Source of the DNA: Bolinopsis microptera
Taxonomy: Eukaryota; Ctenophora; Tentaculata; Lobata; Bolinopsidae
DNA: 60,000 nucleotides
Reading direction: 5' to 3'
Assembly (NCBI RefSeq): GCF_026151205.1
Contig: NC_087077.1
Span: forward strand, 17,842,475 to 17,902,474
The translations under genes were made by a program, and so were the position numbers. The notes beneath the pieces are model-generated. The model made no database searches. It saw only the letters and a program-made list of their open reading frames with translations, and was not told where the DNA came from. Of this stretch, positions 1 to 60,000 are shown one piece after another; within the stretch, counting starts at the first letter, position 1; every line of letters begins with the position of its first letter.

Positions 1-366
1 CAACCTATAGAAAGGTTAAATGTGGACTAATAAATAGTTTAAGCTGATAAAGAAGCAACATCCTGAGTACAACATTCGTTTGAACTTTAAAAAATGGCAT
101 AATCGTGGTGTCCGTCACGGTGGAATTGCCCAAGTGTTAAGTAGCTGCCAAAATTGTAATATTAAAAAGCGATGGATTGAACAGAGTTCATTATCTCATC
201 TGCAAATGATATGGTGAGTACTTAGTACTGACGTCACCTGCTGACATAATCCTCTGGTGATTTCAATTCAATATCCCAGATAAGATCTTATAACAACCTG
301 CCCAAGAGATATCAGGAGATATCAGGAGGGGGCCATTTTTTTTCACCATTTTTCACCATTTGATCA

Positions 367-391
367 CCCCCCCCCCCCCCCCCCCCCCCCC
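367..391. repeat. Poly-C homopolymer (25 nt)
   Basis: An uninterrupted run of 25 C, directly followed by GGG. Its length is likely to vary between individuals and between sequencing reads. Confidence 0.95.
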
Positions 392-1393
392 GGGAGATAA
401 AAGAAGATATTACTATCCTTTATCCCACGACCCACTTACAAGATCTTTCATCTCAAACCGTTAAATATAATCATATGCTTGATTTTGTGATTGTTGACCG
501 TAATTTAATGTTAACCGTGTTTAAAACATAGATAAACCAAATGTTTGGTTTTTCAAAGCTTACTTTTTTATTTACTTTAAGTTTAGGTGACATTCTGTCG
601 ATAAAAGGCAGTGCCCGTTGCATCATGTCAGAACTACAAGTCAGAATTTGATTTAACCAAAAATTTGATTTGACATTTTCCATTTAACACTCATTTACCG
701 AGCAGAATCTCAAGATTCATCCATCATCCCGATATTAACAGTAGGGATTATTTTGCACTTTAGGCACTTGACAGATGGCTTCAGATTAATTTAAGCAGTT
801 TTGAGGTTATTCAGTTTTCATCCGAAATTGAAACGTTAATCGGGCACAGCTTAGCACCCTATTAAACAGGATCTAATCGAGATCAGAACAGCTCCCAATT
901 TGTACAATTCAATCTGATCTTTTTACAGGCGTTTAAATGGATCACGCACACAGAGTGGCTCCAAAAATCTTATACATATTACAATTTTTTACTTTAGATC
1001 TTTAAATTTCAATCAAGCGTGAACGCCTTCTTTCAGGAGCTGATTAAATTGTGGCCAACCAGATTTCGATTCAGCTGAATGGAATAAGAGAGCTAATACG
1101 TACAGGAGAATTACGTAAATTCACTATTCAGTCTAGGATTGCCGGGCTGAAACTTTAAATCGTGACGTTTTAACTGGTGGTAATGCCATTTCTAGGGATA
1201 TTTTCATTTGAAATACCATAATATAATGTATTGTTGGAATAACCATTAGATGGCATAATTTCAAAATAAAATGAAACCAGATGGAGGGAGTAAGATGGAA
1301 AAATCAAAGCATTCAAAAATGTTTGGAAACCGACCGAGTCTATGCCTATTGTTAGAAGGATCAGAAGGCGGGGCGCGGGCGGTACCAGCATTG

Positions 1394-1427
1394 TAGTATT
1401 ACTATAATGTACATTATAGTAATACTA
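1394..1427. repeat. 34-bp perfect palindrome
   Basis: Two 17-nt halves (TAGTATTACTATAATGT and its exact reverse complement) abut with no spacer. The sequence is AT-rich and can extrude a hairpin or cruciform. No flanking duplication or TIR element was recognised. Confidence 0.9.
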
Positions 1428-1646
1428 TAATATTTATAGTAAGAGTAATGGTACACAATTTACTGATTCACGTATAGCAATTTAAAGCCTTGCGTAGTGG
1501 AAAGTTCTGAAGACCACACTAGTGTACTGAACGTTGAGAAAAAATATCCTAATTAAACGTTTTTTTTTTCCTTCTAATTAATTACGATTATTTTACCCCA
1601 TTTGACGTTTACATCAAGTTCATTTACAAAGGGCGAAGAAACTTAC

Positions 1647-7256
<5,610 letters not shown>

Positions 7257-7559
7257 GCTGTTGAAAATGCCGTCGACCCCCGTGATTGCGCTGCTTAAGT
7301 CATCACACAACTATCATGGGAAAATATTAATGCTGTGCCAAGCATCCAATATTATAGTATAGAGTTGCAATAAAAATATTAGAAATATGTATTAATAAAT
7401 ATAAAGATTTGTATTGTAATTTATAGTAATAATAATAACAAGGTTCCTGCTCAGAACATCCAGAACTAGTGAGTAGTTATAGTGGGTTCAAAGCTGATAC
7501 TCATGGCGGGCAAATTTGAGGTCAAATCAAATCAAATCAAACGTCAAGTAAATTGTTAG

Positions 7560-7976
7560 AGACACAATTGTTTGTTCATTATGTGTGATCAGGTGATTAG
7601 GTTGAGGCTAGATCCGCATTAAGGTAATCGTGTAGAGAGCCCAATTACAATGTCGTAATTGGGTAATCATTGAGTACCCAATCAATTTTGATAACAAGAT
7701 AAACAAATTGCTTGATAACTTTGTCATTTTAAATCTGTTTCGCAACCATCTTTTCAGATTATATTCCGGATTAATGACCTGTTGCAATATGTTACAACGG
7801 AGTCTCTGGCATGTTCACAAACATGAGTATAAGCAATTCAATGTTGATTGGGTGTGGCCCCCAAAAATCGAATTTTTAAATTTTGGTGACGGAATCCTCG
7901 AACAAGTAGGTACAGTAAGCCATCTGCAAAGCAACAACTCTCAAATATAAAACACAGCGGTGGTATAAGACCCAAC
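7560..7976 (+). mobile_element. Truncated copy of the TIR element found complete at 42587-43353
   Basis: The segment matches the reverse complement of about 42610-43060. Shared blocks include TGTGATCAGGTGATTAGG, GCTTGATAACTT and a long stretch ending CAACTCTCAAATATAAAACAC. It ends at AGACCCAACGT, exactly where the 33-bp terminal inverted repeat should begin, so this copy lacks that terminus. An apparent 80-codon frame inside it (7708-7950) resembles one in the other copy only because the DNA is homologous. I do not regard it as a gene. Confidence 0.75.
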
Positions 7977-8971
7977 GTATGGGTAATGACTTTTAGATCA
8001 GGATGGCAGGTTCCACCTTCTGTTATAATATAAGGGATTTACTACCCACACAGGAGTAATTTGGGGGATATTTTTGGGTGTTTTGTTGATTCACCTCTCT
8101 GCCGTTTTCTGCCAAAATCATGGTATAGTGTAGTTTGATATTATGTTTACATTACACTACAGTGTAGATGTATTGAAGAGTTACCCTAGTAAGATTCTCA
8201 ATCATTTGGCAGGGACCCTCCTCATTTAACCATCAATCACAGTGTTCCAATCATTCAGCTGAGTCAACCGAGAAGACATAAAACTTCGCATAGATCCACC
8301 AGATCCTTAGCTATCACCTTAGACGGTGTAAACTAGGATTCGAACCCTGGACCACTCCGCCACCTGGCCCCTGATGTGCTTAAAGGGCATTATTGAAATT
8401 TTGAATTCTTTTTTCAAGATTTCTTTTTACGGTCAAACAAAAATTTCAAAACCAAATAATTTTCCCCAGGAACCCTCTTTTGGTAACCCATTTGAGGCTT
8501 AAATGCAGAAATTGGCCAAATTGGACACCTGCTCATCAGGCTTATTGGGATATGTCCTTGCTTTAGGGATATTTCTTATTGATCTTATTTGTTCCTTCCC
8601 ACTTATCCTTAAACAGGTTTTTTAGTACATAGTATAATATTTTGGTTTACAGTGAAGCAACCCTTGGTCAATCACTGATGTGTAAACATACATTTGGCAT
8701 TTAAGTACCAAATAAATGATACAAGTTGAATGATACATTTTCAATTTTAAGGGATTCCAATCTCTTGAAGCCATTACTGGACCACCAACCCCTTTATATC
8801 AGATTTGTAGTAGTACCACGTTACCCCGACCAATCTGTTTACAGTTGTATGTAAGAACATTTAAGACAACTAGGTGTCTCCTAAAGGGATTTAAGTACTT
8901 CTGTGGTTAATACTGCTACCTAGGTTCAAGGGTGCTACAAGGTTGCTACAAGGTTTCACACCTGCAGGTTA
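7977..8971. other. Intergenic stretch, no host gene seen
   Basis: Apart from the SINE candidate I find no coding exon, RNA gene or repeat boundary here. The base composition is uniform and AT-rich. Confidence 0.5.
8170..8376 (-). mobile_element. tRNA-derived SINE with collapsed anticodon region
   Basis: On the minus strand an A-box-like TGGCGGAGTGG (8362-8352) is followed after only five bases by a perfect B-box GGTTCGAATCC (8346-8336). In a true tRNA these boxes are about 30-40 nt apart, so the D-to-anticodon region is missing and this cannot be a functional tRNA. About 160 bp of body follows downstream. The ends were set by eye. Related copies elsewhere would confirm the family. Confidence 0.5.
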
Positions 8972-9262
8972 TGTTAGGGATATATTTGTCATATATCCTT
9001 TTCTCTAGATTTCCTATATTAGGATATATCTTTATGTAACCCCATGTTTTCCTTAAGCATGGTTGTTTTATATGACAGACTCTAGAGACCTACTAGAGCT
9101 TACGATCCTTGACGGAGCTTTCTTGGTGAGTTACTTTCTCTCCGTCAAGTGTTTATGGGTTTATCCCTTTTACTCTTTATAGAAGTATTGTGAGTTATTC
9201 AGATTGACTAAAGGTATTATTTACTATACATTGATATAGATCATTTCAGCTTGGTTATACGA
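8972..9262 (+). repeat. LTR-like repeat, copy A (291 bp)
   Basis: Begins TGTTAGGGATATATTTGTCA and ends GGTTATACGA. It is nearly identical over its 291 bp to copy B at 9697-9987. Copy A runs straight into a 27-28 nt poly-A tract (to about 9288), whereas copy B runs into the copia leader. It is probably a displaced LTR copy of the plus-strand copia family. Confidence 0.7.
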
Positions 9263-9696
9263 AAAAAAAAAAAAAAAAAAAAAAAAACAGTCGAGGAACT
9301 CTTCTCTCCTGCTGTAAGTTTTCTTTGTGTATGCTTCTGGTGGATGATTCTCTCTACTCTTCTACTCTGCTATCTTCAAAACTGAATTGGCCATGGACTT
9401 TTGTATTGTATCGTAAAAGACATTTATTGTAAGAGATGCTGTGTTTTAATTGGCATTGGTGACTACTTGAGATTTATTTATTATATTTGATGAACTTATA
9501 ATTTGCGGGGTTTTTTATTCTACTTATTTGATAATATTATGAGAGTGTATTTTTAATAATGCTTTTATATTTGTTAGAGTTTATAGTGAGAGATATTGAG
9601 TATCTCATTTTAATATTTTAATCAAGCAAGAATGCTTTGTCTTTCCTCTGGGTGATTTAATCGTTTCTAGTTTTCTAACTTTGTTAGGCGGGATAT
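9263..9696. other. Spacer between the two LTR-like copies
   Basis: Starts with a poly-A run, then about 400 bp of AT-rich sequence without a gene. The last bases carry a duplicated GTTAGGCGGGATATT motif that leads into copy B. It may be the remainder of a longer LTR (8972-9696) or unrelated filler. Confidence 0.4.
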
Positions 9697-9987
9697 TGTT
9701 AGGCGGGATATTGTCATATATCCTTTTCTCTAGATTTCCTATATTAGGATATATCTTTATGTAACCCCATGTTTTCCTTAAGCATGGTTGTTTTATATGA
9801 CAGACTCTAGAGACCTACTAGAGCTTACGATCCTTGACGGAGCTTTCTTGGTGAGTTACTTTCTCTCCGTCAAGTGTTTATGGGTTTATCCCTTTTACTC
9901 TTTATAGAAGTATTGTGAGTTATTCAGATTGACTAAAGGTATTATTTACTATACATTGATATAGATCATTTCAGCTTGGTTATACGA
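9697..9987 (+). repeat. LTR-like repeat, copy B (5' side of plus-strand copia element)
   Basis: Same 291-bp sequence as copy A, directly followed by the leader of the gag-pol reading frame that starts at 10045. Its first 80 or so bases occur again, inverted, at 12941-13020. I could not place the exact LTR end or an unambiguous primer-binding site. Confidence 0.65.
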
Positions 9988-10044
9988 TTACTGGGTTTCA
10001 TTGCTTATTACCTACAAACATTGGACAGCAGACTACACTCAACG

Positions 10045-12426
10045 ATGAAGAACAAAGTTCCATCCTTCAGTGGGAAGGCCAGTGAGTACAGCAAATGGAA
10101 GAAGCTAGTCACCATGTGGGCGACAGTTTGTGAAGAGGATGACACTAAGAAACAGGGAGTCTTACTTATCATGAACATGGCTGACAAGGCGTCAGATTTA
10201 ATAATTGATGAAGCAGACACTAGCGTAGCTGTAATCATTAAAAAATTGGACTGTATTTATGAAAGCGACAATGATCTTATGGACCAATTTGATCAATTTT
10301 ACCGATTTAGACGCAGTAAAGATCAAACTATGAAAGAGTATATTCACTTTTACAAAAGCAAGGTTGCTAAACTGAAAACTGGTGGACTTGAAATTCCAGA
10401 TTTAATTCTTTCATATCTAATTATTGAAGGAGCGCAGCTCAGTGAAAGTGACAAGCGCATCGCTAATGCAACATGTACTAATAAAACTATGAGTGACTCC
10501 AAAAAAGCACTGTTGCGATTAACTGATTCACATGTTAACACCCCCTTAATCACGTCTGACTCTTCCAAGATTCAGATTAGACCCGTTGTTAAAGAGGAGC
10601 AAGAGATAAACTTCTATGGGAGTCATCAAGAAGAAGAGGAGGTACTGTACAACAGAGACAGAAGAAATCAAAGACCCCCATTTAACAGAGATCAAAGAAA
10701 CACGACCTACAGCCGTGAGTGTTATGGATGTGGTGACCTGAACCATATGATTAGAGACTGCCCTCATGTACGTGAATTGCGGCAAAGAATGACTGGATCC
10801 AACAACAGATCCAACAATAATAGCAGATCCAACAATAGCAGATCCAACAACAATAGCAGAGGCTATAATAATTATTTATGTTCTGAAGAAGCTAGCTATG
10901 ATGATCAGTTTTATGAGAGCCAACAGAGCTCATCTGATGTAAGTGGGATACCTATATTCTTCCAATCTAATATTGGAAGCGAGATTGAGACTATACTTTT
11001 AGTTGACGAAACAATCAATCAAGCAGTTCTTGATTGCGGAGCCAGTCGTACCGTATGTGGCACAGAATGGTACACTATTTACCTAGACTCACTCCCTGAA
11101 AAGGTTAGAGAACAAGTGACTGAATACCCTTCCGACACCATGTTCAGGTTTGGGGTCGGCACTATGAGAGCATCAAAGAGAGTTCTTATCCCAGTGACAA
11201 TATGCAAACGTGACATCAGATTAGAGGTAGATGTGGTAGCCACGGATATTCCCCTCCTCATATCACTACAGACTATGAAAGCTTTAGGAATGAATATTGA
11301 TTTTGAGACCGATGAAGCTAAGATTGATGGTAATTCATTCTCCTTAACAACAACAAGTACAGGACATTATGCCTTACCACTAGCAAAAGAGAGAGACCCA
11401 TCCTATGTCAACAATGTCACTTGTGAGATTATGATTGCCAATGAAGATCATACAGGCGTACTTGAAGCTAAGAAGAAAGCCCTTAAACTTCATAAGCGCT
11501 TTGCACATGCAGGTTCAGGGAGAGTAATTAAACTTCTGAAGAATGCAGATATGTCCAATAAAGAAGTTGAGAGAGAGCTGATAGTTTTAGATACCTCTTG
11601 TGACTACTGCCTTAAACATAAACGTGCTCATCCAAGACCCACAGTTGCCTTACCTCTTGCATACCAATTCAATGAATTAGTAACCATGGATCTCAAGAAG
11701 ATAAATGGAACGTGGATCCTTCATTGCTGTGACTATGTAACCCGTTTCTCATCTGCACACGTCCTGATGAGCAAAGACTCAGATGAGGTGATGGAGAAAC
11801 TTTTTGAATGCTGGATTTCAGTATTCGGGCCACCGGAAAAGATTCTTACAGACAACGGCGGAGAATTTGTCAATGACAAATGGCAGTCAATGTTTGCAGC
11901 TTTCAACATACTACACAAAGACACTGCTTCAGAAGCACCATTCCAGAACGGTATTTGCGAACGTCACAATGACTTGATTGGTCACATGACTCAAAAGGTA
12001 ATGGAGGATGTTAAATGCAAGATTGAAATTGCTCTTATGTGGGCTATACACGCTAAAAATTCTCTTATTAGCGTACTAGGTTTCTCACCGTACCAGTTAG
12101 TCTTTGGGAAGAATCCAAACATTCCAGGAAATAGTACCAATAAATTACCAGCAATGTCATCGTACACATCCAGTCAAACTGTTGCAAATCACCTAAACAG
12201 CTTGAGAATGTCTAGAGAAGCTTACATCAAAGCAGAGAATGCAGAAAGAGTGGCTCGTGCTATGAGAGGACGAGTTTATGCTGGAACACACCAAAGGTTC
12301 TTCAGTGGGGATATTGTATATTACAAGAAGAGAGACTTAAAACAATGGCAAGGACCAGGAAAAGTACTTGGACAAGATGGAGCGCAGGTATTGGTCAAAA
12401 CAGGAGCCAGAACCTTAATGTTGTAA
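10045..12426 (+). CDS. Ty1/copia gag-protease-integrase polyprotein, lacking RT and RNase H
   Basis: A 793-codon frame. The ATG at 10045 opens MKNKVPSFSG, the usual start of a copia gag with a UBN2-type domain. In order: gag; CCHC knuckle CYGCGDLNHMIRDC (about 10720-10765); aspartic protease motif VLDCGAS (about 11027), with Cys where DSG or DTG is usual; integrase zinc region H..H...C..C (KLHKRFAHA, CDYCLKHK). The catalytic DDE triad is TMDLK, LTDNGGEF and ASEAPFQNGICERH. The frame stops 20-30 residues past the integrase, where a short AT-rich segment (12424-12475) interrupts it. No reverse transcriptase follows before the element ends, so this copy cannot retrotranspose by itself. It runs opposite to the other copia element and is related but clearly not the same family. 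Confidence 0.9.
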   Translation: MKNKVPSFSGKASEYSKWKKLVTMWATVCEEDDTKKQGVLLIMNMADKASDLIIDEADTSVAVIIKKLDCIYESDNDLMDQFDQFYRFRRSKDQTMKEYIHFYKSKVAKLKTGGLEIPDLILSYLIIEGAQLSESDKRIANATCTNKTMSDSKKALLRLTDSHVNTPLITSDSSKIQIRPVVKEEQEINFYGSHQEEEEVLYNRDRRNQRPPFNRDQRNTTYSRECYGCGDLNHMIRDCPHVRELRQRMTGSNNRSNNNSRSNNSRSNNNSRGYNNYLCSEEASYDDQFYESQQSSSDVSGIPIFFQSNIGSEIETILLVDETINQAVLDCGASRTVCGTEWYTIYLDSLPEKVREQVTEYPSDTMFRFGVGTMRASKRVLIPVTICKRDIRLEVDVVATDIPLLISLQTMKALGMNIDFETDEAKIDGNSFSLTTTSTGHYALPLAKERDPSYVNNVTCEIMIANEDHTGVLEAKKKALKLHKRFAHAGSGRVIKLLKNADMSNKEVERELIVLDTSCDYCLKHKRAHPRPTVALPLAYQFNELVTMDLKKINGTWILHCCDYVTRFSSAHVLMSKDSDEVMEKLFECWISVFGPPEKILTDNGGEFVNDKWQSMFAAFNILHKDTASEAPFQNGICERHNDLIGHMTQKVMEDVKCKIEIALMWAIHAKNSLISVLGFSPYQLVFGKNPNIPGNSTNKLPAMSSYTSSQTVANHLNSLRMSREAYIKAENAERVARAMRGRVYAGTHQRFFSGDIVYYKKRDLKQWQGPGKVLGQDGAQVLVKTGARTLML

Positions 12427-12526
12427 TATGGTATTTAGAGATATCTTTTAGGATATCTTAGTTTTAGTATAACGTTTAAACGTCCATCCTTGTAAGCTAA
12501 TCTTAAAGCAAACTGCTGAAAAACAG

Positions 12527-13048
12527 ATGAACTCACCAGATCAGACACAAGCAGAAGAAATTGAACAGACTAATAAGAGTCCTGAGAAACAGACAATCCC
12601 TGATAACACCGACAGTGATTCTGATGATGATGAACCTAGACCAGTCATTCCTCCATTAGAACAGGTAACAGAAGACACTGCTGCAAGCACAGAGCATAAC
12701 AACATCGAAGTTGACGCAGAGAAAGAAAATGTGCAAAATGAGACACCAGAAATACAGCCTGAGTCTATGGAGATAGAAGCAACAGTCGAGGAACCAGTCA
12801 ACACAGAGGAATTCTTTGATGCTGAGGATTCCATAGATGAGGAAAAGGACAATGGAATATCTTCCAGACTTAGATCACGCTCATCGACTCAAATGACAAG
12901 AGGAGATGTCATCTACATTAAGAACATTGAATTCAAAACATGGGGTTACATAAAGATATATCCTAATATAGGAAATCTAGAGAAAAGGATATATGACAAT
13001 ATCCCTCCTAACAATATTGGCGTTCCTATCCTAAAGTGCACCTTCTAA
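12527..13048 (+). pseudogene. Acidic linker remnant of the plus-strand copia pol, running into an inverted LTR piece
   Basis: A 173-codon frame. Its first 130 residues are acidic and low in complexity (DSDSDDDEPRP, EEFFDAEDSIDEE) and end in SSRLRSRSSTQMTRG, like the linker between integrase and RT in copia polyproteins. From about residue 138 the frame translates the inverted LTR fragment (12941-13020) and is therefore not an original coding sequence. RT and RNase H, expected next, are absent. Confidence 0.6.
12941..13020 (-). repeat. Inverted LTR-end fragment of the plus-strand copia element
   Basis: The reverse complement of this 80-bp segment matches the start of copies A and B. It reads ATATTGTCATATATCC, then CTCTAGATTTCCTATATTAGG, then TTTATGTAACCCCATG. 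A normal 3' LTR would be a direct repeat, so this end is rearranged. Confidence 0.85.
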
Positions 13049-13134
13049 CCAGGTTGAAGTCAACCTAACCAGAAACTTTTGAAAATTCTTCCACCCATTT
13101 TAACGGCAAACACCCTTACTCCTTTTCAACAACT

Positions 13135-13317
13135 TGTTAAATCAGAGAAGCAATGACACACGTTGATAAGTCAGGAAAGAAGTCAATAGATATACAAAGA
13201 CCCCACGGCTAACAGAGACATCATATATATAACATACTCCTGAAATATAGGGAGTTAACTCACATTCAAATATAGATACAAACATATAAAATATAATAGG
13301 AGAATATCAAGTTCACA
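13135..13317 (-). repeat. 3' LTR of minus-strand copia element
   Basis: 183 bp, TG...CA ends, reads as identical to the LTR at 18048-18230, flanked on the outside by CAACT. Confidence 0.95.
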
Positions 13318-13583
13318 ATCTCCCTAAACTTTCTCTCAAATATTAAAAATGTTTAAATATTAAAAATCCCTAAAAACAACATACCCAAGTATCAAACTGG
13401 GCTACCTTTAAAACACAGATTCTGCCGTGGGTCAATTCAATCAAAACAATAGAATTATATCAAATAATTCATTCTCATTCAATCACACTTTTTATTTTAA
13501 AAGTTCAGTTCTAACTTTCATTATACATTACAGTTTAATAGTTCAATTCCAACGTTCATTACACATTACATCAATTACTGAGC

Positions 13584-16500
13584 TTACAATACAGAGTACT
13601 GTCTCAGTTCACTAGGAAGTGTCCCTTTTTCTAACACCTCACGCAACAAAGACGAAGATGCACCAGCCTTTGTCAAACAGTCTGCAAGCTGGAGATTTGT
13701 TGGAACCCACACATAACGTACTTCATTTCTGTTGAATCGTTGTCTTAGACAAGCCATGGGAATCCTCAACCCTTTGTCTTCAAGGGTGTTTGTTGTTTTC
13801 ACAGCATCAAAGAGAGACTTGCAATCCGTTATACAGACTATAGGAACATCTATTTTCACAATTTCATTCCACTGCGCTTTAATCAGCTCTGCAGACTCCA
13901 GGCCGTCAACTAATGCCCAACTTTCAGCAGCTAATGTGCTCTTACATACTTTCTTTATCTTTCTACTCTGCCATGTAAGTGGACAGCACTGACCAGATCG
14001 GTCAACCATCAATACAAGATGCCCACCTTGTGAGGATCCATCAGCCAGGTTACCAAAGGAAGCATCACTGAATACAACCATTGTTGTGTGTTGAAGGTCA
14101 AGTGAAGGAAACCTGATTGACAGTGGGTTTTTCTGCATAAAAACAATTGTCTTGTTCACCAGTTTCAGATCTTTGATCGTTCCCGAAGCATAGGAGTTGG
14201 ATGCAATGCATGTGCCATACGCAATATCTGGTCGTGACTGTGTTGCTGCCCAGAGCAGCTGTCCTGCTACTGATCGCAACTGACTTCTTTCTGCCTCATT
14301 GATTGGACATGCATTCAGTTTTACTTTGTTCTGGTCGATTTTGATTCTGCTCACTTGATTTACATAACCCAGCTGTGATATTTTGATTGCCCTGTAACTT
14401 TGACTGAGATCGAGCCCAGTGTACGTAAAGGATGTATCGACTTACATGCTGAGCTTGTATTTCATTTTTAAGGCACCAATGACCTCTTTGATGAATATTT
14501 CCAGTCCTCCAAACATAATATCATCAACATGGATCACTATGATCCCACACGGCTTATCATTTCTCTGTAAAAAGAAAAATGATTCATCGTACACTGACAC
14601 TGTTACACCAAGCTCTACTAGGGTATCTCTTAGTTCGACATACCACATTCTTGGACCATCGACCAAGCCATAGATGCATTTGAGGAGTTTCCACAATTTT
14701 CCAGATACCTTAGCTTCATTTGGTGGTTTAATGTATACTGTTCTTGAGATATCTTTTCCCTGTAGAAAAGCAGCCTGTACATCAATGTGCTGCAGTTTCC
14801 AATGCTCTGCTTGCAAAAGAGTAATTGCCAATCTGATTGAGTCCCTACTGCATGTTGGGGAATCTGATCGTATTGCTTGATTTTTCTCCTGATAGCCTAG
14901 AGCAACTAACCGTGCCTTGTACACATTCGTGGTATTCTTTATCTTCTTTGTGATTACCCACCTCACACCAATCGTTTTCTGACCTTCATCAGAAACTTCC
15001 TCATAGACTTTATTGGTACAAAACTTTTCAAGCTCTGCCTCCTTAGCATCAACAATTGCTTGTTCACATGAATCTGTAACGCTTGTAAACATAACTTCAT
15101 GTTCCTGCTCCTCTTCTGTATCTTCGTGCCATTCCTCTGTTAACTCAAACCAGTCGACACAATGAGTTTCTTCCTCCCCATCAAGCTGAATGTTCAGGCA
15201 GTTTCTGTATTTTCCTCCAGCCTTACCTGCTCTACTAAGGATGTAAGCCTTCTCCCAGACATCCTCTTCTCCCTCTTCAGGGTACTTGGGTTTGTACATC
15301 ACAGAAGTTTTCGTCTTAGGCAGGTTTTTATTTCCATTACCATTAACACTGGCTGTGCTTACAGGAGCACTAGAAGGAGTATCTATTTCATCAGTTATTT
15401 GCGCCTGAGCCAATGGCAAACTGTCATTTTCATCCTGATTTCTTTCTTCTGTTCTTGTCATATTTTTCTCAAAGTCAGATAATTCATCATCGTTCGATTC
15501 TGAAGGAGCTTTGACACTGACGGGATCACTTTTGTCCTTCAAATTACCAGTTTCTTCTAATTCAGGGACATATGTTGGCTTAATGTGACAAGGATGTACC
15601 TTGATGATTTGAAATCCATGCTTTACAACAAACGTCTGACCATCCCGACCTATGACAACACCTGGTCCATGCCAGGAGTCACTGTTGTTTCTTTTATAGA
15701 AAATCTTTTCCCCTGGATCGAGATGAACATCATTACATGTTCTGACCTGGCTTTTCAAAGCTCTCATGATCTTGGAACTATTCTCTGCTCTTATAAACCC
15801 CTCTCTGGCAATCCTCATTGCTCTTAGATGATTCTCTACAGTTTCACTACAGACACTACTACTCGATTCCATTGCAGGAAGCTTACTGTCTATCACATTG
15901 GGGAAAGATGGATTTCTACCCATAACCAACTGCATGGGTGAATACCCACCCGTCATTTGTAAAGAGTTTTTAGCACTAAGTGCCCAGCTCAAAGCTGTTT
16001 TCCACGAACAATTCGAATCTTGCTTTGTCTTTATCATACTTTCAGCTAGAACTTGATGATGGCGTTCAACCATACCATTGCTAAAAGGACTTTCAGCTGC
16101 CGATTGTTGTGATTCGATATTGAATCTCTCACACATTTCTACATATTGAACTGCATTAGAAAACTCCCCTCCATTATCGGCCATAAAACGGCGGGGAGGC
16201 CAGAACTGTGCTATCCACCCAGAACAGATTGCCTCTACAATTGTCTCTTTTCGTTTATTTGGAACCAACAATGCAACTGAATATCGTGTAGCACAGTCAA
16301 TCATGTGCAGAAATGTTACCTCTCCCTGGACCGTTTTCAAGTCCATAGCTACACAATCATTAAACACTGTTCCTCGTGGGAGACCAACTACTGGTCTGGG
16401 CTTTGGCTTAGAGTATCTTTGACACACTTCACACTTTTGGCATACATCCTCTAGTACCTCAAGAAATAGTTTAGAGTCAAAACCTGCATTCTTTAGGAGG

Positions 16501-18020
16501 GTCTTTAGTTTGTACATCGGTGCATGGGCAAACTGTCTGTGGAGTTTAAGTGCCTTTTTCGCCATAAGCTTTTTGTTGTTCCCACCAAAAGTTTCATCTG
16601 TAACTGTGAGAAATACTTTCACACTGGAGTCCACAAGACTCCTCTTTTTGTTACAGATAGGCACACAATAGTGTCCAGATTTGCACTCCAAAAGGGGTAT
16701 TTTCTCTCCATTGAACTCGAGAGTATCTTCAAGAAAGTTAAGGATTGCACCAACCTTTTTTAATGCAGGCTTGCTCAGCAGAAGAGGAATATCACATTTG
16801 ACAACATTTGCCTCAATCAAGATTCTTTTGCTTCCGATTCTTCCAGGAATTTTAATGAGCTTATTTGACACAACTGACTTACCATCTCCAAACGTGAAAG
16901 GTGTCTGGCAGCTAGTTGAAGACATCATGATCTCTCTCTCAGCATCATCAAGTGTTTCTATGTACTGGCTGACCCAATTCTCGCCAACGACAGATTTTGT
17001 ACAACCTGAATCGATAACTGCACAAGAAAGAGTCTCAAAAACTAGTGAATTCACTTCACTGTTTTGCTGGTAAAGCACAGACTCTGGATCAGCCACTGTA
17101 GTAAGCAATGTTATGTATGTACGTGACAATGAGTCATCTACTTCCATCTCAGCAGGTTGACCTTGAACCAAGAAATTTCTCGATGTCCCTTGTTCAGATC
17201 TCCAATTTGGGTTTGGTGCTGCTTGATTAGTACACTCTCTTGAGTAGTGACCATTCTTCCCACAGTTGAAGCAATTGATCTGAGATCTGGGCCTCTTACC
17301 TCTCACATACGGATTCCCCTGATTTCTAAGAGTTCCCCTACTCCTCATGGGACCTCCTCTATCTTGTCCTCTACTCCGTCTGTAACCATGGGAGGTAAAA
17401 TTACATGACTCTTCTGGTTCAGTCTTGATACAAGACCCCGTCACTTGGTCAAGTCCTGATCTGTTCACATGTACAGAAAAAATCTTTGATATCGTTGAGA
17501 TCATTTCTGCATATGTAAACTCTTTAACCGTTGCCAGTGCAAGATCCACTTTTTCACTTGACAGATTTGCACTGTTTAGAACTCTATATGCTAGTATTGC
17601 ATCTGGCAGTTCCATCTTGTGTTTCCTCAGGTCTTCATACAACTTAGCGAATTCAGAAATAAATGCCTGAAGATTCATACCCTCTTGACGTTCAAACTTT
17701 TCAAATCGACAATATGCTCGATATGCCATGTGAGATGAGTCCTCCTGGTATATACTGTCCAGGCGTTTTATAACTTTGTCCAACCCGTCATCAGCAGTTA
17801 AGACGTCTATTCCTAACGATCTCACATGGTTCTTCACCGGTCCCTCAGACAATTCCAAAAGGAATGCAGTTGCCCGACGCTTCTTTTCGTAGGATGTGAA
17901 AGTATTCCATAGGTCAATATCCAACCGCCAGTCTTCATAATTCTGACCTTCCTTGTATGCCGGTGGGGCCTTTTGTGGTCCAACAGCTTTCCTTTCTACC
18001 ACCTTATCTTCACCTGTCAT
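13584..18020 (-). pseudogene. Copia gag-pol polyprotein interrupted by one in-frame stop
   Basis: The ATG at 18020 opens MTGEDKVVERK just inside the 5' LTR. In order: gag/UBN2; CCHC knuckle CFNCGKNGHYSREC (about 17279-17235); protease VIDSGCT (about 17015); integrase zinc region. The integrase DDE is VAMDLK, MADNGGEF and AAESPFSNGMVERH, followed by an acidic linker. RT carries IDVQAAFLQG, the IYGL box and HVDD (about 14535). RNase H carries CITDCKSLFDA and a final ADCLTKAG. A TAA at 14442-14444 breaks the frame shortly after HVDD; translation would resume in the same frame down to 13584 with no other lesion. With LTRs this alike, the stop is recent, or could be a sequencing error or a read-through codon. 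Confidence 0.92.
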
Positions 18021-18047
18021 TTTTTTTGAACCGCTGCCTGCTACCAA

Positions 18048-18230
18048 TGTTAAATCAGAGAAGCAATGACACACGTTGATAAGTCAGGAAAGAAGTCAAT
18101 AGATATACAAAGACCCCACGGCTAACAGAGACATCATATATATAACATACTCCTGAAATATAGGGAGTTAACTCACATTCAAATATAGATACAAACATAT
18201 AAAATATAATAGGAGAATATCAAGTTCACA
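18048..18230 (-). repeat. 5' LTR of minus-strand copia element
   Basis: 183 bp, reads as identical to the other LTR, followed by CAACT. The primer-binding site lies immediately inside at about 18047-18038. Confidence 0.95.
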
Positions 18231-18552
18231 CAACTCACCCAGGAAAATAATCAAACCTTGTCTACTACAACTACAGTTATTAACACCGATGTGTTTTCTA
18301 GTTTATCCCATGCAATCACGGCGATCGATTATAATGTCATTGAAAACTTTAATTTTCATTTAACAAATTTTTTTCATTTAACAAATTTTTTAAGGAAAAA
18401 TTCCTTGTCAACTCCATTGTAACAGTTAACTCTAGCTTTGAAATCAATGTTCCTAAGGGGCTTAAGGGCTTTATTCGTCTAAATCTTTATTTCCTTCGGT
18501 TTATAAAACAGACTCATGGCTACACTGAAATTTTCCAATTACACAACCCAAT

Positions 18553-18646
18553 ATTAACGGGTGATACTCGTAAAATATCTGTTCCATATATTGGACCGTC
18601 GACGAGTCCAACTCGGCGCGCGTCCTGGTAGGTTGTAAACCTACAA
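18553..18646. mobile_element. Small structured element, copy 1 (94 bp) with 8-bp TSD
   Basis: Flanked on both sides by AACCCAAT (18545-18552, 18647-18654). It differs from copy 2 at only three of 93 positions. It contains three potential hairpins in a row: ACGGGT-GAT-ACTCGT; GGAC(CGTCGA)CGAGT-CCA-ACTCG(GCGCGC)GTCC; and GTAGGTT-GTA-AACCTAC. No terminal inverted repeats and no A/B boxes were seen. Confidence 0.75.
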
Positions 18647-21109
18647 AACCCAATGTAGAAGGTAAGTCAAGGAACTTATACAAATAATTTTAGCGATGGT
18701 TCAACCGTAAGGTTAGTCACCCTCAACAAATCAGTTGACAAATTAAATAAATCGGTAAACAAATTAAATAAATCGGTAAACGTTTAAAAAGTCTGGGCGG
18801 AATTAATTTAAACTCTTTCGTAATAAATTAAAACAGTTCCCGAAACAAAAAAAGCAAACATTTGATTTTTGTTTCGGTGACTGAATCGTCGATGTGCGAT
18901 GGGCCGGCAAATATTTTTTGTCGAGTAGTGTTGAATACTCATATTAACAGGGCCATTATTATCCACTCCGAACCTCCACGTGGTGTGGCCTGGTTGGCAC
19001 TAACGGGTGGTGTACTCACTTACTGAGTATAAAGGCTGAGTTTTGCCAGCTCAAACTTTCCACAGGACCTAACAAACTAACACTAACAGCTACCAAGCAC
19101 CAGGAAACTTCCCCCCAGGTAATATATAACAGGTTACAAGAAAAGATGCCAGAACAACGCAAGAATGACAGGTATAACGCAGATTTAAGGAACACGTCAG
19201 CTCCCATACGCGGACCGATAACAAAGGATTGCATTCGGGCAACTCAGTACCACACCCCTTCCCATCCTCTGGAAGGCGCGAAGGTTGCGACAGGTCTAAA
19301 TCTACGGTGCCACCACTATTCTGGCAATTAAGATATAGCGCGCACGATTTTTCCAGACTTCATGGCGCCAACCCCCTGGATCAAGCTAACAACGCAACAG
19401 CAGAAGATCGTCTTCAATTATTAACACTAGTTCTGCACTTTTGTGTCATTGTTTAGGCCGGTTCTCTCTTTTTCAACCTTCCTTGATTGATTGAAAGGCA
19501 ACACTAACAGCTAACAAGCAACAGGAAATTTCTCTTTCAGATAACCACTTTTCAGGGGACCGGGTTAGCTTTGCCACACTCTTTATCGAAGTGTGACTGG
19601 ACGCTCTACAATCATCTAGTAGCAGCAAAGTTTGACCGACACCCTTACTGGTTCTATTCAGTTTCTTCAGCGGAAGTTCTCAACACTCGAACACAGTTCA
19701 TCTCGGACATCCTGCAGAGATGCTTTATCACAGCCTGCCCCATTCACAGGGAACCCTTACATCTACAGTACCCTGGTGGACAGCATAGCTCACTAAAGCA
19801 TAGTGGACCTCTTTAGTCTGAGACGTAAAGCTAACCGGACCAGGAATAAACATCATTGCAATGCTTAGGGGATGCAAATAGGACTTACAACGTTTAACGT
19901 TTTACTCGAACTTTTGATTCATTTTTTAGCTCGACGTTACATGGTTTCAATTCAGGACATTCCCAGGCTGCTTTTAAAGCGCTTAACAGCACCAGTTTTA
20001 ACTCCAGCTTCGTTCTGAACATCTCAGACCAACTCAACTCACTAGGTTTTCTCATCGAGTAGAACTCCGTTCCAGGACATGACTGAGTATACGGTGAAGA
20101 ACTAGCGGACGAATTCACTAGGGACGATCAATCCAATAAAATCCCCATAGGACCAGAAACCTTCCTCCCAATTAGGCCACTCTCAGTGACAAAGGAACAT
20201 TCCACTTGTGATGTTCCTCCACAAATATAAATACAGGAACTTTAATTTTTCTGGAACTCACATCAGATGGCTAACATGGTCGCTTTCAGGATAGGTAACA
20301 GCCCACTAGTTTATTTTCAGAACGTGGCAAACAACGTCAAATTCGAGACGCAAGATTGTGAACACTTTTCAGAAGAAGCAGAACATCCCAGCATCTTCTC
20401 TGCAAGTGCATCCAGATCATGACGCTCATAATGAGGATAATTGGTAAACTCTACCTTCACAACAGTTAACTACAATTTTATTTTCAAATTTGTGGAACAG
20501 TCGACAAGACTGGATAGGGATAACCCTTTTGGATAACCTCCTAGGATTCTTCACCAGGAACTTTCGCTAAATCCCATACTAGGAACTCAATCTAGGCCCA
20601 TCTCCGCATAGAGACATATCTCCCAGGCTTTGCCTTGCTCGGAAGTCCCTTGTCTGCCCGCAGAAGTACTACAACGGAAATGGGTTTGCTCCGAGACAGG
20701 TAGTGACAGCTTCAAGACTCCAGAGGTCTGTTGCATTGATATTTATTATTTTATGATTTCGTATATACTTTGGGAGTCCTGGAATGCAGCTAGCAGGAGT
20801 TGCATTCTGTGGGCACGGCGAGAAGGCCTTCTCTCTATTGTAAGAGGCCAGAAACCGTTGACCAGAACAGAGAGAGAGAGAGAGAGACACATATTAACAT
20901 GATTATTAATTTAATTTAGGAACTGTATACAAATATCTTTGACCAAGTTTAACTGTCAATGAGAATGCACCCCAGCACTTGGCGCGCGCGGCGGCTTTGA
21001 TGTTAGCGGCTACAAGTTAGGGCGTTAGGCAGCTGCAGAAAAGATGCCGCGCGCGTTCAGCGTACGGCTTTTCGTTTTTGATTTTACAAATGACAAAGCA
21101 ATTTTTAAT

Positions 21110-21202
21110 TTAACGGGTGATACTCGTTAAATATTTGTTCCATATATTGGACCGTCGACGAGTCCAACTCGGCGCGCGTCCTGGTAGGTTGTAAACTTAC
21201 AA
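21110..21202. mobile_element. Small structured element, copy 2 (93 bp) with near-perfect TSD
   Basis: Same element as at 18553. Its flanks TTTTTAAT and ATTTTAAT agree at 7 of 8 positions. The single change in the third hairpin (C to T, AACTTAC) leaves a G-U pair, so the stem is preserved. Confidence 0.72.
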
Positions 21203-21260
21203 ATTTTAATGATTAGTAATGGAATTACCTGATATTTATAATTCAATATGAATTGATTCT

Positions 21261-23156
21261 TTTGATTGTTAATGGTCTGGCACAGCGCGCGCTACTTCGT
21301 TGCATTTGCCATAAGACTTATTACATCTGTTGCAACCTGCGGGCCAGCGCTTTTCCCTTTTTAAATTCTTATTCCTCTTATGGCATAATATAACCGTAAG
21401 AGATATAAACAATACACTTTTATTACGCTAAGTAACGTACAAAATTCATAACAAAATTTTGTTATGAATTTTGTTATGACTTTTTTATATCGAATTTTTG
21501 GATAAAGTTGATTGATTAGAAATAAATTAATGTGCACAAATTTTGCCTCAGATATATGTTTTTTACGTTTTGAATTTTTAACACTTGTTTTTAGGTCATG
21601 AATACGATGTAGTTACATTGAAACGTCGAGCAAACTCTTTTCTCTAATAAAAACATTTTCACTCGTCGCAACAACCGTGCCGGGATAAAAATAATATCAC
21701 ACAGAATACATTACAACAATGCGACTCATAAATAATACTCCAATCCGGATTTTACATTTATTTACTTAATGACATCGAAATAAACCTTCGTCGTAGGGAA
21801 TCCTTTTTATTGCTTTGTCAGTATCACCAGTTCGGATCGATTGCCACGGTCAATCATGACTTTTAAGCTATTCATCACCTACTTATTTGAGCCTGGTATA
21901 AACTGTGCTACTTTTAGAATTTTCTCCTATCCACCGTACTGCTGCTCCTTTATAGAAGTCCTGCAAGAGCACTCTACCAGTGCAGCAACCTACCATACTG
22001 GTCAATCTAAAGTTATGATATTGATGACTGTATTTCCGCTGTCTAGCCATTGGTGAGCTATCATACAGTCTACAGATCATAATTGCAGTGGTTTCCCTTC
22101 TCATCTCTTTGTCTTTTTGCTTCCCCTCAGGCTTAACCCCTTATTTTTCTGCCTTCTGGACTTCATTATCTTAATTTTATTTGAGAATTCTAAACAACCA
22201 TTTTCAAATTGAAAACTCTCGACCCACAAACTTTCAACACGATTCTTGTAATGATCCACAGTTCTCGCCAAATATGGAACCATTCAAGTTAGTTGCCAGA
22301 GAATAGATAGCGTAATTTCATACAGGCACACAAGCAATTTAGGTGGCTGCTTTTTTTTCCATTTGATCTTTGTATGCAATTATGTATCTATATTGTCAGA
22401 AGGTTGTAAGAGTAATTCTCCTATACTATTGCAATGCAGTTACTCAGATAACCAAGACATTTCGACAGGGAGCATTTTATCAACAGGACACACATTTATC
22501 CTCATCATCATTATCTAGCTGCACATTTTTCTCCAGCTCCCCTGCCGTAAATATTTCATACTGTACAGCAGTCCTCTTCTTTATAAGTCTGTGCCACAGG
22601 CTGTGCTCCAAACTTTGCCTTTTAAAAGCTAGACGTTTGTAGTGCTGTTACAAGTCATTTCAAGTTGCAAGTTTGATTTGATTAGATTTGGTTACCTTCA
22701 ATGTGTCATTTTCATTTTTCGTGTCACCAACCCTGCTGTTATTGGTCATGGACTTACCCCACAAAAAATCTCAAATATATTTACCATCATATTTTTACCA
22801 AGATATATAATTTGTAGTTAATTAAAGTTTCAGCACTTGTTACCGTTACAAATCAACACTTTTTGTACAAAAGTAGGTTAAGTGATTCTGTGCTATTGAG
22901 CAGAAAATGCTTGTTACAGCTTTTACTAAGTATTAACGAATGTGCACGTAAGATACAAAGCAGTAGGGTAAGTACTAAGTATTTATTATAACTGCAAGTG
23001 TATTGAACACATTTATTGATTTACTGTGTAATTTGTTGATTAGGTTGATATGACTGATTGGAGTTGGGTTAAAAACATATAAGTGAAACGATAGTTTAAC
23101 TTGTAGAAGCTGTCAATAAACGTGTGTTAATCGTCGTCAGCTGAAGTTGATATGCT
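21261..23156. other. Intergenic stretch, no gene seen
   Basis: Only a 36-bp palindrome stands out. Open frames near 21841, 22101 and 22370 are short and show no domain or codon signal I trust. Confidence 0.45.
21439..21474. repeat. 36-bp perfect palindrome
   Basis: ACAAAATTCATAACAAAA is followed immediately by its exact reverse complement. No spacer and no associated element was seen. Confidence 0.9.
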
Positions 23157-24028
23157 GGACAATGCTTACATGTGAAGGAGTGGTGTCAAGGATGGAGGGT
23201 GGGGGTGTTGTGGGTGGGAAAGTCAAAATTACAGTACAATGTCAATGAAAACGAGGAGGAAAAATTAGGCTTCTGTTGAGGTTGAGAAGGAAATGCCAGA
23301 CTTTAAGGATTTGGCAATCTTCGGAAGAATGGGGTCCCAGAGGGAACTACATTTGGGTGCGCGGTCTGTTCTGTTCATGTCTGGTTGTTGGATCTGTATA
23401 GCTGCGTGTTCTGTGAGGTCAAGTTGGGAGCGAGAGGTAAAGGATTTGAGGACTTCTATGTTGCTCCAGTAAAACAAAGTATTTTAGTAAAACAAAGGAG
23501 GTGGTGTGGCCGGTGGTCAGGGCATGATATGCGGGAGCTGATTTGATTTTGTCTGTGGTATCGTCAATGGCGGTGTTGAGTCTATAACATCGTTTGTGTT
23601 CTGTCATGCGGTGAATCAAGGGTCTGTAGGTCTGTCTGGTGTGTTTGGAGCAGGAAATTTCGTAGATGGTGTTAGGAGTGAGTTGAGTAGGGGGTGTGGT
23701 CTTCGTTTTGGTGAGGAGGTTACGGAGGGAGGTAGCCAAGGAGTGGGTGACTTTGATGTTGTGTTGTCCGAGTATCTTGGAGATGGGTTTGGATAGGGAG
23801 GGATGGAAAGGAAGGGAAACACTAAGGGCATGTTCTCGGATCTGTCGGTTGAATGAGGCTAGGGATTGTTGGCGAGGGGGTTGGTAAATTTCTGTCGTCC
23901 ATGATGGTGGTGATGCGGTGGGGAGGGCCAGGGAAGCCGTTCTGAAGGCAAATGTGTCGTACTGTCTGGAGTTCGTCGTCTAGGTGTTGGGGTGAGCAAA
24001 TGTTGTGGGCTCTTCTGGTCAGTGATCA
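23157..24028 (-). mobile_element. 5'-truncated Penelope-like element with GIY-YIG remnant and 14-bp TSD
   Basis: The flanks carry the identical 14-mer GAAGTTGATATGCT (23143-23156 and 24029-24042). On the minus strand, frameshifted pieces read DELQTVRHICLQNGFP, then NTIYEISC, HRMTEHKRC and HALTTGHT. These follow the order of a reverse transcriptase C-terminus joined to a GIY-YIG endonuclease, as in Penelope-like and related retroelements. A final piece reads VLKSFTSRSQLDLTEHAAIQ. Several frameshifts show it is dead. The RT core is missing because insertion was 5'-truncated. The family assignment rests on this motif order only. Confidence 0.6.
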
Positions 24029-24350
24029 GAAGTTGATATGCTTTTTATAATTTAAATAATAATAAAAAAATTTGGTAGCTTAAACACAAACTCTAAGCCC
24101 AGTGGATAAAACACAAAACTTATGCTCTATTGTGTGAAACAAAGATACTAGATCAAGATAACTATCGAGGAGTGTATGCATAGGACATAAAAAGTTTTGG
24201 AACAAAGATGACATGCTTATGAAGCGAGCTAACAGTATAATAACTAATAAGTTCAAAAAGATCATGACATTAGGTTGCATCCTAAACAGTTTAAGCAAAT
24301 AACATTAAGTTATATTGTCAATTAATCGCTCATGCCATAACTTTTCTTAA

Positions 24351-25883
24351 ACAGGTGAGTTTTTAATAAATAATAATATCGGTGACAACCCCATCGATGA
24401 AGCAGCAGTTGCTTATTCCGTAGCTGCTGACTCCATTTCTGGAAATGCTACCCTCCATGAATCCCTTCAGGCTATTCAAAATAGCATTCTTAAGAGAGAT
24501 AAGGTGCACAATGACACTCTCAAATCAATCAGTGGCCAGCTTAACACCCTGACTCTCTCCATTGATCAGTACATGAAACCATCAGATATGTCAACTCCAG
24601 ATGTACCACGTAACACTGCATTTCCTTCTTTCCCAATAGGCCTTCCTAATATCAATATCGAAAAACCAGATCCTAAGATTGACTTACAAGTCTTACATAC
24701 AGTGCAAAATCCTATAAACACCTCCATTGGTCACATTGAGTCATTCACACCAGATTTTGTTGCCCAAGAACTTTCGGATAAACTCACTGAATACCTTGAC
24801 ACATTTAGTGAACAGTTTGATGCAAACTCAGAAAGAGGACATGGTGTCATAAGCTTTGGGGATGCATACAACTATCCAGGAGCCAAAGCTGCAAAACCTA
24901 TATCCAAAAACATCCCTGAACCCCTAACTGAACTTGTTTCGCTCATCCAGGCCAAATTCCCTGAAAGTGTCATTAATCAGTGTTTAGTGAATCGCTACCT
25001 TGACGAGAAATCAGAGCTGCCGAAGCATTCGGACAACGAAGCCTCACTAATGTTTGATAGTAACATCTTCACTATATCACTAGGCAGTACCTGTGATGTT
25101 CTATTCAGTAAAATCGAAGGATCTGAAACCAAAACTGTATCAGCTACTGGAAAAAGTCTATATGTTATGAGTAAGCAATCTCAGTCTGTTTGGCAACATC
25201 AAATAGATCAATCTCCAACCACACGTGAGAAAAGATATAGTGTTACATTTCGTTATGTTACATCTAACAACGAAAATGCAACAATAATAATAGGAGACTC
25301 CAACACCAGATTCTTGAAATTCGGTAGTGGGAAAGGACGTTTTGGTCATCGAATGCCAGGGAAAAGGGTAGAATGTTTTACTATTGATATGATTAACCCA
25401 AGTTTGTGTGAAGGTTACAGAAATATTTTTATTCATTGTGGAGTAAATGATATTAAGAAACGGAGCTCAAATATCGAGCAGTGTGCCAGTGATCTCAAGG
25501 TAAAACTTGATGATATATGTCGTAAATGTCCATACTCCAAGGTTACCGTTTCGCCAGTACTACCCACTAAGTTTGGCTGGTTGAACGAGAAAGCATTATA
25601 TTTTAACAAACTTATATTTCAATATGTTGACATGAACCCAAGGGTGGGAACTCTAGATTTTAATGAATTTGTTGGTGAAGATGGTAAACTAGCTGACCAG
25701 TTCGGTCGTTTCAAGGATAAAAGTGATGCCATCCATCTTGGGTCTACTGGTATCTTTAAGTTGTCTAGGCTAATAGTGGATAAAATACAGCGCAATCCAA
25801 TAGATGGGCGCCAATTTAGTGATATTGCTAGGAGTAAAGTTGGGATGTTCAATTCACGTGTTCAAAGAGCTCCGAAACCATGA
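24351..25883 (+). CDS. LINE ORF1: AlkB-like 2OG-Fe(II) dioxygenase fused to SGNH hydrolase
   Basis: The open frame has three parts. First, an N-terminal helical stretch (about 24400-24600, ATLHESLQAIQNSILKRD). Second, an AlkB-type dioxygenase at about 24830-25270: LVNRYLDEKSELPKHSDNEA supplies the HxD iron ligands (His at 25026). SLGSTCDVLF and SLYVMSKQSQSVWQH supply the distal His (about 25197). REKRYSVTFRY supplies the 2-oxoglutarate arginines. Third, an SGNH/GDSL hydrolase at about 25280-25790: IIIGDSN (nucleophile Ser), HCGVND (block III), and DAIHLGSTG (Asp-His). AlkB enzymes demethylate nucleic acids and SGNH proteins hydrolyse esters. CR1-type ORF1 proteins with an esterase are known; the AlkB addition is unusual to me. 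The stop TGA overlaps the ORF2 start. All predicted catalytic residues are present. Confidence 0.87.
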   Translation, partial: TGEFLINNNIGDNPIDEAAVAYSVAADSISGNATLHESLQAIQNSILKRDKVHNDTLKSISGQLNTLTLSIDQYMKPSDMSTPDVPRNTAFPSFPIGLPNINIEKPDPKIDLQVLHTVQNPINTSIGHIESFTPDFVAQELSDKLTEYLDTFSEQFDANSERGHGVISFGDAYNYPGAKAAKPISKNIPEPLTELVSLIQAKFPESVINQCLVNRYLDEKSELPKHSDNEASLMFDSNIFTISLGSTCDVLFSKIEGSETKTVSATGKSLYVMSKQSQSVWQHQIDQSPTTREKRYSVTFRYVTSNNENATIIIGDSNTRFLKFGSGKGRFGHRMPGKRVECFTIDMINPSLCEGYRNIFIHCGVNDIKKRSSNIEQCASDLKVKLDDICRKCPYSKVTVSPVLPTKFGWLNEKALYFNKLIFQYVDMNPRVGTLDFNEFVGEDGKLADQFGRFKDKSDAIHLGSTGIFKLSRLIVDKIQRNPIDGRQFSDIARSKVGMFNSRVQRAPKP

Positions 25884-28800
25884 ATAGAACAAATATATGT
25901 GAGAACTGTATCTGCTGCAGCAAACCTATTCGTGCTGGACACCCATTTATAAATTGCAATAAGTGTGATTGCATCATTCACAAGAGATGTAAAACACAGG
26001 AAAACATTGCCACTTTTAGAGAAAAAACTTACTGCTCAAATTGTATTCAAAATCATGATATAATTCGTTATAATCCATTCTATCAAGCACCTCACTTTTC
26101 AAACAACGAACTACTTGACAATGAACCTCACGACTATATAGACTCAATAGGTACAATCTCAAAAACTCTTGAGAACTGTCAATCATATTCTACTAAAAAC
26201 TTCAACAACCTCATAAAGCAGATTCCTCAAACAACATCAAAGCGCATATTCTCACACTACTTTCGAAATATTGATGGAAATGGTACTAACTTTGACAAAT
26301 TGGCCTTAGAATTAGCCTGCATAGACCACAAATTTTCTGTGATAGGTTTAGCAGAAACAAACATTGATCCCTGTAATAGTCAGCTGTACCAAATTAAAGA
26401 CTATACTTCATGTTACCAAAAACGCTTCGTTTCTAATAAGACACAACAGGTAAAAAGTAAAGGAAGTGGAGTTTCTCTCTACATTCACAACTCCTTTAAC
26501 TTTAGTGTGATTGAAAAGTTATCTGTTTGTACAGAGCAATTTGAGTCCCTATTTGTAACAATAAGTAATGCTCCAGAACCAGTAACAGTTGGAGTTGTAT
26601 ACCGCTCACCAAGCAATCCACTTGCTAACTTCAATGCACAGTATAAAGAAGTTCTTACTGCACTGAAAGGACATAAAGCATACATATTAGGGGACTTCAA
26701 TGTTAACATAACCAATTTATCAGGCCCAGATGAAGATATATTCGAAGAAGTTATTTATAGTCACGGGTTCACGCCCACAATATCCATTCCCACACACCAA
26801 ATGCCCCACTGCTCAAAAACGTGCATTGATAACATACACACTAATGACATTCACCCATCAACTATATCTGGAGTAATTCAGGATAGTGCTTCACATCACC
26901 AGCCCATTTTCTGCCTTCAAGTAATGAATTCTGATAATAGTTCGGAACAGAATAAATCACCTGAAAAAACAACCATTTATTATAACTATAGTAATGCAAA
27001 CCTTGATAAGCTCTGTGAAGAAATTGAAAACGACATAGATACATTTTACCACAGATGTGACTCTTTTGAATCCTTCATGGATCTGTTTCAAGAAAAGATA
27101 GATATATCTTGCAAATTGGCTTCACCAAAAACCACCAAACGAAATAATATAACAAATCCATGGATCACAAACGGCCTTATCAACTCTGTGGAGAAAAAAG
27201 CCAGACTTTATTTTGAATGGAAAAAAACAAAAACATTGTTAATTCCAGATGGGGATCTGGAAAGACATAATGTTTACAAGGACTACTCAAAATATCTTAA
27301 AATTGCCATAAAAACTGCCAAAACCAGGTATTATGCTGAAAAGTTTGAGAAAAATAGCCATAACTCCAAAAAAACCTGGCAAATAATTAACGAGCTTCGT
27401 GGCAAAAAGAAGAATCAGCTAAAAGATGACTTCATTATAGATGGAACTAGAGTAATTTGTAGGCGGACAATTGCAAACAAATTCAATAGTTACTTTACAT
27501 CTTTAGCTAGTAATTTAAATGAGAAGGTTTTGTCCGAGAACCAACTGTCTATCCAACCAATGCAATCATTTGTTGAGTTTATGTCGAAATCAGTCAACAG
27601 TTCAATACATCTAGAAGAAACTCATCCTGAGGAGATTCTTGAAATAATTCAAGAATTCGTTAACGGAAAAGCCAGTGATATACCAATAGCAGTTATCAAG
27701 AAACCGGCTCATCTCTTATCCAACATATTAGCAAATTTGTATAATACATGTATTCAAAAAGGCACGTTCCCATCCATATTCAAAATAGGCAAAGTAACTC
27801 CTATCCATAAAAAAGATAATAAAGAAAATATTGAAAATTATAGACCTGTGTCAATATTGCCAATCTTTGGTAAAATATTTGAAAAAATAATATACAAACG
27901 GCTTTATACCTTTTTCACTGCTAATGACATTCTCAGTAATGAACAATTTGGTTTTCGAAAAGGCCACTCAACCTCACATGCACTCCACAAATCAGTTCAT
28001 TCAATCACAACATCAACATCCAGTGGTAATCATGTTCTAGGAATCTTTATTGACCTAAGCAAAGCTTTTGATACTCTTGACCATGGCATTCTCCTGAGGA
28101 AACTGGAAAATTATGGGGTTAGAGGTCTAGCTCTAGGACTTCTAAAAAGCTATTTATCCGATAGATCACAGTATGTTTCATTTCTCAACACTACATCAGA
28201 GACTATGAATGTAAAATATGGAGTTCCCCAAGGTTCCATACTAGGCCCTCTACTTTTCTTATTATATATGAACGACATAATAAACTGTTACAAAGGCGAT
28301 GAATGCAAATTTGTGCTCTATGCTGATGACACAAATATATTTATCACTGGTCCGTCCAAAGAAGCAACATACTTGAAGGCCAATAAAGTTATTGATTTCG
28401 TATGCAAATTCATGAGAAGTAATCTCTTACATATAAATATGTCTAAATGCTGCTACATACATTTTCTACCTGCATACGAATCTGATGAAACCTGCGCCAG
28501 GGTTAGGCCGTATGCCAATGAACATGACAAATCACAAGGAATATTTATAAATGGACACAAAATTGTCAAGGTTAGCAACACCAAATTTCTTGGTGTAGTA
28601 ATTGATGAAAAACTTAGCTGGGGCCCACATATAGAATATCTAAGAAAAAAAATTAGATCCACTACAGGAGCACTTAACAGGATTAAACATTCAGTTCCAG
28701 GGGAACACTACCAAAAAATATACTCTGCATTATTGGAATCACATCTTGCTTACGGAATAAGTGTTTGGGGCTCAGCTCTCAAAGACCAACCAAACGATAA

Positions 28801-29383
28801 GCTGTTCATAACTCAGAAACGTTGTATAAGAATCCTTTTTGGAGACCTAAATGCATACCTTGACAAACATGCCACTTGTGCACGAGCCAGACCTTATACA
28901 AAACAGAGGTTAGGAGCTGCTTTTTTCGAAAAGGAGCACACCAAGCCCATTTTTAATCGACTAAAATTGCTTACTGTTCAAAACTTGTACAAATACCACT
29001 GTATATCTGAGATATTTCGAATTATGAAATTTCGCACTCCATACTCGTTGTATTGTACTATAGACTCATCAAAACGTGATACAAGCAATGTCATAATCCT
29101 CCCAAGAAAAACCAACACTTTTCTTTATATAGCCTCCAAATTGTGGAATAGCATACATAAACGGATTCTAAATGAGAATGGGGAAATCCTCACTACTTCT
29201 GTATCTTTGGTTAAATTACGCTGTAAAAGTATCATCCTGGGATCTCAATCCATCAACAATGATAACACCTGGACTTACCACAACTTTCACATCGCCCCTC
29301 ACTCAATCACAGACCAAACCATTTCATCACTCACTCACCAAACTGCCGACCCAATATCTATTGAAGTGGCGAAAATTTTCTAG
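25880..29383 (+). CDS. LINE ORF2: PHD finger, AP-like endonuclease, reverse transcriptase
   Basis: 1167 residues, intact. The N-terminus carries a PHD-type C4HC3 zinc finger (CICCSKPIRAGHPFINCNKC ... CIIHKRC ... YCSNC, residues 10-55). The exonuclease-endonuclease-phosphatase domain shows AETNID, YRSP, LGDFNVNI and, at its end, SASHHQPIF. The last catalytic motif is normally SDH, so here Asp is replaced by His. The RT domain shows TPIHKKDN, NYRPVSILP, FGFRKGHST, FIDLSKAFDTLDH, GVPQGSILGPLLF and the catalytic YADD (about 28320). The C-terminal region (WGSALKDQ, RCIRILFG, ASKLWNSI) is typical of the CR1/Jockey group. ORF2 is probably translated by termination-reinitiation from ORF1. Confidence 0.93.
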   Translation: MNRTNICENCICCSKPIRAGHPFINCNKCDCIIHKRCKTQENIATFREKTYCSNCIQNHDIIRYNPFYQAPHFSNNELLDNEPHDYIDSIGTISKTLENCQSYSTKNFNNLIKQIPQTTSKRIFSHYFRNIDGNGTNFDKLALELACIDHKFSVIGLAETNIDPCNSQLYQIKDYTSCYQKRFVSNKTQQVKSKGSGVSLYIHNSFNFSVIEKLSVCTEQFESLFVTISNAPEPVTVGVVYRSPSNPLANFNAQYKEVLTALKGHKAYILGDFNVNITNLSGPDEDIFEEVIYSHGFTPTISIPTHQMPHCSKTCIDNIHTNDIHPSTISGVIQDSASHHQPIFCLQVMNSDNSSEQNKSPEKTTIYYNYSNANLDKLCEEIENDIDTFYHRCDSFESFMDLFQEKIDISCKLASPKTTKRNNITNPWITNGLINSVEKKARLYFEWKKTKTLLIPDGDLERHNVYKDYSKYLKIAIKTAKTRYYAEKFEKNSHNSKKTWQIINELRGKKKNQLKDDFIIDGTRVICRRTIANKFNSYFTSLASNLNEKVLSENQLSIQPMQSFVEFMSKSVNSSIHLEETHPEEILEIIQEFVNGKASDIPIAVIKKPAHLLSNILANLYNTCIQKGTFPSIFKIGKVTPIHKKDNKENIENYRPVSILPIFGKIFEKIIYKRLYTFFTANDILSNEQFGFRKGHSTSHALHKSVHSITTSTSSGNHVLGIFIDLSKAFDTLDHGILLRKLENYGVRGLALGLLKSYLSDRSQYVSFLNTTSETMNVKYGVPQGSILGPLLFLLYMNDIINCYKGDECKFVLYADDTNIFITGPSKEATYLKANKVIDFVCKFMRSNLLHINMSKCCYIHFLPAYESDETCARVRPYANEHDKSQGIFINGHKIVKVSNTKFLGVVIDEKLSWGPHIEYLRKKIRSTTGALNRIKHSVPGEHYQKIYSALLESHLAYGISVWGSALKDQPNDKLFITQKRCIRILFGDLNAYLDKHATCARARPYTKQRLGAAFFEKEHTKPIFNRLKLLTVQNLYKYHCISEIFRIMKFRTPYSLYCTIDSSKRDTSNVIILPRKTNTFLYIASKLWNSIHKRILNENGEILTTSVSLVKLRCKSIILGSQSINNDNTWTYHNFHIAPHSITDQTISSLTHQTADPISIEVAKIF

Positions 29384-29866
29384 ACAAATGATATTTCGAT
29401 ATTATTGCTGCAGCAGATACAAATACCAACATTATTATATTCCCAAACGTTTGAACCTTTAAATTAACTAGGAAAGTCAATCCTCAACTTGACTTTTACT
29501 GTTTTAAACAGATATGATGATATTAACTTAATTTATTATTATTATTATTATTTTTTTTTTTACATACTCCTTCTTAGTGTGGTGACTTGGGGTCCATAAA
29601 TATAACAATACAAGCTGATAAACCAAAAAGAACAACTGGGGTAGGTAGGTAGCCCTGGTGGGTGCGTAAACTTTACGGTCTGCTCTCTCCAAGATCAGCC
29701 TGCTTCTCCATTTTACCGTGAAGCCTAATTTCTAGTTTTTATAAAATATACAATGCAAGTGCAGGTTTACTAATCTTAATCTACTTAACAACTCAATAGC
29801 CCAAGTCACCATACCCGTAGTATATTCCATGGTAATAGAAGAGCTTTAAAGTTTTTCAAATTGTTG
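29384..29866. other. Meeting point of two LINE 3' ends
   Basis: The plus-strand LINE ends before a TTATTATTATT/poly-T block at 29530-29571. The minus-strand LINE remnant reads through 29866-29572 as 3' UTR and ends at the same block (poly-A plus TAA repeats in its own orientation). No gene is present. Confidence 0.55.
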
Positions 29867-30142
29867 CTATAATTGATTTAAATAAAAATTTGTTGTTTTC
29901 TTGAAAATTTGTTGTTTTCTTGAATGTTTTGAACAGATCAACATCAGAACAAGTCTTAATTTCAATTGGTAGTTGGTTCCAGATTTTCGGAGCAACAGTC
30001 TGAAACGCTCTTGGGTGCGATCTTGTAGATCCAACAGGTAGGTGTAAGGAGGAAGTTCTTCTGCTACTCGAACTAACAAATGTTACTAGATCACACAGAT
30101 ATGCAGGAGCAACACCATTGACTGCTTTTTTTTATGAAAATC

Positions 30143-31348
30143 TTTTCAAAATTTACATACAATATAACATGTGGCGCAAAATAAAAACAAAATATAACTG
30201 ATTGCGATCTCTAAAGGACAGATGTATGTAAATTTCAAAGGGAAACCAGAACGCAGTAAAATTGTAGTCGAAACCACACCGCACAAGCCTAGTCCCTGGT
30301 AAATGAAAATCAATCAAATAATATGTTGATAAAAAATCATATCCCATCAGTCCTTCTCGGAGCTTACGATCTTATTGTTCCTTATAACATGAACTCGCTG
30401 AGGCTCCAATTCCCGTTTCTGCTTAACTTCAAGAACTAACTTCCTGAAGGCAGCTCTCTGCTCGGCTGATCGGTCGGGGCTGATGTACACTGAGTCATAC
30501 CCCTCCACTTCTCTTAGTTTTCTCGCTTTGCTCAACACTTGCCGCACATGATCTGAGCCGCTGAGAGTGAACTTGATAGGTTTAACGGCTGGTCCTCCAT
30601 CTGATACAGTTCTCCCCATCCTACAGCAAGAAACGATTCGAGGTTTCTCATCTATGTTTTCTAGTACCTCAAGCACTCTCTTTTCCAGGATTTCTTCACT
30701 CTTTTCTGGTAGACCGTAGATGACCAGATTTTGACTACGATCCTCTTCCTCGGAGGCACGTTTCAGAGCAGCTTTCATTTTCTTAGGCGCTAGCGCCTTG
30801 CTGCATGAATTCTTCACAACTGACGACCAGGCTTTGAGTTCGCTTTTCACTGTCGTCTGAACAGAGGTCAAATCTTCACTTTTCTTCTCAAGCAATTGTC
30901 CTTGCAGTTTAATCACAGTGTTCTGATCTGCAATCTTTTCGTCCTTCAGTTGGTCGATTTCATCTTGTAGTTTGGTGGCTGAAAACAACAGCGGTGAACA
31001 ATAACTGTCGAGAATGTCGATAAAAGTTTCCATCCAATCACACAGCGTAGCCTTGGTGATCTGAGGCTTGTTGAGCGTTTCTTTACGTAACACATTGGAT
31101 TTCTGAACACCTGCCGCTTGACGCATATCGTTGAGTAGCATAATCTGAGCACCCAAAATCTGTTCAGCATACATTGATCTGAATTTGAGTGTAGAGTAAT
31201 TCAACGCTATTTCATTGTCAAGATTCTCCAAGTATTTGTTAACCATGATGTACAATGTACACGCAGGGCCAGTTTAATATACACGAGTATATTATCTGCT
31301 ACACAGTGAGAGCTGTTTAAACCGACGCAAAAGCAATTAACTGATAAG
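30143..31348 (-). mobile_element. ORF1-only LINE-type element nested in the LINE remnant
   Basis: The insert interrupts the RT remnant. The heptamer GAAAATC occurs at both borders (30136-30142, 31349-31355), and an A8 run in minus orientation (30126-30133) lies at the 3' side. It carries a short leader, an intact ORF1 and about 200 bp of trailer, but no RT. Confidence 0.6.
30347..31255 (-). CDS. LINE ORF1 protein (coiled coil plus RRM-like domain)
   Basis: 302 residues, intact. The start is MYIMVNKYLENL, with an alternative Met four codons in. Residues about 105-150 are heptad-rich (KLQDEIDQLKDEKIADQN). RSQNLVIYGLPEKSEE opens an RRM-like domain, with RIVSCCRMGR, PIKFTLSGSDHVRQVL and the C-terminal YISPDRSAEQRAAFRKLV. 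This layout is that of transposase_22-type LINE ORF1 proteins, which bind RNA and act as nucleic-acid chaperones. No ORF2 accompanies it, so mobility would need a partner LINE. Confidence 0.8.
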   Translation of the reverse strand: MYIMVNKYLENLDNEIALNYSTLKFRSMYAEQILGAQIMLLNDMRQAAGVQKSNVLRKETLNKPQITKATLCDWMETFIDILDSYCSPLLFSATKLQDEIDQLKDEKIADQNTVIKLQGQLLEKKSEDLTSVQTTVKSELKAWSSVVKNSCSKALAPKKMKAALKRASEEEDRSQNLVIYGLPEKSEEILEKRVLEVLENIDEKPRIVSCCRMGRTVSDGGPAVKPIKFTLSGSDHVRQVLSKARKLREVEGYDSVYISPDRSAEQRAAFRKLVLEVKQKRELEPQRVHVIRNNKIVSSEKD

Positions 31349-31673
31349 GAAAATCAGTAGACATAACTTAAACTCAATCCTCTCCTTCACCTTGAGCCAA
31401 TGAAGGGATTTGAGCTTCTCCTCGACTGAGTCTCTCTTCTTTAATCCAAAAACCAGACGGCATGCTCGGTTTTGAATGTTCTGCAGCTGCGTAATTGAGG
31501 CTTGACTACAACCATAGTAAAGCGCATTGCAGTAGTCAAGCGATGAGATTACAATTGCTTGAGTCAGTGTTCCCATCTGTTTGGTCCAAATAACAGAAAA
31601 TTTAATATAATAGTATAGTATATTAATAATTTAATGTAATAGTAGTTTGAATAATACAATCCTTAAGGACAAA

Positions 31674-34600
31674 ATGGCAGCCATCAAACAATTGAACCCA
31701 AAAGCTGAAGTAGCCAGAGCAGCCCAGGCTCTTGACTTGAACATCAGTGGTAAGTTCTTTACTAACTTCATTCTGCATTCTATTTAGCCTTTAAAGCTTG
31801 ATAAAATCATGATTCAATATTATTGTTTTCAAATAATTATTACTCAGTTAGTCACCATCTTTCAACCTGTTTTATCTTTTCAGCTGCTATGGGTTTACAA
31901 GATGTTCTTCGTACTAACCTTGGACCAAAGGGTACAATGAAGATGCTTGTTGGAGGTGCTGGTGACATTAAAATCACTAAGGATGGAAATGTACTCCTGC
32001 ATGAGATGCAGATTCAGCATCCTACTGCCTCCCTTATTGCCAGAGTGGCTACCGCCCAGGTAGATTTACTCAACAAAGACATAATTCATTTTAAAAACAT
32101 TAAATCTGAATTAGAATTTAATTACACTATATGTTTCCAGCATTTTGAAGTGTCTAAATAAGACGTTTTCCAATAAATGAAAGAAAGAAAATATAACTAA
32201 TTATCAGTATTTTTAACACTTTCATCCTTTCCCTCAGGACGATATCACTGGAGACGGAACCACTTCAAATGTGCTCATCATCGGAGAGCTCCTGAAGCAA
32301 GCAAATGTTTACATCACAGATGGACTTCACCCTCGTGTTGCTGCAGAAGGTTTCGATCTTGCAAAGAAGAAGGCTCTTAAAGTGTTGGATGCAATGTCTG
32401 TGAAGAAGTGTGAAAGAGATGATCTTATCAATGTTGCCAGAACTTCTCTCCGAACTAAAGTATGTAGTTATACACTTTTCCTTTTTTCAATTAATTTTGG
32501 TTGCAAAACTGATGATGTTTTGACATCATCAGTTTTTGCTGTGCAGCTTAAGATTGAACGTTAATGCGGAATTTTACAATAACATCCCAATTTTACAATC
32601 ACAAGCCAATGTTCACCTTGAAAAGAGGAAATTTTCGTGTTTTAATAAAGTTTAACACCAGGTGAAGAACACAGTGGCAGATCTGCTGACAGAGATCATC
32701 GTGGACGCTGTTCTTGCCATCAAGAAGGAGGGTGAACCCTTAGATCTTCACATGGTCGAGGTAAATTAGCATATAAGTTGGGGTCAAGGAAAAATGAATT
32801 TGCTGTTACATGATGGTCTTTTCTTTAACCCTAGAAAATCTAGCAATACCAGTGTAATAAAAAACCCTTTTTGGGCGAATGAGAATTATTAAGCTAGCTT
32901 ATTTGAATTTTAACCTGTTTGAAAAGTCATTATATTAATGATGTTATAATTGTGACTGAAAAAAAACCTGCTCAGATCATGTCCATGGAGCACAAGACCG
33001 AGATGGACACCAAACTTATCAAGGGACTGGTAATGGACCACGGAGCACGACACCCAGACATGCCCAAGAAAGTGACCGATGCGTTCATCCTGACCTGTAA
33101 CGTTAGTTTGGAGTACGAGAAGAGTGAGGTTAACTCCGGATTCTTCTACAAGTCTGCAGATGAGCGGGAGAAGTTGGTGAAAGCTGAGCGGGCTTTCTGT
33201 GACGACAAAGTACAACAGGTAGAGTGCATGTCATGTAACTTAAGATGTCTTGTCGACTGTTTATTGCGTTGATAAAAGGCCGACTCTAAGTCTGAAAACT
33301 TGGTCAGAAACTTATTGAAATTTTAAGATCTAAGAAAAATGTAGATAACTTCAAATGATTGTTCTAACATTGATGTATTTCAGATTATCGACCTGAAGAG
33401 AGAATTAGTAGGAGACTCAGACAAAGGATTTGTCGTAGTAAACCAGAAAGGAGTGGACCCCAACTCCCTCGACGCTCTCGCACGTGAAGGTATCGTCGCT
33501 CTCCGACGTGCCAAACGCAGGAACATGGAACGTATCGTCCTTGCATGTGGTGGCACTGCTGTTAACTGTTTTGATGAACTCAAACCAGAACAACTCGGAC
33601 ACGCCGGACTCTTCTACGAGCACGTGCTTGGAGATGACAAATTCTCCTTCATCGAGGAGTGTGACAACCCCCAGTCAGTCACCATTCTCATTAAGGGACC
33701 CAACAAACACACCATCACTCAGATAAAGGATGCAGTCAGGGACGGCTTGAGGGCTGTTAAGAACGCTATCGAGGATCAGATGGTCGTGCCTGGTGCTGGA
33801 GCCTTCGAAATCGCTATCTATCAGGTTTGGCATTAATTTTATTACAATGGTTCTAACTTTACATCTCTCCATTTTTTACTTCAACCTTTTTTGTACTTTA
33901 CTGTTGCGAAACATCTGAAGATTATACATTTTTACACTCTGTTTGGTTAGGCTCTGCAAGAATACAAGAACGAAGTACGAGGTAAACAGAGATTGGGAGT
34001 ACAAGCCTACGCTGATGCCATGCTCATCATCCCCAAGTGCCTGGCACAAAATGGCGGTCATGATGCTCAGGAGTGTCTTGTAAAAATGCTCCAGGAGTAC
34101 AAGGGAGTCGACAAATGTGTAAGTTGGATTTGGCGATCGTTCAAATATTACCTATGCCTCTGCCCTCCACAAGACACTTAAATCGTAGCTGCTGTGTAAA
34201 AATTACATTAGTGATTAGGGTAGTAGGGTACACTTTTTTGCCCTCCCCGACATTAAGTAAGTAAGTAATGGTAAACTGTTCCCACCCCAGGTCGGATTGG
34301 ATTTGGAGACAGGAGAAGCAATGTACCCTGCCGAGGCTGGTATCTGGGACAACTACTGTGTCAAGAAACAACTTCTCAACTCCGCCACTGTTATCTCCTC
34401 TAATCTTCTTATCGTTGATGAGGTGAGCTATGTTGTTGAATTCTGTTCGTTTGATGTCATTTAGTGTTCAACCAGAAGTCTTTAAGTTGGAGATGATGGG
34501 AGTTACCAACAAAAATAACTTGGTTCAAGCCTTTTTTGGTATAAAAAACTCCCGTGCACACTGCACACTGCACATGGTAATTATTATATGCATTGTATTA

Positions 34601-34701
34601 AATGTATAGTGCAGTGTACAAATACTATCTTAACCTCGCCGTTTTTTAACCACATTATTTCCCAGGTTATGCGTGCTGGTATGTCCTCCCTCAAAGGATA
34701 A
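31674..34701 (+). CDS. CCT6: T-complex protein 1 subunit zeta (CCT6), 9 exons, complete
   Basis: A subunit of the cytosolic TRiC/CCT chaperonin, which folds actin, tubulin and other proteins using ATP. Exons: 31674-31749, 31884-32059, 32238-32459, 32662-32760, 32976-33218, 33384-33824, 33951-34118, 34291-34422 and 34666-34701. All borders are GT-AG and phases are consistent. The product is 530 residues; human CCT6A has 531. It shows [28 protein letters not shown], the nucleotide motif [44 protein letters not shown] and the end [11 protein letters not shown]. The zeta-specific N-terminus and C-terminus leave little doubt about the subunit. LINE-derived sequence lies about 85 bp upstream of the ATG. 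Possible poly-A signals are at 34993 and about 35078. Confidence 0.97.
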
Positions 34702-35162
34702 TTCACTCTTCAAGTTCAAAATCCTCGACCCTAGATCAACACTGCTGACTTTTATCACTGAGTCGATATTATTTTTGTAACCTAATAACTTGACTCGACC
34801 TGCTGGGCGGTCATTTTTCGTCAGTAGGTTTCTGGGACTATTGTCGAGAGATCTGTCCTTTTTTGGTGTTTTTGTATATAATTTAAGTCCATATTTAACA
34901 CTTATTTGTGAAAGAGAGTGTATTTTACTTTTATATGCACCATTTTCAGATAGTATAGTTTAATTGTCTTCTCCATTGCTCGGAGTATACGAGAATAAAA
35001 ATACCAAAAATTATTTCTGAATGTTCCAGAATTTCAAAAATTGAAATCAAAATATTATTATGATATTAAAAGATAAGAATAAAATCTTGCATCGCAAGTT
35101 TTTCGATTTAAGCCGTTTGTGTAAATAGTAAATACTCTAACCAGTTCACTCTCCTCTAGTAA

Positions 35163-36230
35163 ATGTTTATTAGAAGATGTTGTCAATGTGTTGCTAACTC
35201 ACAACCACTCCGCTCCCTCTCCTCATCATTCGGTCTCCTAGTTGATATAGATGGAGTCCTCATAAGAGGCGCCAGAACTATCCCTGGGACAGTTAAAGGT
35301 TTCCAAAAGTTATCAGACGGCAAAGGGAATCTAACACATCCTGTAGTGTTCCTGACCAATGGCTCGTACAGATCTGAAGCAGCTAAAGCTGAGGAGTTGT
35401 CTGAAAAACTGAATGTGAATATCAGAGGAGATCAGATTGTGCTGGTTAACACGCCGCTCCGGATGTTCACTGACTGGCATGATCGGAATGTGTTCTTCGC
35501 GGGCCAGGGTTCCTCGTTGTGCAGCACCGCGCGGGATCTGGGGTTTAAAAACCCGGTGGTTTTGAAGGATATTGTGAGGGATATCCCCATGTTTGATGTT
35601 ATTAGTCACAGAAACAGAATAGCGTTAAAATCTGGCGTGTTACCTGACGAACTACCGGACTATATGCCAATAGAGGGTATAGTTATAGCTAATACTCCAG
35701 TTAATTGGGATGCACACGTCCAGTTCCTGCTTGACTTACTACTGACACGTGGACAATTGCGCGCATCAGATAAGAAATCAAGTCAGCTCCCTCTTATTGC
35801 ATGTAATCCGGACCTTGTGTGGGCTAGTGAATATCACCTGCCTCGGTTAGCATGCGGTGCGTTTGTTCACATGCTAGCCCCACTTTATGAAGAAATGAGT
35901 GGGCGTGAGCTTGAAGTGACGTGGATCGGTAAACCAACTGAGGTCACCTACAAGTACGCTCTAAACTCGTTGCGTGAGCAAGCTGCCTCGTTAGGTCAGC
36001 AAATGAGTGAAGTGTATGGTATTGGTGACAATGTGGATGTTGATGTAGTGGGAGCCAACAATAACGGCCTTAACTCTGTGTTAGTGTGCACTGGACTTTA
36101 CAAGAATGAGAAGATTGATCTGACGAGGAATGTAACGGTGCGGAGTAAGCGTGCGAGTGTCGTTGAGCCAATCACTGCTGATTATGCAGCTAGCAATATA
36201 GGGAGGTTTATTGATCATCTGTTGGGATGA
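35163..36230 (+). CDS. HDHD5/CECR5-like haloacid dehalogenase hydrolase, single exon
   Basis: 355 residues in one uninterrupted exon, about 460 bp downstream of CCT6 on the same strand. HAD-superfamily motifs are all present. Motif I is LLVDIDGVLIRG (nucleophile Asp28 and Asp30), motif II FLTNGSY (about residue 65), motif III GKPTEVTY, motif IV YGIGDNVDVDVVGAN. The capping region (IEGIVIANTPVNWDAHVQFL, LIACNPDLVWA) matches HDHD5/CECR5 and yeast YKR070W-type proteins. The N-terminus (MFIRRCCQCVANSQPLRSLSSS) is basic and hydroxylated, like a mitochondrial targeting peptide. The physiological substrate of this family is not established. Vertebrate genes are split by introns; this one is not. Confidence 0.9.
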   Translation: MFIRRCCQCVANSQPLRSLSSSFGLLVDIDGVLIRGARTIPGTVKGFQKLSDGKGNLTHPVVFLTNGSYRSEAAKAEELSEKLNVNIRGDQIVLVNTPLRMFTDWHDRNVFFAGQGSSLCSTARDLGFKNPVVLKDIVRDIPMFDVISHRNRIALKSGVLPDELPDYMPIEGIVIANTPVNWDAHVQFLLDLLLTRGQLRASDKKSSQLPLIACNPDLVWASEYHLPRLACGAFVHMLAPLYEEMSGRELEVTWIGKPTEVTYKYALNSLREQAASLGQQMSEVYGIGDNVDVDVVGANNNGLNSVLVCTGLYKNEKIDLTRNVTVRSKRASVVEPITADYAASNIGRFIDHLLG

Positions 36231-37789
36231 GTTAAGCTAGAGCTAGTACATAATATGTGCTAGTGTTACCTTCAAAGTGACAGGATTATCAATTAAGAGT
36301 TGAGCTAGAGCTATGAGGTAATTATTACAGTAATTACTAACCTTGTATTTCATCAAAATGACGACAGATTTATTTCATACATTATGTCCGATTTTAAACG
36401 AATTAGTGTTAAGTTACTGCGACGAGGCCGATAAGGCTTACTAAAATTAAGCGAATTTATAGCTGTAAATTTTCCTGTTAATTTTCATGAATCATGAAAG
36501 CGTGTTAGTGCGTTACACTACTATACTGTATTGTCGTGCTTTATTTCGGATACTTTGTGTATTTTTGATAAGACTTTTTATTTATTTCTACTTCATTGTT
36601 ACTGTTCTGATAATATCATGTAATGTTAAATTTCCGAGATAATTTGACCGAGGTTGGTGTTATAGCCAAAACTATCGTCTCATTGCATTTTGCTAGGATT
36701 ATACCACATTGAATTGTTATGTGATTGTTTGAATAAGAAAAGATGCAATGTTGAAAGTCAACCATTTCTTCTTGCACTTTCGCTTTTGAATGATTCATGA
36801 GACGCCTTAATTGGAACGAATGATTAGGTCAGGTCTCCAGCCAGGTCCCTTGATGTATTTTTAACCACAGCTTCATCAGAGTTGAATTTACGTTTCAATG
36901 AGAATTACAGGCACAAATTTCGAGTAATATAAATTGTTAACTATTTTTCTCCATTAGAATGATGTATTAGCTGATAATACATAGTAAAGCATGTCCTAAG
37001 GTAATTACTACTTAGCTGGTAAAAATACCTTTATGTTAACAACAGGGCGTACCATTAAACTCTTGTATACATCAGGATGCATCAATGGTTGCCATGACAA
37101 TACAATAATTGATCTTGTTGGCGCTGTACACGGAACCACAGTAGTGCTATTACAATTGAGGGGTGTATCTCATACCTGTTAGTTAGTTACATGTGTGCTC
37201 TGCTGTACGTGTGTCATGTTCGCGCTGTCTTCAGCAAAGCTTCTTATTTTATTGCACGTGTTGACGTGTAGTTTTCTCAACCATGTTTCAAGTTTGTTTA
37301 TACTGTAGTGTTATTTTTGTTGAAACATTTTACATCATATGCCATGAGTAGAAAAACACAGTATAGAGGTTCACATGATCCTGATCCCCAGTATCTGCAG
37401 CCTCTCAAATAACTTGTCAAGCGTCTTATATGTACCCCATAAGGGCCTTATATATGCATGATTGTGTCGTATTGTCATGGAATACAGCTTGACGTGTACT
37501 CAAACTATCACCAAATGCGATATGAGCTATGACAAATCTCATTTCTTGCACAAATTGGCCAATTACAGGTTTAAGCTTACTGACTTAAAGTTTTAATGAC
37601 ATGATGGTAAGCATTAAGCAGATCATATGTCCGCATACCAGTCCACTAGCCACAGTCTGATCAGCCGGAGCCTAGTTATGACGTCATGTTGATGTTGGTA
37701 TGAATAGTATCTTAGATGCAGTTAGTTACGAGTCGCAGTAATTGTAACGTAGTAAATTGCTGAATGAAATTAACGATTACGATTGAAAT
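36231..37789. other. Intergenic stretch, no gene seen
   Basis: AT-rich and apparently unique sequence. It holds the 3' region of the HDHD5-like gene and a short imperfect palindrome at about 36242-36264 (CTAGTACATA/ATATGTGCTAG). No exon, RNA gene or repeat was recognised. Confidence 0.5.
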
Positions 37790-38341
37790 GTGCTGTATAT
37801 AAGTCATTCGATTTCTTTGGAGAATTATCAATTGCCATTATCATCAACAACAACAACTATTCCAATTCCTGACATGGTACTCTACTGTCTACTAGACGAA
37901 CTCAACCAGGCCACGGCCTCCATAGAGAGTGCTAGAGACTTCTTATTCCAGAAAAACCTTCTAAAGAACTCCATGTCCTGTCCTGGGTGTAACGCATCTA
38001 TGTCCCTGGTTCCCTGCTCGTCCTCGAAGTCTCCAGATAGGATGATATGGCGCTGCTCCCCCTGCAAGAAGTACAAGAATATTAGAACAGACAGCATCCT
38101 CTCTGGACGGAAGCTCGCTCTCAAGACCTTCATACAACTGCTGTTTTGTTTCAGTATAAAAGAACTAACTGGAATTGCGGTATCACAGATGACTGGACTT
38201 TCTGAAAACACGGTTTCTAAGTGGAAGATATACCTCGCTGATATGTTGCTCGCAAACCCTTGGACTCTTGGCGGCCATGGAATTTGTTGTTGAGGTAGAC
38301 GAAGCGCTAATTCACGAAAACTATCCTTTGATCGTGTAGTA
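37790..38341 (+). pseudogene. IS1595/Merlin-type (ISXO2-like) transposase, N-terminal piece
   Basis: The frame from about 37874 carries a CPGC...CSPC zinc-ribbon-like start, MIWRCSPCKKYKNIRTDSI, and a helix-turn-helix stretch IAVSQMTGLSENTVSKW. This is the usual N-terminal plan of ISXO2-like/Merlin transposases. Near 38277 the frame shifts by one, after which FVVEVDEALIHEN supplies the first catalytic Asp of the DDE domain. The piece ends at a TAG (38339-38341), directly before a minisatellite. No intact catalytic domain remains. Confidence 0.72.
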
Positions 38342-38342
38342 G

Positions 38343-38806
38343 GACGTCTACTCCGGCACATCCCTCAACAAAGCTGTGGTAAAGGCTGGACGTCTACTCC
38401 GGCACATCCCCCAACAAAGCTGTGGTAAAGGCTGGACGTCTACTCCGGCACATCCCCCAACAAAGCTGTGGTAAAGGCTGGACGTCTACTCCGGCACATC
38501 CCCCAACAAAGCTGTGGTAAAGGCTGGACGTCTACTCCGGCACATCCCTCAACAAAGCTGTGGTAAAGGCTGGACGTCTACTCCGGCACATCCCTCAACA
38601 AAGCTGTGGTAAAGGCTGGACGTCTACTCCGGCACATCCCCCAACAAAGCTGTGGTAAAGGCTGGACGTCTACTCCGGCACATCCCCCAACAAAGCTGTG
38701 GTAAAGGCTGGACGTCTACTCCGGCACATCCCTCAACAAAGCTGTGACACGTAAAGGCTGGACGTCTACTCCGGCACATCCCTCAACAAAGCTGTGGTAA
38801 AGGCTG
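38343..38806. repeat. Minisatellite, 46-bp unit, 10 copies
   Basis: Units begin GACGTCTACTCCGGCACATC and repeat with an exact 46-bp period from 38343. One unit near 38745 carries a 4-bp insertion. Differences between units are mainly a C/T alternation (CCCC/CCTC). The array directly follows the broken transposase piece. Confidence 0.97.
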
Positions 38807-40507
38807 GTATGTGACGGTCCTCTCTCAAGTGGCACTACATGGCGGAGATGAAGATAACAGACGCTGTCTACTACAACTACCGAGATGTGCACCAGCTCGG
38901 ATACAATGTCCGTGGAGTGCAAACACTACCTCTCCGAAGATAATAGTCGGTTCTACCAGACTGCAGAACAGATGAGAACAGACAAGAAGCTCGGTACCAT
39001 TGTCTTGAATGTTTTTATTGATATAAAATGTATTATACGTTACTTACTTTTTAGTTAAACTTATCTTTTAATAACTACGGTTCAGTCACTGAAAACAAAC
39101 TTTGGGAATATCTGATCCGCTTGTGGTATTAAACCTACGCTTAAACATAATTGACCAGGTCTCTAGTCTTAAGACTGACGTGATACCACAGATGACTGAA
39201 CCATGCATGTTTGCGAGTTGTAAGCTCCCCACTCGTCTGTGTAGATGATAGAATCCACCGCCGAATCAGACGAAGGAGAATTGTAGAGCTCCTCGTTTGT
39301 TGTTCGGAGAAGGAAGGAGGAAGGATTGTCAACTGGACAGCGTGTGGACAGTTACTTCTGGTCCATCCTGTATGATCTACTAACCATCATGTCATAAGTA
39401 GTCCGTGGTCCAGTCCTCGGGTCTGGCTTCTCGGATACTCTGAAAATACAATGATCATTGATCAATTGGTGTATCGGATCATTGGTCCAGCAGCTCTACC
39501 GAAATGTTTTTTCAATACCGAGTCTTACTGTCCAATAAATACCAAATGAGTCCCTTATCGGCACATCATCAGATAATGTACGGCAGCTAAGAACCGCTCC
39601 ATATTCAGTCATTTATTTAGCATTTTCTACCTGAACTTTCTGTTAAGTTCTAATGACAACAGTAACCGTATGATCGTAACTCTAATGAGGCTCACTATTT
39701 TATACCCTTCCTTCTTGGTAGTACTATGACTCACAGTATTTTAGTACTACTCATTGAGGAGGAGAACTCCCTTGCTATTTGTTATTTGTTCAAATGTCTA
39801 ATTTATCCATTTTGTTATCTGGACTCAAATTTAAGGCAGAAATGTCACTACCTCAGTGCTACCATTATAGTGCTACCATATTGCTGCCACGTACCTTCGT
39901 GAGACTGTTGAGCTACCGTTCGCATACTCTTGTGGCTTGTACTGCTATCTTTTATGTTTTGTAGCCGAGTACTTCCTGTCCGTCTCACGCAATGTGATGT
40001 GCGAGTTTAAAAGGTTACATTGGTATTGGTACGTTGTTTTTGCAGACGTTCTGTCTTAGTTCAATGTAAATTGTAAATGTTACGTAACACATTACAACAC
40101 GTGACAGGAATATGCGATTCAACAGGAACTTCGATATCTAAAAATGTAATATTGGGAACGTACTAAGTCGTTATAGCATGAGCAGTCTTATTACATGTCC
40201 TAATTTGAGTGAGGAGTTAGATTGAATGATAACAATATGATTGACTTTTATAGCTGTTTAGTAAACCTGATATGATAGATCTCGACGAAGAATTTCATTT
40301 AGGGTCTCACAAAATTTAACACATGTACCGTTAAACGAAGATTATGAATTATATGTTTACAACACCGACCGTTTGAAAATTCTATGAGATTCTTAAACTG
40401 GTGAGCTCTTTCCTTGAATGCACTACAACACCCTTGTTAGGTTCTTGTTTTTAAGTACCCTTAACATCATCGGAGTTAGCGTGGTTTACAAAAGTAAGTA
40501 AGTAAGT
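38807..40507. other. Intergenic stretch with one transposase fragment
   Basis: A 38-codon open segment follows the array (38826-38943, KWHYMAEMKITDAVYYNYRD) and is unrecognised. The minus-strand fragment at 39141-39332 is listed separately. The rest shows no gene. Confidence 0.45.
39141..39332 (-). pseudogene. IS1595/Merlin-type transposase fragment (second catalytic Asp region)
   Basis: The minus strand at about 39320-39200 reads NEELYNSPSSDSAVDSII and then YTDEWGAYN. This resembles the conserved I-x-T/S-D-E-W-x-A-Y stretch around the second catalytic Asp of ISXO2-like transposases. A frameshift follows. It lies in the opposite orientation to the N-terminal piece at 37790-38341. Confidence 0.5.
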
Positions 40508-40747
40508 CGTAGTAATTACCCCCGAGTCCCAGCTAGCAGTAGTAATTACCCCCGAGTCCCAGCTAGCAGTAGTAATTACCCCCGAGTCCCAGCTAGCAGT
40601 AGTAATTACCCCCGAGTCCCAGCTAGCAGTAGTAATTACCCCCGAGTCCCAGCTAGCAGTAGTTATTACCCCCGAGTCCCAGCTAGCAGTAGTAATTACC
40701 CCCGAGTCCCAGCTAGCAGTAGTAATTACCCCCGAGTCCCAGCAAGT
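40508..40747. repeat. Minisatellite, 30-bp unit, 8 copies
   Basis: Unit AGTAGTAATTACCCCCGAGT plus CCCAGCTAGC, 30 bp. Eight near-identical copies differ only by one A/T change and a degenerate last unit. Because the period is a multiple of three, the minus strand is open across it (WDSGVITTAS repeated). No flanking coding signal supports a protein. Confidence 0.97.
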
Positions 40748-41218
40748 AGTCCTAGCTAACTTCACCTCTCACATTAATAAGCTTCCTGTGATGACAATAC
40801 AGCATTGTGAGACCTCTATCAAGGTATTGTAAGGTCTAGTGTAATATATATGCGGTGATTTGACAGGACAGTGTGACTGTGTGACAGTGGTATCAATGGT
40901 ATGACATCAGCTCTATAAACCAGATTAATTAGATGTCTACTCCCTGACATGACCTGTGGTGGAGTTAGTGAGTTGGGTTTTATAATTTGTTAGCGTCTTC
41001 CTCGGTCAGTCAGCTGGGTTATATCTTACGATAATCAGCATAATATGATATAGTATTATTTACTTATATCATAATAATAATACAATATAGTTTATTTTAT
41101 GATAATGATTTCCCTATTTAAAAGGCTGTTCCCAAGCACCAGTCGTCTCGTTTTGGTAAAATTGTTAGCTGAGCTCCGTTACAGTTAGATTGAGAAAACT
41201 GCTTATAGGTTACACAAT

Positions 41219-41566
41219 CCAGCCGTTACACGATCCAGCCGTTACACGATCCAGCCGTTACACAATCCAGCCGTTACACAATCCAGCCGTTGCACAATCC
41301 AGCCGTTACACAATCCAGCCGTTACACGATCCAGCCGTTACACAATCCAGCCGTTACACAATCCAGCCGTTACACAATCCAGCCGTTACACAATCCAGCC
41401 GTTACACAATCCAGCCGTTACACAATCCAGCCGTTACACAATCCAGCCGTTACACAATCCAGCCGTTACACAATCCAGCCGTTACACAATCCAGCCGTTA
41501 CACAATCCAGCCGTTGCACAATCCAGCCGTTACACAATCTATCCGTTACACAATCTATCCGTTATA
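41219..41566. repeat. Minisatellite, 16-bp unit, about 21 copies
   Basis: Unit CCAGCCGTTACACAAT, with early CACGAT variants, two GTTGCAC variants and two CTATCCGTT units at the end. Sixteen is not a multiple of three, so the open plus-strand frame repeats every 48 bp and is an artefact. Confidence 0.97.
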
Positions 41567-41569
41567 ACA

Positions 41570-42586
41570 GCTAGAATCTAGATGTGCTACAAATATATAA
41601 CTTTGCACCGGAATCTGAAAATACTTGGAATAGTCTGCTACACGACACACGGAACAGTGTGCAAATACTTTGAATAGAAGCGATAGTCTCGCATGTGATT
41701 GTATCAAGGTCGCATATTAGTCCGTATACCTTGTAATTTCATGTTGTATCTGTTGAGTGTTGATCTGTTGTCATTCCGACCTACATGATTTCTACCCTTC
41801 AAATTTAATCATCATTATCATTCGGTCGCGACTTTTAGCGTATATTCATCATATAAATTGCTTTATTATCAGATTATTATCGCAACATCGCTAATAATAT
41901 CTTCATATGCTAATATTGGGGGGGCCGGGGGGGGGGGGCCGGGGGGGGGGGGGGGGGGGGGCCAATATTATACTGCCCGCTCATATCATTCCTCCTTGAA
42001 AACAGTTGATTGAAACCCGTCCATCATCTATACTACCCGCTGATCACATGACATTGAAGTAGGGCTATATGCCAGTAGTAGTAGTAGCTGTATGCTCGAG
42101 ACCGCGTAGGCCAGTCTCTACTCTGCTTCGCACGTTAAATCACAACGTCCAGTGACAATTTTGATGTATTGAGGGCGGCAATCATCAAAGGATGTCCGCT
42201 TCTCTAATTGTGATACTTTCAGCAAGTTGAAATGGAGCCCACGTGTGTCACGTGTGCTGAGGAGTAAAGATGGTACAATTATTGTTACTTTATATTGTTA
42301 CTTTTAAATACGTATTATTTGTAATATTAAGTTTATATAAGTTTATGTCATCATTTTATTTTTCTCTTTTTAACAGTCAATTGGTTACCTTTTCAAGGAG
42401 AGAATAGCTAACTGACCAGTTGATAGTTAATTGGCGGTAGTTGTAAGTCACCCGGCCCGTCACCCTTGGTTATTGTATAATGTATAAGATAATTGTGTTG
42501 ACAGTTTTTGCTAATAGTCCTTTGCAACCATCTCTCACCTGAGATGTTCACTTCATCAACTCTTGACACAAATCTCGGCAAATCTA
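41570..42586. other. Intergenic stretch
   Basis: No gene recognised. It contains the G tract listed above and a short AGTAGTAGTAG run at about 42075. Confidence 0.5.
41912..41969. repeat. G-rich tract flanked by an inverted octamer
   Basis: About 45 nt of almost pure G (41917-41961) is broken only by two CC pairs. It is bordered by AATATTGG on the left and CCAATATT on the right. It can form G-quadruplexes, and the flanks could pair to close a hairpin. Confidence 0.9.
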
Positions 42587-43353
42587 CAGGGTGGGCCAAA
42601 AGTCAGTGTGCAAACGTTGGGTCTTATACCTCCGCCGTGTTTTATATTTGAGAGCTGTTGCTTTGCAGATGGCATACTGTACTTACTGGTTCGAGGATTC
42701 CGTCGTCAAAATTTGAAAATTCGAATATTTTAGACCACGCCCATTCAATATTAAAACACCTATATTGGTTTCTCTGAACATGCTGAACGCCTAATTTTTT
42801 CAGAGACGGTAGATTATCAAATGTTGCATATGATCTGAAAACATGAGGCAAAACGGATTAGAAATGACGAAGTTATCAAGCATTTTGTGTATCTCGTTAA
42901 CAAAATTGACTGGGTGATTATGTGACACCGTGACACGACACCTTAATTGGGCACCCTTAACAATTCCCATAATGTTTAACGGGGTAGTTAACGGGGTCAC
43001 CTTATCACGTGATTAGGTAAACCAATCACCTGATCACACGTAATGAATAAACTCGTTATGCTTCATATCTCGGTCATCTGAGAAGCTACAGTTCTAATTC
43101 TTTCAGGACAAACGTAATTCGAATGGCCAAACACAATTCAATAACATTTAGCTTGATCCGACTATCCAAACTATCAAATAAATGTGAAAATGAACCTCCA
43201 TTTGAAAAAAATGAACGCGAATATTTTTCGAGTTGACAAATTCCTCGAACCAGTGGTGGTACTAAGTCATACCAGAAGGAAGTATTTCAATTGGGCACTC
43301 AGTGACTGAGCTATTAAGGCCAACGTTTGCACACTGACTTTTGGCCCACCCTG
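42587..43353. mobile_element. Complete non-autonomous TIR element (767 bp), Tc1/mariner-like
   Basis: Perfect 33-bp terminal inverted repeats lie at 42587-42619 (start CAGGGTGGGCCAAAAGTCAG) and 43321-43353. TA dinucleotides stand immediately outside both ends (42585-42586, 43354-43355), the target duplication of the Tc1/mariner group. The inside encodes no transposase. Minus-strand frames within it match frames in the partial copy at 7560-7976 through DNA homology only. Confidence 0.92.
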
Positions 43354-43355
43354 TA

Positions 43356-44077
43356 GTTATAATGTACACTTTAGACCTCTCACTTTGCTTATGTTAAACC
43401 ACCAAGTAATACCTAGTTTGCCTGTTAACACTAGAGCCGGTATGTGCCGGAGTTTATACTGAGCTTGTTTGTACTTTGTCCACGCTCTGTAACCTACTGT
43501 ATTTGCCAGCACCGCGCCGGAGGTTATGCTAGTTTGTCCACCCTCTGTAACCTTAGCTACTGTTTTGTCTATTGTAAGCGCGTGTACTCTGTACTGCTAA
43601 TTATCTACTGGTCAAGTACAGAGCATTGTTCTCTGAGATAGTACATGGTTTATAATACATGGACTAAATGTCTGCACTCTGCATTCTTGAGCTGTGTAAC
43701 ACATTGCACACCTGTTAGTTCTAGTTAACAAGGCTCGTGTTCTTCTGTTAAGTGGTAAACTCTACTTCTATTCGATGAGGAGAGTGCAATAAACGGCGCC
43801 ATTTTGTGATCGTTTGCTGTTAAGTTTGTGCTAATTATTGATTCGTACGTAATATGTTTACGTTTCTGCCGGACTTATCGCACTTTTAGAAAAGTGTATT
43901 AGAATATTCATTAAATTTTAAACTGCTCATGCTGGCCTTCGTTATTTTAAACTGCTATTATCAGTTAATAGTGCCACGTGGCGTATTTAATCGAAAAGCT
44001 AACAGTTACGTTATTTCTTAGTTTGCTATAAATATCAAATAACGGAGTAGTTCGCTGTTTATTAGTCTCATGATTGA
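43356..44077. other. Intergenic stretch
   Basis: No gene seen. Two loosely repeated blocks near 43470 and 43535 share GTTTGT-CTTTGTCCAC-CTCTGTAACCT. Confidence 0.45.
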
Positions 44078-44343
44078 AATACTGATATCTGGATATTATC
44101 CGGTTGGAAGAGACAAGGACAAGTGAAACAAGGAAGTTAGGAGTAAGGGCAAATTTTCGGCGTCAACGCCATCTTCAGGCTCAAATTATTTGTTATATAG
44201 TAGTGTTGAAAGTATTAAAACTATATAACAAATAATTTGAGCCTGAAGATGGCGTTGACGCCGAAAATTTGCCCTTACTCCTAACTTCCTTGTTTCACTT
44301 GTCCTTGTCTCTTCCAACCGGATAATATCCAGATATCAGTATT
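44078..44343. repeat. Long inverted repeat: two 124-bp arms, 18-nt loop
   Basis: Left arm 44078-44201 (AATACTGATATCTGGATATT...) and right arm 44220-44343 are exact reverse complements by eye. The spacer is 18 nt. A 12-mer TTGCTATAAATA occurs at 44023-44034 and again at 44342-44353. No coding potential was found. Transcription would give a 124-bp double-stranded hairpin. Confidence 0.95.
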
Positions 44344-44353
44344 GCTATAAATA

Positions 44354-46034
44354 CTACTTAGTTTACTATCTCACCATCCTTGTTTTATTTAATTTGTAAT
44401 TTAATTACGATCTTATTCAGCATTGTTTAGAATCCCATTACTATGTACTTTACTTGACTAGAATTTAGAAGATACTTTAGACTACAACATAAATTACTTA
44501 TTTAGCATTATTATTACTTGCCCACAATATGACCAGTACTCAACACTCGACGACTCGTTGGTCCTCTATGAATTGTTGCTGATTTGATAACCTGGCTGGA
44601 CGATTATTAACTTACAAACCGAGCACACTATTCACAACTTAAATCGAAAATTTAGTTTGAAAACATTACAGGACAAAATAAAGCAAGGAATTCAAATTGT
44701 TCCGTTCTTGACAATTTCTTTGACTGATGTTTGTAAACGGTAACGATCATTCATATTATAGACAGATCGAAGTCGCACTTAAATCATTATTACTTACCTT
44801 TAAGTTCTATTAGATCTATTAGCTCGTCACATTATGCTGGATATGCTTACAAATCATAAGTCATAACATATGCACGGACATAACCTACCCTAATAACTAA
44901 CATAACTCATTATTGATCGGCCACTGTAAATGTGCAAGTTACTGATAGGTAATTACCTAATAAGTCAATTATGTGATTATATGGCACGCCAACTCGCGCA
45001 GAAGTGAGGAGGATGTTTCCGTTATACCACAACTCATAAACTGTCTCAACTCTTGCTATGATAATGTCAGCAGTGCTTTCCGTAATGGCCTTACGTTCGG
45101 TGTGTGTGGCCCGAGGGTGTATGTGTTGATTTGTTCGGATTAAAATCGCGACATTTTTGTTAGAAACGAGACACAAACAGTAATTGAACTCTAAATACAA
45201 GAGCCTCACTGGTCTTATCCGTGATTTGACTCGTCTGGCACTTTCTGAGGTTGTGTTCTTGTTTTCTGTCTGAGCTTTAAATACTTTTACTTGCGTTGAG
45301 TCGTTGCTTTGAAGGGCGAAAGATTTCTTTAAGGTGCAGTGGTCCAAAAAAAAACTTGTGCAAATGTTTGGAGCGTGCTTGCTGGGGGAAACTTTTCGAG
45401 ACAATAACTCAACATTAAACAATCACTGCACTGATCAACTAAAGTCCATCACTGAAGGGTTACTACTCTAGTCGGAAAATCACTCTTCCTTGCCTGCAAC
45501 TCCTGTAATTCCTGTTATATTCCTACTAAACCTCGTGAGACGTTGGTTATGATGTAATCGTCAATTTGTCCGCCTGTAATTGTACTTTTCCCTCAACCCA
45601 GTCTTCCTTCTTTTGGTCATTGCCATAGTTCCTAGCGGCCCTCAATTACCTCCTTCGACTACTCCCTAAGATAACTCTTTCTACCTCACTGCTTCTTGAT
45701 TGGTCACATGACTCCCTACGAAGATCTAGGTCCATTATCTCTGCGTCAATACATCCAGTCTCCACTCTTGCTAATTTACCATACTTTCGAGAGATTCCCC
45801 ACTATCCATAGTTTCCTCTTATAAATCTTTCTTCCTCACCGACTCTCACCATCTAGCTCTACTTCCGTCCCAGACCCGGGTTAACAATCTCTTCTCACTG
45901 TAATAATAATAAAAATAAATCACACCGTTTACAGTTGCAGTCGTATTACTATTATAACAATTTAATGAATAATTATTATAGATCAATAACCGATTAAAAC
46001 TTGTAACATCAATAAAACCCTCTACATTAACAGT
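44354..46034. other. Gene-poor stretch upstream of the GMC gene
   Basis: Only the doubtful frame at 44910-45422 stands out. The 400 bp before the GMC start are CT-rich and then AT-rich. No TATA box is convincing. Confidence 0.4.
44910..45422 (-). CDS. Unrecognised open frame (170 codons), doubtful
   Basis: An uninterrupted frame beginning MFNVELLSRKV. I recognise no domain, signal peptide or membrane segment. No Kozak-like context or splice partners were identified. Length alone is weak support in a genome of this composition. It is recorded because it is the longest unexplained frame in the gene-poor interval. Confidence 0.15.
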   Translation of the reverse strand: MFNVELLSRKVSPSKHAPNICTSFFLDHCTLKKSFALQSNDSTQVKVFKAQTENKNTTSESARRVKSRIRPVRLLYLEFNYCLCLVSNKNVAILIRTNQHIHPRATHTERKAITESTADIIIARVETVYELWYNGNILLTSARVGVPYNHIIDLLGNYLSVTCTFTVADQ

Positions 46035-49000
46035 ATGGCGGGGTACGCGCTCATGAAAGTTAAAAACCCTCCCCTGACCTCGACCCAAAAGACATGGGGT
46101 GTTACCATAATGATCGTTTTAGCTGCCTTCTACCTCTTCTGTGAACCCTTCCAACCTGTCTACCCAACTCACAAACTCAGGTACCATTTTCAATATTTTT
46201 TGACATCATTAACCACATTCGCTTGCCTCAAAGAAAATATCGAATTAAGAAGCAGAATTACCAGTAATCATTACATTAAACCAGTTACCAATTACCAGTT
46301 ACCAGTTACCAGTCACCAGTTACCAGTTACCACTTCAACTAAATCACTGCGCAGGGATGAGTACGACTACATCGTGATAGGAGGAGGTACAGCAGGAAGT
46401 GTGATCGCACACCGCCTCGCAGAGGCAGGTAACACCAGCATCCTGGTTATCGAGGCAGGGAGACACGACTTTGACCACAGTATCAGGATTCCTGTAGCCT
46501 CCATCAGCTTGCTGGACCCTGACAAGAACCTAGTGTGGAACTACAAGACTGTGCCTCAGGAGGGTAGTGCTCAGGGGTTCCTCAATAACAGGATGACACT
46601 GCCACTCGGCAAGGTCCTTGGTGGAAGTAGCTCTATTGGTGAGTGGTCCATCAAGACTGTCCTAGTACACTTCTATTACAGTAAAGTCCGATATTCAATC
46701 GATTTAGACTACATATCAATAAAATTAACTATAATCCAAACAGCCTCTGAAAATCCCTAACCCTCCCAATGTTCCCAGGAGACATGATATACGGTCGAGG
46801 TAACTCAGCTGACTTCGCTAGCTGGGGCGCGGGATGGTCATGGTCAGATCTCTTACCATACTTCCTGAAAGGAGAGCGGGCTATGGATATTGATAGCAGT
46901 CAATACCACAATACTGAAGGCGAATTACCGGTCAGTTTGGAAACTGTTTTAATGCTGTTTGGGGGTTGCGAGCCCTCCAGCTGTGCAGCCTCAACTATTG
47001 TCCTGTTGAGTTGAGATGTTATGAAACTATGATCAGTTAGATCACGTGATATGTTTGTTAGAATTGTTAGTAAGTTTTTGTTAGCAAGTTCTCACGTGCA
47101 GGTATCACGCGGAACTGAAGAATGTGACCTGAGTAACGCGTTTGCGGGAGCAGCACAAGAGCTCGGACTCAAGTCTGTCGACTACACCTCAAAAGATCAG
47201 ATTGGAGTCTCCCAGACTCTTTTTACCATGAAAGACGGCGAGAGGTATGTTTGATACTTTTTAAATTTGTTTAAATTTGTTTTTATTATTCTGGTAAGCC
47301 ATCTATTGCAAGCAATGTGCCATTGTATTTTGAATTTCACTAAATAAATGACCAGGGCCGGGACAACGTACATTGTATTTAGAATATTCTCACGAAAATA
47401 TGGCATATTTTGAAGCGAAGTTTTGACGCATTTAACGTGGTCATTATACCATATAGAACTTTACAGTTGAAAATATAGTAGGTTTCAGGTATATTGCAAC
47501 TTTAGTAGTATTTAGTAAGGAACTAGGTTACTCGGACATCACGAAATGTCAGGATACTGATTAAATATTAGTACATATTATTAAATTTACTTACAATATA
47601 AAGTTTTTCATACAATATTGACAATATTGACATAATATCAAATTCTTAAGAATCGATATTTCCCCCAATCACACAACGAATGAGTGTTAAACTTCCAATA
47701 AAATCATTATAGCATTGACGTAGCATTAAATTCCCTCTTACAATATTGATTTATAATATTGAATTCTCTCTTACAATATTGATATATTATTAAATTCTCC
47801 CACGTACAATATCTCCGTTCCACGTACAATATTAACATAATGATTTGCACAGGTGGTCAGCAGCTCGTGCCTTCTTAGAGCCCGCTCTAAACAGAAGATA
47901 CAAGGTTCACATGACAACCAATTCAGTTGCTTCTAAAATACTCTTCTCTGGTAACAGAGCTACGCAAGTCGTCTTCAACGAGGTAAACTTTGAATTTTTC
48001 TCGTTTAATTTTAGAAACCCAACCATTATAACTTTTACAGAATACAGATTAAATAAATTGTAACGAACCTACATTTTGAATGCAATTATGTAGAACTCCC
48101 ATTTTTACCGTTGCCCAATATTTAACGGAATTGCACAGGACGGAGTGAATAAAGCCGTGCGAGCAACTAAAGAGATCATAGTAACTGGAGGTGCTATTGA
48201 AACACCTAAACTGCTCATGTTGTCCGGGATTGGACCCGCTGATGAACTCAATAAACACAAGGTATCACATTTCTCGTGGTTATTGTCATTTGTCACCTAC
48301 CTTATGTCACATATGTTGAGATTCTTTAAGCTTTGACAGGGACATCACATTATATGACCACCCCACAGAAAGGTCGCCGATGCAATTCAGAATCTGGTAT
48401 AAGGCACTGCATTCCACAATATTTCGGCATATGACTGCAAAATGCAAATGAATTATCATACAGTGACTAGTTTGCTGCTGAGCTGTCTGCACTCTGCATG
48501 CAGATGGAATGACTGCAAGGTTTCCAAAATGTGGCCTGGAGACAAACTGCACGTTAATGCTGTTACCGGTATGGTCGTGGAGAATCTTCCCCATATGAAG
48601 TAGAATGAACCACTTCCGAAACGCTGTAGAAACATCAGATTGTCATATTACTTACAGTTTGTAGCCACTACTACTAACTAATAACTATTTATTAAACTAA
48701 TCGTGTGTTTCACGGTCTACTCACTAAATAATATCCCGTGCTAATACTAAGAACTACTCAGATTCCAGTAGTAGCTGATCTACCAGTAGGTAAAGGATTG
48801 AAGGACCCAATGAAGATGTGGTTACGATACAAATCCGATAACAAGGTCTCAGTAACTAGAGATAAACTTACTTCCGCTAAGAGCTTCCTTGAGTACTACT
48901 TCTACAAATCCGGTTAGTCGTGAAGCTTAAACGCCTATTATATCACAACTACTAAATACTAATTTTAAATTATTTTGTTGGTCACTGCTGCACGTGTGTT

Positions 49001-51065
49001 AGATCCCCTCACAATCGCTTTATAAATTATAATACACAGTAATATACTAGTAGTTAATTAATAGTAGTTTTTGTAATTGATGACTACATAATTAACCAAT
49101 TAAATAATTAAAAGTTTCAAATCAAATCAACAGGCACGTGGTCAGAAACTCTCCAGTCTCAAACTACAGTGTTTATCGACACTAAGCAGAGCGGTTCCCA
49201 GCCTGATATTAATATAAACATGCTGCGTGCTGTTGCCCTTCCCAACCAGGTATGTTGCGTTGCACGTAACGTGACGTCATTACACGTGGTGTGACGTCAT
49301 TACACGTGATATGACGTCATAAACACGTGATCAGGGTCGTAGCCAAGTTCTTAGTTTGGTGTACTAATAGTATAAGTACAGTCAACTAGTGTGGCCAAAA
49401 TGTTTGGAGAGCTAAGTGTTTTTTTGCTCAAAATTAAATGTCTAGACTATAAAATTGATAATATTATCAACTTACGATACAGACGGTAAATAATGTAGTT
49501 TGTACACTCCTTTCCTTACTATAAAATATCCTGAGTCTACGTCTTATTAGTACCTCTTCAGGCAGAGATACTAGGAGTAAAGTACGAGTTAGAGGATCCG
49601 TTTAACGCTGGATTATACGACAGTAACACTGAGGGGTTCACTTTCCTCCCCACTCTTCTGCATCCTGCTAGCACTGGAGAGGTTCGTCTTTAAACACATA
49701 TCCTACTGTGCTATATTATGTCGATGTAACGAACATCAAAGTTCATAAATTGCTTTTAACTCTGCTGATATTCAAAGCACTAGTTCACTAGGAGTTATAT
49801 AGCTGTATAAAAGTTCTGCCACGGAATTACGATTTGTTAGAGCCGACCCACGTTAACATTTTCGGCACATCTTTCTACTGCACGGCCTTTAACCTGATAC
49901 ATGACATGACGTCATAGCAATATCCAATACTGGAATAGAACTGGAAGTCCACCGCGTACGCAATAATGTTTTATACTTAATGTGTCTAGTAATGACGAAT
50001 GTGTCATTTATCGGCACCCCGAACTGATATAATACATGTAAAGTAATACGCAGATCTCAAAGTGACGTTGACATAGGTTTCGTGCAATAATTTTGTAATA
50101 TAATGATATATGTCTCTAATATGTCAGCGTTTCGGTGGAGTTGGCCCTGATTTTATATGAGCTAGAAAGCTTTTAATATCATAGAACAGACGAACATGTG
50201 GCGTTGGTGTGTCAGTGGAGACATTACTACTTTATAAGAATGGTTGGGTAGTTTTATATTAGTAAAATATTGTGTTCTATAGTAGTAATATTTGCAGGTG
50301 CGACTGAGAAGTACAGGAATACACGACCCTCCCCTCATAGACCCCGGGTATTTCTCTAGTGAGGAGGATCTGGACACTCTCTTGGCTGCTGTCAGGTAAC
50401 AGTACTGTTAATTACAATCATCCACAATTCTCTACAGTTCCTTCTGTTACCCACATCCATCTGAAGACGATTGACGAATGTTTATTTGAAAGTTTTAACT
50501 CTTGAACCATATCTCCCACCCCTTCACTCACTCCCTAAACTACATCCTCCTGCAGGTATGTACAGAAGTTGTCAGGCACGAAGGCCCTGGCTCCATTTGT
50601 CTCGGAGAGAGTGGACTACCCAACCAACCAACACCCTCATGATAGTGACGACTACTGGAAACACATTATCAGACAGTTCGCTTTTACTGCCGGACATCCT
50701 AGTGGAACTTGTGCCATCGGCAAGGTAACATATTCACATTATTTCGGGTATTTCATATTCTAAATATATTTTAAATCATTTAAGGACATTTTTGACCATC
50801 AACTGCCCTCTAAGACATTAATCCAAATACTGCCTAATCTCTTTAATTTCAAAATCAAAATCATTCGATCAGCTATTAATTATTAATTAATTTTTAATGC
50901 ATAAAATTCCAGGTAGTAGATACTGATCTGAGGGTGCTAGGAGTTGAGGGACTGAGAGTAGTAGACAACAGCGTCTTCCCCACAACTGTGTCTGGTGACT
51001 CTACTGGTGTCCTGTATGGAGTAGCGGAGAAGATATCTGACATCATTAGAAAAGAGAACAGTTAA
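46035..51065 (+). CDS. GMC (glucose-methanol-choline) oxidoreductase, membrane-anchored, 12 exons
   Basis: FAD-dependent alcohol or choline-type dehydrogenase. Exons: 46035-46180, 46355-46638, 46779-46930, 47102-47244, 47853-47982, 48139-48261, 48762-48912, 49134-49249, 49562-49681, 50298-50395, 50556-50724 and 50913-51065. All borders are GT-AG with matching phases; the product is 594 residues. Residues 21-37 ([17 protein letters not shown]) form a membrane or signal-anchor segment. The FAD-binding VIGGGTAGS is at 56-64, then [19 protein letters not shown] (GMC signature 1), [16 protein letters not shown] (signature 2), and the C-terminal [11 protein letters not shown] with His535. Two departures from the family are visible: SGD573 where SGN is usual, and GLKDPMK where NLQDH is usual. 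Activity is therefore uncertain and the substrate cannot be named. Confidence 0.92.
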
Positions 51066-52382
51066 TTTATCACTTGATTAATTGGTATATAGATTCAATT
51101 ATTTTGGGAAATCATTTGTTGAAATTGTATTTAGTTATGAGACTAATAGTGGGATTGAACATTTAAACTACACGAGACGGGAATTTGAGGTTGGTTATTC
51201 TTCTATATCTTGAAGATTTAGTTGCACTTTCTATTCAACTTCATTCATCAGTTAATTAACTTATAACTTAAATTATTTGCAGTAAACCCATTTGAATCAT
51301 GTTTGCTTTCTACCGCATTTCAGTTAATATTCAGCTGAGCTGGATCTAGTTATATATAATCTAATTATACAATCTAAAACTGATTATATTAAAGAACTAA
51401 AATGTCAATTTATTGGAAACATTGTTCAAGTTAGCTTCAGTAAATAGAGTATATATATATTAGAGAAATTATATATCACACTTCACAGTAAATTAGAGAT
51501 CAAGGAGCTTGTATTTGTATTCTTTGTATTCCTGTAGAACAGACTAGATATCAGTTTGATGAAATTGTTGATCATATTTTCTGATTGTTTATCTTCAAGG
51601 GAAGGCTGTGTACAAAGTATCACGTATTTACGTTTATGATTCAGTTTTCAGAAAGTTAGAGTGAGATTAATGCAATGTGAAGGTTTAACTTAAGGGTGTA
51701 TAATATAAACTTTGTTACATATTTCTTTAGAAAATGTTTTTTGAAAATAATCATCACCTAATTTTGAAATTTAATCTTTGAATTTGAATGGTAAAATAAT
51801 GGTTTTTAATTTTCATAGTTTTGCAGCCTTGACAAAAAAGAGTTTTTCATTTGCACTGCCTAGTATTTAGATAGAGTTTTGGGTCACCAACACATCAACA
51901 AAATTGAAAAGTTTATTTCATAAGACAATGTCAGTGAATTAAGATTAAAGTGGGTTTAATAATTTTTACGCGACCTTTTCTCTATGAACGATTTAATTAC
52001 CATTATATTCAGACTTTCTATTTCAAATTGTGTAATTTGGATTGTACTCATTTTAGTAAACTTGATTAAAATATTGTTTTTACCGTCTACTATCATGCTG
52101 TATTAGGGACCGTTCACATATATTATGTAAGCAAGATTTTGACCTTTTCAGACCTCCCCCGTAAGTCACTTTACACATAGACAATAGCCATCTTGTAAAA
52201 ATTACACTATATGTGAACGATCCCTTAAAGAGCTAAGAATTAACCAAAAATATGAACAAAATAAATGTATCTGTAGTTATTATGACTGAAACCTTTCGCA
52301 GAATCACGATAAACTTCCACTCAAAGTAATTAATCAATAAATTGGTATAACCTTTACAAAAAATAACAGAAAGTATTTGTAG
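51066..52382. other. Intergenic stretch between GMC and SCLT1-like genes
   Basis: AT-rich with no gene. It contains the small MITE at 52106-52224. Confidence 0.5.
52106..52224. mobile_element. 119-bp MITE with TTA target duplication
   Basis: Ends GGGACCGTTCACATATA and TATATGTGAACGATCCC are inverted repeats with one mismatch. TTA flanks both sides (52103-52105, 52225-52227). A 3-bp TTA-type duplication fits the PIF/Harbinger group. There is no coding content. It ends about 160 bp upstream of the SCLT1-like start codon. Confidence 0.8.
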
Positions 52383-54233
52383 ATGAATGAGCGAAGCAGG
52401 AAGATAGCAGACAGCTTGTCCGAGATCAGACAGACCCTTAACTCCACCTTGGTAACCGAACCTAAACCACACTCCAGCCAATCCAAACCCACCGCCCAGC
52501 TTACCTCACTGGAAGCGAACGTGTCAACTGTCGTGGACCAACATGAAGATGTTCTCAATCACCTGACTCGCCAGGTTAACTGCTACAAGGAATCACTGGG
52601 AGCGCTGCGCGAGAGGTGCGAGGTGTTGGTGCATCAGAACCAAGCGCTGCACAAAGAGTTGGAACAGCACATTAACCTGGATGTGACGGAGCTAGCAGGA
52701 CAGGGCTGCGGAGGAGAGGTGTTAGGAGGGGAGGCCGGTGCAGCGCATGCTAACTTATTAGAACAACTAATTGATAGACGTGGTATATATGAGCAGCAGA
52801 TCAGCACGTTAGAGAGGCAGGTATCACTGCTGAAAGTAGAACTGAAGGATTCAGAGTACCAGAGAAATCAGGCAAGATCACGTGCACGTGCAGACTCAGA
52901 TCACATGACAGTTTGTGAGAGATGCAGGGACACGCCCCTCTCTCAGGTTCACATGACACAGGTTACAAGGTTAGAACAGGATAAACAAGAGTTGGAAACA
53001 GCTTTAATGAATCTACAAAACGTGGTTGAAGTAATGAAGAAGAGGGAGGATGAGGCTCTGTTTAAAGTGAAGAAGAGTGTAGAGATGGTGGATAAGGTTA
53101 AGTCTGATCAGGAGACACTCGAGATAAAGTTAAAGCGCAGTTCTGACGAGTTGAACAGAGTAAGGGAGAGACACTCCGTACAGACAACTCAAGCAAAGGC
53201 TGAGTTACAACAGCTTCACGACGAGGCAATCGCAGAATTGAGAGACAAACTTCATACCAAAGAGAGAGATTTGACAGATTCACTTACAGAAATACAAAAA
53301 CTTCAGCTGCAAATAGAAGCAGGGGAGAGAGAGAAGAGGGAGCAACAAAACATGATAGATAGATACAGGGAACAAGGTCTAACCAGCATGGAAGTAGTGG
53401 ACAAGACATCCCAGCAGTTGCGCGACCAGCTGCGCCATGCACTTCAGGAGCGTGATGAAGCCATCAGTCAACTAGCACTAAACAAAAACAATGTGCAGCT
53501 GGAACTACATGATAGACAAAGAGAAGTGCATCAGTTACAGGGCGAGGTCACCAGGTATAAAGCTAGGACAACTTCTGGCGAGGAGATTGTTAGGAAGCTG
53601 ACCTTAGAGTCTGCGACTTTACATGATGAGATTGCTAACCTCAAGATCAACATGAACAAGGTTCAGAATGAGAAGGTATCGATGGAGAAGACTAATGCGC
53701 TGACGATTGAACACCTCAAATTGGTGTCAACGCAGTCGCAGCAAAGCGCTAAGAGTGAGATTGAGGAGCTGCGCTCGAGACACAGTGAAACGGTTGCGCA
53801 GTTGCACAAACTACTCCAGCAGCAGCAAAGTCTGGCTAACAAATGGCGGACTGCACACAGTGAGTCTATCAGACAGTTCGAGGAAAACTCCAAGGTAATG
53901 TCAGAGGACTTGGCTCAGACAAAGAAGCAGTTCAATCTCGCTCAACAAAAATCAGGATCCAACGAGAGTAAAGTGAAATCTCTGTCAGCCAAAAACAAGA
54001 CGCTCAGAGAAACAGAGAAAAAAATGGCCAAGAGCTTGAAACTAGCAGAGTCACATATAATTAAGACAGCAGAGGAATTGTATGGTGTAGTGCAAAAGAA
54101 GAATAATCTGATGCGCGAGCGCTCTGTCATGGCTAAAGAGATAAACTTGTTGCAGACCCAACTCTGTGATGTTCCTACATTTGTTCCCAAACACTATATC
54201 GAGAGTCCTAAACTAGAAATTGATGATTCCTGA
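52383..54233 (+). CDS. SCLT1: SCLT1-like coiled-coil protein (centriole distal appendage), single exon
   Basis: 616 residues in one exon; a stop codon (TAG) directly precedes the ATG. Almost the whole protein from about residue 55 is predicted coiled coil (Leu/Glu/Lys/Gln heptads), with no membrane segment. Two blocks match SCLT1. The N-terminal block is LTRQVNCYKESLGALRE with NQALHKELEQHI. The C-terminal block, from about residue 464, is HSETVAQLHKLLQQQQSLAN followed by KWRTAHSESIRQFEE. SCLT1 sits on distal appendages of the mother centriole and is needed for cilium assembly. Human SCLT1 is 688 residues and has many introns. Coiled-coil proteins are easily confused, so orthology rests on these two blocks. 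Confidence 0.72.
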   Translation: MNERSRKIADSLSEIRQTLNSTLVTEPKPHSSQSKPTAQLTSLEANVSTVVDQHEDVLNHLTRQVNCYKESLGALRERCEVLVHQNQALHKELEQHINLDVTELAGQGCGGEVLGGEAGAAHANLLEQLIDRRGIYEQQISTLERQVSLLKVELKDSEYQRNQARSRARADSDHMTVCERCRDTPLSQVHMTQVTRLEQDKQELETALMNLQNVVEVMKKREDEALFKVKKSVEMVDKVKSDQETLEIKLKRSSDELNRVRERHSVQTTQAKAELQQLHDEAIAELRDKLHTKERDLTDSLTEIQKLQLQIEAGEREKREQQNMIDRYREQGLTSMEVVDKTSQQLRDQLRHALQERDEAISQLALNKNNVQLELHDRQREVHQLQGEVTRYKARTTSGEEIVRKLTLESATLHDEIANLKINMNKVQNEKVSMEKTNALTIEHLKLVSTQSQQSAKSEIEELRSRHSETVAQLHKLLQQQQSLANKWRTAHSESIRQFEENSKVMSEDLAQTKKQFNLAQQKSGSNESKVKSLSAKNKTLRETEKKMAKSLKLAESHIIKTAEELYGVVQKKNNLMRERSVMAKEINLLQTQLCDVPTFVPKHYIESPKLEIDDS

Positions 54234-54846
54234 GGAGCTCTTACCCTAGGGGCTCCTGCTCTGAATTATAACCAATATTCCGGAGGATTTTAAATAAGAG
54301 TTTGAGGGTACCCGGTACAAGCTCATACTGGTTGGAACTTTGATGTTTGTGAGTTGCTAATGATACTTTTTGGTGATTTTGTGATCAGTTCTCTTTTTAA
54401 TGGAAGGGAAAATAAACAGGTATATGTTTTCAGACTCAGAACTTTATATTGACCATTTTGTATTTTACCAGATCACACTTTTATTTTAAGTCTAAATTTA
54501 ACTATATGAAATCTTATTTTAAGTGCGTTTTTGTGCGAAGCATGTTTCAGATTTATGTCATATTTAATCAAGTCCACTGTAATATATATTGTAAATCATG
54601 TTATTCAAAAGATTATCTAATGAAAAACGTAATGGTGTTTCTATAGGCAATAAACCTCCTTTTGATCATATACTACGGTGAATATCATTTTATTTCTGAT
54701 CCACCGAAATCAGAAAACAATTTCAATGTCATGTCAGTGAACATATTGAGTAAACACCACTTTGACTTGATGATTATCTTTTTGCCTTTTATCGTTAGTA
54801 AATTATTATTTCCAAGTATCATTTTATCACAACACCTCAACCCAGA
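54234..54846. other. Spacer between SCLT1-like and ZMYND10 genes
   Basis: About 610 bp, AT-rich, with AATAAA at about 54409 (GGAAAATAAACAGG) and again at about 54649. No gene is seen. It must hold the SCLT1 3' end and the ZMYND10 promoter. Confidence 0.5.
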
Positions 54847-56220
54847 ATGGCTGAAGGAACAGAAGCAGTACAATCAGTTCTCTACTACACAGAAGCGGAA
54901 GCATTTGTTGAATCACTCCGCACATTCCACATCAAAGACATTGGAACGGACAAATGGGAAACACAGAGAGAAAACATAGAGAAACTGAATATTCAGGCGG
55001 TGGTGGACGCTACTAACAATGTGGAAGAATCTATCAAAGAACTGTTGATAACCCACGAGAAAATACCCACTATAATACACGAACTCATAGCGCTGGATCT
55101 CTGGAAACGAAACATTCTCCCTAAAATCCTAGAAATGGATTTTAACGCAGAGACCTCCTTCCCTGCATACGTAGTCATGTTCTACGAGGCTATCCTGATA
55201 GGGCTGCTAGAAGTACTTCTCTTTCACAGCGAGTGTTGTGAAGCAGCCGGGGACTCACTACACGATCTGTTGCAATACTGCCAACATAAGTTAGTGTGGT
55301 TGGTGGCTGGGGAGGAGGACTGGCATACCATCTCCACAGAGACCACTAGTGTTGAGGATGCCAAGGAGGAGCTTATCAAGAGACACAAGAAAATATCGTT
55401 TGATGTGGCACTGAAATGTATTGCAGTGGTGAGGTATGTTGGAGAGCATTCCAAGGATGTTTCGTTAGGTATCACCACACGTGTTCTGAACACGTACGAT
55501 TTCCCCGCAATATTTGCTGGGCTGATTGATAACCCCCCGTGGTTAGTCCGGGAAGACAAGGGACAGTGGTTGAAGTATGATAACAGTAAGTGGAATAAAA
55601 CCTCACATGATGATGTTAAGAAACTCAGCAAACTTGAAGGTCAGCTCTGGATTGGAATGTTACAGTTCTTAATGTCAGAGAATTGTCAGAGGAACTATCA
55701 GCTCAACTCTTCCAATCAAGCCAGTATTCTGAAGTTGCGTGCGCACTTTCACCCTCAAGTATTGAACCAGCTGCCAGCGCTCGTTGACTTGCAGCGCTAC
55801 TTGGAGGAGTTGTCCCTCATGTCCACTCCTACATCGCGCCCACCTCTCATTCTAGAACAAGTTCCCGAATTTTATACAGCACTTGAGAATAAATGTAACG
55901 GCAAGTGGCACGACCTTGCTGTCAAACATTACAAAGCTATATTCTGCATGTCAAAGGAGCGAATGAAGAAGCAAGCTGACAAGTTTGCTGCCACATATGA
56001 CATGGATGTAATGTCTGACCTGATAGCTGAACCTCCTAAGTGTGAGAACTGCGGAGAAGGTGCAGCTAAAAGATGCTCATCATGCCAAACTTCCTGGTAT
56101 TGTGGAAGGGAATGCCAGGTGAAACACTGGTCCAAACATAAGGAAAATTGTAAGCTTATTGCTAAAACTATGAAGCATGCTAAGGACCTAAAGGCTGCTA
56201 ATAATCAGGGCGGTTCATGA
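54847..56220 (+). CDS. ZMYND10: ZMYND10 (BLU), dynein-arm assembly factor, single exon
   Basis: 457 residues in one exon; human ZMYND10 has 440. The helical body contains family-typical stretches: LKILEMDF-like LPKILEMDFNAETSFPAYVV, VSLGITTRVLNTYDFPAIF and LIDNPPWLVREDKGQWLKYD. The C-terminus carries a complete MYND zinc finger at residues 399-435: CENCGEGAAKRCSSC, then WYCGRECQVKHWSKHKENC. ZMYND10 is a cytoplasmic co-chaperone that helps preassemble axonemal outer and inner dynein arms, with LRRC6 and FKBP8/HSP90. It follows the SCLT1-like gene in the same orientation, and both are intronless here although vertebrate copies are split. Confidence 0.95.
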   Translation: MAEGTEAVQSVLYYTEAEAFVESLRTFHIKDIGTDKWETQRENIEKLNIQAVVDATNNVEESIKELLITHEKIPTIIHELIALDLWKRNILPKILEMDFNAETSFPAYVVMFYEAILIGLLEVLLFHSECCEAAGDSLHDLLQYCQHKLVWLVAGEEDWHTISTETTSVEDAKEELIKRHKKISFDVALKCIAVVRYVGEHSKDVSLGITTRVLNTYDFPAIFAGLIDNPPWLVREDKGQWLKYDNSKWNKTSHDDVKKLSKLEGQLWIGMLQFLMSENCQRNYQLNSSNQASILKLRAHFHPQVLNQLPALVDLQRYLEELSLMSTPTSRPPLILEQVPEFYTALENKCNGKWHDLAVKHYKAIFCMSKERMKKQADKFAATYDMDVMSDLIAEPPKCENCGEGAAKRCSSCQTSWYCGRECQVKHWSKHKENCKLIAKTMKHAKDLKAANNQGGS

Positions 56221-56664
56221 ACAGATTTGCATTTAGGGCCATTTTCATCATTCTTTACAAACTGTTCATTGTACAGTCGTCAGATATTTGAGCATTCTTC
56301 GAATTTCTAGGTCGATGTACAGAATTTTTAATTTTTCAGTGTAAATAACCACCATTTCTACCAATTTTTACACTTCACAGTTCATAGTTGCAGAAAGTAG
56401 TATATTTATTTTCAGAGCTTATTAATATTATATATATTGTTGTACGGTAAATCTAAACTTTATTTATAATGTATAAATAATGTATAAATTCAAGTTGTTA
56501 ATCATAATTAATCTCTTCTTTTGTCTGAATTTTTGCAAGTTGCAACAATAAAAACTCATGAATTGAGACAGTAATAGTATTCCTCTAAAATTTGAATTTC
56601 TAAACATCACTTCAACTAAGTTCTCGCTTTTGAACATCAAAATAATAAAATTCACCAGTAAGGC

Positions 56665-57468
56665 ATGATTGTCAGAGGAAGTACAAGACTGTCTGGATCA
56701 TTTCATAATATAAGGTAAATTAACAATTATGATATAAATACTTGTAGAGATCGACCATACAAATTAAAAACTGTGCTTGAATGTGACGATTTGGACCTTT
56801 AATATCGAACCGTTAATATCCGAATGAAATCCATCGAACTTCCTTTTAAAATTACAAAATTATTTTCCCGTTTTCTTTATCTCTGTTCCATATTAATGTT
56901 CCCATCAGAAGTGTAACCAGTACACGGGCTGCTATATGTTCAAGACAACTTAGTGACAGTACGGTCCCAGATAAAATAACGTACGAGCTACCGTTCACAC
57001 ATACGCCGGGCAGATGGGAAACGTTAGAGGAAACGTTACCTAGATTAGAAAGTTACAAACAACGTTCTACTGCTACTAGTATGTTTCTTATAAGTAACTT
57101 TTCTAAAAGTTCTATATAATTCATGACTCTCTGCGCATGTGATGTGACTTACAGGTCTAGGACAAGTCTAGATGAGATGTTAACCGTACGCGTATTTTGG
57201 AGGATAGTCACTGTTCTACTTCTAGATTCCTTGTGCTATTTGACGGTTAAGATTAAAATGAGGTTTGGACTTTACTAAATTGATCTGATTTTCAGAAAAG
57301 CTGCAGAAGCGGTACATAATAACGATGGTCAGTTTGGTCACTTTGTTCTTCTACGTAATGCGGCCAACTGCTGAGCAAAGACAGATAGCTTCTCAGGGTT
57401 GGGAGGATCTTAAAAGTGGAACATTACTAGACCGGAGTAAAACTTCAGACAAATCTGACTCAACGTGA
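56665..57468 (+). CDS. Small mitochondrial single-pass membrane protein, UQCC4/CCSMST1-like, 3 exons
   Basis: Three short exons join in phase: 56665-56714, 56909-57078 and 57296-57468, all with GT-AG borders, giving 130 residues. The N-terminus MIVRGSTRLSGSFHNIRSVT is basic, serine-rich and lacks acidic residues, like a mitochondrial presequence. A central ELPFTHTPGRWETLEE is followed by a basic stretch (KKLQKR) and a membrane segment YIITMVSLVTLFFYVM (80-95), then a hydrophilic tail with SQGWEDLKSG. Length and order (presequence, F..S/T..W motif, one membrane helix, tail with W near the end) resemble UQCC4/CCSMST1, a complex III assembly factor of about 132 residues in human. Residue identity looks low, so the name is tentative; the gene model is firmer. 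Confidence 0.6.
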
Positions 57469-60000
57469 AAGAGATATTCGCCAAGACGATCTTAAATTAT
57501 GATTGTTGAATTTTTCGTGACCATTGCAGGACTGAGACTGGAATGAATTATTAAAGAATGAATTCTAGCATGCAATGCAAACTGAAAGTGACCCTGACAA
57601 TTTTGATCTGTACACATTTTTGTATCGGTTTGATTGAGAAAAATGGATTTGTGTGTAACTATGATCGACTGATACTTCATAGTGACGAATTGATGTATTT
57701 CTGAAGCTTGCTTGACGAGGAAATAAAAACCGTTAATGTGTGACATTTTGTGCCAATTTTTGTAAAATTCCTTTACGCCGAATGCAAGATTCGTGTGGTT
57801 TCTAAACTTTTTGGCGCGTGAATCATAGTTTGGTGCGCGCGGCAACTTATGCTACGCGCGCATTTGATCTGGTACATTCGTTGAATTTTGCAATATAGCC
57901 GCTATTGAACAAAATCTGTTTAATGTCGTCATCTTGGAATAACTTGATCCCAAACTTAGGTTATGTGAGTTACGAGCTCAACCAGTCACCAGCAACCATG
58001 AAGATAACACTATCAATGCACTGAGAGGATGGAGACGAACGTTATGCAACCACAAGCCTCGTATGTATTCGACCGCCAATGACAAATATTAGGCTGTTTT
58101 TTGCACCCAACGATAGTGTGACTTTATGCTATGGTACTCTACATAAGATCATCGGATTCTGGGATTGTTGCATGCTCTTGTAAAATCGTTTGCTACTTGT
58201 AGTATGCAGTACATTAAATATCGGATTATCATAACCCTACGTTTATCAACCCATTCACTAATAATGTACTCAAGTTCATATTTCCGAAACAATGAAGGTC
58301 ATTATACCACTTGCTTATAGCTATAAAGTTACTGTCCTTTTTCGTATCGTTCCACATCGAAATCTAAATGTGGCGTTAAACACATCTTTACAGGTTAGCA
58401 CATCATCTTATGAGGAAATATCCAACACAATCAAAAGCACACTAGAATTTAATCTTACCTTAGAACGTACACCCTGTATCAGTACAAGTCAGTTTTCCAG
58501 ACCTTTCGATTCAATTTGCCGACTCGTTGATATATCTTGTATCAAAACCGCATGGAGCAGGTGTACTAATGTTTCATCAGTTTTAATTCTTTCGCTGAAT
58601 TTCTCCACAATTCTTCTCCGTTTGTGTTCTTGCTCGCCGCAGGATCTCTTTTCTTCTTGCAAATTAGCACTACAAACACTTGAACATTGCTACGTGGAGC
58701 TTGCTTCTTTCTGCACACTTGCTTGGGTTATTCTGGGTTACCACATATCTATAATCTCGATCGGTGCAACCAGATAGATAGAGCTGAGGTATATCGTGAT
58801 GGCAGCGGAGATGCCAGCTGAAGACAAGAAGTAGGTTTGCTCATGTTCAGAAGCTCACGATTGGAAATTTTTTGGCTGGGTTGAATACTTCTTTGGCCTT
58901 TTGAACAGTACGAAGAAATAAAGAATTGGTTATACTTAAAGAATAAGAATTTTACGTCCCCAAATTTGGACCCCAAAGTGCTGTCAAAATCACAAAATAA
59001 ATAAATACTGTTTTCTCCTCATAGCACGTTCTGCTAGTCTGAATAATAGCTTAGTGAATACGGCCCTCGTTATTAAGCTTACCTACATCACCTCAAATTC
59101 AAGCGCCAAGCTCTCATCGAATTTATTTAGTCTTGGAAGAGTACATGCATTACAGAAAGCAACGTGCCAATGGTTTATGTGATTTATTTATGTATGTAGT
59201 TTGTGTACTCAGTAAACAATAACACTCTACTCTACATTGGTCGTCACTATTTGTACTTAATTCGTAAAACATAATCTTGGTAAGTATTTGTTTGCTCAGC
59301 CACGTCAACTATCAAGTACCGGGCTCATGCCCTCTCTCGGCTTCATAACTGGTTTCAGTATGATTTGAGGTCGCAACGATTTGCCCGTTCAGCAATTGTG
59401 CAGCGTTTTTTCTTCAAAACTGATAATGAAAACAAATCGTATGAAACCTTGAACTGTATCACATTACTTACACGTACGTGATGTATCATATTGGGGTATA
59501 ATTAGTAATTACGGTGCTGTTATGAAATCACGTTAAAAGTTTCACGTTTCCTTTCTTATCTTTTGACCTGCTTCTGCACTGCTTCGTAAGGCCATGTTTA
59601 GTCATTTCGAAGTTGTAATCTATAAAGTTTCTCATTTTTTGAATTGATGACTGATCTATCTCACGAAAGCCCAACAATTAGTAAGGGGAAAAGTGGTCGA
59701 TTTAAGGGTTCCGTTGGATTTGAATGTTCACAAGGATTTCTCAACGGAATATGGTAGTTAGGACCCCTACGAACATAATTAGACTTGTCACCAATTTTGT
59801 ATCTCATGGAAACACCTCTTTTTACCACTTTTTACCACCTTCTTACCACCTTTCTGGTTTGCTAAATATCTTTAGTTGTGAACGTCGTAGAAGGTTGCAA
59901 ATTAATCGAGGATGTTCATCTCATCAAAGAGAAAAACTTTTGTTAGAAAACTTTTTACGTTGGATAATCAGCTAATTGGATAATTACCAACTAGCTAATT
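57469..60000. other. Right-edge stretch without a supported gene
   Basis: Two weak hints only. On the minus strand 58689-58489 an open segment (LQEEKRSCGEQEHKRRRIVE) has protein-like composition and is followed by a canonical donor AAG/GTAAGA at about 58454, but all frames stop before that donor. On the plus strand an ATG at 58799 opens MAAEMPAEDK next to a possible donor GTAGGT, which could be a first coding exon of a gene continuing past the window. GTGCGCGCGGC/GCTACGCGCGC near 57833-57861 is a GC-rich inverted motif. Nothing else is recognised. Confidence 0.35.

Follow-up and report, generated by a model that had tools for sequence, protein, structure and literature searches.

The closest described systems each hold one half of the protein analyzed here. 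In the available text on ZfL2-1, whose ORF1 is of type IV, the ORF1 protein (ORF1p) contains an SGNH esterase with its catalytic residues and is encoded upstream of an endonuclease and reverse transcriptase (EN-RT) ORF2 (PMC3905857, PMC4120745). This protein is described there as having hydrolytic activity and as binding negatively charged phospholipids, and the esterase domain as being present in CR1, RTEX and Penelope-like elements (PMC3905857). In the Jockey-superfamily set treated in the accessible part of PMC4120745, esterase ORF1s are confined to vertebrate L2 and CR1 groups. AlkB, in turn, is described as a retroelement-encoded demethylase with in vitro activity in orchid Ty3/Gypsy (PMC9289625), and as a part of plant Flexiviridae replicases, i.e., of the protein of an RNA-copying parasite, with the HxD, H and RxxxxxR motifs (PMC544882). 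Here, we describe LINEs of a ctenophore in which ORF1 fuses an AlkB-type dioxygenase to an SGNH esterase. The AlkB part is homologous to known AlkB proteins, retains iron, 2-oxoglutarate (2OG) and pocket residues near-universally, evolves under purifying selection and recurs in several LINE types and in Helitrons.

The window, a stretch of 60,000 nucleotides of Bolinopsis microptera DNA, contains one copy of such a LINE (Table 1). The assignment to LINEs is supported by an ORF2 with endonuclease and reverse transcriptase, by dispersed copies and by copies truncated at the 5' end; the reverse transcriptase match is strong, and the endonuclease matches two Pfam families with E-values of 1.4e-4 and 0.0042, both below their cut-offs. 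Alignment with 11 further copies (L009-L019) bounds the element from 24377 to near 29924, and the initial 26 bases of the interval 24351-25883, in which the first-pass annotation had placed the fused ORF1, are flank outside the element. In the genome (G000, 264.65 Mb), in which our copy counts are lower bounds, nearly this whole interval, from base 27 or 58 onward, recurs at ten other places with a DNA identity of 98-99% and at one more with 88%, and fragments and distant relatives occur besides. Over the element, 10 of the 11 aligned copies are ∼99% identical to the window copy and L019 is 89% identical. Eight copies have ∼570 bp of extra 5' sequence with a common start point after unrelated flanks, and the window diverges from them upstream of 24377; L009 likewise ends near the equivalent point, and L018 is broken. 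The window copy is 5'-truncated. ORF1 of the full-length copies starts 158 codons upstream of the window remnant. Both frames are open in 4 of the 11 other copies (L010, L012, L013 and L014, by frame listing), with an ORF1 of 657 aa counted from the first ATG and an ORF2 of 1167 to 1169 in intact copies. The first-pass annotation had called the whole frame intact and had taken this to imply selection or recency. Copy alignment and frames led us to reject the completeness of the reported copy, which lacks the upstream ∼570 bp with the start codon and N-terminal part of ORF1; the reasoning fails for this truncated copy and holds for its full-length sisters, and the ∼99% identity among copies points to recent activity of the LINE family.

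Table 1. Features of the LINE copy and related loci (window positions unless a contig or locus is named)
Feature	Position	Strand	Evidence
LINE copy, 5'-truncated (∼570 bp absent compared with full-length copies)	24377..29924	+	Copy alignment: 8 copies extend upstream to a common 5' end; 3' end common
ORF1 remnant, open up to the stop, without start codon and first ∼158 codons	24378..25883	+	Frames of sister copies
AlkB-type 2OG-Fe(II) dioxygenase domain	24771..25277 (Pfam match 24861-25253)	+	Pfam, structure-profile matches
HSDNE: iron ligands His (25026-25028) and Asp; Glu (25038-25040) aligned to ALKBH2/3 Glu	25026..25040	+	Alignments
Distal iron-ligand His	25197..25199	+	Alignments
RYSVTFR, the RxxxxxR motif (2OG and substrate arginines)	25233..25253	+	Alignments; residue roles as in the available text of PMC544882
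SGNH esterase domain, LINE ORF1 (type IV) kind	25275..25829	+	Pfam, alignment, profile search
Catalytic Ser of GDSN	25299..25301	+	Ser in 118/118 ungapped rows (alignment of 121)
Asn of GVND block	25446..25448	+	Asn in 114/115 ungapped rows (alignment of 121)
Catalytic His of DAIHLG block	25734..25736	+	His in 113/114 ungapped rows (alignment of 121)
ATGA: ORF2 start (ATG at 25880) overlapping ORF1 stop (TGA, 25881-25883)	25880..25883	+	Sequence
ORF2, 1167 aa, open	25880..29383	+	Cys/His-rich N-terminus (by eye), endonuclease, reverse transcriptase
Reverse transcriptase domain RVT_1	27803..28603	+	Pfam E 9.6e-40
3' tail, two ∼19-20 bp units, no poly(A)	29886..29924	+	Unit number differs among copies
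Loci with ORF2 98% and ORF1 52% identical	G000 C19:56576-61881, C6:20485738-20491043, C9:10640587-10645529		
Helitron frame with AlkB and Helitron_like_N	L029:3383-9901 (G000 C10:16871000-16880900)		Domains read directly
Helitron frames with AlkB and Helitron_like_N	C9:15868177, C3:14441692, C12:2469580, C12:8338315, C9:11092850		Matching frame lengths

The short tandem-repeat tail fits the habit of CR1 and L2 elements, a clade to which the LINE may belong. A scan of the element against Rfam gave no match. L016 and L019, both on contig C10, have ∼2.9 kb of 5' sequence and flank in common at 92%, with one copy decayed to 89%, and represent either a segmental duplication taking in the element or an assembly effect. 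Elsewhere in the window, a 302-aa open frame adjoining the element on the minus strand (30350-31255) matches no Pfam family above cut-off (best, a coiled-coil region, E = 0.085) and is possibly the ORF1 of another element, and 33453-33836 on the plus strand holds a piece of a TCP-1/cpn60 chaperonin gene (E = 1.3e-40), presumably a host exon.

Several lines of evidence identify the upstream half of ORF1 as an AlkB-family domain. First, ORF1 matches PF13532 (2OG-FeII_Oxy_2) with E = 2.6e-16 and 60.9 bits against a cut-off of 31.2. Second, the HxD...H ligands and RxxxxxR follow each other in the order of the family, with the HxD, the distal His and RYSVTFR at the places within 24351-25883 where they had first been read. 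Third, a single-sequence search of solved structures found ALKBH3 and ALKBH2 (best E = 2.9e-4). A PHROGs search gave nothing beyond "alkylated DNA repair". The Pfam E-value and the residue conservation in relatives described below led us to reject a chance motif match. When an AlkB-only profile of seven LINE ORF1s was ranked against solved structures, ALKBH3 (4e-25, 91.6 bits) and ALKBH2 (2e-23, 86.3 bits) came first, followed by ALKBH8 (6e-12, 48.7 bits), E. coli AlkB (1e-8, 37.9 bits), a "DNA N6-methyl adenine demethylase" (1.3e-5, 28.2 bits) and ALKBH5 (1.3e-4, 24.9 bits). By profile, the LINE AlkB thus appears to be ALKBH2/3-like and not ALKBH5-like. The Tyr-x-Tyr and Glu of the element align with the Tyr-x-Phe and Glu of ALKBH2, HxDxE being common to ALKBH2/3, and we take the aligned Tyr and Glu of ALKBH2/3 to line the pocket that holds m1A and m3C bases. 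The element motif is RxSxTxR as opposed to RxNLTFR in three AlkB exons of the same genome, which we regard as putative host genes because the piece read holds no fusion partner. The Ser is not element-specific: a rough pattern finds the motif in 118 of the 120 best single-domain relatives, some of which are element fragments, with Ser in 88 and Asn in 29.

The downstream half, with GDSN, GVND and DAIHLG present in the same frame as initially annotated, is an SGNH esterase whose homology comes from the family profile, as the single sequence stays below the Pfam cut-off. Specifically, the window ORF1 alone matches Lipase_GDSL_2 with E = 0.01 and 16.8 bits, below the cut-off of 32.9; the Pfam comparison proposed in the first-pass annotation therefore bore out AlkB and, for a single sequence, not the esterase. 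A 65-row ORF1 profile (the window ORF1 and 64 relatives), in which 44 of the 65 rows match Lipase_GDSL_2 at E ≤ 0.01, reached the solved structure 4c1b with E = 6.5e-5 plus other SGNH hydrolases; 4c1b is the esterase of ZfL2-1 ORF1p (PMC3905857). Together with the PF13532 match, this upholds the annotated combination of AlkB and SGNH in one LINE ORF1. In the 121-row alignment, the Gly of the SGNH blocks is kept in 117 of 118 ungapped rows, next to the Ser, Asn and His of Table 1. In the ORF1s of L022, L037, L038 and L039, GVNN stands in place of GVND, the catalytic Asn being kept and the following Asp lost.

The AlkB region and its residues are kept in relatives. A first search with the window ORF1, in which only the 7995 candidates that had the most words in common with it were scored, gave 120 proteins, all 120 with PF13532 in their precomputed annotation. 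Once gaps are set aside, every row of the alignment of these 120 proteins and ORF1 (121 rows) has the iron ligands, the second Arg and the Ser of RxSxTxR, and 119 of 120 have the first Arg. A second search, from the alignment with other LINE types added, yielded 105 proteins, of which the first had already recovered one. The combined set of 224 includes P0227, whose other annotated domains suggest a non-LINE protein, and 223 of the 224 proteins align to the AlkB profile. Among the aligned residues (lower denominators reflect gaps), the iron ligands are His in 223/223, Asp in 223/223 and distal His in 222/222; the arginines are kept in 220/221 (first) and 221/221 (second), and the pocket residues in 218/218 (Tyr) and 222/223 (Glu of HxDxE). 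Because the searches favor domain-bearing proteins, these counts measure residue retention and not the frequency of AlkB among LINEs. Eight of the 224 relatives carry an organism name, which is Mnemiopsis leidyi throughout (P0019, P0051, P0080, P0102, P0162, P0165, P0218 and P0226).

Two of the follow-ups suggested in the first-pass annotation, a search for further copies and dN/dS over the AlkB part, came out in its favor: other copies and distant families retain the region, and dN/dS is low. We used NG86 counting on nine ORF1s (one of the window family, four of family B and four others), which form 36 pairs sharing branches. In the ten least saturated pairs (AlkB dS 0.2-1.0), dN/dS lies at 0.13-0.22 in AlkB, at 0.08-0.14 in SGNH and at 0.16-0.22 in the N-terminal part. 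These ranges were taken without the remaining 26 pairs. In the 8 pairs with the window family (L012), silent sites are saturated (dS not estimable or >3) and ∼30% of AlkB replacement sites differ; the 6 pairs within family B, with few changes, give 0-0.29 for AlkB and 0.37-0.73 for the N-terminal part; and the 12 pairs with AlkB dS >1 give an AlkB dN/dS of 0.06-0.17. As judged from codon changes, these ratios show that the AlkB part of ORF1 is under purifying selection.

ORF1 matches 67 stretches of the genome, some of which are parts of one copy and which include families 52% identical in protein, and PF13532 has at least 151 matches there (150 of 587 candidates scored); among the PF13532 matches listed, five lie in frames of 142 to 332 codons and the others in open frames of at least 350 codons. 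Fourteen PF13532 places were read in detail. Six of them (L030-L035) are LINE ORF1s in which AlkB precedes SGNH, and an EN-RT frame comes after each. Seven short pieces (L043-L049) comprise three that resemble host genes and four that resemble LINE or Helitron fragments. Pfam scans covered the AlkB frames of L029, L030, L031, L032, L034 and L035 and the ORF2s of L030, L032, L034 and L035 (piece L042), and the rest were read by motif and alignment; the SGNH part of L034 is visible in the alignment with no Pfam call. In the reverse transcriptase tree, the LINE types that bear AlkB have strongly different reverse transcriptases. L035 with L042 combines a very different reverse transcriptase with an ORF1 in which AlkB is followed by a long linker with a weak trimerisation-domain match and then by SGNH.

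ORF1 has also moved between LINE families. Three loci combine an ORF2 that shares 98% identity with that of the window family and, 33 bp 5' of it, an ORF1 that shares just 52%; a near-identical ORF2 behind a diverged ORF1 indicates that ORF1 was swapped between families, and recently. L039, the one foreign ORF1 of the three that was read, retains AlkB and SGNH. The pairing of ORF1 and ORF2 was typed for 54 of 67 ORF1 rows and 39 of 43 ORF2 rows, the rows left out including fragments and second pieces of copies. An ORF1 row adjoins 27 of the 39 typed ORF2 rows: besides the three mixed loci, 11 further ORF2s of the window family adjoin a window-family ORF1, and 13 ORF2 rows outside the window family adjoin another ORF1. 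Separately, L031 and L033 have nearly identical ORF2s (reverse transcriptase branch lengths 0.01 and 0) and clearly different ORF1s, and may represent another such exchange. Between L036 and L037, silent divergence is ∼1.3 in AlkB and 0.37 in SGNH; the mosaic ORF1s of L036, L037, L038 and L039 suggest recombination within ORF1. Reticulate ORF1 evolution is described for CR1 and L2 in the available text of PMC4120745.

The domain pair is found in DNA transposons as well. By Pfam, the Helitron frame of L029 encodes SGNH, then AlkB, then the Helitron replicase domain Helitron_like_N, the reverse of the AlkB-SGNH order of the LINEs. Across six loci (Table 1), AlkB and Helitron_like_N lie in frames of equal length on one strand, ∼3.6 to 4.5 kb apart as compared by eye, and the frames have 3226, 3321, 3388, 2459, 3366 and 2225 codons. 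The N-terminal part of the Helitron protein matched no PDB structure at E ≤ 0.01. The AlkB tree of 45 rows has long branches at play; 27 of its rows cluster with support of 98/93, away from the host and bacterial AlkBs chosen, and comprise most LINE AlkBs, the Helitron AlkB and a small number of short proteins. The L035-type AlkB is placed with host-type AlkBs (92/87 in this tree and 98/92 in another) and is possibly an independent gain; AU tests rejected neither a single clade of all LINE AlkBs (p-AU 0.174) nor one of LINE and Helitron AlkBs (p-AU 0.176), and gave p-AU 0.418 for LINE AlkBs without L035 and the Helitron.

We suggest that the AlkB of ORF1p is probably a working Fe(II)/2-oxoglutarate demethylase that acts on m1A and m3C in the element's own RNA or single-stranded cDNA; its catalysis, its substrate and its self-targeting are what we infer from the data above. 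LINE reverse transcription produces single-stranded cDNA from RNA, and RNA and single-stranded DNA are the substrate forms of ALKBH3-like enzymes. By analogy with known ORF1ps, ORF1p would most likely sit on the element RNA as the LINE particle protein. Following the proposal made for ZfL2-1, the esterase half would tie this particle to lipids; the AlkB half would strip methyl groups of the ALKBH2/3 kind from the RNA or cDNA; their removal would unblock the reverse transcriptase or erase a host mark. We count the RxSxTxR of the elements, as against RxNxTxR in the three host enzymes, against this proposal. In addition, ZfL2-1 ORF1p is described as non-essential in those cells in which it was tested (PMC3905857), and ORF1 as a whole may be dispensable. 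Helitrons are described as transposing one strand through a circular double-stranded intermediate, which makes a single-strand substrate shared with LINEs a guess (PMC6431247).

A different, unlikely reading is that AlkB erases m6A, or DNA 6mA, and so shields the transcripts or copies of the element from surveillance by the host. Such an eraser would also account for AlkB in Helitrons, which have mRNA but no RNA genome. Moreover, the sole direct precedent, described in the available text of PMC9289625 for the orchid Ty3/Gypsy AlkB, is in vitro m6A demethylation by a retroelement AlkB, so that the residues by themselves are compatible with an m6A target. The AlkB profile does reach the DNA N6-methyl adenine demethylase and ALKBH5; however, ALKBH5 at 24.9 bits scores far under ALKBH3 and ALKBH2, and the HxDxE Glu that aligns to the ALKBH2/3 Glu is almost always kept. 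A search of the open-access literature for DNA 6-methyladenine in ctenophores gave a Hydra review and nothing on ctenophores. The ALKBH2/3-like rank and the aligned pocket residues seem to fit a demethylase that keeps the template readable better than an m6A eraser.

Some AlkB-family members act on proteins. It is accordingly conceivable, if quite improbable, that the element AlkB modifies a host protein, or that it is a plain nucleic acid-binding fold in place of an RRM, demethylation not being its selected function. Other LINE ORF1s have RNA-binding RRMs (PMC4120745), and esterase-type ORF1ps are described, in the available text, as being without defined RNA-binding domains (PMC3905857); yet pure binding needs no iron or 2OG ligands, which 220-223 of the 221-223 ungapped proteins retain.

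LINEs can capture host gene fragments. Helitrons do so too (PMC6431247), but a functionless chance or hitch-hiking fusion, in which one copy captured a host AlkB fragment, is scarcely credible and was rejected in view of the 67 ORF1 stretches, which include families 52% identical in protein, the Mnemiopsis records, the AlkB dN/dS of 0.13-0.22 and the conserved residues.

Returning to a demethylase of m1A and m3C, the sequence data suggest that these elements bring along an enzyme of their own with which to clean or unmask their genetic material. Helitrons of this genome have AlkB as well, which points to one pressure acting on RNA-copying and DNA-copying elements alike. This raises the question of whether hosts methylate transposon RNA or cDNA strongly enough that elements need a repair enzyme of their own. 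Ctenophores branch very early among animals, and the answer therefore bears on the age of such a host-element conflict. As a tentative generalization, several unlike LINE types and rolling-circle Helitrons of ctenophores may have adopted AlkB, fused to or paired with SGNH, as a standard accessory module because hosts attack or silence single-stranded element nucleic acid by Watson-Crick-face methylation, a hitherto undescribed host defense that the elements would counter with an eraser of their own.

Among known systems, human ALKBH2 and ALKBH3 are the best solved relatives: their iron ligands, arginines, Tyr-x-aromatic and HxDxE align with the element AlkB, but they lie outside mobile elements and have RxNLTFR where the elements have RxSxTxR. 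The AlkB of Flexiviridae, likened here by description and not by sequence, resides in an RNA virus replicase, unlike that of a LINE ORF1 (PMC544882). The orchid Ty3/Gypsy is described as an LTR element with an ALKBH5-like, m6A-active AlkB in an additional ORF (PMC9289625); by contrast, the AlkB described here is fused to an esterase in the ORF1 of a LINE, is ALKBH2/3-like and occurs in many element families. The word oxygenase is absent from the available texts on type IV ORF1 (PMC3905857, PMC4120745), whereas the window ORF1 has an AlkB dioxygenase. Accessory domains common to unlike element classes have parallels in Helitrons and Helentrons with OTU, AP-endonuclease or RPA domains (PMC6431247) and in bdelloid Vesta LTR elements with a GDSL ORF3 (PMC5408684), although the word AlkB is absent from the available texts of both. 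A search of titles and abstract beginnings in the open-access literature found no LINE or Helitron with AlkB; Repbase reports lay outside its scope, and a description may have gone unnoticed. As far as can be told, AlkB in a retroelement and an esterase in a LINE ORF1 are known singly, and their fusion and its spread are new. Judged by the open-access papers searched, no earlier LINE architecture places a nucleic-acid demethylase in its ORF1p, and this one would be the first.
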